DNA of 51,334 nt, taken from contig CALFBP010000080.1 of the NCBI GenBank assembly GCA_937951625.1, positions 1 through 51,334 on the forward strand, in the 5' to 3' direction. Of the stretch, positions 1 through 51,334 are shown piece by piece; within the stretch, counting starts at the first letter, position 1; each line of letters starts with the position of its first letter. The position numbers and the translations under genes were made by a program. This DNA comes from an uncultured Thermoguttaceae bacterium (GTDB lineage: Bacteria > Planctomycetota > Planctomycetia > Pirellulales > Thermoguttaceae). The notes below the pieces were generated by a model. That model was not told where the DNA came from. It ran no database searches and saw only the letters and a list, made by a program, of their open reading frames with translations.

Positions 1-1349
1 GTGGGGAAATAGCTTGGCGGAATACTGCTGCGAAAGCGGATCTCGCGATCAAAGGCCACGCCCGCCTCCAACATCCCGTGAATTCCACCGGTCCGCTCAA
101 ATTCCAGTCCCCCGGCCACGCGGAGATCGTTGTAATCGACCTCGTCAATCACTCCGGGAACGCCGAAGGCCCTCTTCACTGTCCAATTCCCGCCGCCATA
201 TTCGCCGCGGAGCATCAGACGCCAGTCCGTCGTTCCGATGGTGGTAAGCCTCTTGGTGAATTTTGGATTGGGAAAGAGGATGTCGAATCGCACATCGCTG
301 TTGGGCGTCCAGACAACGCCGCCGGCCGGCAGGAGTTTGATTCGCAGCCGATCCAGATACCAAATCCCGGCCTTGATCTTAAAACTCGGTGAAAACGACA
401 GGACAGCCAGTCCTTTGCCCTGAAGGCGAACGCTGTTGCTGACGACCTGCGTGAAATCGGAGTAAACGCCAATGCGGGCCTGGAGTTCCCCCCCCAACCA
501 AGGCGTGATTTGCGGGTTCCATGCCCCGTCGAGATAAGCGTCGTAAACCCTCGGGGGAAGGTCTGCTAGATTCCCCGGTTGGGTAACAGGACCGTCCCAG
601 AGGTGGATCGCAAACCCAGGCGTGACCAACAACGGAGTAAGCTGATTGTAAAACAAGGGAAACGCGAACGTCGCGTAGGTCTCGATGTCGTTGATTCCGA
701 ACTTGTTCGGCTTGATACTGGCGAACCAGCGTTCCTCCAACCAGATCTCTTGCACCACTCGGGTGGCGGGAGTTGGAACCCCTAGCGGCGAGTTCGGTGC
801 AGAAGAAAAAAACGGGTCTTGGGGAAACAGCGACGGGGTCTGTGTGCCTGGCGTTCCATAAGGGTCCCATCCTGGCGGAGGCTGGATGACTCCTTGAAAT
901 GATGCCGCAGGCGGATTAGGCCAAGGACTCGATGTTGTTGGAGGCGTTTGGGGCGTCTGGATAGGATTGGAAGGAGGCGTCGTTGGTGGCAACCAGTTAC
1001 CGCTCGGCGAGGTCGGAGAGGAACCCGAAGGGGGCAATGCCGGTGGGGACATGGACCCGGCCGACGCCGAAGAGGGGGCCGTCGGTGGTGTCACGCCGCC
1101 GCTCGGCCCGGCAGACGAGGCACTCAGCCCGGCACTTTCGGGAACCGGACTGGGAATAGCAACACGTTGAGCCGCCAAGTTGCTAGCGTTGGCAAACCAT
1201 ATCAGCGGAAGTACGATGACCAAGCTGCCAAGGCGGTTTCCCCGAGTGAGCCGACGGAACGTTTTGTCCGTAGGCGTTTTGCCTTGGGCATATTTCCGAC
1301 CGAAGGTCGGAAAAAGCAGCCATGCACCCCGATCCTGTATAAGATGCAT
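1..1349 (-). CDS. Outer-membrane beta-barrel-like protein (DUF6268-like), 3' end cut by window edge
   Basis: An uninterrupted minus-strand frame starts at ATG 1349 and runs off the left edge (449 codons visible, no stop). Residues about 40-62 form a basic then hydrophobic stretch ending in an Ala-rich site, read as a signal peptide. Residues about 70-140 are a Pro/Ser/Thr/Gly-rich linker. The remainder alternates polar and hydrophobic residues with many aromatic residues (motifs such as WLEERWF, YATFAFPLFY, RGEYGGGNW), as expected of a surface barrel. The layout resembles planctomycete DUF6268-type outer-membrane proteins, but that family call is from memory of the pattern. The long N-terminal region before the signal is unusual, so the true start may be an internal GTG/TTG. 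No clear ribosome binding site precedes ATG 1349. Confidence 0.7.
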   Translation of the reverse strand, partial: MHLIQDRGAWLLFPTFGRKYAQGKTPTDKTFRRLTRGNRLGSLVIVLPLIWFANASNLAAQRVAIPSPVPESAGLSASSAGPSGGVTPPTAPSSASAGSMSPPALPPSGSSPTSPSGNWLPPTTPPSNPIQTPQTPPTTSSPWPNPPAASFQGVIQPPPGWDPYGTPGTQTPSLFPQDPFFSSAPNSPLGVPTPATRVVQEIWLEERWFASIKPNKFGINDIETYATFAFPLFYNQLTPLLVTPGFAIHLWDGPVTQPGNLADLPPRVYDAYLDGAWNPQITPWLGGELQARIGVYSDFTQVVSNSVRLQGKGLAVLSFSPSFKIKAGIWYLDRLRIKLLPAGGVVWTPNSDVRFDILFPNPKFTKRLTTIGTTDWRLMLRGEYGGGNWTVKRAFGVPGVIDEVDYNDLRVAGGLEFERTGGIHGMLEAGVAFDREIRFRSSIPPSYFP

Positions 1350-1699
1350 TAGCCAAAGGAAGGGTATCGTGACTTTATTCGCTGGGGAACCCTGGGTGGC
1401 GTGAAATATCAGGGATTGCATCCCCCGTCAAGATCAAATGTGGGGTGATAAAACGCGCAAAAACGCTAAACACGCCAGACAACGATCCTGATTGAATTCT
1501 TGGTTCCCTGGCAGTCTGCAAATGCTGGTAAGGGCGATCGGCGATTCTAACGCACCACACATCCCAGTTTTCCTATTTTCTCTTGCCATCAAACGGGCTG
1601 GGAGTTAATCTTTTCGCCCTTCCCGCCTCGGGAAACCTCGGCCGTACGAGTGGTGCCTACATCCAACTTTACCCCCAGCCCGAAACCGAGACCTCAACC
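1350..1699. other. Divergent intergenic region
   Basis: This 350-base gap separates the leftward barrel gene from the rightward DUF4254 gene, so it should hold both promoters. A short inverted repeat, GGGAT-TGC-ATCCC, lies at 1412-1424. A weak minus-strand TTGACG box near 1429-1434 has only poor -10 matches. No convincing promoter, RNA gene or ORF was seen. Confidence 0.4.
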
Positions 1700-2305
1700 A
1701 TGTTCGACGTTAAGGCCATCACCGAATTGCAGCAGGCCGCCGTGGAACGTTGGCATCGCGGCCCGCTCGACAACCCCTACAGCGACTTTCTAGAGCTAGT
1801 CTGCCAGCAGCATCAATACAACTATTTGCTTTGGCACGAGGAGGACATGGCGAGGTCTCCCGAGGCCGGCGATGCCGTGATCGCCCAAGTCAAACGGCGA
1901 ATCGACCAACTCAACCAACAGCGCAATGATGCCATCGAAAGACTCGACGACTATTTGGTCCAAAAAATGGACGCATGGGGAGTCCGGCCGCGTCCCAAGG
2001 CGAAGCTCAATACCGAGACGCCGGGCAGTGTCATCGACCGACTCTCGATCCTCGCCTTGCGGATCTATCACATGGAGGAACAAACCAAACGTACCGACGC
2101 CCCCTCGGACCACCGCGCCCGATGTGCCGAAAAATTGTCTATCCTCCGGCAACAACACCAGGACCTCGCTCAGTCGCTCACCGAACTTTTGGCCGACATC
2201 GGGGCGGGGCGCAAGCGTTTAAAGGTCTACCGCCAATTCAAGATGTACAACGATCCTTCGACCAACCCGTGTCTTTATAACGGCTCGAAGAAACCCGCCG
2301 CGTGA
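1700..2305 (+). CDS. DUF4254 domain protein
   Basis: The 201-residue protein fits the usual length of DUF4254 proteins, a family of unknown biochemical function. Visible family features are a charged helical N-terminus, a central SVIDRLSILALRIYHMEEQ segment, the KLSILRQQHQDL helix, and a C-terminus QFKMYNDPSTNPCLY that is characteristic of the family. The frame is open upstream to 1583, but the homologous part begins at MFDVKAITELQQ, so ATG 1700 is preferred even though the ribosome binding site is weak. In other genomes the family often sits near lipopolysaccharide or glycosyltransferase genes. Here its neighbour is a thiol oxidoreductase and no operon is evident. Confidence 0.85.
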   Translation: MFDVKAITELQQAAVERWHRGPLDNPYSDFLELVCQQHQYNYLLWHEEDMARSPEAGDAVIAQVKRRIDQLNQQRNDAIERLDDYLVQKMDAWGVRPRPKAKLNTETPGSVIDRLSILALRIYHMEEQTKRTDAPSDHRARCAEKLSILRQQHQDLAQSLTELLADIGAGRKRLKVYRQFKMYNDPSTNPCLYNGSKKPAA

Positions 2306-2449
2306 TCGCTGGCCGTCGTCGGGGCGTGCGAACCTCTTAGTGGACTAGCGGCTCGCGATTTGACAATCGCCTCAATCGCTATCCGCGCCTACAATTCCAT
2401 CAGACGCGGAAACTGGTTAAAAACGCATCCCTGCAAGAGTTTGCACGTC

Positions 2450-2839
2450 ATGAGCACCTGGAGTTTGAAACTGTTATACGACGGCGCCTGTCCCTTTTGC
2501 CGCCGCGAGGTGGACTTTCTGAAGCGACGCAACCGCCGCATGTTGCTCCGCTTCGAGGATATCTCCGAACCACAATTCGATCCCTCTCGATATGGCCTCA
2601 CGAAGGATGAAGTGAATCGGGTACTGCATGGCGTCCTGCCTGACGGCCGCGTGGTGCGGGGCTTGGACGCCATCCGCCGAGCTTATGAGGCCGTGGGACT
2701 TGGCTGGCTGTTGGCACCGACGGGTTGGCCGGGAATTCGATGGTTCGCGGACCGCGTTTACGAAACCTTCGCTCGAAATCGGCTCCGTTTGGGGCGGCTT
2801 GTGGGCCGTTGCGAGGCGGAAACCTGCCACGTTGCTTAG
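2450..2839 (+). CDS. DCC family thiol-disulfide oxidoreductase (DUF393)
   Basis: This 129-residue protein has the defining LLYDGACPFCRREVDFLKRR start, with a CxxC pair at residues 14 and 17 inside the DxxCPxC motif that names the DCC family. The fold is predicted to be thioredoxin-like and the family is presumed to catalyse thiol-disulfide exchange in the cytoplasm. The later segments VLPDGRVVRGLDAIRRAYEAVG and the Trp-rich GWLLAPTGWPGIRW also match family architecture. The frame extends upstream to 2360, but the conserved region starts right after ATG 2450, which sets the start. The substrate is unknown. Confidence 0.88.
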   Translation: MSTWSLKLLYDGACPFCRREVDFLKRRNRRMLLRFEDISEPQFDPSRYGLTKDEVNRVLHGVLPDGRVVRGLDAIRRAYEAVGLGWLLAPTGWPGIRWFADRVYETFARNRLRLGRLVGRCEAETCHVA

Positions 2840-3145
2840 CTCGCAGGTCTCCAAACCGGTGGGGGCCGTATCGGAGGCCGGAAAACAGTTCGCTCGCGAA
2901 CTCAGGCGAGTGCAGCGCATCGAGTTATCTGGTAGGGCACGCTTCCAAAGCTTGCCGGGTAGGTCCCGTAGGCTCGAAGATTGGAATTAACGGCCTGCGC
3001 GATGCAAAATTAGGCTGTGCGTGCCTCAAGAAAACGCAGGGAGATCAACAACATTGGATGAGAGGTACCCCAGCGGACCAGTCTTCGTAAGCGCAACCGG
3101 TTAACAATCAATTGGATACGCTGTTTTTTCCAAAATGAGCGGTTA

Positions 3146-3161
3146 CGGCACGTCATTTGCT
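3146..3161 (+). promoter_or_regulatory. Candidate sigma-54 (-24/-12) promoter of the TPR gene
   Basis: The sequence CGGCACGTCATTTGCT matches the sigma-54 consensus TGGCACG-N4-TTGCW except for its first base. GG at 3147-3148 and GC at 3159-3160 are separated by exactly ten bases. The predicted transcription start is about 3172, giving a leader of about 108 bases that includes the hairpin at 3180-3217. The same element occurs upstream of three other genes in the window. Confidence 0.7.
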
Positions 3162-3179
3162 TTGGAAGGGATCAGCGGG

Positions 3180-3217
3180 TCTCATCTGTCGGATTGGCAT
3201 CGCAGCGACCGATGAGA
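3180..3217 (+). repeat. Imperfect hairpin in the leader of the TPR gene
   Basis: TCTCATC (3180-3186) pairs with GATGAGA (3211-3217). After one mismatch GTCG pairs with CGAC, giving 11 of 12 paired positions around a 14-base loop. It starts about 8 bases after the predicted sigma-54 transcription start, so it would lie at the very 5' end of the mRNA. There is no following T-run, so it is not an intrinsic terminator. A 5'-stabilising or regulatory stem is more likely. Confidence 0.5.
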
Positions 3218-3279
3218 TGTTAATGGGTGGAGGGCCATCAAGCAAATATCTTCAGAAGCCCGACAAAGCGAGGTGAGCC

Positions 3280-3630
3280 ATGCAACCCGATGTAGCTCAA
3301 TGGATTCGTGTCAGCAAACGGCTTACCCAGGCAAGCGGTTTTCTGGAATTAGGATTGCCGGAGCAGGCACTGGCGGTGTTGAACAATCTCGGCCCAACCG
3401 GGCCGTTCGAAGCGCAAGTGGAGCTTCTTCGCGGCGAAGCCTACCGTCGGCAACAGAAGTTTCAGGAAGCCGCGGTGGCGTTCAGGGCCGCGGCCGAAAA
3501 GTCTCTTTCAACTCGCGACCGGCAGGCACTCATGCTGATGGCTGTCTGTTTTCAACAATCGAGCAAAGTTGTCGAGGCCCTGCGACGGCTTGCGCAGTCT
3601 CCAGATGCCTCTTCGCCGGAGGCCAAGTAA
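3280..3630 (+). CDS. Small TPR-repeat protein
   Basis: The 116-residue protein is made of helix pairs with TPR-like spacing: a segment around residues 16-31 (SGFLELGLPEQALAVL), one at 44-63 (LRGEAYRRQQKFQEAAVAFR) and a third incomplete pair ending in VVEALRRLAQ. It is probably a cytoplasmic scaffold or adaptor, since no signal peptide or membrane segment is present. The ribosome binding site AGGTGAG precedes ATG 3280. Control by a sigma-54-like promoter at 3146 suggests conditional expression, as for the nearby hsp20 genes. No specific function can be assigned from sequence. Confidence 0.75.
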   Translation: MQPDVAQWIRVSKRLTQASGFLELGLPEQALAVLNNLGPTGPFEAQVELLRGEAYRRQQKFQEAAVAFRAAAEKSLSTRDRQALMLMAVCFQQSSKVVEALRRLAQSPDASSPEAK

Positions 3631-3643
3631 AGGTTCAGCCTCG

Positions 3644-4840
3644 CTAACCAGCCTGCCAAGGTGTTCCCCAGACGAGTTCTCCGTCGGCGATGGTACAACG
3701 GATTTGCAAGCCCGGCGCGGATGACGTACTGCCCGCAGAGGGGAGATCGAACTGGATCAGATCGGCGGGGGCGCCTTTGACGATCACGCTTGGCGGCATG
3801 CCGAGCAGCGTGGCCGGATTGTGAATTGCCATCTGAAGGGCGGTAGCAAGATCCAATCCGGCAAATTGCATCACATTCCAAACGCCCACGTTTGCCGGAG
3901 CGGAGGCTCCTGCCATGAGTTCCCGTTGACCAGCGACGACCAATTTTCCGTCGGGGAGGATTTCCACGTCACAAAACGGGCTGGAGTATCGCCCGGGGGC
4001 TTGACCCGCTTGCCCCGACAGATCGCTTACGAGTATGCAGCGCTGGGGACTCTTGGCGCGGATAAAGACCTTGACCATATCAGGCAACAAGTGGTGGCCG
4101 TCCACGATCAAGCTGGCCCAAAGCCGATCGTCGGCCAATTGCGGCCAAAGGTAATTGCGAAACCGATGAAAGGTAGGATGGGAACCGTTGCCCAAGTGGG
4201 TGCTGAGCCGAGCCCCGGCGTCAACGGCCGCTCGGATTTGGTCTGCCGTGGCCGACGTGTGACCGATCGCAACGATCACGCCCGACGCGCACGCTTTTCG
4301 AATGAAGGCCTCAGAGCCCTCGAATTCCGGCGACATGGTAAGGATGCGGATGCGGCCCTTCGCGGCCTCTTGAAGGCGTTGAAATTCATCCCAATTTGGC
4401 GGACGACAATGTCGCTTGGGGTGAGCACCGCGGGCACCGTCCTCCCCAGTGATATACGGTCCCTCAAGATGGATTCCGGGCATGTGTCGGGACCAAGTCG
4501 GGGATCGATCGCAAAGGCCAGCAATCGTTGACAAAGCGTGGGCAAGAACGTCCACTCCCTCCGTAGTGACCGTAGGGCAGAAGCAAGTCACGCCAAACTG
4601 GTAAAGCGATTCAACAATGGCGGCGGTTTTTTCTGCCGTCAATTGAGCGGAGCTGAATTCCTGGCCACCGTAGCCGTTCAGTTGAATGTCGATCAGACCC
4701 GGACTGATCCACGGCCATCGGCCCAGATTAGGCTGAAGTTCGGGACTCGGTTCCACGGGCGTGATCTGCGTCACGCGCCCATTGACGATCTCAATGTGTG
4801 TCGGCTGCCCAGTATCGTAAAGACGGCCTGATAGTCTCAT
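3644..4840 (-). CDS. nagA: N-acetylglucosamine-6-phosphate deacetylase
   Basis: This 398-residue amidohydrolase removes acetate from GlcNAc-6-phosphate, giving glucosamine-6-phosphate for cell-wall recycling or amino-sugar use. Diagnostic segments are PGLIDIQLNGYGG near the N-terminus, the metal-ligand Glu in GIHLEGPYI, GHTSATADQI, STHLGNGSHP, DGHHL and the catalytic Asp region LVSDLSG. The start is set at ATG 4840 because GGAGG lies six bases upstream. The two-residue longer start MFM would overlap that site. It is divergent from the hsp20 cluster and stands alone, with no nagB beside it. The gene is convergent with, and ends 13 bases after, the TPR gene. Confidence 0.9.
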   Translation of the reverse strand: MRLSGRLYDTGQPTHIEIVNGRVTQITPVEPSPELQPNLGRWPWISPGLIDIQLNGYGGQEFSSAQLTAEKTAAIVESLYQFGVTCFCPTVTTEGVDVLAHALSTIAGLCDRSPTWSRHMPGIHLEGPYITGEDGARGAHPKRHCRPPNWDEFQRLQEAAKGRIRILTMSPEFEGSEAFIRKACASGVIVAIGHTSATADQIRAAVDAGARLSTHLGNGSHPTFHRFRNYLWPQLADDRLWASLIVDGHHLLPDMVKVFIRAKSPQRCILVSDLSGQAGQAPGRYSSPFCDVEILPDGKLVVAGQRELMAGASAPANVGVWNVMQFAGLDLATALQMAIHNPATLLGMPPSVIVKGAPADLIQFDLPSAGSTSSAPGLQIRCTIADGELVWGTPWQAG

Positions 4841-4900
4841 GAACATCCTCCAACCCCAATGTACTGAAAATGAACTGGGGACGGAAGTTCTCGCTAGTTT

Positions 4901-4915
4901 CTGCCAATCTGGCAG
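4901..4915. promoter_or_regulatory. Inverted repeat upstream of hsp20 promoter, possible activator site
   Basis: CTGCCA-ATC-TGGCAG is a perfect 6-bp dyad centred about 85-90 bases upstream of the sigma-54-like hsp20 promoter at 4991. Sigma-54 promoters need an upstream enhancer-bound AAA+ activator, and this dyad sits at a typical distance. It also lies about 65 bases upstream of nagA on the other strand, so it could act there instead. Assignment is inference. Confidence 0.4.
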
Positions 4916-4990
4916 CAAGGCCTCGTTCAAGTGGTCTGGGGATCGCAGTAAGTCTTTGTGGGAAGAAAGATAAGGACGACCACGAAAATT

Positions 4991-5006
4991 CGGCACGTGG
5001 TTTGCT
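4991..5006 (+). promoter_or_regulatory. Candidate sigma-54 (-24/-12) promoter of the hsp20 cluster
   Basis: CGGCACGTGGTTTGCT differs from the consensus TGGCACG-N4-TTGCW only at the first base. GG (4992-4993) and GC (5004-5005) are ten bases apart. The predicted start is near 5017, about 58 bases before the first hsp20 ATG at 5075. No CIRCE element was found here. Confidence 0.72.
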
Positions 5007-5074
5007 GCACAAGGGGATAGCTGTTCGGTGAGTTGTCAGGAACCTTCACGATCCCCACAAAGGAGGCTTGGCCC

Positions 5075-5518
5075 ATGGTTTTGCGCTACATGAATCCCTC
5101 GCATCCGGTGCAGCAGTTACGCCGGGAAATGGACCGATTGTGGTCTCAGGTGATGGGCGATCAGATTGAGCCGCCGTGGACCGGCCTGGTTCGCGGTCAG
5201 CCCGCGGTCAACGTCTGGGAGACCGAGGAGGCGCTTTTCGTGGAGCTGGAAACGCCGGGGCTGAAGAGCGATCAGTTGGACATCTCGGTCGCCGGCGATC
5301 AACTCTCGATCCGAGTTCATCGTCCAGAAGTGGAAGAACAGGGCGCGACGTACCATCGGCGCGAACGGCCGGTGGGCTCGTTCAGCCGGGTACTCCGCCT
5401 GCCGTCGCCCGTGGACGCCGACGCCGTAGAAGCCGAACTGCAAAACGGCGTGCTGTGCATCAAGTTGCCGAAGGCCAAGGAGGCCCGGCCGCGGAAGATT
5501 CAGGTCGTTGGCAAATAG
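5075..5518 (+). CDS. Hsp20/alpha-crystallin small heat-shock protein (first of three)
   Basis: The 147-residue protein is an ATP-independent holdase that binds unfolding proteins and forms cytoplasmic oligomers. The alpha-crystallin domain spans about residues 45-145, with AVNVWETEEALFVELETPG, DQLDISVAGDQLSI and the family strand NGVLCIKLPKAKEARPRKI at the C-terminus. AAAGGAGG nine bases before ATG 5075 decides the start, and an upstream in-frame TTG at 5033 is ignored. It is followed after 21 bases by a second hsp20 gene. The sigma-54-like promoter at 4991 is the most likely source of transcription. Confidence 0.93.
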   Translation: MVLRYMNPSHPVQQLRREMDRLWSQVMGDQIEPPWTGLVRGQPAVNVWETEEALFVELETPGLKSDQLDISVAGDQLSIRVHRPEVEEQGATYHRRERPVGSFSRVLRLPSPVDADAVEAELQNGVLCIKLPKAKEARPRKIQVVGK

Positions 5519-5539
5519 AACCTTGGAAAGGAGCTGGAC

Positions 5540-5935
5540 ATGGCAGACGATACCCAAGCCGTAAAAACCCCGGCCAGTGAGGTCGCGCCGGCTGAACACA
5601 CGCGATCCGGGACCTACTATCGTCCGAACGTCGACATCGTGGAGAAAGCCGACGAGTTGATCGTCCGGGCCGACGTGCCCGGGGCGACCGCCGACGGAAT
5701 CGACGTGAAGTTTGAAGATGGAACGCTGTCGATCCACGCGAAAGTCCCGCCGCGAAACCAGGATGTCGATTTTCTGGTGAGGGAGTATGGCGTGGGCGAT
5801 TTCTACCGCGAGTTCCGCGTCAACGAAACCGTGGACGTGGCCCGCATTTCGGCCGAACTCGCCGACGGAGTCCTCACCCTCCATTTGCCGAAAATCGAGG
5901 CGGCCAAACCACGGAAGATCCCGGTCAAAACCTAG
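5540..5935 (+). CDS. Hsp20/alpha-crystallin small heat-shock protein (second of three)
   Basis: This 131-residue Hsp20 has a short N-terminal arm and an alpha-crystallin domain (about residues 28-128) with YYRPNVDIVEKADELIVRAD, DGTLSIHAKVPP and the final GVLTLHLPKIEAAKPRKIPV. The AAGGAG ribosome site precedes ATG 5540. The short arm suggests it may form smaller oligomers or co-assemble with its neighbours, which is inference. The 22-base spacing from the first hsp20 gene makes co-transcription very likely. The gap to the third copy is longer and contains a strong hairpin. Confidence 0.92.
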   Translation: MADDTQAVKTPASEVAPAEHTRSGTYYRPNVDIVEKADELIVRADVPGATADGIDVKFEDGTLSIHAKVPPRNQDVDFLVREYGVGDFYREFRVNETVDVARISAELADGVLTLHLPKIEAAKPRKIPVKT

Positions 5936-5978
5936 GCGAAATGGTCCTGACCGGTTCCTTCTCGGGAAGTTACCTGGA

Positions 5979-6007
5979 CGGAGGCAACGGCCGTACCGTT
6001 GCCTCCG
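5979..6007 (+). terminator. Perfect 11-bp hairpin between second and third hsp20 genes
   Basis: CGGAGGCAACG (5979-5989) is perfectly complementary to CGTTGCCTCCG (5997-6007) around a seven-base loop. It lies 44 bases after the second hsp20 stop and about 56 bases before the third start. No T-tract follows, so it is either a Rho-independent-like partial terminator or an mRNA stabiliser/processing stem that sets different expression of the third gene. Confidence 0.55.
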
Positions 6008-6062
6008 ACCCAGCCCTGAGGCTTTGTTGCAGCACCTGAGCTGTTAAAAGGAGGTGTTTCCC

Positions 6063-6545
6063 ATGAGTTTGATCCCTTGGAGAAACAAATCGAAAGAGCC
6101 GGTCCGCGCCGACGTTTCACCGTTGGCGGCACTTCGCGCGGAGATCGACCGCCTGTTCGAAGCCGTGACGGGGGATGCTTTTGGGGCGTTGGATTGGGCC
6201 GTCAGTGGAAACCGGGGGTGGCTGCCGCCTGTCGACATCGCGGAAAGCGAGGACGAATTCACGGTCCGCGCTGAAATCCCGGGAATCGACCCGAAAGACT
6301 TGCAGGTCAACATTTCGGGCAACCAGCTCGTATTGGCGGGCGAGAAGAAAGAGTCGAGCGAAAGTAAGGCAAAGGACTTCTACCAGACCGAGTCCCGGTA
6401 CGGGGCCTTTCGCCGGTCCATCGCTTTGCCCGATTCCGTGGACCAAGAGAAAGTCGAGGCCGAGTATGTCAATGGCGTCTTGACTATCCGCTTGAAGAAG
6501 CTCCAGAGCGCCCCTCCGAAAAAGGTGGAAATCAAGGTCAAATAA
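6063..6545 (+). CDS. Hsp20/alpha-crystallin small heat-shock protein (third of three)
   Basis: The 160-residue Hsp20 has a longer N-terminal arm and an alpha-crystallin domain from about residue 55, with PPVDIAESEDEFTVRAEIPGI, QVNISGNQLVLAGEKK, the loop FYQTESRYGAFRRSIALP and the final strand NGVLTIRLKKLQ. AAAGGAGGTG, an almost complete anti-Shine-Dalgarno match, precedes ATG 6063 and sets the start nine bases inside the longest frame. It is closer to the classical HspC/IbpA-type length than the two copies before it. A hairpin separates it from them, so its expression could differ. Confidence 0.93.
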   Translation: MSLIPWRNKSKEPVRADVSPLAALRAEIDRLFEAVTGDAFGALDWAVSGNRGWLPPVDIAESEDEFTVRAEIPGIDPKDLQVNISGNQLVLAGEKKESSESKAKDFYQTESRYGAFRRSIALPDSVDQEKVEAEYVNGVLTIRLKKLQSAPPKKVEIKVK

Positions 6546-6920
6546 CGCGGCCCCAGGGTTGCGCTTCATCCATCGCAGCGCAGTGCGGGCCACGACTTCG
6601 GCCTTGCAGGTGCGAGGCCGAAAGCGTGGCCCCTTCTGGACTTATCGGAAATTTGGGCCGTCAATCGCTTTCGGCTGTGGAACAAACAGGGCTGCTCGGG
6701 TAGACTTAGCAAATCAGAGGCCTGTCCTAAAAGATCCATCGCCCTTCCGCAGCTCAGCGGTGGTTGGGGTATCGAGTGGGCGGTGTCAACCGCGAATTAC
6801 AGCAGCGGTGCCTGCTACGCTGATTTCCCCCGGGTTTCGGGTTGGACGGGCATGTAACGGTTCTGGGATAGTTCTCCATCGATCTCCTAGAGATCGTTTC
6901 GATAGTTGAGAAGGTCGATC
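6546..6920. other. Intergenic region before aroH
   Basis: The 375 bases between hsp20 and the chorismate mutase gene hold a 7-bp palindrome near the right end (6880-6896, separate entry). No clear promoter boxes, RNA gene or ORF with coding character was seen in the rest. Confidence 0.4.
6880..6896. promoter_or_regulatory. Perfect palindrome upstream of chorismate mutase gene
   Basis: CGATCTC-CTA-GAGATCG is a perfect 7-bp inverted repeat that ends 24 bases before the aroH-type start codon. It could be an operator or a leader stem close to the ribosome site. No regulator is indicated by the sequence. Confidence 0.4.
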
Positions 6921-7361
6921 ATGTTTTGTCGCGGAGTCCGTGGAGCTACCGTTGCGGATGCGAACACCCCGGAAGCAATCCTCAAGGCCACATTGCAACT
7001 ATTGGCGCTAATGATCCGCCAGAATGGCATCCGGCAGGAAGACGTGGCCAGTGCGATTTTCTCCACAACGACGGATCTCGATGCAGAGTTTCCGGCCTTG
7101 GCGGCGCGCCAACTCGGCTGGATGAACGTTCCCCTGATGTGCAATCACGAACTGGACGTACCTGGTTCGATGCGCCGATGCGTGCGGGTGTTGCTTCTTT
7201 GGAATACCGATAAGTCCGCAGATGAGATCGTTCACGTGTACATCAAGGGGGCGGAACGACTCCGGCCAGACCTCTCCAAGCTCCCGCCGGTGGATTGGAA
7301 CGAACTGGAAGAGTGGATTCGCAATAACCTGAATCAAGACGCCAAGCCGATCCGGCAATGA
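6921..7361 (+). CDS. aroH: Chorismate mutase, AroH class
   Basis: The enzyme converts chorismate to prephenate on the way to phenylalanine and tyrosine. The trimeric AroH fold is recognised from [19 protein letters not shown] (the first Arg of the active site), [15 protein letters not shown], the Glu in [10 protein letters not shown] and the Arg pair in [13 protein letters not shown]. At 146 residues it is longer than the usual 117-127, with an extra C-terminal part after about residue 120. GAGAAGG six bases upstream supports ATG 6921 over the TTG at 6906. The sequence points to a monofunctional mutase without a fused dehydratase. Confidence 0.93.
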
Positions 7362-7438
7362 GCGCTGGCTCTTGCCCGTCGCTCCGTTGGAACGAGAATT
7401 TCGACGTTGAAGCCGCTTTGCCCATGAGGATCTGAATC

Positions 7439-8122
7439 ATGATGAAAGCAATGAGAGTTTGTCTGGCCGTGGCCGTGCTTGGTCTGGGGTGCGAGGCCGC
7501 GTGTCTTGGCGCGGACAATGTTCCTCCCGATGGGTTCGTAGCCCTTTTCAACGGAAAGGACCTCACCGGGTGGAAGGGGCTGGTGGCCAGCCCACCGGTG
7601 CGGGCTAAGATGTCGCCGCAACAGCTCGCCGAGGCCCAAGCCAAGGCCGACGAGAAGATGCGGGCCCATTGGATGGTGGAGGACGGCGTGCTGGTGTTCG
7701 ACGGCAAAGGCGATAACCTCTGCACGGTAAAGGACTACGGCGACTTCGAGCTACTCGTCGATTGGAAGATCCTTCCGAAAGGGGATAGCGGTATCTATCT
7801 TCGCGGAAGTCCCCAAGTGCAGATCTGGGATTACAACTTCAATCCGGTCGGTTCTGGCGGCCTCTACAACAATCAAAAGCACCCCAGTAGGCCGTTAAAG
7901 TGCGCCGATAAACCGATCGGCCAATGGAATACGTTCCGCATCAAGATGGTCGGCGAGAAGGTCACCGTCTGGCTCAACGGCGAACTCGTGGTCGACAACG
8001 TGGTCATGGAAAACTATTGGGAACGCGACAAACCGATCTACCCAACTGGCCCCATCGAGCTGCAAAACCACGGCAACACGCTTTACTTCAAAAATATCTA
8101 CCTTCGGGAAATACCGCGGTAA
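7439..8122 (+). CDS. Secreted DUF1080 (3-keto-disaccharide hydrolase-like) protein
   Basis: The 227-residue precursor has a signal peptide (residues about 1-24, hydrophobic core CLAVAVLGLGCEAACLGA) and a single DUF1080 beta-sandwich domain. Family marks are FVALFNGKDLTGWKG, WMVEDGVLVFDGKGDN, FELLVDWKI, GDSGIYLRG, the QIWDYN segment and the C-terminal GPIELQNHGNTLYFKNIYLREI. Members are extracytoplasmic, abundant in planctomycetes, and some hydrolyse 3-keto-glycosides. The exact substrate is not readable here. About 30 residues (near 44-75) rich in Ala/Gln/Lys are inserted between the first two strands, a form seen in longer family members. A GAGGA ribosome site lies upstream of ATG 7439. Confidence 0.9.
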   Translation: MMKAMRVCLAVAVLGLGCEAACLGADNVPPDGFVALFNGKDLTGWKGLVASPPVRAKMSPQQLAEAQAKADEKMRAHWMVEDGVLVFDGKGDNLCTVKDYGDFELLVDWKILPKGDSGIYLRGSPQVQIWDYNFNPVGSGGLYNNQKHPSRPLKCADKPIGQWNTFRIKMVGEKVTVWLNGELVVDNVVMENYWERDKPIYPTGPIELQNHGNTLYFKNIYLREIPR

Positions 8123-8167
8123 GATGACTTCGACTATGCGGCGAGGGCCGTTGGCCAAGCTTCGGGC

Positions 8168-9502
8168 TTAATCCCGCATGAGTTCGACCGCCTTGCGAAC
8201 CAAATCGGAAAGCTTGGACAACTGCCGCAGTTCCGCTGCAATCCGCGGGTGGGCGAAAATTCGCACCCGCTTCACGTAATCGTCGAACTGCTCCTGAGCC
8301 AAGGTGCGAACAACCGGCGAGACCTGGTCGAGCGGTCGATAGCGGGCCTCTTTGGGGAAATAGACGTCCACGTCGATTTCCACTTCGCGCGACATGGGCG
8401 GGGCGTCGAAAAGGATTTCGTGCGGGGCCACCACGCGGCCCAACGCTGTACTCGCCAGCCCGGCGAACTGTTCGGCGCAAGCCGCAAGCCACGGATACGG
8501 TTTGCGGGCCAACATGCCGTAGATGTCTCGCTGCTCAAACAAGCTGTATTGGGCCACTCGCTTGTAGAGTTGGCGCTTCGGACCGAATAAGCCCCGCAGT
8601 AAGTCGCCGGCAGGACCATCGCCGGCAGCCCTGCGAAGCTCGTCGATCATCGCGTTCTCTTCCAAGCGGAATAAGGCGTCCAAGTCCAAGTTGTGGTGAA
8701 GGATATAGAACGCCCGTTGGAGCATGGCCGTCGCCGCCCGGACGCCATGGTGCCAGTACACCTCGCTGAACATCACGTAGCGGCTGAAGACGAGCATTTC
8801 GGCCGCCGTCTTGCCCTTGTCGGTAATGGCCAGGCCGTCGCCCGGCTCGTTCAGGCAGAGACTCCCGATCAAGCGCGGCTGATCGAAATTCCGGCCATAC
8901 GGAACACCGGCATGAAGGCTATCGCGGAAGAGGTAGTCCATTTTGTCGATGTCGATCGGGCCAGACAACATGCTTGCGAGGATCCGCGACGTGGGATCGT
9001 CGGCCTTTTCGCTCAGGAGGTTCACCACGTCGCGGGGATGAATGCCCCAGTCCTGTCGCAGCGTGTCGGCAATCTCGCTTTCCAGCAGGAAACTGTTGGC
9101 AAATAACTGATGACTGGGCACACTGGGCAGATGCAGATCCTCGATGGGGTGGCAGAACGGCCAATGGCCCAAATCGTGCAACAACGCCGTGACGATGAAC
9201 AATTCGGCATCTTCGGGCCGAACCAATCGGACGAAGCGCTCGTCGTAGGCCAGACGCTTCAAAAACAGCAAGGCCAGACGATAGACCCCCAGCGAATGCT
9301 CGAATCGCGTGTGATGGGCGGCCGGATAGACAAGCGACACAAGGCCCAATTGACTGACCCGGGCCAGACGGCGAAACTCGGCCGTATCCAAAATCTGCCG
9401 GACCCGATCGGTGAGCGGGACATCCAATTCGGGGGGGATGCGGATGAGATTGCGGCGGCCGTCCAGACCAGCCACCTCGGGTATTTCGAGAATCGTGGGC
9501 AT
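8168..9502 (-). CDS. HD-domain phosphohydrolase (dNTPase/YwfO-like)
   Basis: The 444-residue protein has a clear HD-superfamily metal site: the first His in HHTRFEHSLGVYRLA and the HD pair in LLHDLGHWPFCHPIE, followed by a distal Asp in SGPIDIDKMDYLFRDS. This organisation, including the DKMDYLxRDSxHxG motif, is that of the SAMHD1/YwfO-like nucleotide triphosphohydrolases. It probably hydrolyses (d)NTPs in the cytoplasm, with exact specificity unknown. The start is ATG 9502. The gene is divergent from pheS and converges with the DUF1080 gene. Confidence 0.88.
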   Translation of the reverse strand: MPTILEIPEVAGLDGRRNLIRIPPELDVPLTDRVRQILDTAEFRRLARVSQLGLVSLVYPAAHHTRFEHSLGVYRLALLFLKRLAYDERFVRLVRPEDAELFIVTALLHDLGHWPFCHPIEDLHLPSVPSHQLFANSFLLESEIADTLRQDWGIHPRDVVNLLSEKADDPTSRILASMLSGPIDIDKMDYLFRDSLHAGVPYGRNFDQPRLIGSLCLNEPGDGLAITDKGKTAAEMLVFSRYVMFSEVYWHHGVRAATAMLQRAFYILHHNLDLDALFRLEENAMIDELRRAAGDGPAGDLLRGLFGPKRQLYKRVAQYSLFEQRDIYGMLARKPYPWLAACAEQFAGLASTALGRVVAPHEILFDAPPMSREVEIDVDVYFPKEARYRPLDQVSPVVRTLAQEQFDDYVKRVRIFAHPRIAAELRQLSKLSDLVRKAVELMRD

Positions 9503-9643
9503 GAAACTCCCCGCCGAAGGGTTTTAGTCCGCTCAACATCCCGGTATGCTTAGCATTTTTGCGTGCCGTCGAAATATGTTCTAGTGGCAGGGCCGACCGA
9601 AGCGGAAGCTTGCCACTCGCTTGGGTAGTCTGGAGTACGCTCG

Positions 9644-10672
9644 GTGGACGATATCCGTGAACAGTTCCTGGCCGAATTGAACAAGGCTGCTTCGGCCAAA
9701 GAAATCGACGAGGTGCGAGTTCGTTACCTCGGTCGCAAAGGTGTCATTACCCTTTTGGCGAAAAACACGGACTTTAGCAAGCTCACGCCGGAACAGAAGC
9801 GCGATTTTGGGCGTCGGTTAAACGAGCTTAAGGCCCTGGCCGAGTCGGAGATTGGCCGGGCCCTGGAAGCAGCCAAGGCCCGCGAAGCGGCGGCCCCCGC
9901 TGCGGTCTTGGCCAACTTGGATCGGACATTGCCTGGGACGGGCCACAGCCTCGGTTGCATCCATCCCATCGCCCTGGTGCAGATGGAGTTGGAGGACATC
10001 TTCCAAGGCATGGGCTTCATGGTCTTAACCGGTCCCGAGGTGGAAAAGGAATACTACAACTTCGACGCCCTGAACATCCCCCCCGATCACCCCGCCCGCG
10101 ACATGCAGGATACCTATTGGCTGACCAACGGGATGCTCCTGCGCACGCACACTTCGGCCATTCAGGTTCGGGCCATGGAGCGGTTTGGGGCGCCGTTGCG
10201 GGCGATTTTTCCCGGTCGCTGCTTCCGCTACGAGGCCATCGATGCCAGTCACGAAAACACCTTTTATCAACTCGAAGGCCTGATGGTCGACGAGGGCATC
10301 TCGGTAGCCAATTTGATCGCCGTGATGAAGGCCCTCCTAAGCGAGATCTTCCACCGTGAGGTGACCGTGCGCTTGCGGCCAGGGTTCTTCCCCTTCGTCG
10401 AGCCGGGATTCGAATTGGACGCCCAATGTCTGCTATGCGGCGGCAAGGGCTGCTCCACGTGCAAGGGGAGCGGTTGGATCGAGCTGATCCCCTGCGGCTT
10501 GGTTCATCCCCGCGTGCTCGAATTCGGCCGCATCGACACCTCGAAGTACAGCGGTTTTGCCTTTGGGCTCGGCTTGACACGGCTGGCTATGATGAAATTC
10601 GGGATACCGGACATTCGCTTGATGAACTCCGGGGACATTCGCTTCTACGAGCAGTTCCCGGCAGCCGTGTGA
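9644..10672 (+). CDS. pheS: Phenylalanine--tRNA ligase alpha subunit
   Basis: This 342-residue class II synthetase subunit has an N-terminal coiled-coil arm that binds tRNA (residues about 1-85) and a catalytic core with motif 2, FPGRCFRYEAIDASHENTFYQLEG, the FFPFVEPGFELD strand, and motif 3 FAFGLGLTRLAMMKFGIPDIR. The CLLCGGKGCSTCKGSGW insertion is the usual Cys-rich loop of many bacterial PheS proteins. The start is GTG 9644, with TGGAG a short distance upstream. It is co-oriented with pheT 136 bases downstream. The pair forms the cytoplasmic alpha2-beta2 enzyme that charges tRNA-Phe. Confidence 0.97.
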   Translation: MDDIREQFLAELNKAASAKEIDEVRVRYLGRKGVITLLAKNTDFSKLTPEQKRDFGRRLNELKALAESEIGRALEAAKAREAAAPAAVLANLDRTLPGTGHSLGCIHPIALVQMELEDIFQGMGFMVLTGPEVEKEYYNFDALNIPPDHPARDMQDTYWLTNGMLLRTHTSAIQVRAMERFGAPLRAIFPGRCFRYEAIDASHENTFYQLEGLMVDEGISVANLIAVMKALLSEIFHREVTVRLRPGFFPFVEPGFELDAQCLLCGGKGCSTCKGSGWIELIPCGLVHPRVLEFGRIDTSKYSGFAFGLGLTRLAMMKFGIPDIRLMNSGDIRFYEQFPAAV

Positions 10673-10808
10673 GAAGCTGGCTAACCGGCTGAGTTTCGCG
10701 GCCTCCCGATTTCCAGTTTTTTCGGGCTTGTCGCACCTCAGGGATTTGGGCTTTTCGGGCGGCTTAAAAAGAGAATCAAGCCTGTTAGAAAACAGTGGGG
10801 ACGGACTG

Positions 10809-13253
10809 GTGAAGATTTCCTTGGACTGGATTTCGGACTTCGTGGACTTGTCAGGAATCGCCCCGGCGACGATCGCCGAGCGGCTTACGCTTTGCACCGC
10901 GGAGGTGGAGGGTTTTGAGGTGCTCCGCCGCTGTGTCGAGGGCGTGGTGATCGGGGAAGTGACCGCGGTCGAGCCGCTCGGGGGGAATCTCCGCTTGGCG
11001 ACGGTCGATTGCGGTTCGCGTTCGTACTCGACGGTCTGCGGGGCGCCCAATCTCCGCGTGGGAATGAAGGCGGCCTTTGCCCCGGCCGGTGCCTTGCTGG
11101 CCGGTGGCACGCGGATCGAAGTAACCGAGGTTGGCGGCCGACGCAGCGAGGGCGTGCTCTGCTCGGCCATGGAACTGGGGATGAGCCGATGGCACGAAGT
11201 GCTTCTGGAGTGCCCGCCGTCGCTTGCCAAGGGTACGCCCCTTGCATCGCTGATTCCTGGCGAAGACGTGATCATCGAAATCGACAACAAGAGCCTGACC
11301 CATCGGCCGGACCTTTGGGGACATTACGGCATTGCCCGAGAACTGGCTGCCATCTTTGGGCGGGACCTTCGCCCGTTGCCGGTGGCCGATTTGTCGCCAT
11401 ACGACCACCTGCCCGCGTTCCCTTTGACGGTCGAGGATTTTGAGAATTGCCCTTGCTACGGCTGTTTGGAGTTGAGCGTTCCGCCCGGCCTTCCCTCGCC
11501 GCTGGTGATGCAGCGACGACTCCACGCCTTGGGCCAGCGGACATTCAACTTGCTGGTCGATGTCACCAACTACGTGATGCTGGAACTGGCCCAGCCGACG
11601 CACGCCTTCGACGGTGATCTGGTCCGCGCGATTCGCGTGGCGCCCATGGGCCGATCCGGCACGTTCACCACGCTCGACGGGCAAGAGCGGCAGTTGCTGC
11701 CCGACGATTTGATGATCTGGAACCAGAGCGAGCCTGTGGCCTTGGCAGGCATCATGGGCGGACTGGCGAGCGAGGTCCGACCCAACACGCGGCGTCTGCT
11801 CTTGGAAAGCGCCAATTTTAAGGCTGCACGGATCCGACGCACTTCGGTACGACTCGATCTTCGCACTGATTCGGCCCAGCGCTTCGAGAAAAGCCAGCCG
11901 CCGGCCAACGTCAAAACCGCGGTCGCCCGCATTCTGCGTTTGATGCAGGAGGCAGGCGCCCATCCCGAGGTCACCTCCCGATTCACCGTCGCTGGCGATC
12001 TCAAAGACATTTTTCGCCCCTTGGCGATGCCGCGAAGCCTCTTGCACACGATGGCAGGCACGGAGATCAACGACGCGGAGGTGACCAGAATCCTCACGGC
12101 ATTGGGGTTCCAGGCCGAATTCGACGCAGGCGGGATGCTTCGCCTGGGCATCCCCCCGCACCGCAGCGAAAAAGACATCTCCATTCCCGCCGATGTCGTC
12201 GAAGAGGTGCTCCGCATCTACGGCTACGGCCGCATCGAGCCCCGCATGCCGTCGGTGGCCATACGACCGCTGCACGTCGAGCAGCCGCTGCGCCGCGAGC
12301 ACAAGGCCCGACGTCTCATGGCCCAGGGCCACGGCTTCATCGAGGTGCAAAACTACGGATGGTTCGACGAGACGTGGCTACGGCAACTGGGCTTCACGCC
12401 GGAAAAACCGCTTGCGCTCAAAAATCCCAGCGCCCAGCAGAACCGCCTATTGCGGACCACGCTGATTCCCAACCTCTTAGCGCTTGTGCCCCGCAACCGT
12501 GTGCATCGCGACAGTTTCCGCCTGTTCGAGATCGGGCACGTCTATGCGGCGGCCGACGACGGCTCGTCGCTCGAGGGAACACGGTTGGCCGGCGTGAGCT
12601 TCCACCAGTTGCAGCAGCCAACCCTCGAAGAGCATTTTCGCGCACTCCGCGGCGTGATCGAGGACCTCGGCCGCGTGCTGAGTTGTGGCCCCTTACGCTT
12701 CGAGGCCCCGCCCGTGGACCCAGCAGCCGTCCCGCCAACCGATTCCGACTCCCAAGCCGGAGCCGCAGCGCCATACGGCAACGTTCCCTGGCAAGTCCCT
12801 CAGTATTTCGTCTTCGTGACCCGCAACCATAAAACCGTGGGAAGCCTGGGAGCGTTGAGCGGGAAAATCCTCGACGCCGTCGCCCCGGACGGCCAAGTCT
12901 TGTGGTTCGAACTGGATTTGGAGGCCCTGGAGGGTCCGATTTATCCGCAACTCAAGTATCAGGCCTCCCCGATCTACCCCGGTTCGTGGCAAGATTTCTC
13001 GCTCGTGTGGGATCTGACCCAAGGTTTCGCGGCGCTCGAATCCCGACTCGACGCCTTCTCCCACCCGCTGGTCATGCGCCGCGAATTCCTTTATGTCTAC
13101 AAAGGTAAGGGGCTTCCGCCGGGCAAAGGCTCTTACTCCTTTCGCTTTTGGCTCGGCACCAGGGATCATACGCTCACGAGTGACGAGATCGGCGAGTTCC
13201 GCGATGCATTCCTGAAATTCTTGCAATCCCACGGTCTCCCGCTTCGCGCATGA
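10809..13253 (+). CDS. pheT: Phenylalanine--tRNA ligase beta subunit
   Basis: This is the 814-residue beta subunit. Domains in order are the EMAP-type tRNA-binding domain (about 40-150, VVIGEVTAVEPLGGNLRLA), the B3/B4 editing domain (about 210-400, LVDVTNYVMLELAQPTHAFD), the B5 domain (about 405-480), the catalytic-like core, and the C-terminal anticodon-binding FDX-ACB domain (about 720-814, HPLVMRREFLYVYKG). GTG 10809 gives the canonical KISLDWISDFVD start, so the 27-residue upstream extension is rejected. A Pro/Ala-rich linker at about 633-657 is an unusual insert before the FDX-ACB end. Length is otherwise normal. Confidence 0.96.
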   Translation: MKISLDWISDFVDLSGIAPATIAERLTLCTAEVEGFEVLRRCVEGVVIGEVTAVEPLGGNLRLATVDCGSRSYSTVCGAPNLRVGMKAAFAPAGALLAGGTRIEVTEVGGRRSEGVLCSAMELGMSRWHEVLLECPPSLAKGTPLASLIPGEDVIIEIDNKSLTHRPDLWGHYGIARELAAIFGRDLRPLPVADLSPYDHLPAFPLTVEDFENCPCYGCLELSVPPGLPSPLVMQRRLHALGQRTFNLLVDVTNYVMLELAQPTHAFDGDLVRAIRVAPMGRSGTFTTLDGQERQLLPDDLMIWNQSEPVALAGIMGGLASEVRPNTRRLLLESANFKAARIRRTSVRLDLRTDSAQRFEKSQPPANVKTAVARILRLMQEAGAHPEVTSRFTVAGDLKDIFRPLAMPRSLLHTMAGTEINDAEVTRILTALGFQAEFDAGGMLRLGIPPHRSEKDISIPADVVEEVLRIYGYGRIEPRMPSVAIRPLHVEQPLRREHKARRLMAQGHGFIEVQNYGWFDETWLRQLGFTPEKPLALKNPSAQQNRLLRTTLIPNLLALVPRNRVHRDSFRLFEIGHVYAAADDGSSLEGTRLAGVSFHQLQQPTLEEHFRALRGVIEDLGRVLSCGPLRFEAPPVDPAAVPPTDSDSQAGAAAPYGNVPWQVPQYFVFVTRNHKTVGSLGALSGKILDAVAPDGQVLWFELDLEALEGPIYPQLKYQASPIYPGSWQDFSLVWDLTQGFAALESRLDAFSHPLVMRREFLYVYKGKGLPPGKGSYSFRFWLGTRDHTLTSDEIGEFRDAFLKFLQSHGLPLRA

Positions 13254-13364
13254 CCCCATCGCCACCACGGGCCGACAGCCGATCGCCACCGAATGGCCAA
13301 ATCGATTCTTGTGCTGTCATTCGCCCGAGGCCAAGCTCGATCACTGCCCTCGCCGCCTGGGTAC

Positions 13365-13397
13365 CCTCGCGCGAGGCAGCGCCGAAGAGGTTTTTTT
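13365..13397 (+). terminator. Possible terminator after pheT
   Basis: CCTCGC-GCGAGG (13365-13376) is a perfect palindrome. A run of seven T residues occurs at 13391-13397, but 14 bases intervene, which is too far for a classical intrinsic terminator. It lies between convergent pheT and the radical SAM gene. Confidence 0.25.
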
Positions 13398-13430
13398 GGC
13401 TAATGGCCACGAGCGAGCGGGGCCATTTCC

Positions 13431-14690
13431 TTAACGTGTCGCTCGCGGGGAGGACACGGTCGAGCCAGGCTCTTTCGCCCACGGACGGATGGGCTCGCCT
13501 CCGCTCGGCACGTAAACGCAATCAGGCTCAGCAGCCAACGGATCGCCCGTTACAGCATACGCGCGAGCACGGCTGCCCCCGCAGACATAGCGGTATTCGC
13601 ACACACCGCAAATGCCCTTGAGTTGGTCGGCGTCGCGGAGCATTCGGAAGACGGGATGGTTCTGGTAGACCTCGACCACGTGGTCGGTGGGAAAACGCCC
13701 ACAGACCAACGGCAGGAATCCGGCCGGGTAGATTTCGCCGATGTGACTGACGAACATCACGCCCTTCCCGTCGCCGACACCAAGTGGAGCGCGGTGCCGG
13801 GCCAACCTGGCAGAGGCGTTGCCCGTGCCTTCGAGCTTCGATGGGTGCCGAGTTGCGGCGTTCGTCTGGCTGTTGTCTGTTGGATTGGAATGATGTTCCT
13901 CGCCGCCACGGGACTTCGGGCCATGCGGGGAGGCCAGAGGATCCCCGCCATGTTGAAGCACGTAGCGGCGATAGTGGGGGGCCTCGGTGGTCTTCACCGC
14001 GTAGGGCTGTCGCTGGGCGTGGTGGTAGAGTCGCTCGAAGGCCACTTCGTACTCCTCCGGCTTGATCCGCTCTTCTTCCACACCCCGGCCAACCGGCACG
14101 AGAAAAAACACCGACCACATGGCAATGCCTTGGCCCGCTAAGAGTTCGGCGAGCGCGTCGAGTTGGTGGAAGTTCCGCCGCGTCACGGTGGTATTGACTT
14201 GTACCGGGATGTTTAACTCTCGGGCGTCGGCCAACATCCGCAACGTGCGATTGAAGCTCCCCTCCCACCCCCGGAAAGCGTCGTGCGTGGCGGCGTCGGC
14301 GCCATCCAGGCTGATTCCCAAGGCATGAATCCCGGCCTCCTTGGCCTGCTCGAACGCCTCCCGCGTGGCAAGCGGCGTGGCCGAGGGCGTCAAGGCCACT
14401 TGGAGCCCTCGGGAAACAGCATGGCGGATCAAAACGAACAAGTCGGAGCGTTTCAACGGATCCCCGCCTGTGAAAACCATTGTGGGCTGGCGGGGGAAGC
14501 CAGCCACCTGGTCCACCAAGGCCATCGATTGCTCGGTGGTCAATTCGCCCGGGGCCGCGTGTTCCTGGGCCGAGGCCCGACAATGTTTGCAAACTAAGTC
14601 GCAGGCCTGCGTGACTTCATAATAGAACATCATCGGGCTGCGGGCGAAATCGTCGTAGGAATAGGGGGTGATGTGCATGAGAGTATCCAT
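13431..14690 (-). CDS. Radical SAM/SPASM enzyme (TIGR04053-like)
   Basis: The 419-residue protein has the radical SAM CxxxCxxC cluster in YEVTQACDLVCKHCRA, the SAM-binding TGGDPL, and a C-terminal SPASM-type Cys set around GICGVCEYRYVCGGSRARAYA plus a later Cys near the C-terminus. The pattern resembles the TIGR04053 group related to heme-modifying and peptide-modifying enzymes, but the substrate cannot be read. ATG 14690 is preferred (ATG 14678 is an alternative), since the 29-residue upstream extension is non-conserved and would overlap the upstream membrane-protein gene. A roughly 55-residue low-complexity insert (residues about 244-300, rich in His, Ser, Asn, Thr, Arg) precedes the SPASM part. 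Confidence 0.88.
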   Translation of the reverse strand: MDTLMHITPYSYDDFARSPMMFYYEVTQACDLVCKHCRASAQEHAAPGELTTEQSMALVDQVAGFPRQPTMVFTGGDPLKRSDLFVLIRHAVSRGLQVALTPSATPLATREAFEQAKEAGIHALGISLDGADAATHDAFRGWEGSFNRTLRMLADARELNIPVQVNTTVTRRNFHQLDALAELLAGQGIAMWSVFFLVPVGRGVEEERIKPEEYEVAFERLYHHAQRQPYAVKTTEAPHYRRYVLQHGGDPLASPHGPKSRGGEEHHSNPTDNSQTNAATRHPSKLEGTGNASARLARHRAPLGVGDGKGVMFVSHIGEIYPAGFLPLVCGRFPTDHVVEVYQNHPVFRMLRDADQLKGICGVCEYRYVCGGSRARAYAVTGDPLAAEPDCVYVPSGGEPIRPWAKEPGSTVSSPRATR

Positions 14691-14766
14691 CCCGAGGCGA
14701 CTTCGGGGCAATTCCTTTGCGGCTGGCTTCGGCCAAGCCAGACGCCCTAGATCGGAAGCGGCTTGA

Positions 14767-15201
14767 TCATGGGCCAAGGCCCTCGTCTTGGTCCTCCTCA
14801 GCCAATCTGGCTGCCAAGCGCCCGCTGCCGGGACCGCCGGAGCAAGGAACCACCTCGCGGTAAATCACCGAGTAATAGCGGAATCTCGCCGGCATGTGGG
14901 ATCCCACCGAAGCCAATCCTACCACCACAAGGAGGATGGGCAAGCGATACTCCCAAAACCATGGGACGCAGGCGATGAGGATCAGCTTGACCAGGACCAT
15001 CAGGCCACGCCCTTGATGGAACCATAGCCAACGCCCTCCCATCTCGACTCCACTTAAAGCAATTCCCGTGCCCAACGTCCACCACAGCGCTACGAGCAGT
15101 TGTGAAGCCGGGATGTCAAAGGCGTGGCCGCCCAAGAGAATGCCCATGGCGGCAATATGGGCGGTTCTCAAGGCGATGTTCCAGAATCGGAGGCTAAGCA
15201 T
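14767..15201 (-). CDS. Small integral membrane protein of unknown function
   Basis: The 144-residue protein has four predicted transmembrane helices at about 10-28, 32-52, 66-84 and 87-104, followed by a short polar and acidic tail. ATG 15201 begins MLSLRFWNIALRTAHIAAMG, in which conserved-looking His residues lie within the membrane segments. It sits between ribF and the radical SAM gene on the same strand, which suggests co-transcription. Membrane-embedded His residues beside a possible heme-type radical SAM enzyme are suggestive of a heme or metal link, but that is speculation. Confidence 0.7.
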   Translation of the reverse strand: MLSLRFWNIALRTAHIAAMGILLGGHAFDIPASQLLVALWWTLGTGIALSGVEMGGRWLWFHQGRGLMVLVKLILIACVPWFWEYRLPILLVVVGLASVGSHMPARFRYYSVIYREVVPCSGGPGSGRLAARLAEEDQDEGLGP

Positions 15202-15254
15202 GACGGTCGTGTCTGAGAAGGTGAAAACGCGATGCGGCCCCTCGCCGTTTCAGG

Positions 15255-16190
15255 TCAACACTTCCCCATTTGCTGGACCTTCTCGCGGGTCAGGGCCACA
15301 TCTTGCTGCATTGCGGCAAGAAGTTCTTCGACGCTGCGAAAGCGAACAATATCGCGAAGTCGGGCGAGGAAATCGACTTCGATCCAGCGGTCGTACAAGT
15401 CGCCGCAAAAATCGAGAAGATGAGCCTCGACCTTCAGGGCTCCTTCGCCAAACGTCGGGTTAGGCCCCAAGCTGACGGCGGCTGGCCGACAAAGGCCCTC
15501 CAGTCTGGCCCGCCCCGCGTAAATGCCTTGGCCTGGAAGCAGCGTGGCCACCTCGCTCAAGTTCGCTGTGGGATAGCCGAGCTGGGCGCCTCGGCCGGCG
15601 CCATGGACGATCCGTCCTCGAATGCAGTAAGGACGGGTCAGCAGGCGGCTTGCCTCCTCCACTTGGCCAGCCGCTACAAGCTTGCGCACCCGAGAACTCG
15701 ACACCACCTGGCCATCGACGAAGACCGGCTCGACGATCTCGCAGAGGATCCCCGTTTCGCGACAAAGCTTTTGCAGCAGTTCCACGTCACCCTGACGGTC
15801 GCGGCCGAAGTGGAAATTGGGGCCTTCGACGAGGGCCCGGGCGTCGAGGGCGTCCCGCACTACGCGGTCAAAAAACTCGTTCGGCCCCCACCGCAGAAAG
15901 GCAGCATCGGTAGGATAGGCGATCACAGCGTCGACCCCTAAATCCGCGAGCAATTCGGCCTTGCGATCGGTCCAGGTCAAGGGGGCCGGCGCCTCCTCGG
16001 GACGCAAAATGCGGACCGGATGCGGATCAAAGGTGAACACCACGGCGGGCCCACCCACCCTGGCTGCGCAAGCAATCAACCGCTCGACGAGTCGGGCGTG
16101 GCCCAGGTGGACCCCGTCGAAATTACCGATCGTCGTCGCCCCACCGCGGAGGCTCGAAGGAATCGAATCAAGGCTGCGAAATATCTGCAC
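15255..16190 (-). CDS. ribF: Bifunctional riboflavin kinase/FAD synthetase
   Basis: This 311-residue enzyme makes FMN from riboflavin and then FAD. The N-terminal FAD-synthetase half (about 14-165) shows TTIGNFDGVHLGHARLVERL, the TFDPHP motif and VEGPNFHFGRDRQGD. The C-terminal flavokinase half (about 185-305) shows GRIVHGAGRGAQLGYPTANL and the catalytic region KVEAHLLDFCGDLYDRWIEV. The frame opens with GTG 16190. It is followed by a membrane-protein gene and a radical SAM gene in the same direction. Length and both domains are typical. Confidence 0.96.
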   Translation of the reverse strand: MQIFRSLDSIPSSLRGGATTIGNFDGVHLGHARLVERLIACAARVGGPAVVFTFDPHPVRILRPEEAPAPLTWTDRKAELLADLGVDAVIAYPTDAAFLRWGPNEFFDRVVRDALDARALVEGPNFHFGRDRQGDVELLQKLCRETGILCEIVEPVFVDGQVVSSSRVRKLVAAGQVEEASRLLTRPYCIRGRIVHGAGRGAQLGYPTANLSEVATLLPGQGIYAGRARLEGLCRPAAVSLGPNPTFGEGALKVEAHLLDFCGDLYDRWIEVDFLARLRDIVRFRSVEELLAAMQQDVALTREKVQQMGKC

Positions 16191-16345
16191 GCTCGCTCAC
16201 GCCGCTCAAGACACAAGGAACAAACCGAAACCCGCTACGAACATGGAAGCTAGCGAGGATCCCAAAAAAACGACAACCAGGAATTTGTTTATCCTTTCTT
16301 CATGATGGGGCTTGCGGAGACGGCGGGAACAAAACGCAGGCGGCT

Positions 16346-17845
16346 TCAGATGCCGGGCAGTGCGTCCACTCCATAGCGTTTGGCCTCGGCGTGCATGATC
16401 TTGATCAACTCTCGGCGAACCTCATCAGCCAATGGCTTCGGCTGCTGCCTTTCAAGCAATTCCCGGACCCGACACTGGGCGCGGTCCCAGGCCGTTGTTG
16501 CTCCCTCGGCCAGCCAAGCGTCGCGCGAGCGGCGGTCGATGACGGCGCTGGGAAAGAGGGTTTCCTCGCGAAGCCAACGGAGCGTGACCGGCGAGGTGAG
16601 AAAATGGTCTCCCGCCCCCAGGTCTCCCCAGAGATCCTCGGCCAAGCGTCCATCGCGTCCTTCGATGCCCTGAACGAGTCGCAACGCCATGCCGCAAATC
16701 TCGTCATCGATGACCAATTTCTCCAAGCTTTGGCAACTCTCGAACTCGAGCATCCCCGCCCCCGAAACCACGTTCACTCCCGCCAGGGCCGCCAGCACCA
16801 AACCTGGCGACGATTCTAAGCCCGCTTGACAATCCACCAACTTGGCGTCGCTCTGTCCGAGATAACCGTGGGTGGGCAGGCCAAGGAAGCGGCCGATCTG
16901 AGCGTAAGCGCAAACGACCATCGCCGTTTCGATTGCCCCCATCGCGGTGGTCCCGAAACGCATGTCGAACACGGCGGGCGACCCCCCGTAGATGATCGGG
17001 CTTCCCGGCGCGGTCAATTGATGGATGACCACGCCGCTGAGATTCTCCGCCGTGTGCTGCACCAGGGCCCCGGCCAGCGTCGCCGGCGAGGTCGCCCCGA
17101 AAAGCGGCATGGAGACCAGCTCCGCCGGCAGCCCTGATCGGGCGCATTCCATGAGTGCCCGCACGGTCAGGCGGCTCCACTTCAACGGCGGCGAAGGACA
17201 GGCGTCGAAAATGGCTGGCGGCTTCTCGGCGAGCCGTGATGCCCCGCCCATCACCGCCGCCAGCATTTCCTTCATCACCTCGAACGCCTCCAAGGTGAAT
17301 GTCCCCGTGATCACCGGCTTGCTTGAATTCAACAAGACCAAGAAAAGCCGGTAACGGTCGGCGATCTCCCGGGGTACGTCGGAAACCACCAGGGCCGTAC
17401 TTTGGGCCGCCAGATGGGGCAAGGCGTCGGCCAAGCGAACCAGGTTCACCAGATCGGTGGTCGTCGCTTGCCGCGCCTGCTGCGTTTGCGAGTCGAGAAT
17501 CTTAATGGCCGCCGAGCCCGGATCAAAATAAACGTTCCATCCTTGTAATCGAAGAGTGGGCTCGCCGTCACGGTTGTACACCGTGATCGACGACGGCGCC
17601 GTTTTTAAACAATCCCAGACCAGGTTTTCAGGAATTTTGGCACGCTGCGTATGCCTGTGGACCTGGGCCCCCCCCTCGGCAAGCACGGCCAGGGCCTCGT
17701 CATCTTCCACTAAGACGCCGACCCGAGCAAGCACCTCGAGGGCTTCGCCCACGATCCGCTCTACCATGGGCTGGCTCAGCATAGACAAGGTCGGTCGTCG
17801 GGCCGAATCCGGGCCGCCCGCCTCGTTGCCGGTCCCTGCATCCAT
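16346..17845 (-). CDS. Trimethylamine methyltransferase (MttB) family protein, non-pyrrolysine
   Basis: The 499-residue protein belongs to the MttB superfamily of corrinoid-dependent methyltransferases (Pfam06253). Visible segments include a helical N-terminus, SALVVSDVPREIADRYRLF, the VITGTF strand, FDACPSPPLKWS, and GLPTHGYLGQSDAKLVDCQAG. There is no internal TAG, so it is a non-pyrrolysine member like the glycine-betaine or proline-betaine enzymes, not a trimethylamine demethylase. The partner corrinoid protein and reductive activator are not in the window. ATG 17845 is three bases after the stop of a UvrB/UvrC-motif protein gene, implying an operon. Substrate is unknown. Confidence 0.87.
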   Translation of the reverse strand: MDAGTGNEAGGPDSARRPTLSMLSQPMVERIVGEALEVLARVGVLVEDDEALAVLAEGGAQVHRHTQRAKIPENLVWDCLKTAPSSITVYNRDGEPTLRLQGWNVYFDPGSAAIKILDSQTQQARQATTTDLVNLVRLADALPHLAAQSTALVVSDVPREIADRYRLFLVLLNSSKPVITGTFTLEAFEVMKEMLAAVMGGASRLAEKPPAIFDACPSPPLKWSRLTVRALMECARSGLPAELVSMPLFGATSPATLAGALVQHTAENLSGVVIHQLTAPGSPIIYGGSPAVFDMRFGTTAMGAIETAMVVCAYAQIGRFLGLPTHGYLGQSDAKLVDCQAGLESSPGLVLAALAGVNVVSGAGMLEFESCQSLEKLVIDDEICGMALRLVQGIEGRDGRLAEDLWGDLGAGDHFLTSPVTLRWLREETLFPSAVIDRRSRDAWLAEGATTAWDRAQCRVRELLERQQPKPLADEVRRELIKIMHAEAKRYGVDALPGI

Positions 17846-17848
17846 CGA

Positions 17849-18634
17849 CTAGCGCTCCTCGGTTTGACTCAATCGGCGGATCTCGTCCCGCAATGTGGCC
17901 GCATCTTCAAAACGCTCCTCGGCCACGGCCCGTTGCAATTGGCGGCGGAGCAATTCAACGGTCGCAAAGGGGTCGGCCTTGCCCGACCGATGCGCCGCCA
18001 CAAGAACTTCCTCACGCCATTGTTCTAGACTAATCAACTCGGCGCACTGGTCCGCCCGATCGGACAAGTCATAGGCGTCGAGGAACTCGCGAATCCCTTC
18101 GATGCCCGCCTCGATCTGGCGAAGGGCAGCCGTCCAGTCGCCGCGTTCGACCAGAGGCGTGGCTACCGCCCGCGTGTGCATCATCAATACGTACGGCCTC
18201 CATTGGTCAAACTGCCACCGATGACGTTCGTCGCGGGCGTGGGCGCGAACAAAGTCGAACAGGCGGAGATTCCGCTCCGTATCGCGCGCGCAGAGGTCAT
18301 ATCGCTTCAGGTGCCAAAGACTTAAATAACGGTGATAGTACTGAACTCCTTCGCGCCAGAGACGAAAACAGGCCTCCTCGGAAAGTTCGTACGGCGCTGA
18401 ATCCGGGTGCGCAGCGTCGTAGGCTTGTTGTTCCCTGATGTAGTAGTCGAGCCAGGACTCAGCGCCCTCGGGCCGTTTTCCATCCGGCGGCCCATCCAAC
18501 TCCATTTGCAACAATCCCATGTCAATGCGCAATTGAATCTTGTCCCGCCCGTCATCGCCACGCACGATGCGTGCGGAAACCTCGCCCAACTCGTAATCCC
18601 AGCCTTGGAGAATTCTGGTTATGTCCTTCGACAT
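17849..18634 (-). CDS. UvrB/UvrC-motif protein of unknown function
   Basis: The 261-residue protein begins MSKDITRILQGWDYE. Its C-terminal 45 residues hold a UVR motif, LRRQLQRAVAEERFEDAATLRDEIRRL, a helical hairpin that in UvrB/UvrC mediates protein contact and that also occurs in McsA-type proteins. The middle is helical with many Arg and Tyr residues. ATG 18634 is fixed by GGAGGGAGTGG directly upstream, so a longer open frame to 18868 is rejected. It is translationally close (three bases) to the downstream MttB-family gene. The absence of McsA zinc motifs argues against the clp regulator role. Confidence 0.75.
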   Translation of the reverse strand: MSKDITRILQGWDYELGEVSARIVRGDDGRDKIQLRIDMGLLQMELDGPPDGKRPEGAESWLDYYIREQQAYDAAHPDSAPYELSEEACFRLWREGVQYYHRYLSLWHLKRYDLCARDTERNLRLFDFVRAHARDERHRWQFDQWRPYVLMMHTRAVATPLVERGDWTAALRQIEAGIEGIREFLDAYDLSDRADQCAELISLEQWREEVLVAAHRSGKADPFATVELLRRQLQRAVAEERFEDAATLRDEIRRLSQTEER

Positions 18635-18987
18635 CCACTCCCTCCACTTTCCGTGTCGCACGAGAACCTGGACCGCGACGCGAAACTCCGCGGCAATGCC
18701 ACCCACCTCGTCGTCCGCAATCTCCCGTGGACCGGAGCTTAGGTCTACGGGCGCCCTAAAGGTTGTTTGGCTGTGCGCCGAACTCTCAGGTGCAAGCCTG
18801 CGCCCGATCCATCGTTCCACGCTCGGCATGAGAGTGGCCAGAACAATTTTCCCTGTCCTCTCGGCCACCCCCAGTCAGTGTATCGGGGGGAGAACGCGAG
18901 GGAAAGACGGTCCTTTAATCTAGCACTTCTCGCGTGCGCAAATCGTCACCACGCAAGAAGCAATAGGCTTGATAACCGAACCGCCCT
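18635..18987. other. Intergenic region after tex
   Basis: This 353-base gap lies between the tex stop and the start of the UvrB/UvrC-motif gene, both on the minus strand. It should hold the promoter of the two-gene methyltransferase operon. No -35/-10, sigma-54 or terminator pattern stood out, and no convincing small ORF was found. Confidence 0.35.
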
Positions 18988-21900
18988 CTAGGAGGGGGAT
19001 TTGCCAGTGTCGTCCGAGGACTGCTCAGGAGACGGATCAGAACAAGATTCCTCCGATGCAACTACGTTGGTTGGGGGGGGAGGGGGTGGCATTACTCCCT
19101 GGGCAGTCCCATCGGCTGAAGGGGTCGATTCTTGTTTTGAAGGGGGGGCGGCCGCCGTTGTCGATGCAGGATCCTGCGGCTGCTCGCCAGCGACCACGGT
19201 TCGCGAGTCAGAAGTTTGATCCTTACGCCGCGCGGCTTCTTTTCCCCGCTTTGCCTCTGGATTGTTCCCCCTACGATCGGAGGGTCCATTGTTCGCGGAC
19301 TGGCCGAGGCCGAAAAACTGCATCAGGTCGCTGAAACTCCTTAGCGGTTCCTTACCGGCCTTCATCTCGTCGGTGATGGGAATGATTGGTTTGGGACGCG
19401 TCGGTGTTTTCACCACGGCCCGCTCAGATGTTCGCGGCGGACGGCGCTGAAAACGCGGTCGCTCGCCAAGTGGCGTTGAGGAATGGGGGGGTTGGCCCTC
19501 AGTTCGATTTTGGCCAGCCGGTCTCGGAGGCCGCGCCCCGCCGCCATCTGTCTCCCGCTTCGTCTCGGCCCTGGGCGGTTTCTGTGGCTTTTCCTGGTGA
19601 TGAGGACCGGACTTCGCCCGCCCCGGCGGGATCATGGTCAGCGAGACGCGGCGCCGTGTCTTGTCGACGTCGAGCACCCAGACGCGAACCATGTCGCCGA
19701 CGGCTACGATTTCGTGCGGGTCGCGGATGAACTTATCGGCCAACTGGCTGACGTGTACCAAGCCGCTATCGTGCATCCCAATGTCGACGAACGCTCCGAA
19801 ATCAACTACGTTGAGCACAGTGCCGGTCAACTCCATGCCGGGAGTCAGATCCTCCAACTTCAGCACCCCGCGTTTGAACACCGGGGCCGGCAGATCGTCA
19901 CGGGGATCGCGTCCTGGGCGCGCGAGCTGGCTGAGGATGTCCTCGAGCAGCATCGTTCCCACTTGAAGTTCCGCCGCCCACGCCTTGGCGTCCACCTTCT
20001 TGATCCGTTCCGCCAGACTGGCGCTGTTTTCAGATGAAAGCAGATCCGAAGGGCTGATCCCCAACCGCTCCATCACGCGCAATGCGATGGGGTAGCTTTC
20101 AGGATGGATCCAGGTGGCGTCCAACGGGTTTTCTCCGCCCAAAATTCTCAAGAACCCGGCCGCCTGGACGAACGTCGCCTCGCCAATGCCCGGCACTTCT
20201 TTAAGCTGCTCTCGGTTACGGAACGGACCGTGTTGCAGGCGGTGCTCATAAATCCGCCGGGCGCTCAATTGGTTCAATCCCGAAACGTAGCGCAACAAGG
20301 CCGGACTGGCAGTGTTCACGTCGACGCCAACGTAATTCACGCACGACTCGACGACCTCCTCGAGCGATTCGCGGAGGTGGTTGGCCTTGAGGTCGTGTTG
20401 GGAGATGCCCACGCCGAGGTGGGGTGGGTCGATCTTCACGAATTCGCTCAAGGGATCGAGAAGGCGGCGTCCGATGGAGATTGCCCCCCGCACCGAGGCG
20501 TCGTACTGAGGAAACTCCTCCCGGCCCAAGGGACTGGTGGAATACACGCTGGCCCCAGCCTCGCTAACGATCACATACGATACGTCCGCGTCTTTCAGCT
20601 CTTTGGCGATCAGGTCGGCGAAGAATTCCTCGGTCTGACGACAGGCGGCGCCGTTTCCAATCGCCACGACGTTGAGATTGTGCTGCTGGATCAGCTCGAC
20701 GACCACCTGTCGGGCCTGCTCTACGCGTTCCGCCTTGCCCACAAGGAAAATCGTCTGGTGCGCCAAGACGTTGCCGAACTCATCCAAGGCCACCAGCTTA
20801 CAACCACGTTTGTAGCCAGGGTCTACAGCCAAAATTCGGCGGTCGCGAACCGGCGACACCAACAGCAGATTGCGGAGGTTGCGCGCGAACACCGCGACGG
20901 CGTGTGCTTCCGCCCGTTCGGTCAACTCGCGACGGAGCTCCCGTTCCAGGCTAGGAAGAATGAGCCGGACCAGAGCATCGCGGGCACAGCCGCGGAGAAA
21001 ATCGGCGTGGGGGTGGTCGGGCGGAACACACAACTCCTCCACTACCCGCTCCATCGCTCCCTGATCGCTTTCAATCTTTACCCGCAACACCCGACACCGT
21101 TCCCCCCGATTGATCGCCAAGATGCGGTGCGGCGGGACCTTGCGGAGTTCCTCGCGATAATCGAAGTAATCGCGAAAGGCCTTTTGCTTGCGTTCCTCTT
21201 CCTTTTTCTTCTTGCTTTCCTTCTTCTGACGGAGGCGTTCGGCCCGCGCCCGCTTGCGCTTCTCCACCGCGGAGATCGCGGGCGACGGCTGGGGTGTCGC
21301 GGGCTTGTCGGCGCTTTCGGCAGCAATCTGCATTTCCACGCCCGGCGAGTCCGGCCCTAGGACGGGAAGCTCGCCGGGTTCGGGCTTTTCCGTGATCGGA
21401 ACGACCAAGGGGTCGAGCGAATCGCGGATGCAGCAGGCAATGGGCAACGCCTCCACGCCAGGCGCTGCGGCCAACGATGTTTGGGAGGCGGAGTCCTCCG
21501 GCGCAAGCTCGCGGTTCGCATCCGCCTCGGCAGCCCACTCCATCGTGTCGTGGGAAATGACCGTTTGCTCCGGGATCGCAGCCCAGCTTGTGGTCACCGC
21601 TTCCCCCAACGATCCGCCCATTGTTTCTATGCTTCCTTGAGCTCTCACATCTGCGGAAAAGACCGAAATTACGGCTCGGGGGGAAGAATCCGCGGCTCCT
21701 TCCGCGGTCTCCTCAATTTTTTCGCCTTCCGTTTTTGACTCCACCGCCGCCTGGACGACGAGCTTTCCGGTTCGCTGAAGGATTTCGCGCAAACGATGCC
21801 GCAGTTCGGCGCGCTCGCTAAACCACTCGGTCAAAATGTGGCCGGCGCCAAGCAGCGCAGCGGCCGCGGTGGGTACCTGCCGATCCGGGTTGACGAAATC

Positions 21901-22341
21901 GCCGGCGCGGCGGTCCAGATCGTCCCGCCCCACCACGGCATCGAGGATTTCCTGCGCCAAAGGCTCCAAACCACGCGAACGTGCCAGCGTGGCCAGCGTC
22001 TGCTTCTTCGGCTTGTAGGGAAGATAAAGATCCTCGAGCCGTTTGGTCGTGCTTGCTGCAAGGATCTGCCGGGCCAACTTGTCGGTGAGCTTCCCTTGCG
22101 ACTCGATGGAACGAAGGATCGTCTCTTTGCGTTCCGCTAAAAGGCGAAGCTTTTTCAGACGCGATTGAATTTGGCGAACCTGCTCTTCTGTTAGACCGCC
22201 AGTCGCATCCTTGCGGTAGCGCGAAATGAATACCGCCGTGTTGCCGTCATCCAAGAGCTCTACGACGGCTTCCACCTGTCGCAACGGGATGCCTAGGCCC
22301 CGGGCCACGTGGCGCAAATCGATAGTTACGGGTTCGGCCAT
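18988..22341 (-). CDS. tex: Tex-type S1 RNA-binding transcription accessory protein, enlarged
   Basis: The 1117-residue protein has the Tex order: N-terminal helical domain (1-195, VFISRYRKDATGGL), a continued helical part (from about 360, FRDYFDYREELRKVPPHRILAINRGE), a YqgF-like RNase H fold (about 500-640, RRILAVDPGYKRGCKLVALD), HhH repeats (about 670-735) and an S1 domain (about 835-905, GTVLNVVDFGAFVDIGMHDSGLVHVS). Typical Tex is near 720-780 residues. The extra length is a 160-residue acidic/Ala-rich insert (about 196-355, ending in a Lys/Arg/Glu-rich coil) and a 210-residue Pro/Arg/Ser-rich disordered tail. ATG 22341 is the start. It acts on nucleic acid during transcription in the cytoplasm. 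Confidence 0.94.
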   Translation of the reverse strand: MAEPVTIDLRHVARGLGIPLRQVEAVVELLDDGNTAVFISRYRKDATGGLTEEQVRQIQSRLKKLRLLAERKETILRSIESQGKLTDKLARQILAASTTKRLEDLYLPYKPKKQTLATLARSRGLEPLAQEILDAVVGRDDLDRRAGDFVNPDRQVPTAAAALLGAGHILTEWFSERAELRHRLREILQRTGKLVVQAAVESKTEGEKIEETAEGAADSSPRAVISVFSADVRAQGSIETMGGSLGEAVTTSWAAIPEQTVISHDTMEWAAEADANRELAPEDSASQTSLAAAPGVEALPIACCIRDSLDPLVVPITEKPEPGELPVLGPDSPGVEMQIAAESADKPATPQPSPAISAVEKRKRARAERLRQKKESKKKKEEERKQKAFRDYFDYREELRKVPPHRILAINRGERCRVLRVKIESDQGAMERVVEELCVPPDHPHADFLRGCARDALVRLILPSLERELRRELTERAEAHAVAVFARNLRNLLLVSPVRDRRILAVDPGYKRGCKLVALDEFGNVLAHQTIFLVGKAERVEQARQVVVELIQQHNLNVVAIGNGAACRQTEEFFADLIAKELKDADVSYVIVSEAGASVYSTSPLGREEFPQYDASVRGAISIGRRLLDPLSEFVKIDPPHLGVGISQHDLKANHLRESLEEVVESCVNYVGVDVNTASPALLRYVSGLNQLSARRIYEHRLQHGPFRNREQLKEVPGIGEATFVQAAGFLRILGGENPLDATWIHPESYPIALRVMERLGISPSDLLSSENSASLAERIKKVDAKAWAAELQVGTMLLEDILSQLARPGRDPRDDLPAPVFKRGVLKLEDLTPGMELTGTVLNVVDFGAFVDIGMHDSGLVHVSQLADKFIRDPHEIVAVGDMVRVWVLDVDKTRRRVSLTMIPPGRAKSGPHHQEKPQKPPRAETKRETDGGGARPPRPAGQNRTEGQPPHSSTPLGERPRFQRRPPRTSERAVVKTPTRPKPIIPITDEMKAGKEPLRSFSDLMQFFGLGQSANNGPSDRRGNNPEAKRGKEAARRKDQTSDSRTVVAGEQPQDPASTTAAAPPSKQESTPSADGTAQGVMPPPPPPTNVVASEESCSDPSPEQSSDDTGKSPS

Positions 22342-22736
22342 ACGAGGTCAGTAGGCGCCCCACAAAGACAGGCGCTCGTCTCGTGGATCGGAATTCCCTG
22401 CAATGACAAGGGCAGTGTGGACCTTTGTCCCAACGTTTTCGAACACAATAACCTTGGGCGGGGCCTCTTGCGGCAGGCAACCCGCAGGCTCGCGATTGCT
22501 ACTAAGACGCACTCTAGGGAAATGGTTCCAAGATGTCAAGGCTTTAGAACTCTCGAACAGCTCGCCAGCTCGCCTCACGACCACCAGTAAGGAAATCCGT
22601 CAATTTCGGGAAAAAACATCAAACCGGCACAACCGTTGCTGCCGATACCAAAAGGTGGAAGACAGGGTAAGCCTTACACAGACCGTCGGGGCGCTCAACC
22701 GCTTAGCGTCCAGACGGATAGATTTTGGAGCAAGGG
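22342..22736. other. Divergent region between tex and the small ORF at 22737
   Basis: The 395-base divergent region carries a second-class match to the sigma-54 consensus (22625-22640) on the plus strand. On the minus strand no promoter boxes for tex were convincing. No other ORF or RNA is supported. Confidence 0.45.
22625..22640 (+). promoter_or_regulatory. Candidate sigma-54 promoter of the small ORF at 22737
   Basis: CGGCACAACCGTTGCT retains GG (22626-22627) and GC (22638-22639) with the required ten-base gap and the TTGCT -12 box. Position 7 is A instead of G. The predicted start near 22651 gives a leader of about 86 bases. Its presence supports the downstream small ORF being real. Confidence 0.6.
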
Positions 22737-23009
22737 ATGGCATCGGTCAGAAAAGGGCTCAAGACGGCAAAATCTCCCCATCTTCGCGTTTATTGCGGCC
22801 CTTCAGAAGAGGATGCTTCGGTCGACGTTTTGCCCTCCAAGCAGGCGACGGTCACAGTCCCCCTGGGGGAAATCCTCCCCCTGCTCGCCGACGCAGTTCG
22901 CAGCGACCGCACGTGGCTCCGAGATTTTGCCCAGGATGAAATTACCATTTCCATGGATCTTTATGAAGTCATCCTGGCTTATCAATTCTATCGACGCCCC
23001 TCGGCTTAG
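22737..23009 (+). CDS. Small hypothetical protein
   Basis: The 90-residue protein begins MASVRKGLKTAKSPHLRVYCG and contains VTVPLGEILPLLADAVRSDRTWLRDFAQDEITISMDLYEVILAY, which has a regular helix/strand pattern and a Gly-Pro-Ser turn. GGAG six bases upstream supports ATG 22737, and the candidate sigma-54 promoter lies about 100 bases upstream. There is no signal peptide or membrane helix. It converges with the STAS gene downstream. No family is recognised with confidence. Confidence 0.6.
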   Translation: MASVRKGLKTAKSPHLRVYCGPSEEDASVDVLPSKQATVTVPLGEILPLLADAVRSDRTWLRDFAQDEITISMDLYEVILAYQFYRRPSA

Positions 23010-23053
23010 CCAATTCGCTACGTTCATCTAGCTCGGTGGCCTTTTCCAAACAG

Positions 23054-23395
23054 TTACACGTGAGCCACCGCCTCGCTGCGCGTGTCGTAGATGGGCCAGA
23101 TTGTGTCCAAGTGCGCCACGCGAAGTACCTCTTGACACAAGGGTTGCACCCCGCATAACGCCATGGTGCCATGGCGGTTCTTGATCCGTTTCCATGCCCG
23201 GACCAGCGTTTCAATGAAACTCGAGCTGATGAACGTGGTTTCGGACATATCGATGACGAAGCGAGGTGGAGTCGTTTTGTCCGCCTCGGCGAGCAACACT
23301 TTCCCCAATGCGTCCAAGGCATCGAGCTGTAGCCCGGTGTAGCTTGTTCCCGTGAGAACAACCGTCACGCCTTCTTGGTGAATGACTCGTACCAT
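23054..23395 (-). CDS. STAS-domain protein (anti-sigma factor antagonist-like)
   Basis: The 113-residue single-domain protein has the STAS fold signature: a strand start VRVIHQEGVTVVLTGTSYTG, the central VIDMSETTFISSSFIETLVRAW (the Ser in the SSS turn matches the phosphorylatable Ser of SpoIIAA-type antagonists) and the strand GTMALCGVQPLCQEVLRVA. Such proteins bind an anti-sigma or kinase partner and act as a phosphorylation switch. No kinase or sigma gene is near. It lacks a clear ribosome site at ATG 23395. It converges with the small ORF and is separated by 345 bases from the metallo-beta-lactamase gene upstream. Confidence 0.88.
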   Translation of the reverse strand: MVRVIHQEGVTVVLTGTSYTGLQLDALDALGKVLLAEADKTTPPRFVIDMSETTFISSSFIETLVRAWKRIKNRHGTMALCGVQPLCQEVLRVAHLDTIWPIYDTRSEAVAHV

Positions 23396-23740
23396 AAAGA
23401 ATTAGTGTAGGGCAAAGTGATGGAATCCGCAATCCACCGCGCGGCTGGTGATCGCTGGGTCGGTAGCGGCTGAAAAACGGATTGCGAAACATCCCCCGAG
23501 TGTAGCAAAGTCCGCAACCGAATCAGTCCTTAGGGCTGCGCTCCGTAGTGGCTGATTCTTGAGGTCTTGCGAGAGAACTGGTAGTAACGACCGCGCTTTC
23601 CGCGCCGACTCGATGCATGAAGACTGTTGCACGAATAGCCTCGCTCCCCCGGCTCCAGCCAAAGGAGCCTAGAGTTCGCGGCGAGCGATTGTCCGTGCCC
23701 TGTCGGTCAGCAGATGGCTGGGTTTCGCGGGTCTCAGACC
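23396..23740. other. Intergenic region between STAS and metallo-beta-lactamase genes
   Basis: The 345 bases lie between two minus-strand genes. No promoter-like, terminator-like or RNA feature was convincing, and short open frames here lack coding character. Confidence 0.35.
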
Positions 23741-24529
23741 TCAAACCATTTCCCTGCGTCGCACGGTGAACGGCTCGCCGGGCTTTAGCAACAAGGCGTG
23801 AACATTGGGGCACAAGTAATTACAGGCGTAAAGGAATCCGCCGGGATCGCCCGCTCCCTGCTCGGCGAATGTCCAATAGTGGCATGGAATGGCGTAACGG
23901 GGCTGACCTTGCTGGACGAGCCGGGCGGCATCGAGGTGGGTCATGTTGCCGAAACCGCCGTTGATGCAAGGCAAAATCAAGTCCGGCTTGAGTTCGAAAA
24001 GGGGCTGCAACAATCGCGGGCGGAGCGACGTGTCACCGGTCGCCAGGATCCGCACGCCGTCGAAATCCAGTAGCAGGCTCAAGGCGGATTCCGAATAGTC
24101 TTCGTGATCGGCGGGCACCGTGTGAATCACGACGATCCCGAAATCATGGACCCGGTTCGGTTCGAGCACGACGGTCTGATCGTCGCCGATTCCGGCCTCG
24201 GAGAAACCCGCTTTGCACCCGTGAGGACCGGCAAACCGACAGCGAGGGTTGTTGCGAGCGATCACCGGTAAAGCGTCGGGATCCAAGTGGTCAGCGTGTT
24301 CGTGAGTGAGGACTACCAGGTCGGCCCGTACTTCCTCTGCCGTGATGGGTGGCGAACAGATCCGCTTGAAGCCGTACAACCGCTCCGGGGCGTCCGACAG
24401 GGAGGGATCCAGATACACGACTTTTCCGTCCGGCGTCTTGAAAGCGAACCCCGCCTGAGAAAGCCACCACATCCGGACCGCACCGGTTGGCGTCTCCGAT
24501 GACGCGATTTCCTCTGCGAGCCGACTCAT
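23741..24529 (-). CDS. Metallo-beta-lactamase-fold hydrolase (UlaG-like)
   Basis: The 262-residue protein has the metal motif VLTHEHADHLDPDALPVIA (HxHxDH), a later Asp in LATGDTSLRP and a His in HCH/PCHYWTF near the C-terminus. The order and the GFAFKTPDGKVVYLDP start resemble UlaG-type L-ascorbate-6-phosphate lactonases and similar UlaG-family enzymes. The substrate is unknown and no ascorbate operon is present. GAGG seven bases upstream supports ATG 24529. It is probably cytoplasmic since no signal peptide is visible. Confidence 0.88.
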   Translation of the reverse strand: MSRLAEEIASSETPTGAVRMWWLSQAGFAFKTPDGKVVYLDPSLSDAPERLYGFKRICSPPITAEEVRADLVVLTHEHADHLDPDALPVIARNNPRCRFAGPHGCKAGFSEAGIGDDQTVVLEPNRVHDFGIVVIHTVPADHEDYSESALSLLLDFDGVRILATGDTSLRPRLLQPLFELKPDLILPCINGGFGNMTHLDAARLVQQGQPRYAIPCHYWTFAEQGAGDPGGFLYACNYLCPNVHALLLKPGEPFTVRRREMV

Positions 24530-24816
24530 CTTCGTCCTCTCTTCGATCTGGTTGACCAGAGTCGCTTGAGGATAGCCGCGCGGTCAGGCTATGGAAAGGG
24601 GGCCACAGCGGTGGGAAAGTCGTGCCGCGGTCCTAGCGGTTTCGGTCGCCAAGCCGCAACATGCAAGCGGGAGTGCTGGAAAATGGCAGGGTGCGGGGAC
24701 CAGCCACGCCCGCTTGCGAGGGCCAGAGGAACAAGGACGGATGCAGCGTGGGCTTCCCCCGGCCCGCAATGCATCCCTTGTCTGCACACCAGGTAGCGTT
24801 CGAGACGGCTTTGCGG
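24530..24816. other. Gap before the ABC-operon partner gene
   Basis: The 287 bases lie between the end of the 522-residue membrane-anchored gene and the start of the metallo-beta-lactamase gene (both minus). A promoter for the latter should be here, but none stood out. No gene was supported. Confidence 0.3.
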
Positions 24817-26385
24817 CTATTTTCCCTCCCGAGCCCGCCAGTTCTTCTCGTGAAGCTCGAGGATGTCGTTGAGGACGAAGTCCTTGGGGAACGGCTGGTC
24901 GCTCTTTTCGAGCACTTGGCGATACTTGTAGATGATTCCCACGATCTCCTGGCCGAGGGAATCGTCGTTCTTCAACTGAGCGAAATCCTTGCGATCGAAC
25001 AACTGCCGCCATTTGGCGAAGCACTGTTCGTACATTTCGCGGGCCTTGATCAAGTCGGCGTTGGCGAGGGCCTCGGCGCCCTTGAAGGCGTATTCGCGGG
25101 CGAAGATGGCCTCGGGCGTTTGCTCATACCGTGCTCGCTCTCGCCAGAACTCGAAATTGACGATTTGGCGATACAACCGATTCTCTTCAGCCTTCTTTTC
25201 GAACTCGGCGGCCTCGCGGGCGAGCTTGATCGCGATCGGGCGGTTGGGACCACTGATCTGGCGAGCAAGCTGATCGTGGGTGACGATGAGCTGCTCGGCC
25301 ACCTCTTGGGCCTTTTCCCAGTCGTCGCGGGTGCGTTTTTCAGGCGGCGTTTCGTAGGCCTTGCGTTTGGCGGCGGGGAGCTTTTCATAGCGTTCCTTGC
25401 GGATTTTTTCGCGTAGGCCGGGCTCGAAGGCCTCCAGCTTGGCGATGCGGTCGGCCGCCTCCTTGTCGAACTGCTCCGCGTCGTTCAGGTGGATGTAGCG
25501 GTCTTTCTCCGTTGTCGGAATGGCCCTCGCCCCGAACTCGAACCATTCGTCTCCAGCCTTCTTCCACGCCTCCTTCGCTTTTTCGCCGAAGATGCCGTCC
25601 TTTTCAATGGCCTCGGAGTAGTTCATTTGCGACATCGGCCGGTGGGAGAAGAACAGCACCGGCGTCGTCTTCCTCAGGTCCGCGCCTTGATCAACGAGCT
25701 TTTCGGATCGCCAGAACCAGTCTTTGCCCACCAGCCAGTTGTCGCGGTCGGCAGCCGGACGATAGTCCTCCCATCGCTGAAACGTCTCGTCGTCCTCTTT
25801 GAAAAGGCGGCGGAACTGCTTGGACTCGTCGGCGGTGCCGATCTTGTGGGTGATGTACCAGCCGACGTCCCAGACCAACATTGGCTCGCGTTCGTTGCGA
25901 CGGATGCCATCGCGGAGGAAATCGATGCCCCGGATGACCCAGCGATACCGCTCCCGGTAGTCGTCGAACTCAACCGACACGTTGTAGGAAAGGTTCCACG
26001 CCTGGAATCGCCAGACGCTGATGAAATGGGGTTCGAGGCGGGTGATTTGTTGGAGCGTGGCGGAAAGGTTGGTCCAATCCTTCTTCATCTTATAATTGTT
26101 GGCCTTCTCCCAAAGAATGTTGGCGGCTACGCCGCGAAGTCCCAGCGTGGCCAACTTGATCGTGGTGCCGGCCGGATCGATTTCGCCCAACTGGGCCTCG
26201 CTGAGCTTATAACGCAGGCGCAACTGGGCTAGATTTGGCAAGCGAAAGCCCGACGCGGACTCTTCTTTCCCTTCGACGCTGCCTTCGCTGGCCGTCGGCT
26301 GTCCCAACCAACTGAGCACCGCCACCAGCAGGACCAAGCCAATGAGGTAAAAGATCTTTCGGGCAAAGGCGTGCTGCGGACTCAT
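24817..26385 (-). CDS. Membrane-anchored hypothetical partner of an ABC transporter
   Basis: The 522-residue protein has one N-terminal transmembrane helix (about 10-28, FYLIGLVLLVAVLSWLG), then a long mostly helical, Trp/Arg/Glu-rich extracytoplasmic region. Several stretches have TPR-like helix pairs (ATLQQITRLEPHFISVWRFQAW, LIKAREMYEQCFAKW). The start ATG 26385 overlaps the preceding permease stop by four bases (ATGA), showing translational coupling. It probably works with the ABC-2 exporter, perhaps as a periplasmic or membrane assembly factor. I do not recognise a named family. Confidence 0.8.
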   Translation of the reverse strand: MSPQHAFARKIFYLIGLVLLVAVLSWLGQPTASEGSVEGKEESASGFRLPNLAQLRLRYKLSEAQLGEIDPAGTTIKLATLGLRGVAANILWEKANNYKMKKDWTNLSATLQQITRLEPHFISVWRFQAWNLSYNVSVEFDDYRERYRWVIRGIDFLRDGIRRNEREPMLVWDVGWYITHKIGTADESKQFRRLFKEDDETFQRWEDYRPAADRDNWLVGKDWFWRSEKLVDQGADLRKTTPVLFFSHRPMSQMNYSEAIEKDGIFGEKAKEAWKKAGDEWFEFGARAIPTTEKDRYIHLNDAEQFDKEAADRIAKLEAFEPGLREKIRKERYEKLPAAKRKAYETPPEKRTRDDWEKAQEVAEQLIVTHDQLARQISGPNRPIAIKLAREAAEFEKKAEENRLYRQIVNFEFWRERARYEQTPEAIFAREYAFKGAEALANADLIKAREMYEQCFAKWRQLFDRKDFAQLKNDDSLGQEIVGIIYKYRQVLEKSDQPFPKDFVLNDILELHEKNWRAREGK

Positions 26386-28271
26386 TGCGCCACCTCGCGA
26401 GTCTTAAGGAAGAAGCAACCAGCCACGAACACGGGCACGAGGAACGCCAACGCGCGCAAGGCGGGAACCACGATCCAGGGATCCCACGTGATGTCGAATC
26501 CGTAGGCCACCCAGTCAGCGTAGTTGAATTCCGTGAATGGGGGCAGGATGTGCGCAATGACCCACAATCCCGCCTCCGCCACCCGGTCCGCCATCTGTGC
26601 CGCCGTGGTGCGCAGGCCTGGTTCCAACTCCGTCATCAAGTTTTCCTGGCGGACCAGACGGATGATCGCCTCGAAAGGGCCGCCGCCAAGGACGGCGTGC
26701 TGCGACAAACGGGTGAGGAAGTCGCTGAAGAAACCGCCGATCATCGCGCCGACGGTGGCCAACATCGCCACCGGCCCGCTAAGGAACGTGCTAAAGGTAA
26801 CCCCAAACGCGATCACCAACACCATTTGTAGCCAAATGCCAAAGTATCCCTTGAAAAAATTGACCTCGAAAGAGGCGTCGGCCGCATGGAGCCAGAGGTC
26901 GGGCTGGCCCGCCCCGAAATATTGCGACGGCTCCAAGCAGCGGAGCCACACCTCCACTTCCCCGTCCGCCACCAGATCGTTGAATAGGTCGAACTCCTTG
27001 CGTTCGGCCAGGCGGCGGTCGAGCAAGTTCTGCGGCGGCGAGAATTCCACACCCTTGTCCGGAGTTTCCCGCTTGCTTGAAATCACGTCCGCCCCGGAAA
27101 ATTCCGTGATCTTCCGCGGCACGAAAATGAACAGCGGCGTGAAGTCCTTCGATTCGAAGACCTTGACTTCCACGATCAGGCCGGTGCGCGGGTTGCGGAG
27201 CGACAGGCTTCCCAGCACCCCCTTTTCGATATTCCCTTTATAGGTGCGGAAGACCTCGATGTTCATCTCCACAGGTAGGCCGTCGGGGAACTGCGACTCC
27301 CGAATGTTCGAAAAGGTCCAGATGGCCGCCGCCACGCTCCCGCCCTGGATGAAGCTACGGTAAAACCACTCGTCGCCGACATTGATCCCGCGGTCGATGT
27401 CGACGCCCTCGCGGCTGCGGAAACGAAGCTTGCCGTAGATGGGGACGCGGGCCTGAAACATGCCTTCTGGTCCACCCACCTCGAATGACGGCTTGTCGGA
27501 GGTCCCACCGACTTGAATTTCGTGCCAGTGGCCGAATTCCGACTCGATGACACCCTTCCCCGCGGCGTCCACAAACAGCCTGTGGCGGTGGCCCTGCGAC
27601 GACTCTGTGGTGCCGCTGAGCGGCTGCCTGCCGTCCACGGCCGGACCCGCCGGTCTGAGGTTCTCAGCCAAGACCTCGTGCGTATGGCTTACGCCGCGCG
27701 TCACGAAGAAGTAGCTCACCACGCTCATCAAGAGCAATAGGGCCGTACCCACGATCGTGAAGCCCAACATCCGCCCCAATACGATCTCGCTAGGCCGAAC
27801 CGGCTTGGTGACCACCGTCTGAATCGTACGGCTTTTCACGTCGGTGGGCAAACTGAACGCACTCAGGAACAGTGCCAGCAGCAGCACCAGGTACGTGGTG
27901 GCGGTAAGCACGAAACTCAGATACAGTTTGGCCGGCTCGCTGCTGCCCACGTCGAGAAACCAGCCCGCAAACAGCAGTATCACCACGAACAGGACGAACA
28001 CCAGGATCACACGACGCCGGATCGCCTCCTTCACCGCCAGCCAAGACAATGCTGCCACGCGGCGGGGCGACATGCAGACCAGGTCCACCACGCCGGAAAC
28101 GGCCGTGCCCAGGGCCACCGTGAAACCAAGGCGGGGACCATAACGGAGGACGCTGACCAGACACCCCAACACCAACGCGGCCACGATCAGCACGCCAACC
28201 ACGAGAAGCCAGCTTGCCGCCGCCGCAGGAAACCACTCAGCGAAATGCGGCAGCGGATTTTCAATGACCAT
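26382..28271 (-). CDS. ABC-2-type transporter permease with large extracytoplasmic insert
   Basis: The 629-residue protein has an N-terminal group of helices (about 17-40, 45-65, 88-112, 118-143, 168-192), a large soluble section (about 195-465, with a His-rich part [25 protein letters not shown]), and C-terminal helices (about 475-545 and 600-625). The [32 protein letters not shown] segment is typical of ABC-2 export permeases. ATG 28271 is chosen because GGAGG sits eight bases upstream. A GTG at 28280 would lie next to that site. It overlaps the ATPase gene by 11 bases and the partner gene by four. Confidence 0.88.
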
Positions 28272-29160
28272 TGCCTGCACCTCCCCGCACGCGCCGACCC
28301 GGGTGCGCTTCGCTCTCGCGAATGATGTGCAAAAACAGCTCTTCCAAGGTGGTGGTAGGATTGCCGATCGACAGGACCTGCCCCCCGTGACGCTCGATCA
28401 CCTGCCGGATCTCGGCTTGACAGGCCTCGCTCAGCCCGGTCGCCCGGATCTCTGTGGTGTCGCGAACCTTCAGCAAGCTGTCGACCCGCCCCAGCTCCTG
28501 CAACTCCCCTTGGTACAGGATGCCGATGCGATCGCAAACGTCCTGAACATCGGCCAACAAATGACTGCACATCAGAATGGTCTTCCCCTCATCCCTCAAT
28601 CGAAGGATGAGGTCCTTCATCTCGCGACAGCCGATCGGATCCAAACCAGTCGTCGGCTCGTCGAGCACGATCAACTCGGGGTCGTTGATCAGGGCCTGGG
28701 CCAGGCCGATCCGCCGCGTCATCCCTTTGGAATACTCCCGCAACTGCCGCCGCTTGGCCCAGCCCAGCCCCACCATCTCGATCAGGTCTGCTATCCGCTG
28801 CCGCCGCAGCGGGGCCGGCATATCGAATAGGCGACCGTAGAATTCGAGCGTTTCTTCCGCATTGAGGAAGCGATAGAGATAGGATTCCTCGGGTAGGTAG
28901 CCGATCCGCTCGTTTTTCTTGACGTCGGTCGCATCTCGACCGAACACCAAGGCCTGACCGCTGGTCGGAAAAAGCAGGCCGAGCACGAGTTTGACGGTGG
29001 TGGTCTTGCCAGAACCGTTCGGGCCTAAAAGCCCGAAAATCTCCCCCCGGCGGATCTCCAGGTCCAGGGCCTTCAAGGCCCGGACCTTTTGCCGTCCCCA
29101 AAAGTCTCGGTAAACCTTGCTGAGACTCCGGGTTTCGATAACAACTTCAGACGATTGCAT
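28261..29160 (-). CDS. ABC transporter ATP-binding protein
   Basis: The 299-residue ATPase has a Walker A ([12 protein letters not shown]), a Q-loop ([10 protein letters not shown]), a signature-like region ([17 protein letters not shown]), a Walker B ([12 protein letters not shown]) and a switch His (SHLLADV). It energises the ABC-2 permease encoded by the overlapping downstream gene. ATG 29160 is taken, with AAGG just upstream, in preference to the 23-residue longer frame to 29229. The gene is divergent from folC. The exported substrate is unknown. Confidence 0.95.
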
Positions 29161-29276
29161 ACCTTGGCCTCTCGGTCGCGCAAACCTAGACTGATAGGTC
29201 TTTACGCTTCGACGGCTCGCCGTGTTCACCCGTTTTTTTGTCCTCCTAAGTTTACGCGGAAAAAATCCCCGCCTGG

Positions 29277-30710
29277 ATGTACATTCAATCTATGATCGAC
29301 GTTCATCAATTTTTGAGTCAGCGGGTCGATTACGAAAGGATTAGCAGTCCAGGCTACTCCTCACGGGAGTTTAAACCCGCCCGGATTCAAGAACTTCTAC
29401 AGGCGATCGGCAGCCCCCATCTGGGGGTTTCTGCGTTCCACGTTGCCGGGACCAAGGGCAAAGGCTCGACTTCTGCAATGGCCGCATCCATTTTGTCAGC
29501 GGCTGGCTATCGAACCGGACTGTTCATATCCCCCCATATTGACCACATCGAAGAGCGATTGTCGATTAACGGACAGCCTTGCCCGACGAAGGAGTTCGCC
29601 GACCTTTTGGAGCAAATGCTTCCCGCCATCGAGGCTTTGGACAAGCGTTACGCGGCGCGCGATCCGGCAGAGCCTGGTCCGACGTATTTTGAGATTGTCA
29701 CCGCCATGGCGTTTCAGTACTTCGCCCGATGCCACGTCGACCTCGCCGTGCTGGAGGTGGGACTGGGGGGACGACTGGACTCGACCAACGTGTGCAGACC
29801 CCTGGTTTGCGCTATCTCCAGCATCAGCTTCGACCACATGAAACAACTAGGAAACACTCTGGAGGCTATCGCCCGGGAAAAGGCCGGGATCATCAAGCCG
29901 GGCGTGCCGGTGGTGAGCGGCGTGGTGGAGCCTGGTCCGCGGGAGGTGATTCGGCAGACGTGCCGCGAACGGGGTTGTCGGCTGGTTGAATTGGGCACCG
30001 ACTTCGACGTGGATTACCTCCCGCCCCGCTACGTGGCAAGCGATACGGCCGAGGCGTTCATCGACTTCGTGTATCGCTCGGCAAACCCGCCCTTGCGATA
30101 CTCAAGGCTGCCGCTGAAGTTGTTGGGCCGCCACCAGGCGGTCAATGCCGCCGTCGCTTTGGCCGCCTTGGCTCAACTTCCGCTCGCCTCGCATCGGGAT
30201 TGGCACATTCCCGAGTCTGCGATTCGCACGGGCCTGCGCTGCCTCCACTGGCCGGCCCGAATCGAGGTCGTGGCCCAGCACCCCACCGTGATCGTCGATG
30301 CGGCCCACAACGTGGCATCGATCCGGGCGTTGATCGAGGTGCTGAACGAGAGTTTTTACGCCAAAAGACGGATCCTCATTTTCGCGTCGACAAAGGACAA
30401 GGAAATCGCTGGAATGCTCCGCGAACTACTGGGCCAATTCGACGAGGTGATCCTAACGCAATACACCGACAATCCTCGCGCTGTGCCGGTGGCGGAATTG
30501 GCCACTATCGCCGAACAGGTGAGCGGCCGGCCTTCCCGCGTTGCGTCTTGCCCCACCGAGGCTTGGCAAGCGGCCCGCACGTCGGCCTCGCCCGACGACC
30601 TGATTTGCGTCACCGGCTCGTTCTATATTGCCGCCCAGATGCGCCGGGAAATACTCGGGACGCTGGGCTCCATAGGGCGACCAGTGGCCTGTCCTGAAAA
30701 AAATCGCTGA
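29277..30710 (+). CDS. folC: Bifunctional folylpolyglutamate synthase/dihydrofolate synthase
   Basis: The 477-residue Mur-ligase-fold enzyme adds glutamate to dihydropteroate and folates. The N-terminal ATP loop [14 protein letters not shown], the [22 protein letters not shown] segment with the catalytic residues, and the C-terminal [19 protein letters not shown] and [15 protein letters not shown] identify it. ATG 29277 is used; ATG 29292 (MIDVHQF) is an equally possible start with a weak site. It sits alone after the divergent ABC operon. Length is slightly long, from a C-terminal tail. Confidence 0.94.
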
Positions 30711-31020
30711 TCATGGCAAATAACTGGATTGCGGCGACCCCTTCGCGGATTCGCGATCGGGTAAAAACAGAATCAGCCGTTCAATCCAGATGTAGCAGAA
30801 CGATACACCTGGTGCAGTGATACCCCGCTTCGCATCGAGCTATTCGCCTTGGCCTGAGTTGGCTCGGAGTGTGAATTTTCAACGCTTTATTCCGCAGAGA
30901 CTTGCGCGAGGCAGCGAATTTACGTCGTCGGCTGCTGATAAAACACGATGGCACGCGGTTTGCTAGTAGAAATTGTATCAACTCAAAACATTTCGCTGCT
31001 ACGGGGATGGAGAGGTGGTT
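30711..31020. other. Intergenic region with the best sigma-54-like promoter in the window
   Basis: The 310-base gap precedes the XRE-like regulator. It contains a perfect sigma-54 consensus at 30949-30964 (separate entry). The part nearest folC has a short TCGCG/CGCGA dyad around 30748 but no clear terminator. Confidence 0.5.
30949..30964 (+). promoter_or_regulatory. Perfect sigma-54 (-24/-12) promoter match before the XRE-like regulator
   Basis: TGGCACGCGGTTTGCT matches TGGCACG-N4-TTGCW at every position. GG at 30950-30951 and GC at 30962-30963 are ten bases apart. The predicted start near 30975 gives a leader of about 46 bases before ATG 31021. It is the strongest of four similar sites in the window. 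Confidence 0.8.
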
Positions 31021-31557
31021 ATGAGTGCTGCCATTACCGCGATGCCGGGGGTCGGCGTGTTTCAGCCCGTCCCAGTCCCTTCCACGCCGGCGCCGCGCCG
31101 GCTGCACCGTCTGGCCGAAGTTCGCCGCCAAGAGGGGCTCACGCGAGCCGCCATGGCCCGGCGGCTCGGAATTTCGCCTGAGGAGGTCCTTCAGCAAGAG
31201 AAAAGTCTCGACCTGCCGCTAAGTACCCTTTTCGCGTGGCAAAGGGCGTTGGACGTGCCGGCAACCGAGCTACTGATCGAAGGCGACACCTCCCTGTCTC
31301 CTCCTGTCCTACGAAGGGCCAGACTCTTGCGGATGATGAAAACCGTGGTCTCGATTGCCCAGCGAGCCAAGCAGCCCTCGATCCGGCGCCTGGCCCAAGT
31401 CCTCCGCGAGCAACTCCTGGAGACCATGCCCGAATTGAAGGATGCTCAGCCGTGGCCGGCGGTGGGAAAGCGCCGCACAAGCAAGGACTTGGGCCAAGCC
31501 GCTTTCCGTCGCTTCGCCGATTCCTTGGCATGGGAACTCGACCGCGAATCGGTATGA
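31021..31557 (+). CDS. XRE-like helix-turn-helix regulator
   Basis: The 178-residue protein has a helix-turn-helix at about residues 25-75 (RLHRLAEVRRQEGLTRAAMARRLGISPEEV), followed by a helical C-terminus (MKTVVSIAQRAKQPSIRRLAQVLREQLLE) of unknown role. It resembles the XRE/HTH_3 type fused to a short effector-like helix region. GAGAGGTGG upstream of ATG 31021 decides the start, and the upstream in-frame ATG at 30973 is rejected. The gene lies directly behind a perfect sigma-54 promoter, so it may be part of a stress or nutrient response. Target genes are not known. Confidence 0.78.
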   Translation: MSAAITAMPGVGVFQPVPVPSTPAPRRLHRLAEVRRQEGLTRAAMARRLGISPEEVLQQEKSLDLPLSTLFAWQRALDVPATELLIEGDTSLSPPVLRRARLLRMMKTVVSIAQRAKQPSIRRLAQVLREQLLETMPELKDAQPWPAVGKRRTSKDLGQAAFRRFADSLAWELDRESV

Positions 31558-31722
31558 CGTCGCGTGGAGTACCAAGGCGGTCCTGCCACCTTGACGAAGC
31601 AGTCGGGCGTCTTGCCGCACTGTCGCGAGCGCTGCGGAGGCGCAACGCCATCGCAACGGCCCTCCAAAGCCATCTCCTATGGACCTGCCGGATCTGAACG
31701 CAACGTGGAACTGTGTCAGCGC

Positions 31723-32733
31723 TTACGACGGCTTCTGCCAGCTTTCAGTCCACGTGCAACCGGCCCAAGAAAGCCCCACACCGAAGCCCACCATCACGGT
31801 CCGTGTCCCCGGCGTCAGGCGGCCCTCGCCCCTCAAGCGATCGATGAGGATGGGCAGCGTGGAGGAAACGGTGTTCCCATAATCCTCTAGGTCCACAGGC
31901 ATTTGGTCGCCGTTAAGCCCCATTTTCTCTTGGAGATGGTGCAAAAGCTTGGCCGTCGCTTGGTGCAAGAGGTAGATATCGACGTCCTCTCGCGTCCAGC
32001 CCGCGGCTGCCAAAGCCTGATCGACCGTTGCCGGGACGATTTCCAAACTGAATTTTACCAGCTCGGGCCCATCCATAACGAGGCTGCTCGGCCAACGCTT
32101 GCGTTTGCGTGGGGGAATCGCCGACTCCTTGGGCCGGACCATGCCCTCGGTGACGATCAGCGTGTCAGCGCCGCTGCCGTCGGTGCCAAATACGAACGGA
32201 CCGAGGCACGGAGTCTCGGCGGCGTCAATCAATGTGGCCGCCGCTCCGTCGCCGAAGATGGTACGCAGTGCGCGATCCGCAGGATGGACATATTTGGAGT
32301 AAGTTTCCGAGGTGATCAAGAGCACCCGTTGGGCGGCCCCGGAACGAATCAAACCGTCGGCCAATGAGAGCCCATACACAAAACCTGAACACCCCAAGTT
32401 GAAATCTAGTGCCCCAATCGAGGTCCTCAAGCCCAACCGCTCCTGAACAAGACAGGCCGTGGTCGGCAACGGATAGTCAGGCGTCTGGGTGCAAAAAAGC
32501 AGAAAGTCGATCGAGCCAGGATCGATCTGGTAGCGATCGAAAAGCCTCTTGCCCGCCCCCACTCCTAAGTCGGAAACACATTCATTTCGGTCCGCGATGT
32601 GCCGTTTGCGAACACCCGTCTTGGCGTAAATCAGATCCACATCCCAATTCGGAAACTTGGAACGAAGATAGTCGATGTCCTCGTAGTTGTTTGGAAAATA
32701 GGTGGCGATCGGTCCCACCGAGGCATATTTCAT
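31723..32733 (-). CDS. 3-oxoacyl-ACP synthase III (KAS III/FabH-like)
   Basis: The 336-residue thiolase-fold enzyme has the catalytic Cys in LDFNLGCSGFVYGLSLADG, the His in IYLLHQATAKLLHHL and the Asn in DYGNTVSSTLPIL. KAS III condenses an acyl-CoA starter with malonyl-ACP. The overall pattern and the N-terminus KYASVGPIATYFPNNYED resemble FabH relatives used outside primary fatty-acid synthesis, but this cannot be decided. ATG 32733 is preferred, with GTGGGA a short distance upstream. No fab operon surrounds it. Confidence 0.9.
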   Translation of the reverse strand: MKYASVGPIATYFPNNYEDIDYLRSKFPNWDVDLIYAKTGVRKRHIADRNECVSDLGVGAGKRLFDRYQIDPGSIDFLLFCTQTPDYPLPTTACLVQERLGLRTSIGALDFNLGCSGFVYGLSLADGLIRSGAAQRVLLITSETYSKYVHPADRALRTIFGDGAAATLIDAAETPCLGPFVFGTDGSGADTLIVTEGMVRPKESAIPPRKRKRWPSSLVMDGPELVKFSLEIVPATVDQALAAAGWTREDVDIYLLHQATAKLLHHLQEKMGLNGDQMPVDLEDYGNTVSSTLPILIDRLRGEGRLTPGTRTVMVGFGVGLSWAGCTWTESWQKPS

Positions 32734-32892
32734 GGTGAATTCCCACTGCAACCAGGCGGGCTTGACAAAAGCTGGGGCATACAGGGGCAAAACCGTAAGG
32801 CTAGCGATTGCCCGTACCCTGGTCAACCGCACTTCGTTCCCCCAACATGGCTGGTAAAATTACCACGCCATGAGTGGTGTAGTCGGCGACCA

Positions 32893-32922
32893 ACGGGGGG
32901 CCTTTTTGCAGCAGCGGCCCCC
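32893..32922 (-). terminator. GC-rich hairpin downstream of the methyltransferase gene
   Basis: GGGGGCC pairs with GGCCCCC around a 13-base loop, with one extra G in the left arm. It lies between the end of the methyltransferase gene and the start of the KAS III gene, both minus. No T-run follows on the minus strand, so it would be a weak terminator at best. Confidence 0.3.
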
Positions 32923-32956
32923 GATATCCAAGTATCCCTTTCGGGAAACAGAAACA

Positions 32957-32975
32957 GGTTAGCGTAACGCTTACC
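32957..32975. repeat. 19-base near-perfect palindrome
   Basis: GGTTAGCGTAACGCTTACC is symmetric except for one T-T position. It lies 53 bases beyond the methyltransferase stop, about 224 bases upstream of the KAS III start. It could be an operator for either neighbour or a structural repeat; no partner is indicated. Confidence 0.35.
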
Positions 32976-33027
32976 GTATTTCAGGCGGATTGCGTATACC
33001 TATTAATAGGGTCTCCTGTCAACGCGG

Positions 33028-33780
33028 CTACTTCTTCTTCGCCACCATGATAAGGTCCACGCTTTTCTGGCGGTCGTAAGGGCTTTCCTGGTAGTCGCCG
33101 AAGAAAACAACTTCCGCGGCGCCGGCGCTGCGCGCCATGGCTTCCAGGTCGCTGGCTTCCAGGCCCAAGAACGGCACGGACTCGGAGTAAACCAAAGAGG
33201 CTTGGTGGTAACCGACGAGGACGAGGTTGACGAAGCCCTGCCCATTACGGCGGTGGACCCCTTTGAGGATCAACATTTCGCCGGCCGGGAGTTCGGCTCG
33301 CCTGCACTTTTGCCAAACGCAGGGGCCGTCAGGTAGACGCCACAAATTGAGCACGTGAACCACCACCACCCCACCCGAACGCACGGCGTAGAACAATTCC
33401 CGAATCGCTTGACGGACGGTTTCGTGGTCGGAAGCCAGGGCGAGGGAGTTGCCCACGCAAATGGCGGCGTCAAAAGGCTTTGCGGGCGCCGCAGGCTGGT
33501 GGAAGCCGCGCACGACCCAGCGAAGCCGACGGCTTTCACCGAACCGGGCCTTGGCCCGCGCAATCATCTCTTCGCTGAGATCGGCTCCCTCGACGTGCAA
33601 TCGCCACGCGGCAAACATCCCCGCATGCCACCCGGTCCCGCAGGCCGCGTCCAACACCCGCCGCACACCGATGCGCTCGAACAACCGCCGATAGAAGGGT
33701 TCCTCGTTGGCTAGGCGCTTGGGCCAGTCGATCATGGCCTCGTAGACGCCGGTCAGATCGCCGAACAACTCCGCGCCCAT
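33028..33780 (-). CDS. Class I SAM-dependent methyltransferase
   Basis: The 250-residue protein has a Rossmann-type SAM site, VLDAACGTGWHAGMFA (motif I), an acidic motif II in VEGADLSEEMIARAKARF, and DAAICVGNSLALASD (motif IV region). The post-core RSGGVVVVHVLNLW strand is typical of class I enzymes. The substrate is unknown. ATG 33780 begins eight bases after the stop of the upstream isomerase-fold gene, so the two likely form an operon. The longer open frame to 33999 overlaps that gene and is rejected. Confidence 0.87.
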   Translation of the reverse strand: MGAELFGDLTGVYEAMIDWPKRLANEEPFYRRLFERIGVRRVLDAACGTGWHAGMFAAWRLHVEGADLSEEMIARAKARFGESRRLRWVVRGFHQPAAPAKPFDAAICVGNSLALASDHETVRQAIRELFYAVRSGGVVVVHVLNLWRLPDGPCVWQKCRRAELPAGEMLILKGVHRRNGQGFVNLVLVGYHQASLVYSESVPFLGLEASDLEAMARSAGAAEVVFFGDYQESPYDRQKSVDLIMVAKKK

Positions 33781-33788
33781 GGCGAGCG

Positions 33789-34763
33789 TCACACTGCGTT
33801 CAAGTGTCCCAGCACAAAATCGCGGGCGCGGGCCACGTCGTCCAAGGTCAGGTGTTCGACGATCAGGTCTATCGGTCGGCCAAGTTGGGCCAAGAGCCTG
33901 AGGTAGAGAGGGTAATCGAGCACCCCGCGGCCCGCCGCAGGCAAATCCGTCCCCTCGGCCGCGGCCTTCACGTCCTTGGCGTGAGCCACCACAATCCAAT
34001 TGCCCAGGCGACGGAACATCGCCTCCAACATCGGCTTCATTTTGGGCAGGTCATCCTTGCGGAAATAGTTGCAGGGGTCCATGACGAGCCGTAGGCCGGG
34101 CGAATCGATTTCCCGAAGCAAACGTTCCGCTCGATCGATCGAATCGATGCAGTTGCGCCAATAAGCCTCGATCGACAGCACTGCGCCGGCGTCTTTGGCC
34201 ACCTGGGCCAACCCGCGGAACGCCTCTCGGCATTGCTGGTAGCCTTCCTCGGTGTAATTCTTCGGGGAATCAAGCCAAGGGGATTTCTCGTTGAAGGTGC
34301 CGGTCTCGGTCGACACATTGTTGCAGCCCAATCGCTTCCAGTTCTTCAACAGCGTGTGCAGCCGGGCCTCGCCCGCCTCGCGTCGCGACGGATTCGGATC
34401 GAGCACATTGACATAGCCGAAAACCGCTGCGATCCGCACGCCATGGCGCTGAAAACAGTCGGCGATTTTCTCCGCGGCCCGCCAATCGGGCTGCGCCGGG
34501 TCGAAACGCACGTCGGCGAACTCGTAGCAGCAGAGCACGCTCTCAAAACCGTCCGCCTTGATCCGCCGCACCGCCTCCTCGAGCGGGAATCGGGCGTAGA
34601 CCCTGGCGTCGATTCCAAGGCGGATGTTGTTCCGGTTCGGCCGGTTTTCCTGGGCCTGTACGGCCAGCGACGGCGCGCCAAGCCACGCCGCGGCAACTGC
34701 TTTCAAACAGCTACGGCGGGGCCAGCGCGCCCCTTCTCCATCTTTCCATCGAGAGAGCTTCAT
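33789..34763 (-). CDS. Secreted sugar-phosphate isomerase/epimerase-fold protein
   Basis: The 324-residue TIM-barrel protein (xylose isomerase-like/AP endonuclease 2 superfamily) has an N-terminal twin-arginine-like leader (WPRRSCLKAVAAAW, ending near residue 38 at VQAQ). The RR pair is followed by a CLK variation of the usual FLK. Conserved metal-ligand regions are the Glu in LSIEAYWRN, the Asp in LVMDPCNYF, the His in VVAHAKDVKA and the Glu in LIVEHL. It is inferred to act on a carbohydrate outside the cytoplasm. A -35/-10 promoter candidate is at 34829-34857. Confidence 0.84.
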   Translation of the reverse strand: MKLSRWKDGEGARWPRRSCLKAVAAAWLGAPSLAVQAQENRPNRNNIRLGIDARVYARFPLEEAVRRIKADGFESVLCCYEFADVRFDPAQPDWRAAEKIADCFQRHGVRIAAVFGYVNVLDPNPSRREAGEARLHTLLKNWKRLGCNNVSTETGTFNEKSPWLDSPKNYTEEGYQQCREAFRGLAQVAKDAGAVLSIEAYWRNCIDSIDRAERLLREIDSPGLRLVMDPCNYFRKDDLPKMKPMLEAMFRRLGNWIVVAHAKDVKAAAEGTDLPAAGRGVLDYPLYLRLLAQLGRPIDLIVEHLTLDDVARARDFVLGHLNAV

Positions 34764-34828
34764 TTCGGCAATACCTTTCAGTGTCGCATCGGAGTCAGCT
34801 TCGAGGCGGGGATGACCACTCTGGAACC

Positions 34829-34857
34829 AAGTTAAACGGCCAGTGAATCCTTGTCAA
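34829..34857 (-). promoter_or_regulatory. Candidate sigma-70-type promoter of the isomerase-fold gene at 34763
   Basis: On the minus strand TTGACA (34857-34852) is followed after 17 bases by TAACTT (34834-34829), a 4-of-6 -10 box. The predicted start near 34822 gives a leader of about 60 bases before ATG 34763. Confidence 0.42.
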
Positions 34858-35036
34858 TTAGCGTTCGTAGTGTCTTCCGCCGAGTCATCAACGCGTTCGC
34901 ACGCATGTTTTGAAGGGTGATGTTGCTCAGCCGGTTTGGTTGCCGCTTCAGACCGTGCGTAGCTCTTGGAGGGACGCTTTTCGTCGCGCGACGACGTGAG
35001 GAGTACGGCCACGCGTCTCCCCGGCGCGACTTGCAG

Positions 35037-36362
35037 CTATCGCGCCCCGAAATGGCGGAGCACCACGTCGAACACGTCGATGTCGGCCATCGACGTACCG
35101 GGCAATAGTCCGGGCTGCGAGGCGAGCATCACGCTCTGTTGGCTGCGGTCCAAGGCCGGTGCGCCATGGGAACCTTTGACTAGCGCGGCGTCCAACGGGA
35201 TGCTTTTCGTGGCCCAATCGATATGCAACTCCACCGGGTCGTAGCCCGGCTTACGATGGATGTCCACTCGGCGGGCGAACCGCGGGGCGCGGTCGTCGCT
35301 GAGCCAATAGTAGTAGGCCTGCCAACTGTCGGGCTTGGAGACCAAGATTACGTCGCCGCTGCGCGGGTGGTTCAAACGGTAACGGCCGCGGTCGTCGCCC
35401 ACCAGCACGTCGGCAATGCCTTCGTGACCTCGGAACAACTCGGCCACCCGATGGATCACCGACTCCTCCCCGCCCGAAACGAAAACGTGTGCATGCTGAT
35501 GGTCTGCCAAGGCCCAGGCCTGGCTCGCGGCGAAGTCGATCACCTCGCCCTCGTCGGTTTGCTGAACCACCAGGAGTCCAGCCTCGCGCAGGACACGGTT
35601 GGGAAAGACCACGTGGCGCACCGGGAGGATGGCATATTCGCCCGCCACCAGCCACAAAGGCTCCGCATCGTAGGCCGCACGGAGCTCGTTGACGATCCGG
35701 CCCAGCAGCCGATCGAGGTCGCCTACGGCGTAATCCACTTGGACGCTGTCCGGCCCGTGGCGCTGCGGGTCGTAGTCCAAATGCGGCAGATAGATGTAAA
35801 AAAAATTCGGCCGCCATTTTTTGGCAGCGATGACCGCCGATTCCAAAATCCATGCCGTCGATTTCACGTTGGCCATCGGGCCCCAGAAGTGTTGGAGCGG
35901 GAAATGCCCCAGGGCGTCGCGGAGCTCGCCGTACAGCTCGGTCGGACGCGTGTAGCACCAGAGCGACTCGGAGCCATCCGGATTGTGGATCGGAGCGGGC
36001 GTGCAGACGTAGTCGGCCTCGCATCCCTTGGCGTGCAACGGGAACCAGACGGCCGACGTCAAGCCGGCAGGGTGGTACGACAAGATATCCCAGATTTGCG
36101 GTTTTTCGATGCAATCGTTGGGCGAGGTCCACATCTCCACCCGGCCACGGTCGCGCCAATAAAACCCATTGGCTACGACGCCGTGTCCATCCGGCGGCGC
36201 GCCGGTAGTCATGTTGGCCTGCACCGGGCAGGTCACGCAGGGAAAACTCGGCACCAAGTCGGCGATCTCGCCACCGGCCATCAGTTCCCGCAAATGCGAC
36301 ATTACCGCCACGTCCTTCTCGCGCAGACCCGGTACCGAAAACAACACGACATACTCACCCAT
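35037..36362 (-). CDS. Alkaline-phosphatase-fold phosphodiesterase/nucleotide pyrophosphatase (EboF-like)
   Basis: The 441-residue protein belongs to the type I phosphodiesterase/nucleotide pyrophosphatase group. Visible elements are the nucleophile-region [27 protein letters not shown] (Thr in the metal site), the [20 protein letters not shown] metal-ligand region, and the late [11 protein letters not shown] and [14 protein letters not shown] segments. ATG 36362 overlaps the stop of the preceding isomerase-fold gene by eight bases. This gene order resembles the last two genes of ebo clusters (isomerase-type EboE and phosphodiesterase-type EboF), but EboA-D are absent here. It may act on a diphosphate or phosphoester metabolite. 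Confidence 0.85.
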
Positions 36363-37281
36363 GCGATGCTCCTATCCTCTGTACCAGCGATTGAAGGAAC
36401 GCGAACGCCCGGCGCGCCGCCTCCGGGGCTTCGTGGCTGTGACGGCTAAGTTCCACGTGGATCGCTCCTTGATACCCCACCTCGGCCAGGACCTGCAAGA
36501 CGGGCAAAAAGTCGATTTCCCCCTCGCCAAACATCAGGTGCTCGTGGCGGCCGCGGCGCATGTCCTCCAGATGGACATTCACCAACCGCGAGGACCAGCG
36601 GCGGATCTGGTCTGCGATCGGCAATTCGCCCTGACATTGAAGGTGGCCAATGTCGAGCGTGAGCATCAGGTTCGGCGCGTCGATCCAGTTCAAGAGTTCC
36701 GCGAACCGGGCCATCGAATCGACCACCATCCCCGGCTCCGGCTCGAATCCGATCATCACGCCAAACCCGGCCGCGTATTCCAACACCTCTTTTAGGCCCG
36801 CGGCGAGCCGCCGCATGGCATCCTCATTGGACGGCGCGTCCTGGCAGTTCGAGGGGCGTGGTTCGGCGTCTTCCTCACCCCCCGTCCCTCGCAACGAGGT
36901 TTCCCACCGTACCCTGCCCGACCAGAGCGATACGCAACGACTTTCAAGCTCCGCCGCACAGCGGATGGCGTGCCGGTAGAACTCGATCCTTCGGGCTCGG
37001 GCCGCGGGATCGGGCGAGACCAGCGTGGGTTCGTGCTTGTGTCGCGGGTCAAGGAGGAACCTCGCGCCAGTCTCGATCACCGAACTTAGCCCGAGCCGCC
37101 GAAGCCTCGATCGCAGCCGCCGCAACTGCCCACGCCAATTCTCGCGCGGCGACAACGCCCCGTGATCGATCGTGATAGCCACGCTCCGGTAGCCGATCTC
37201 GGCCAGCAAATCGATGGCATCGAACAGGTCGTGATGGGCTAATCCGTTCGTGTTGTAGCCTAGCAATACCGTGATCGACAC
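36355..37281 (-). CDS. Sugar-phosphate isomerase/epimerase-fold protein (EboE-like)
   Basis: The 308-residue TIM-barrel protein has no signal peptide. Residues about 1-60 begin [22 protein letters not shown]. Metal-ligand regions include the Glu in [15 protein letters not shown], the Asp in [13 protein letters not shown], the His in [14 protein letters not shown] and the Glu in [17 protein letters not shown] 37281 is selected because GGGG lies just upstream and it starts after the upstream gene ends; the longer open frame to 38139 overlaps the preceding gene and is rejected. The coupled phosphodiesterase gene points to an ebo-type step. Confidence 0.84.
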
Positions 37282-37343
37282 CCCCTGCCCTACGATGACC
37301 CGAGCGCCGTGCCGATTCCCCCGCGCTGGTGGCCGCCAGATGT

Positions 37344-38285
37344 TCAAGCGGGGCCTAAAGCCTCGCGCCAACACTGTCGCATGTAGGCGATGCTTTCCCG
37401 GGCCGTCCGCTCGGGGGCGATCCGTTCGTCGAACACTTCCACGGAAATCCATCCCCCGTAGTTGATTTCCCGCAGCGCCCGGAAGATCGGCTTGAAATCC
37501 ACTTTCCCGAAACCAGGCCCCCGGCCATTGGCGTCGTTGGCGTGAAAGTGTTCCAGCATCGCCTGATGTCTGTGGATCAACTCCGGAATGGGCGTGGACT
37601 CGCTCGACATGGCCCGTGTGTCCAAGTGCAGCCGGCACCTCGGCGATCCTACCATGTTCACCAGTTCCGCCGCTTCGGCCGCCGTCTGAAGAAAATTCGT
37701 CGTGTCGGGCGACAACGGTTCCAAGGCGAGTATGACCTTGGTCTTTTCCAGGGCCGGTATAAGGGTTCGGAAGACGTCGGCGGCGTAAGCCATCCCCTCC
37801 TGGCGACTCATCCCAGGAGTGAGATCGCGCTGCTTGGGCGAACCGAAAACGAGAACCCGGCCGCCCAAATCCGCGCAGAATCGAGCCAGCTCGCCCAAGT
37901 AGGCGGCCGTCTTGCGTCGCACCGCCGCGTCGGGGCTGGTCACGTGAAACCCCTGGGTTTTCGCCAACAACCAGTGAAGTCCGACAACTTCCAGACCGGC
38001 CTTCTCGGCTTGCCGCCGCACTTCCGTCCGTTTGGAGGCCGGGACATCGGTGACGTAATCCGAAATGGTGAACGGGGCGATCTCGATGCCCGAATAGCCG
38101 CACTCGGCAGCGAATCCAAAGGCCTTGTCGAACGGCCAATCCTTGAAGGTCTCGTTGCAGATGGCGAATCGGGGGCCGACGCCCGGGCCCGTCGTGTCGC
38201 GGGCCAACGCCTCAAGGCCCCGTTGGCCCAATCCTAGCGCAGTCGCTGTTCCCACAACGAACGTCCGACGCCTGAGCGAAATCAT
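37344..38285 (-). CDS. Tat-exported sugar-phosphate isomerase/epimerase-fold protein
   Basis: The 313-residue protein opens with MISLRRRTFVVGTATALGLG, a twin-arginine leader (RRRTF), then a TIM barrel. Metal/active-site regions are CGYSGIEIAPF, the Glu in VILALEPLS, the Asp/His in HLDTRAMSSE and HFHANDANGRGPGFGKVDF, and the Glu in WISVEVFDE. It is thus a folded, exported sugar epimerase/isomerase-type enzyme, common in planctomycetes. ATG 38285 has AAGGG just upstream; the 32-residue extension is rejected. It lies 62 bases ahead of the EboE-like gene on the same strand. Confidence 0.88.
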   Translation of the reverse strand: MISLRRRTFVVGTATALGLGQRGLEALARDTTGPGVGPRFAICNETFKDWPFDKAFGFAAECGYSGIEIAPFTISDYVTDVPASKRTEVRRQAEKAGLEVVGLHWLLAKTQGFHVTSPDAAVRRKTAAYLGELARFCADLGGRVLVFGSPKQRDLTPGMSRQEGMAYAADVFRTLIPALEKTKVILALEPLSPDTTNFLQTAAEAAELVNMVGSPRCRLHLDTRAMSSESTPIPELIHRHQAMLEHFHANDANGRGPGFGKVDFKPIFRALREINYGGWISVEVFDERIAPERTARESIAYMRQCWREALGPA

Positions 38286-38479
38286 TGTCCCTTCCCCTCG
38301 ACTCTCCGTGGCCATCGGCAATCCCCCGCCCGGGCTTGCAACGCTGATCGGAAGCTTAACCCCCGCCAGGTTGAAAAACAAGGCAAGTGTTCAGCCTTTC
38401 TGGTCGCTGAGGATGCCGACGTCGATGGAAACCAATTTGCCGAGCCGCGAACCAACGCGCCGACGTTTGCCCGCTATCC

Positions 38480-39034
38480 TCAAAATCGATCGTGCTGCCG
38501 CTGACCGCCAAAAACGTCGTATTCCACGTGGTCGGTCACCAGCCAGCGTCCATCGCGGAGTTCCAATTCCACCACGAAATGGGCCCGATAATGGCCGTAA
38601 GGAAACTCGCCGAGTCGATCGCGGAAATCGACGCCGCCATCGAATTCGGCGGTGGCGGTGATGGGACTGGTGAGTTCGTTGATCGTCACCTGAAGATTGT
38701 GGTAATTCGCCCGATCGATGTGGACGCGGCCGAGGGCCCAGCTTGCGCGGCCGCGGGTCACGCTGGCGTCAGGAGCGATGTACTCGTTCAGCAGGCGATC
38801 CAAGTCGTTGGCGTTCAAGGCGGCGACGATGCCTTCCATTGCCGCCTCGACCCGCTCCCGCTCGGTGACCACCAACCGCTCGACCGCCACGCCGACGATC
38901 ATGAAGGCCAGCGATCCGGCCATTCCCCAAAGCAGTCGGGACTGCCGCGTCGTCGCCCACACCGCCGCGAAGACCGCCTCGGCGACGATCCCCACGAAAA
39001 TCCAGGGCCACGGGCTTTCGAGAAAGACGGTCAT
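38480..39034 (-). CDS. Membrane protein with NTF2/SnoaL-like domain
   Basis: The 184-residue protein has two N-terminal transmembrane helices (about 8-28 and 34-54), then a soluble segment AAMEGIVAALNANDLDRLLNEYIAPDA that opens an NTF2/SnoaL-like cone fold ending in HYRAHFVVELELRDGRWLVTDHVEYDVFG. The ATG 39034 start avoids overlap with the enolase stop region. Its role is unknown. It is 110 bases downstream of eno on the same strand. Confidence 0.7.
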   Translation of the reverse strand: MTVFLESPWPWIFVGIVAEAVFAAVWATTRQSRLLWGMAGSLAFMIVGVAVERLVVTERERVEAAMEGIVAALNANDLDRLLNEYIAPDASVTRGRASWALGRVHIDRANYHNLQVTINELTSPITATAEFDGGVDFRDRLGEFPYGHYRAHFVVELELRDGRWLVTDHVEYDVFGGQRQHDRF

Positions 39035-39144
39035 GGTGACGCCACTGGATGGAGTGTCGCACGTCCGGCGCTGACACCCAGATGCACATGGCGGATCGCA
39101 CAGGCCAGCATTTCGAACGGCCACGGGCGGATTGAAACCCGCCG

Positions 39145-40903
<1,759 letters not shown>

Positions 40904-42526
40904 ATGCGAAGCGCGCTTTGGGGGCAGTGGACTGTATTGCTCTTGGTGATGGCAACCGTTGGTTGTACAGGTCCACGCGAATACATTCGAAACCGGTTCA
41001 AAGTTGGACCGGAGTATAGCCCGCCGTCGGCCCCCACGGCATCCCAATGGATCGACGCCGCGGATGTCCGCGTGCGTCAGGACCCAGAGGAACAGGCCCG
41101 ATGGTGGACCGTTTTTCGAGACCCGATCCTCAACTCGTTGATCGTGGATGCGTATCGTCAGAACCTGACGTTAGGCCAAGCGGGGATGCGTGTGCTTCAG
41201 GCTCGGGCTCAATTGGGAATCGCCATCGGCGGACTTTTTCCCCAACACCAAACCGCGACAGGCAGTTATACCGCGTTTGGCCGGAGCGTGGCCGGCATGA
41301 ATGGCCCGTTTTTCGGCCAAAGGTACTTCGACCAATGGCAGTTCGGCTTCAACTTGGCCTGGGAACTGGACTTTTGGGGAAGATTCCGCCGCGCCGTGGA
41401 CGCCGCCGACGCCCGGCTGAGCGCCTCGGTGGAAGAGTACGATGACGTTTTGGTGACGCTGCTGGGCGACGTGGCGTCGAACTATGTGCAGGCACGAGTG
41501 GCACAGGAACAGATCGACCTCGTCCGCGCGAACGCCGATTTGCAGCGACAAATCTTGAAGATCGCCGAGGCCCGGTTCGAGGCCGGGCGAGTCAGCGAGC
41601 TGGACGTGGACCAGGCCCGAAGCACCTTGGCCCAGACCGAGGCCCAAATTCCCCTTTTAGAGATTGTCTTGCGCCGGGCCCAAAACCGATTGTGCGTGCT
41701 GATGGGGATGCCGCCGCAGCAAATCGACGAGCGTCTCGGCCAACGGACCATTCCGACGCCGCCAACCCACGTGGTAGTGGGCATTCCCGCCCAACTGCTG
41801 TCTCGCCGACCCGATGTCCGCAGGGCCGAGCGGCTGGTGGCCGCGCAGAGCGAGCAAATCGGCATCGCCGAAGCGGATCTCTATCCCGCCATTTCCATTA
41901 CTGGCAACCTCGGTTTCCAAGCCTTGCAGTTCTCGCAGCTTTTCAGCGGCAGGGCTTTCACGGGTAGCGAGGGGCCTTCGTTCCAATGGAACCTGCTCAA
42001 CTACGGCCGCATCGCTAACAACATCCGCCTCCAGAATGCCAGGCTTCAGGAACTGATCCTGGCGTACCAACAGACCGTGCTCTTGGCCGCCGAAGAGGTG
42101 GAGGACGGCCTGGTCACTTTCCTCCGCGCCCAAGAGCGCGCCAAGCTGATGGAAGAAAGCGTCTTCAACGCTCAGAAAGCAGTCAACGTGGTCATCGCCC
42201 AATACCGCGTGGGAACGGTGGACTTCAACCGCGTGGCCCTCATTGCCCAGGATTTGGTACGGGAACAAGACCTGCTCGCTCAGGCCCAGGGCCAAATCGC
42301 TCAAGGCCTGATCCAAGTCTACCGCGCGTTGGGCGGGGGATGGCAAATCCGCTTGGAATCCGAAGAGGAACTCGCGGCCGTCGAACCGACCGAGGTCCCC
42401 GAACCTCCCAAACGGCCGAGAATCCCGGAAATCTTGGAGCAACCCGAGTCCGCCCCCGTTCCGCCAGCTAAAACTCCGGCCGAAAAACCGACGGTCCCGA
42501 CAGCCAAAGACGCCGCGAAACCGTGA
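40904..42526 (+). CDS. RND efflux outer-membrane lipoprotein, NodT/OprM family
   Basis: The 540-residue protein is an outer-membrane channel of the TolC type that exports substrate from an RND pump. The N-terminus has a lipobox (MATVGC, Cys 21). Two OEP repeats are visible: the first around 75-290 (WELDFWGRFRRAVDAADARL, the QARVAQEQIDLVRANADLQRQ coiled coil) and the second around 295-480 (IAEADLYPAISITGNLGF, ETVLLAAEEVEDGLV-type segments). The C-terminal 55 residues are Pro/Glu-rich, an extra tail. GGGGAAGGAA precedes ATG 40904. RND pump and adaptor genes are not in the window. Confidence 0.93.
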   Translation: MRSALWGQWTVLLLVMATVGCTGPREYIRNRFKVGPEYSPPSAPTASQWIDAADVRVRQDPEEQARWWTVFRDPILNSLIVDAYRQNLTLGQAGMRVLQARAQLGIAIGGLFPQHQTATGSYTAFGRSVAGMNGPFFGQRYFDQWQFGFNLAWELDFWGRFRRAVDAADARLSASVEEYDDVLVTLLGDVASNYVQARVAQEQIDLVRANADLQRQILKIAEARFEAGRVSELDVDQARSTLAQTEAQIPLLEIVLRRAQNRLCVLMGMPPQQIDERLGQRTIPTPPTHVVVGIPAQLLSRRPDVRRAERLVAAQSEQIGIAEADLYPAISITGNLGFQALQFSQLFSGRAFTGSEGPSFQWNLLNYGRIANNIRLQNARLQELILAYQQTVLLAAEEVEDGLVTFLRAQERAKLMEESVFNAQKAVNVVIAQYRVGTVDFNRVALIAQDLVREQDLLAQAQGQIAQGLIQVYRALGGGWQIRLESEEELAAVEPTEVPEPPKRPRIPEILEQPESAPVPPAKTPAEKPTVPTAKDAAKP

Positions 42527-42632
42527 CCGCTCCCTCAGCAACCGCCCGTAACTCGTCCCATGGCAACGAGCAGCAGAAAGGGGGGTAGGCGGGGCAAAGA
42601 GCGAACTTCGGGCGCGCGTCGGCGCTCAGGTG

Positions 42633-42679
42633 TTGGCGGCGGAGCCTACGGCCGGCGAGGATTGAATCCCCGCCGCCAA
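42633..42679. repeat. Hairpin between convergent genes
   Basis: TTGGCGGCGG (42633-42642) pairs perfectly with CCGCCGCCAA (42670-42679) across 27 bases, between the ends of the convergent efflux and fused-kinase genes. It may act as a bidirectional terminator, though the loop is large and no T-tract follows. Confidence 0.45.
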
Positions 42680-42792
42680 AGCCCATGACTCCCGTAACGT
42701 CAGAGGGAGCGAGTTTGGGCCAAGTCCGGAGGATGAGCCGGGCCGAAGAGATTCGGGACAAGCCTTAAAGGTTTGCCCTGGCCCAGAGAGCC

Positions 42793-45700
42793 TTAAAGAT
42801 CAGCCCACCCGCAGAGAGAATCGACATAGGCCGCGGAGCCGTCGCGGAGCCATGAGTCGAGCTGGGCTTGGTCCTTGAGTTGTTGCCCTCGTAATCGAGG
42901 CACGACAAAGAACCGGCAGGCGGCCTCGGGCAGGGCGGTCATGTCGCCCCAGAGCTTCTCGAATTGGGCGACGGGAAAGATGTCTTCCTGACCATGCCCC
43001 CAACGTTTCTTCACGTCTTTGAGCGTGATGTAGGTGGGCAGGCGGAGACTTAGGCGGCGGATGGCAGTCGTTACGGCTGCCTCATCGCTCAGGTCCTCCC
43101 GGGTAAGGCCGAAGACCTCCAACAGGCGGTCGATCGTCACCCAGGTGGTCATCGAATTGTAGTAGGTCAGGCGGAACTCGTCTTCCTCGCGTGGCATGGC
43201 CAGGCCTTCCACAAGTCGCACCCGACCGTCGACCCGCGCCAGCCCCCCGCCGCGATCTTCGATCCGTCGCGGAATGACCTCGTAGCTCAAGCAAGCCTGT
43301 TCCTGGATATGCAGTCCCAACAGGCCCGGCTCCAAATCGGCGCCCAAGGTGTCGATGTTGTGCAACATGAGATATTTCAGTTGGGGCCTCTCGCTCAAGA
43401 GCCGAGCCAGCACGCCGTTGCGGAGCAGGTTGGGCACCTCGAACCAATGTCCGACCGGATGCAGGCATTGCAAGGGCAGGTTGTCGACATAGTCGCTCGC
43501 GCCGCCGCAGCTCTCGGCCCACGCGATCAACGAGGCATGAAGGCTCTCCCGCACCTTTTGGGCTTGAACATCGAGAATCTGCTGGGGCATCTCTTCCCAG
43601 GCGAAACGCAAGTCGCGGGGCATCGGCACCATGCGAAGCCCCACGGACCGCCCTGGCGACAACCAGAGAGGGCCTTCGTAACCATAATTGCCGTGTCGTT
43701 GCAAGGCCTCGGCGATCGGTTCGTGCGTGAGGTAGCTGGTCGAGACGATATGGGGGACAGGCGTGCGGAATTGTTGGGCCACCCGACGACTCTTCGCCAA
43801 GTGGACCTCGATGAAGTTTCGATATTTTCCGCGAAACCGGCAAAAGGGGTGTAGGGCCTTTACCACCCCAGCCCCTTGCGTCCACCGGCTGCCCGCTCCA
43901 GCCGCTAACGTCATCACCGCGACCTCGCCTCGGGCCAGGGCCTCTTCGCCTATCCGACGGCAAGCGACGTCGATCGCGTCTGCGTTTGTGCAATCGAGCA
44001 CGTCCTCCGGGCCCACGTCTTCGATGAGGCAACTCGCCGGGAGCCGATTCTGCGCCAGCCCGATCCGACCCGCTCGCAGGTCCGCGCGTATCTGCTCGTG
44101 CAGCTCGTGATCGAAACCATGGGCCTCCAGGAGCAACTTGAGCGTGGATTGGCTGCGATCCTCGGCCTTCGGTTGGGGAAAGAGCGTTGAGAAAAGCATC
44201 TCCATCGAGCCAGCCAGCCGGGGATGTTCGCGACATGCGGCTGCAAAGCGGGCGATCTCGCCTTGAACCGCGGGACTCAATTCACGAACATTGCGCCGGA
44301 GCCATTCCGGGGCGCACAACGCGTAGTAGCCCGGCGGCATCAACGCGTCGTCGCCCGTCCAAAGCTCCGCCAGTGTGCCTTGGTCGTTGATGGCGAAGTC
44401 GTAGACCACCGGCTCCATGGCGAACGGCAAAGCGTACTGCAACTGGCGTTTCGTGCGGCACATCAAGTCTTGGAGATAGTCTTGTGCCGCCTCCTTCTTA
44501 TCTGGGGCGAAGATGAATCCCATGCCACCGCCCGAAATACCGCCCAACATCAAGAATCCCCAATAGTCGCTTCCGAAGTGGGCCGCGGTTTCGGCGATCA
44601 AGGTTTGGGTGTAATGGTTCGAGGCCCAAGGGATGATCGTCTGAATAGGCCCGAAGAAGTTCTGCGTGGTCAAGGCGGCCACTTCGGCGACCTGGCCTTG
44701 GCACAGCGCATCCTCGATGGCCCGCAGAATCCGCATCGCCTCCTGCCGCGCCAACCACTCGGCCTCACAGCGGAGCAGGTATTTTTCCGTGACCATTTCC
44801 AGGATCGGGCCGACATTCTGAGCCATGCCCCCATGGACCAGTACGAAACTGTCGCAGATGGCTTGCCGCGTGCGAAGGCTGACTTCGGAGTCGGTGTAAA
44901 TATGGTGGTCGGGGAGGAGGCGTCCGCGGCTGATGCCGTACTCGGGGTCGTCGGGGCCTGCCGCGCGGCCCTCAATGATCTTGATTCCCGGCCAGATTCC
45001 CCCCGAGTCCTGCCAGCCCCCACCCGATCCCCCCAGCCACTCGCCCAAAATCGCGCGGGCCGCGACGACCCGTCGTTCGTTCTCCTCCAACGAGCCGGTC
45101 AACGCGCTGATCTGGCCCGTCGCCCGCATCAGGCAAGTAATAATCGCCGCCAACAAGTTGGTCGAGACGGCCAGGCGAGAACCTTTGGGGATGTCGTTGA
45201 CCTTGCTGACGATCTCCAAGCCGAGCCCCGGTCCCACGAGCCGACCGAGCACATCGCTCAGCTTTTGGCCCGAGCCTTCCAACCCCGGTGGAATGATCCC
45301 CGCGGCGATCACCGCCGCTTTCAGCAAACCGAGATAGTCCTTGGCGAAATCGAACACCTCGGCCAGCGTGGTCACGTCGGCCTTCGCCTTGAGGTCCACG
45401 CTCGCCAGACGCAATACCGGTTCATCGATCACCCGCAGGTAAACCTCGATCGGAGGCCGCGGCGCTGCGTCCCGGCCGCGGACCCCCAAATCCACGGAGA
45501 TATTGAGCACTCGCGCTCCCTCGGGAAAATCCATCCCCAAGAAGAAAATGTCGCTCCAGCCGCTATGCGACAAGTCCATGCGGACCGGCGTCCGCTCGCA
45601 GAGGATCGGAAACGGCTGGCTGCGATCCCCGCGGCGGACGAGTTCTGGTCGGATGTGCAGCGGATGATCGGCCGGGTGTCCCATGCGGAACATCCATTGG

Positions 45701-46128
45701 TTGCCCCGCACCGAACGCACGCTTCGGCGGACCTGATCGGCCAGGGTCTGGAAGCCCAAGGCATGGTACGCGGCGGCCAAAGCGCTGGCCACGGCATCGC
45801 TCGCCCCCTGCCGCCGCTGCACGGTCAAGAACGACTCCACCGCCTCCTCGAAGCGGCGCTGGAGCACGTGAACATACCCCTCGTAGGGAATGGCCGATAG
45901 CGCACTTGGCGGCAGCTTCGGCGGCAAGTGATAGCGATAGATGGCCGCCAGGAAGAAAATCGCTCGGACCCGCTCGTACAAATTCTCGCTCGCCCGGCGG
46001 AAGGCGTCCAACGCCTCGGCCTCGCGAAGCAGCCTGGCGGCATCGGCCTGGCGGCAGAACCCATCCAGCGAACGGTTGCGGACCGCCGGGTCTTGGCTCG
46101 TAATGATCGCGACGAGTTCACTGCTCAT
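42793..46128 (-). CDS. GHMP kinase (fucokinase-like) fused to a UDPGP-family pyrophosphorylase
   Basis: The 1111-residue protein fuses a sugar kinase and a nucleotidyltransferase. Residues 1-150 are helical. The GHMP kinase half shows PVRMDLSHSGWSDI (180-193), the phosphate-binding region VNDIPKGSRLAVSTNLLAAI (310-329, a degenerate form of GLGTSS), the fucokinase-like GSGGGWQDSGGIWPGIKII (367-385) and GGISGGGMGFIFAP (529-542). The C-terminal half shows the UDPGP motif VMTLAAGAGSRWTQGAGVVKAL (738-759), PVGHWFEVPNLL and HNIDTLGADLEPGLLG (923-938). It would phosphorylate a sugar at C1 and then make a UDP- or GDP-sugar in one polypeptide. The sugar is unknown. The order is kinase first, opposite to the FKP order. 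Confidence 0.83.
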   Translation of the reverse strand: MSSELVAIITSQDPAVRNRSLDGFCRQADAARLLREAEALDAFRRASENLYERVRAIFFLAAIYRYHLPPKLPPSALSAIPYEGYVHVLQRRFEEAVESFLTVQRRQGASDAVASALAAAYHALGFQTLADQVRRSVRSVRGNQWMFRMGHPADHPLHIRPELVRRGDRSQPFPILCERTPVRMDLSHSGWSDIFFLGMDFPEGARVLNISVDLGVRGRDAAPRPPIEVYLRVIDEPVLRLASVDLKAKADVTTLAEVFDFAKDYLGLLKAAVIAAGIIPPGLEGSGQKLSDVLGRLVGPGLGLEIVSKVNDIPKGSRLAVSTNLLAAIITCLMRATGQISALTGSLEENERRVVAARAILGEWLGGSGGGWQDSGGIWPGIKIIEGRAAGPDDPEYGISRGRLLPDHHIYTDSEVSLRTRQAICDSFVLVHGGMAQNVGPILEMVTEKYLLRCEAEWLARQEAMRILRAIEDALCQGQVAEVAALTTQNFFGPIQTIIPWASNHYTQTLIAETAAHFGSDYWGFLMLGGISGGGMGFIFAPDKKEAAQDYLQDLMCRTKRQLQYALPFAMEPVVYDFAINDQGTLAELWTGDDALMPPGYYALCAPEWLRRNVRELSPAVQGEIARFAAACREHPRLAGSMEMLFSTLFPQPKAEDRSQSTLKLLLEAHGFDHELHEQIRADLRAGRIGLAQNRLPASCLIEDVGPEDVLDCTNADAIDVACRRIGEEALARGEVAVMTLAAGAGSRWTQGAGVVKALHPFCRFRGKYRNFIEVHLAKSRRVAQQFRTPVPHIVSTSYLTHEPIAEALQRHGNYGYEGPLWLSPGRSVGLRMVPMPRDLRFAWEEMPQQILDVQAQKVRESLHASLIAWAESCGGASDYVDNLPLQCLHPVGHWFEVPNLLRNGVLARLLSERPQLKYLMLHNIDTLGADLEPGLLGLHIQEQACLSYEVIPRRIEDRGGGLARVDGRVRLVEGLAMPREEDEFRLTYYNSMTTWVTIDRLLEVFGLTREDLSDEAAVTTAIRRLSLRLPTYITLKDVKKRWGHGQEDIFPVAQFEKLWGDMTALPEAACRFFVVPRLRGQQLKDQAQLDSWLRDGSAAYVDSLCGWADL

Positions 46129-46146
46129 AGCGTTTCCTCGGGACGT

Positions 46147-47010
46147 TTAATCGGCAGCGTCGTGGCGCATGGCCAGGAGTTCCACAAGCCGGGCGAGGAT
46201 TTCTTCTCTGTCGCTTCCGTGCAGGGCCAACGCCAACTGTGCCATCAGCATCCCGTACTTCACGCCGATGTTGAATCGCGTCCCCGCAAGCTCTGCGGCC
46301 AGATACCGTTCACGCCGCGCGAGTTCGGTCTGCGTGTTCGAAAGCATCAGCGGCTGGAAGTCATGGGCCGAATCGAGGCGTGTCACCTCGCGGTCCAAGA
46401 TTTCCAAGACCGTCGGCGTGAAGACGTGCATTCCGAAGACGCATAAATAGTGCCCCGCCCGCAGCCCAGGCACGATCAATTCCTGCTCGGCCTTGGTGGG
46501 GGTAGGCTTTTCCAGGACACGCTCGATCTGGTACAACCCGCTCCGTCCCGCCACACGGCTTCCCCCCACCGCCCCATACTCCTTCAACATGCTTTCCCGC
46601 GTCGGCTGCACGGCGGTCACCGAGCATTGCTCGGCCATGGCGATTTCGACCAACTGTTGAGCGCAGCGGCGTGACGCTCGGCTGATATATAAATGATCGC
46701 TCACCAGATGGACGAACGGTTCGTCGGCGACAAACTCTCGGGCACGCCACAAAGCCTCGCCATAACCCCGCGGGGCAGGCTGCTCGACGAACACCAACAA
46801 TCGGGCCAAATCGCCGGTCGCCTCGGCATACGCCCGTTCATTTCCCGTACGCACCACCACGCAAATCTGCTCCACCCCCGCGGCCACCACCTCCTCGGCG
46901 ATGATCCTCAGTGCGCTTTTCTCCACGCCATCGATGTCCACGAACCGCTGAAGCGGCAAGCGATCCTGGTCCTTTCCCGCGGCGGTAATCACAGCCTTGC
47001 GAATCTTCAT
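46147..47010 (-). CDS. GalU-like nucleotidyltransferase with degenerate signature
   Basis: The 287-residue protein has the GalU/NTP_transferase fold. Segments include [23 protein letters not shown] (in place of the usual GxGTRxLP signature), [24 protein letters not shown] and [20 protein letters not shown]. The loss of the Gly-X-Gly-Thr-Arg glycine-rich loop is unusual, and activity may be altered. ATG 47010 is taken (a TTG at 47016 is possible) with GGGGA upstream. It is 18 bases before the fused kinase gene, so the two are likely co-expressed and act in sugar-nucleotide supply. Confidence 0.82.
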
Positions 47011-47057
47011 GGCCAATCCCCGATTGCCCGATTTGAATCAAACTTCACGCGGCAAGC

Positions 47058-47801
47058 TCAGCATTCCGCGGCTACGTCGGGGCACCGCGCGGCAGAAGCC
47101 CCGCCGCATCGCCGCCAACGAATGGCTATCCACACCACAGCGACTAGCCCTATTACGGCCCCTGCCCACCACAAGCCACGTCCATAATAGATCACGTACG
47201 CCAGCCCCTTCAGATACTCCCCCAGCACCGCGCTGACGCCTTCCTCGGTCCGCCACCACTGCGATGGAATAAACGCATCGGTCGGGGCGGAAACGAACCG
47301 CAGTCGGTCGGCCTCCGCGCCCAAGACGCGGCGAAAGATCCACCGCGTCCGCCGCGTGTGAAAGGCATCGGTCACCACCGTGGCGGTCGTTCCCGGCTGG
47401 CGATCCAAAAACTCCTTCAAAGCCCGCGCCTCGGCCTCGGTATGCGGGCATTCCTCCCCGATTACCCGTACCTGCTCCACCGGAACGCCTCGCCGCAGGA
47501 GAATTTCGCGAATGGTAGAATCCTCGGGCGGGAGGTAGATTTCTTCGCCAGGCTGGTTCCGCACCATCCGAGGCACCAGCACGGTCCGCGCCAGTCCCAG
47601 CCGCACCATCGCCGCCGCGACAAAGGGCCGCGTGTTCGGACTGCCGCCTAGGACCATCACGAAATCGCATGGCTCAGGCGGCGTGCCCACATCAAGCCAG
47701 CCCGGGGCAGCCTCCAAAAGCGGACGCCATCCCCAAACCACGAGCGCCGCAAACACCATCGTCGCCCCTACGAGGACCAGCCAACGACGCCAACGGGTCA
47801 T
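47058..47801 (-). CDS. YdcF/DUF218-type membrane protein (second copy)
   Basis: The 247-residue protein has an N-terminal transmembrane helix (about 8-25), a DUF218 domain with VMVLGGSPNTRPFVAAAMVRLG, EDSTIREILLRRGVP, EECPHTEAEARAL and TTATVVTDAFHTRRTRWIFRR, and a C-terminal helix (about 215-235). DUF218/YdcF proteins are envelope enzymes of uncertain chemistry, related to SanA/ElyC in undecaprenyl or envelope physiology. ATG 47801 overlaps the stop of the preceding copy by four bases. The pair is therefore translationally coupled. Confidence 0.88.
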   Translation of the reverse strand: MTRWRRWLVLVGATMVFAALVVWGWRPLLEAAPGWLDVGTPPEPCDFVMVLGGSPNTRPFVAAAMVRLGLARTVLVPRMVRNQPGEEIYLPPEDSTIREILLRRGVPVEQVRVIGEECPHTEAEARALKEFLDRQPGTTATVVTDAFHTRRTRWIFRRVLGAEADRLRFVSAPTDAFIPSQWWRTEEGVSAVLGEYLKGLAYVIYYGRGLWWAGAVIGLVAVVWIAIRWRRCGGASAARCPDVAAEC

Positions 47802-48580
47802 CGCGAAGTCCCTCCCACCCGCCGCGCGATCTCGCCCTCGTATTCATTGGCCGACCAGAGCGCCGGTCGCTCCTCCGGCTCCCCGAACGCCCACACGCAC
47901 CCCAAGCCCAGCCAGGCTGCCACGAAATCTTTCACCCCGGATCGCATTCTCCACCAGTTTGTTTCGTCGTAACGATAGTCTCTCAAGGCGAGAATTCCGA
48001 TCCGCGCCAACTCCTCCGTCGAGAGCACCTGGCCCAAGGTCATCAGGAACTGTCGGCTACGAAAACGCTTGCACAAGACCAGAATCCGCGAGCCCGGGTG
48101 GGCTCGCATCCACGCCTGAAGCGCCCGAGCGGTTTGCCACAAATCGCGGCACGACTCGCCGAAAAACTCGACCGCGCTGCCTGGCACGCCGCGCTCTTCC
48201 AACCGCGAGCGCGAGACTTCTTCCCGCGGCGGCAAAATCCCCAACTCCGTCAGCCGATCAGGATACCAACGACCGATCAGAATGACCCGGCGGGGTTCTT
48301 CGAAGTACAGCTCCGCCGCCGTTTGAAACCGGTGGTCGCCGTCGACCAGCCAGATCGCCTCGGCGAATCCCTCCTCCCGTTCCACAATCAACAGGGTCGC
48401 CAGCGAGCGCAGGACCGCGGGATGCGCTACCACGACCGCCACCACCAAAACCGAACCTGCCGCGGCAACCCAAACCGCCCACCACCTTGGCCGCCGCTGC
48501 GACCGTCCGGCGGCCTCCCTTGTCGCCAGGGAACCCCTTGGAGGCGCGGAAAGCTCGGAAGAAACAGAAACTACATTCAT
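47798..48580 (-). CDS. YdcF/DUF218-type membrane protein (first copy)
   Basis: The 260-residue protein has one N-terminal transmembrane helix (about 36-58, WWAVWVAAAGSVLVVAVVVA) after a basic cytoplasmic stretch and a divergent DUF218-like part: AIWLVDGDHRFQTAAELY, EERGVPGSAVEFFGESCRDLWQTARALQAW and SRILVLCKRFRSRQFLM, parallel to the motifs of the next gene. ATG 48580 is used; the upstream 27-residue extension is less likely. It starts 37 bases after wecB and overlaps the next gene, so it belongs to the glycan operon. Confidence 0.75.
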   Translation of the reverse strand: MNVVSVSSELSAPPRGSLATREAAGRSQRRPRWWAVWVAAAGSVLVVAVVVAHPAVLRSLATLLIVEREEGFAEAIWLVDGDHRFQTAAELYFEEPRRVILIGRWYPDRLTELGILPPREEVSRSRLEERGVPGSAVEFFGESCRDLWQTARALQAWMRAHPGSRILVLCKRFRSRQFLMTLGQVLSTEELARIGILALRDYRYDETNWWRMRSGVKDFVAAWLGLGCVWAFGEPEERPALWSANEYEGEIARRVGGTSR

Positions 48581-48617
48581 GGCGCGCCCGCCTCGGCGGA
48601 TATCCAATCCATCCGAA

Positions 48618-49745
48618 TTAGCCCTCCCTGTCGAGGATCGCCGCAATGCGTTCGGCAGCATGACCGTCCCAAAGTTCCGGCCGCTGCCCTTGCTTGTACG
48701 TGCCCTCGAGAACCGCGCGGAGCCCGAAACGAAGTGCTTCCGCGTCGTTGCCGATCAACGTGCTCGTGCCGCGTTCGACGGTGATCGGCCGCTCCGTGTT
48801 CGGCCGCATCGTCAAACACGGAACCCCTAGCGCCGTCGATTCCTCTTGAAGCCCGCCCGAGTCCGTGACGATTACTCGGGCCTGTGAGGTGAGCGTCAAA
48901 AAATCCAAATATCCCAAAGGCTCCAGGGCCACCAGGCCGTTGCCATTCATTCGGTCCATCAGCCCGAATCGTTCCAGCCGATTTCGAGTTCGAGGGTGGA
49001 TGGGAAACACCAAGGGCAACTCCTTCGACGCCTCGCCGAGCACGTCGACCAGCGGGCCGAGAACTTCCGGCCGATCCACGTTGGCTGGCCGATGCAACGT
49101 CACCACGCCGTACTCGCCAGGCCGCAAGCCGAGCCGCCCCAACGTGTCCCGGGCCTGGGCCTTCGGCAAAAGCGAAAGTAACGTGTCGATCATCACGTTG
49201 CCGACCAGGTGCAAATGCGATTCGGGATGCCCCTCGCGACGAAGGTTTTCCAGGCCCGCCGGCTCCGACACCAATAACATGTCCGAAATCGCATCCGTCA
49301 CGATCCGATTGATTTCCTCGGGCATACTTCGGTCGAAGCTCCGCAATCCGGCCTCGACATGGGCGATGGGAATACCGAGCTTCGCCGCCGCCAGCGCCGC
49401 CGCCATGGTCGAGTTGACATCGCCCACCACGATCAGCCGCGCGTATCGCCCGCCGCCAGGCGGCCCTTTCTCCAACACCGCCTCCACCCGCTCTAAAATC
49501 CGCGCCGTCTGCTCCCCATGCTTGCCCGATCCCACCTCCAGACAAATGTCGGGCCGCTTCATCCCGAGGTCTTGGAAAAACACATCGGAAAGATTCTCGT
49601 CGTAGTGCTGACCCGTGTGGATCAGCACCGGGCACAACCCCGGGTAGGCCGCCATCGCCCGTAGCAACGGCGCCATCTTCATGAAATTCGGCCTCGCGCC
49701 GACCACACACGCAAGATGCTTCACCGCCAAGACAACCCTCTCCAC
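48618..49745 (-). CDS. wecB: UDP-N-acetylglucosamine 2-epimerase (non-hydrolysing)
   Basis: The 375-residue GT-B-fold enzyme interconverts UDP-GlcNAc and UDP-ManNAc, the precursor of ManNAc-containing surface glycans. Visible features are VGARPNFMKMAPLLRAM, TGQHYDENLSDVFFQDLG, the region PIAHVEAGLRSFDRSMPEEINRIVTD (substrate and allosteric His/Glu), LVGNVMIDTL, TLHRPANVD and SGGLQEESTALGVPCLTMRPNTERP. The start is GTG 49745, preceded by GAGGGTTACGC, and it overlaps the lyase gene by 25 bases. The next gene (YdcF-like) starts 37 bases downstream. Confidence 0.95.
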   Translation of the reverse strand: MERVVLAVKHLACVVGARPNFMKMAPLLRAMAAYPGLCPVLIHTGQHYDENLSDVFFQDLGMKRPDICLEVGSGKHGEQTARILERVEAVLEKGPPGGGRYARLIVVGDVNSTMAAALAAAKLGIPIAHVEAGLRSFDRSMPEEINRIVTDAISDMLLVSEPAGLENLRREGHPESHLHLVGNVMIDTLLSLLPKAQARDTLGRLGLRPGEYGVVTLHRPANVDRPEVLGPLVDVLGEASKELPLVFPIHPRTRNRLERFGLMDRMNGNGLVALEPLGYLDFLTLTSQARVIVTDSGGLQEESTALGVPCLTMRPNTERPITVERGTSTLIGNDAEALRFGLRAVLEGTYKQGQRPELWDGHAAERIAAILDREG

Positions 49746-51334
49746 GCGTAACCCTCAAACGGCCGCAGTTCCACCAACCGCGTGCCATGATTCCAAACCA
49801 CCTTGGGCGTCCCTTCCTCGCCGCTACGCAAAGCCGCTTCGCCACCCCCGCTGCCCCAACTCAACGACCACCCACACACCGCGGGCAGGGTGTATGTAGC
49901 GGTCCAACAGACCACCGGGGCTAGGATCCGCCGCCCGAACTCCGGGCAATACCAGCCGCTCTCCACGCTCACCGTGCCGGGCGTCAAATATCGCAACACA
50001 AGTCTCTGGCCGTGGTGCACGATGGTGATTTCCAGGTCGCTCGTCTTTTGAACTGTAGCATCGGGATGGAACTGGAGCCGAGACGTTAACGCATGAGAAC
50101 CACGTCCCACCGCCCAATCCACGCAAAACCACGGCCCGCCAGTACGACACGCTAGCCAACGACCCACTCGCGGCACCCCAAGCCGCCGATAGGCATCGTG
50201 CTCGGCTCGGGCCCAAAAAAAACCCTCGGTCTCGCCGCTGGCCAGCCCTCGCGGCCAGCCGCGGTAGCCCATGCGAAACCGCGACCACATGTCGCACTGG
50301 TCTTCGCCGTCGATTTGAAGCACGTTGTGCGCGGCCGTGGACCGGCAGTAACGCCGCATCGACCCATCCTCATAATCGAATACGCCGCTATCGACGATCA
50401 GTCGCCGCCCTGCCACCGAGGCCTCGATGGTGAGCAAGTCCGCGTGAGCATGGGCAGGCAGATGGTCCGGCCCCACCGGCCCCGCATCAAACAACAGAAA
50501 GTCGCCCCCATCGCGGAACACCCAATAGGGAGCGGAGGGCGAAGGGCGAAGAGCGGAGGGCCGAGAGCGGAGGGCGGTGGATGCCCGGACGAGGATTTGC
50601 TGCGTCGGCGCGGTCTCGCCAAATGCCGAATCGCTCAACAGCGGAATCTCGCCGTCCGGATGCACGATGCCGCTCAAAAACTCCGCCATCCGGCTTGCCG
50701 TCTCGCCACAGAGTCGCGATAGCTCCGACATGTCGTCCGCAGTCGCCGCCTGCATGTCCAAAAATGCCTCCAACATGGCGGCATGGTACATCGGCGACCG
50801 CTCGAAATGCTCGCCATGCGGCAGCACCTGCTCTTCGATCTGCCCGCGAAGGATCCGCCCCGCCTGACGTCGCCAGCGATCGGCCTCCGGACCACATAGA
50901 AACGTCCCCGCCAAAACCAACGCCCGCAAGTTCTCGAGTAAGTGATTGCCGCCTAAATCCCACTCCAGGTTCCGCGCCAGATAATCCGCCTGACAGAAAA
51001 GGCTATACAAAACCCGGCGACCGAGTGCGTCATCCCGCGGCGCCGTACACCACAAGGCGATCCAAACCGGCAACCGCCGCGAAATGCAATACGGGTGCCA
51101 GGCGTCGACGCTCGCCCAAGGCTCCTCGGGCCGGCAAGCCTCGATCCACTGGTCCACCAATTCCCACGCCCGATCCAACCACCGTCGCTCGCCGCTCCAC
51201 GCCGCATATCGGGCGAACTCCAGTAACCATTCGTGGTAATGCAAATGAAATCGCCACAGCCGCGGTACATCGCCCGATCCCGCGAGCTTCCAATCGATAG
51301 GATTGCCTAGAAATCGCTCTTCATTGAGAAACTC
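49721..51334 (-). CDS. Heparinase II/III-family polysaccharide lyase, 5' end cut by window edge
   Basis: The frame is open to the right edge (the first visible codons read EFLNEERFLGNPIDW and then RLWRFHLHYHEWL), so the N-terminus lies outside. At least 537 residues are visible. An alpha/alpha toroid part is followed by a C-terminal beta-sandwich heparinase II/III domain with DHLPAHAHADLLTIEASVAGRRLIVDSG, YEDGSMRRYCRSTAAHNVL and SRFRMGYRGW. The family cleaves uronate-containing polysaccharides by elimination; in glycan operons it is often a biosynthesis-linked or remodelling lyase. A heptad repeat of the DNA (50530-50577) encodes an Arg/Ser/Pro-rich insert near the middle. Confidence 0.9.
   Translation of the reverse strand, partial: EFLNEERFLGNPIDWKLAGSGDVPRLWRFHLHYHEWLLEFARYAAWSGERRWLDRAWELVDQWIEACRPEEPWASVDAWHPYCISRRLPVWIALWCTAPRDDALGRRVLYSLFCQADYLARNLEWDLGGNHLLENLRALVLAGTFLCGPEADRWRRQAGRILRGQIEEQVLPHGEHFERSPMYHAAMLEAFLDMQAATADDMSELSRLCGETASRMAEFLSGIVHPDGEIPLLSDSAFGETAPTQQILVRASTALRSRPSALRPSPSAPYWVFRDGGDFLLFDAGPVGPDHLPAHAHADLLTIEASVAGRRLIVDSGVFDYEDGSMRRYCRSTAAHNVLQIDGEDQCDMWSRFRMGYRGWPRGLASGETEGFFWARAEHDAYRRLGVPRVGRWLACRTGGPWFCVDWAVGRGSHALTSRLQFHPDATVQKTSDLEITIVHHGQRLVLRYLTPGTVSVESGWYCPEFGRRILAPVVCWTATYTLPAVCGWSLSWGSGGGEAALRSGEEGTPKVVWNHGTRLVELRPFEGYAWRGLSWR
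50530..50577. repeat. Seven-base-periodic tandem repeat inside the lyase gene
   Basis: AGCGGAGGG occurs at 50531-50539, 50552-50560 and 50566-50574, with intervening GGCGAAG units, so the spacings (21 and 14) are multiples of seven. The purine-rich plus strand encodes, on the minus strand, a short Arg/Ser/Pro/Ala-rich insert ending at a Pro-Tyr-Trp boundary. It is likely a slippage-prone, variable segment between the lyase domains. Confidence 0.7.

Follow-up and report, generated by a model that had tools for sequence, protein, structure and literature searches.

Heat-shock genes of the core cytosolic chaperones are controlled in other bacteria by sigma-32 or by the HrcA repressor at CIRCE elements, the latter type of control being the rule for groEL and dnaK in many phyla. 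A sigma-54 promoter works differently, as it is silent without its activator and is opened by ATP hydrolysis. The closest described system is a predicted one: a 2025 study (PMC12316311) predicted enrichment of sigma-54 promoters on the GroEL, IbpA, GroES, GrpE, DnaJ and DnaK families in Planctomycetia (less in Phycisphaerae) and in Bacteroidota classes; its statement that GrpE and GroES are sigma-54-dependent in Bacteroides cites a cockroach-endosymbiont paper, so the experimental support for it is uncertain. In Escherichia coli a sigma-54 promoter is reported on the small heat-shock gene ibpB (Kuczynska-Wisnik et al. 2001, as cited in PMC4316790 and PMC4370416). How planctomycetes switch on their chaperones is not settled; in Rhodopirellula baltica, GroEL, DnaK, ClpB and Hsp20 are induced on heat while rpoH, rpoE and rpoN were not seen to be regulated (PMC2754498). 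The sigma-54 regulome of D. vulgaris (PMC4641369) lists envelope, nitrite and phage-shock stress, but no cytosolic chaperones were seen in it, and nothing on chaperone genes of the phyla considered here was seen in PMC3162934. Literature searches on sigma-54 or RpoN with small heat-shock genes, heat shock, chaperones, Planctomycetes, Pirellula or Bacteroides showed no paper on an activator or upstream site for chaperones, and a search for the dyad described below returned only unrelated zebrafish papers, these searches being confined to open-licence papers and not extending to a 2004 paper on Pirellula enhancer-binding proteins.

The locus analyzed here lies in a 51,334-nucleotide stretch (the window) of an uncultured Thermoguttaceae bacterium (assembly GCA_937951625.1, contig CALFBP010000080.1), which is contig C80 of a 4.59 Mb, 105-contig genome (G000; below, G, C and L numbers denote genomes, contigs and loci read). 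A first-pass annotation had claimed that a small heat-shock gene cluster in it is apparently under sigma-54 control, with a promoter one base short of consensus and a perfect dyad at enhancer-like distance, that none of the more usual controls of hsp20 genes were seen, and that an activator-dependent heat or stress response would be a new regulatory route. Its observation is confirmed, as both sites are present in the sequence. The features of the region are as follows.

4901-4915 (no strand): upstream activating dyad CTGCCA-ATC-TGGCAG, the proposed enhancer-binding-protein site
4947-4974 (no strand): second, imperfect palindrome, possibly the site of a DNA-bending or co-regulating protein
4991-5006 (+): sigma-54 promoter with -24/-12 boxes CGGCACG-TGGT-TTGCT
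5075-5518 (+): hsp20 gene 1 (147 aa), preceded by an AAGGAGG ribosome-binding site (Pfam PF00011, E 9.5e-22)
5540-5935 (+): hsp20 gene 2 (131 aa; PF00011, E 3.3e-18)
6063-6545 (+): hsp20 gene 3 (160 aa; PF00011, E 4.2e-24)
3644-4840 (-): divergent amidohydrolase gene, NagA-like by resemblance and not part of the conserved unit (Pfam Amidohydro_1, E 4.1e-8)

The dyad, CTGCCAATCTGGCAG, is a perfect 6-bp inverted repeat with a 3-bp centre that matches its consensus at 12 of 12 positions and starts 90 bp upstream of the -24 box. The promoter, CGGCACGTGGTTTGCT, matches TGGCACR-N4-TTGCW at 11 of 12 scored positions, the one departure being C for T before the GG; transcripts were not mapped. Conservation of the dyad upstream of hsp20 orthologues had been proposed as a check on the annotation, and its absence from close relatives as grounds for rejecting it. 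In a search of 60 genomes, own included, HSP20 was found in 50, and 60 upstream stretches were taken from listed clusters and single genes, one of them the own second hsp20 operon, in addition to the window; not every listed hit was taken. One stretch (L070) was dropped from the promoter count as it has only 116 bp upstream, leaving 60 (2 of the own genome, 58 of relatives). A sigma-54 site of 10 or more of 12 occurs in 49 of these on the sense strand, in 1 on the opposite strand and in a mean of 2.3 in shuffles; at 12 of 12, the values are 17, 0 and 0.02. In the 49 stretches with a site, the best dyad within 160 bp upstream scores 10 or more of 12 in 38, against 0.57% of shuffles, while the remaining 11 have no dyad above 9 of 12; counting L070, 12 of 61 stretches lack a site at the threshold. 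Of the 41 stretches with a dyad of 9 or more, 32 have it starting 84-105 bp upstream of the -24 box and 9 have it further off, at 110-159 bp. The six columns on either side of the dyad carry 0-0.16 bit, indicating that these are not simply recent copies; as the 41 stretches were picked for a dyad of 9 or more, the high values inside the dyad follow from the choice, and only the flanks and the shuffle test are informative. The dyad and promoter thus recur together across the family, the order and beyond, though not in every genome, and the interpretation offered by the annotation is supported, although its reading was too narrow: the control covers groEL, dnaK-clpB and groES as well as hsp20, and there is a second palindrome that it did not mention.

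In the own genome the same arrangement precedes groEL on C32 (CTGCCAATTTGGCAC at -113, TGGCACGCAGCTTGCT; dyad 11 of 12, promoter 12 of 12), dnaK followed by a ClpB-like gene on C54 (GTGCCAAAACGGCAG at -112, CGGCACGGGCTTTGCT; 10 and 11) and a second hsp20 operon on C26 (TTGTCAATTTGGCAG at -144, TGGCATGCAATTTGCT; 10 and 11). By contrast, two tandem divergent Hsp70 homologues (G000:C24:8618-12155, open frames of 704 and 690 aa) have no such arrangement at 9 of 12 each in the stretches read. A looser compound pattern run on 147 relatives, own genome included, hits 71 genomes at 116 places, against 8 for the reversed control; of 30 of those loci read, 22 have GroEL (12), Hsp20 (7) or DnaK (3) downstream, one has a TPR gene and 7 were unclassified. 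This pattern gives four hits in the own genome, namely the window, one without a chaperone downstream (L152) and two that were not read. Across 294 genomes of the phylum, 83 have a hit and 211 do not, and the reversed control hits 19, so the pattern is variable or lost in many families. Upstream stretches of groEL were read in 30 loci from 15 relatives, mostly genomes without a strict hit; 8 of 30 have a promoter of 10 or more and a dyad of 9 or more, 8 of the 15 relatives having such a copy and 7 not, so not every groEL copy is in the regulon. In some genomes groEL carries a sigma-54 site with a drifted dyad (L370 CTGACAAAATGTCAG, from genome G017; L389; L391), such as CTGACA-AAA-TGTCAG, 85-120 bp upstream, which could reveal co-evolution with the helix of the activator, and in others nothing recognizable was found.

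A stricter pattern run without any reference to genes on a collection of one genome for each of 84,980 species returned at least 117 loci and did not exhaust the collection. Within 1.2 kb downstream, a chaperone gene follows in 101 of these 117 (GroEL 46, DnaK 26, Hsp20 24, ClpB 4, GroES 1), with one TPR gene, 9 loci unclassified and 6 too short, whereas only 3 chaperone matches lie within 1.2 kb upstream on either strand. After removal of 4 loci shared with the first set and of near-identical spacers, 88 of 102 distinct loci have a chaperone downstream. Of the 80 loci with titles shown, most are Planctomycetota; a groEL hit (L196) is from Blastopirellula marina. The others include Bacteroidaceae (L214 and L228, DnaK; L229, Hsp20), another Bacteroidetes (L257, Hsp20), Poribacteria (L205, Hsp20; L213, DnaK; L270, ClpB), Calditrichaeota (L230, Hsp20) and Zixibacteria (L265, Hsp20). 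Unclassified loci with titles from Aquificaceae, a gammaproteobacterial endosymbiont, Acidobacteria and Desulfobacterales (L208, L219, L225, L271) look like background, and these phyla are not counted; L200 and L248 are unclassified too. A small TPR protein near the hsp20 operon (window 3280-3630, +) has look-alikes or homologues that follow the dyad and sigma-54 arrangement in other genomes (L187, L222/L144), so it may be a further regulon member, although in the window no such site precedes it.

An expectation-maximization motif search between dyad and promoter in 41 stretches found the second site, CGTAAGTC-N-TT-N7-AA-N-GACTT, an imperfect palindrome whose outer right end is completed as ACG by symmetry (consensus about CGTAAGTC-N-TT-N7-AA-N-GACTTACG), with a log-likelihood of 267.7 against 78-83 in six shuffles. 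As the spacer was free in the gene-blind scan, its loci could be scored for the site: of 117 loci, 29 score 14 or more of 20 against about 1 expected, and the gap between the arms is 7 in all 10 loci scoring 15 or more. Without the 4 training loci and near-duplicates, 20 of 102 reach this score against 0.84 expected from shuffles. Among the 25 best listed, 10 end 15-16 bp and 13 end 22-26 bp before the promoter, roughly one helical turn apart, but some of these are near-identical sequences. The window copy scores 14 of 20 with a gap of 6. The inner TT and AA steps are 9 bp apart, reminiscent of the kink spacing of IHF/HU proteins; a bending protein is, however, only a guess.

ALTERNATIVES. CIRCE and sigma-32 scores of 61 hsp20 upstream stretches do not exceed those of their shuffles, and in the four own operons they are only 9-10 of 18 and 8-9 of 12, respectively; the rpoH and hrcA genes themselves were not searched for. 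No Rfam family matches 4700-6600 at E up to 1, so no curated RNA thermometer was recognized, although uncurated thermometers are not excluded, and no sigma-70-like site was found in 4840-6800. The rpoN gene is present in the own genome (PF04552, E 6.6e-63, at G000:C37) and in the seven other genomes tested.

The own genome has 13 enhancer-binding proteins with E under 1e-60, and linkage does not indicate which of them acts here. In 20 stretches of up to 20 kb around hsp20 loci and 20 around other hits (mostly groEL or dnaK), only one enhancer-binding-protein gene was found, about 8.5 kb from dnaK in L190, and this is an FHA-group relative in the tree described below; a scan with a GAFTGA word, which would miss GAFTDA proteins, and a repeat with a profile gave the same single gene. 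The Bacteroidaceae genome G148, which has the arrangement on dnaK, has one strong enhancer-binding protein, without a receiver domain, with helix SERTLYRKIKEYGL and ending in SERTLYRKIKEYGLEET, although the genome may be incomplete. Among the 13 own proteins only that at G000:C61 has the ERTLYRK helix (IGERTLYRKIKEY), and it has receiver, sigma-54 AAA+ and Fis-type HTH domains (PF00072, PF00158 and PF02954, all above cut-off). The planctomycete genome G236, which holds the pattern, has only two strong enhancer-binding proteins, one of them with IGERTLFRKIKEY. In a tree of 82 rows, one of the two (L401) falls in a supported clade (99/94) of 16 planctomycete proteins of this type, one each from 16 genomes (G236, four other genomes outside the own class and 11 of the own family, including the own protein), and 12 of these 16 genomes hold the compound pattern; the other (L409) groups with proteins of one other family only. 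Genome G208, which has the pattern, is absent from the clade because its candidate locus (C55) was not included, and of G032, G089 and G106 only another protein was included. The four Bacteroidota proteins form another clade (100/99) that does not join the planctomycete one, so the shared helix may be convergent, and the Poribacteria protein L318 is unplaced. In Bacteroidota the receiver-less activator gene sits in a recurrent block with what look by eye like miaB, lptE-type, TPR and secG genes (L342, L343, L344, L345).

The GAFTGA loop gives a mixed picture. It reads GAFTDA in the own protein (L346, 20-1522, -) and in 7 of the 8 other ERTLYRK-tagged own-family proteins, and GAFTGA in L361 and in the five proteins from outside the own class; GAFTDA also occurs in several other planctomycete enhancer-binding proteins. 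The loop speaks neither clearly for nor against the candidate. A profile of the helix is found in 293 of 294 phylum genomes at E up to 1e-6, a threshold that does not separate orthologues from paralogues, the own genome having five matches. A 39-aa open frame at G000:C59:7813-7929 scores 87.5 bits to the HTH of the candidate and is perhaps an assembly overlap or a fragment of a second copy. Profile scores are higher where the strict pattern is found (median exponent 18.95 against 17.2 outside the own class, p 0.0076), but this is confounded by relatedness and counts only as weak support. A contrast of presence and absence of the pattern by genus was unusable, as four genomes without the strict pattern (G017, G020, G024, G103) also carry the candidate, and G017, with its drifted dyad on one groEL, keeps the activator (L437). 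A histidine kinase-like gene (by eye) is adjacent in two of five loci looked at (L351, L353) and not in L354, L357 or L361.

Taken together, the region is best explained, with a probability of about 0.8, as the control region of one member of a sigma-54-dependent chaperone regulon. In this view, RNA polymerase with sigma-54 binds the -24/-12 boxes as a closed complex, and a hexameric AAA+ enhancer-binding protein bound at the CTGCCA-N3-TGGCAG dyad about 90 bp upstream contacts it by DNA looping and opens it with ATP, switching on hsp20 and, in the same cell, the second hsp20 operon, groEL and dnaK-clpB; the intervening palindrome would possibly position or bend the loop. The most likely activator is the NtrC-type response regulator encoded at G000:C61. 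What the analysis itself shows is the sites, their conservation and the identity of the downstream genes, whereas binding, looping, the identity of the activator and induction by heat or protein damage are inferred, the last from no expression data and the activator from its distribution, tree position and helix without a binding assay. The lack of induction of rpoN by heat in R. baltica might appear to oppose this model, though activator control does not require it.

Other readings of the same sites were weighed. It is possible, though less likely, that the promoter and dyad control chaperones but that the activator is a different enhancer-binding protein and the signal is not heat, for example general stress, starvation or development. 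The number of enhancer-binding proteins in the own genome and the lack of linkage leave room for this, helices like ERTLYRK are common in the family, and receiver-domain activators usually answer kinases and not heat; however, among the proteins placed in the tree only one clade includes both G236 and the own family, and the co-regulated set is the core cytosolic chaperones. A repressor operator, with negative control of the regulon and sigma-54 serving as a separately activated promoter, is improbable. A perfect short palindrome is also typical of such operators and CIRCE-type control is widespread, but the predominant 84-105 bp distance is out of reach of simple occlusion and is where activator sites of sigma-54 systems usually lie, and sigma-54 promoters need an activator in any case. 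The idea that the dyad serves the divergent amidohydrolase gene, about 60 bp upstream of whose start codon it lies, is already contradicted: the gene has no match at E up to 1e-5 in 20 other hsp20 loci (19 of relatives, 1 own), several of which keep the dyad, while the same query finds the window itself, and chaperones follow the promoter far more often than they precede it in the gene-blind scan.

A broader reading is about as likely as not. In Planctomycetota an NtrC-type response regulator with sigma-54 would be the master switch of the cytosolic chaperones in place of sigma-32 or HrcA, and Bacteroidota and some other phyla would use the same cis-code, CTGCCA-N3-TGGCAG plus a -24/-12 promoter, read by an activator of a separate AAA+ lineage that carries the same recognition helix. 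Heat-shock control by an ATP-driven activator would then be a third general design beside alternative sigma factors and repressors, with a third conserved site between dyad and promoter. A common activator-type site on hsp20, groEL, dnaK-clpB and groES, and one candidate activator, turn the question of planctomycete chaperone control into a directly testable one, and the response would be mechanistically different and found in several phyla.

In comparison with the described systems, the promoter side of the finding is less new than the first-pass annotation supposed, given the 2025 prediction for Planctomycetia and Bacteroidota; however, no upstream site and no activator for chaperone genes was found in that study, and the phrase "upstream activat" does not occur in its main text. 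The candidate activator resembles NtrC-family two-component activators with a Fis-type HTH in its receiver, sigma-54 activator and HTH_8 domains and in the enhancer distance of the dyad, but differs in its target set, the cytosolic chaperones, and in the GAFTDA reading of most own-family proteins, and in Bacteroidota and Poribacteria the candidates scanned lack the receiver domain. The sigma-32 and HrcA/CIRCE systems control the same gene set in other bacteria, yet no signal of either above shuffle level accompanies the hsp20 stretches examined here. The E. coli ibpB promoter is likewise a sigma-54 promoter on a small heat-shock gene, but is an accessory promoter inside a sigma-32 operon, whereas here no other promoter type was recognized and the set reaches groEL, dnaK, clpB and groES.
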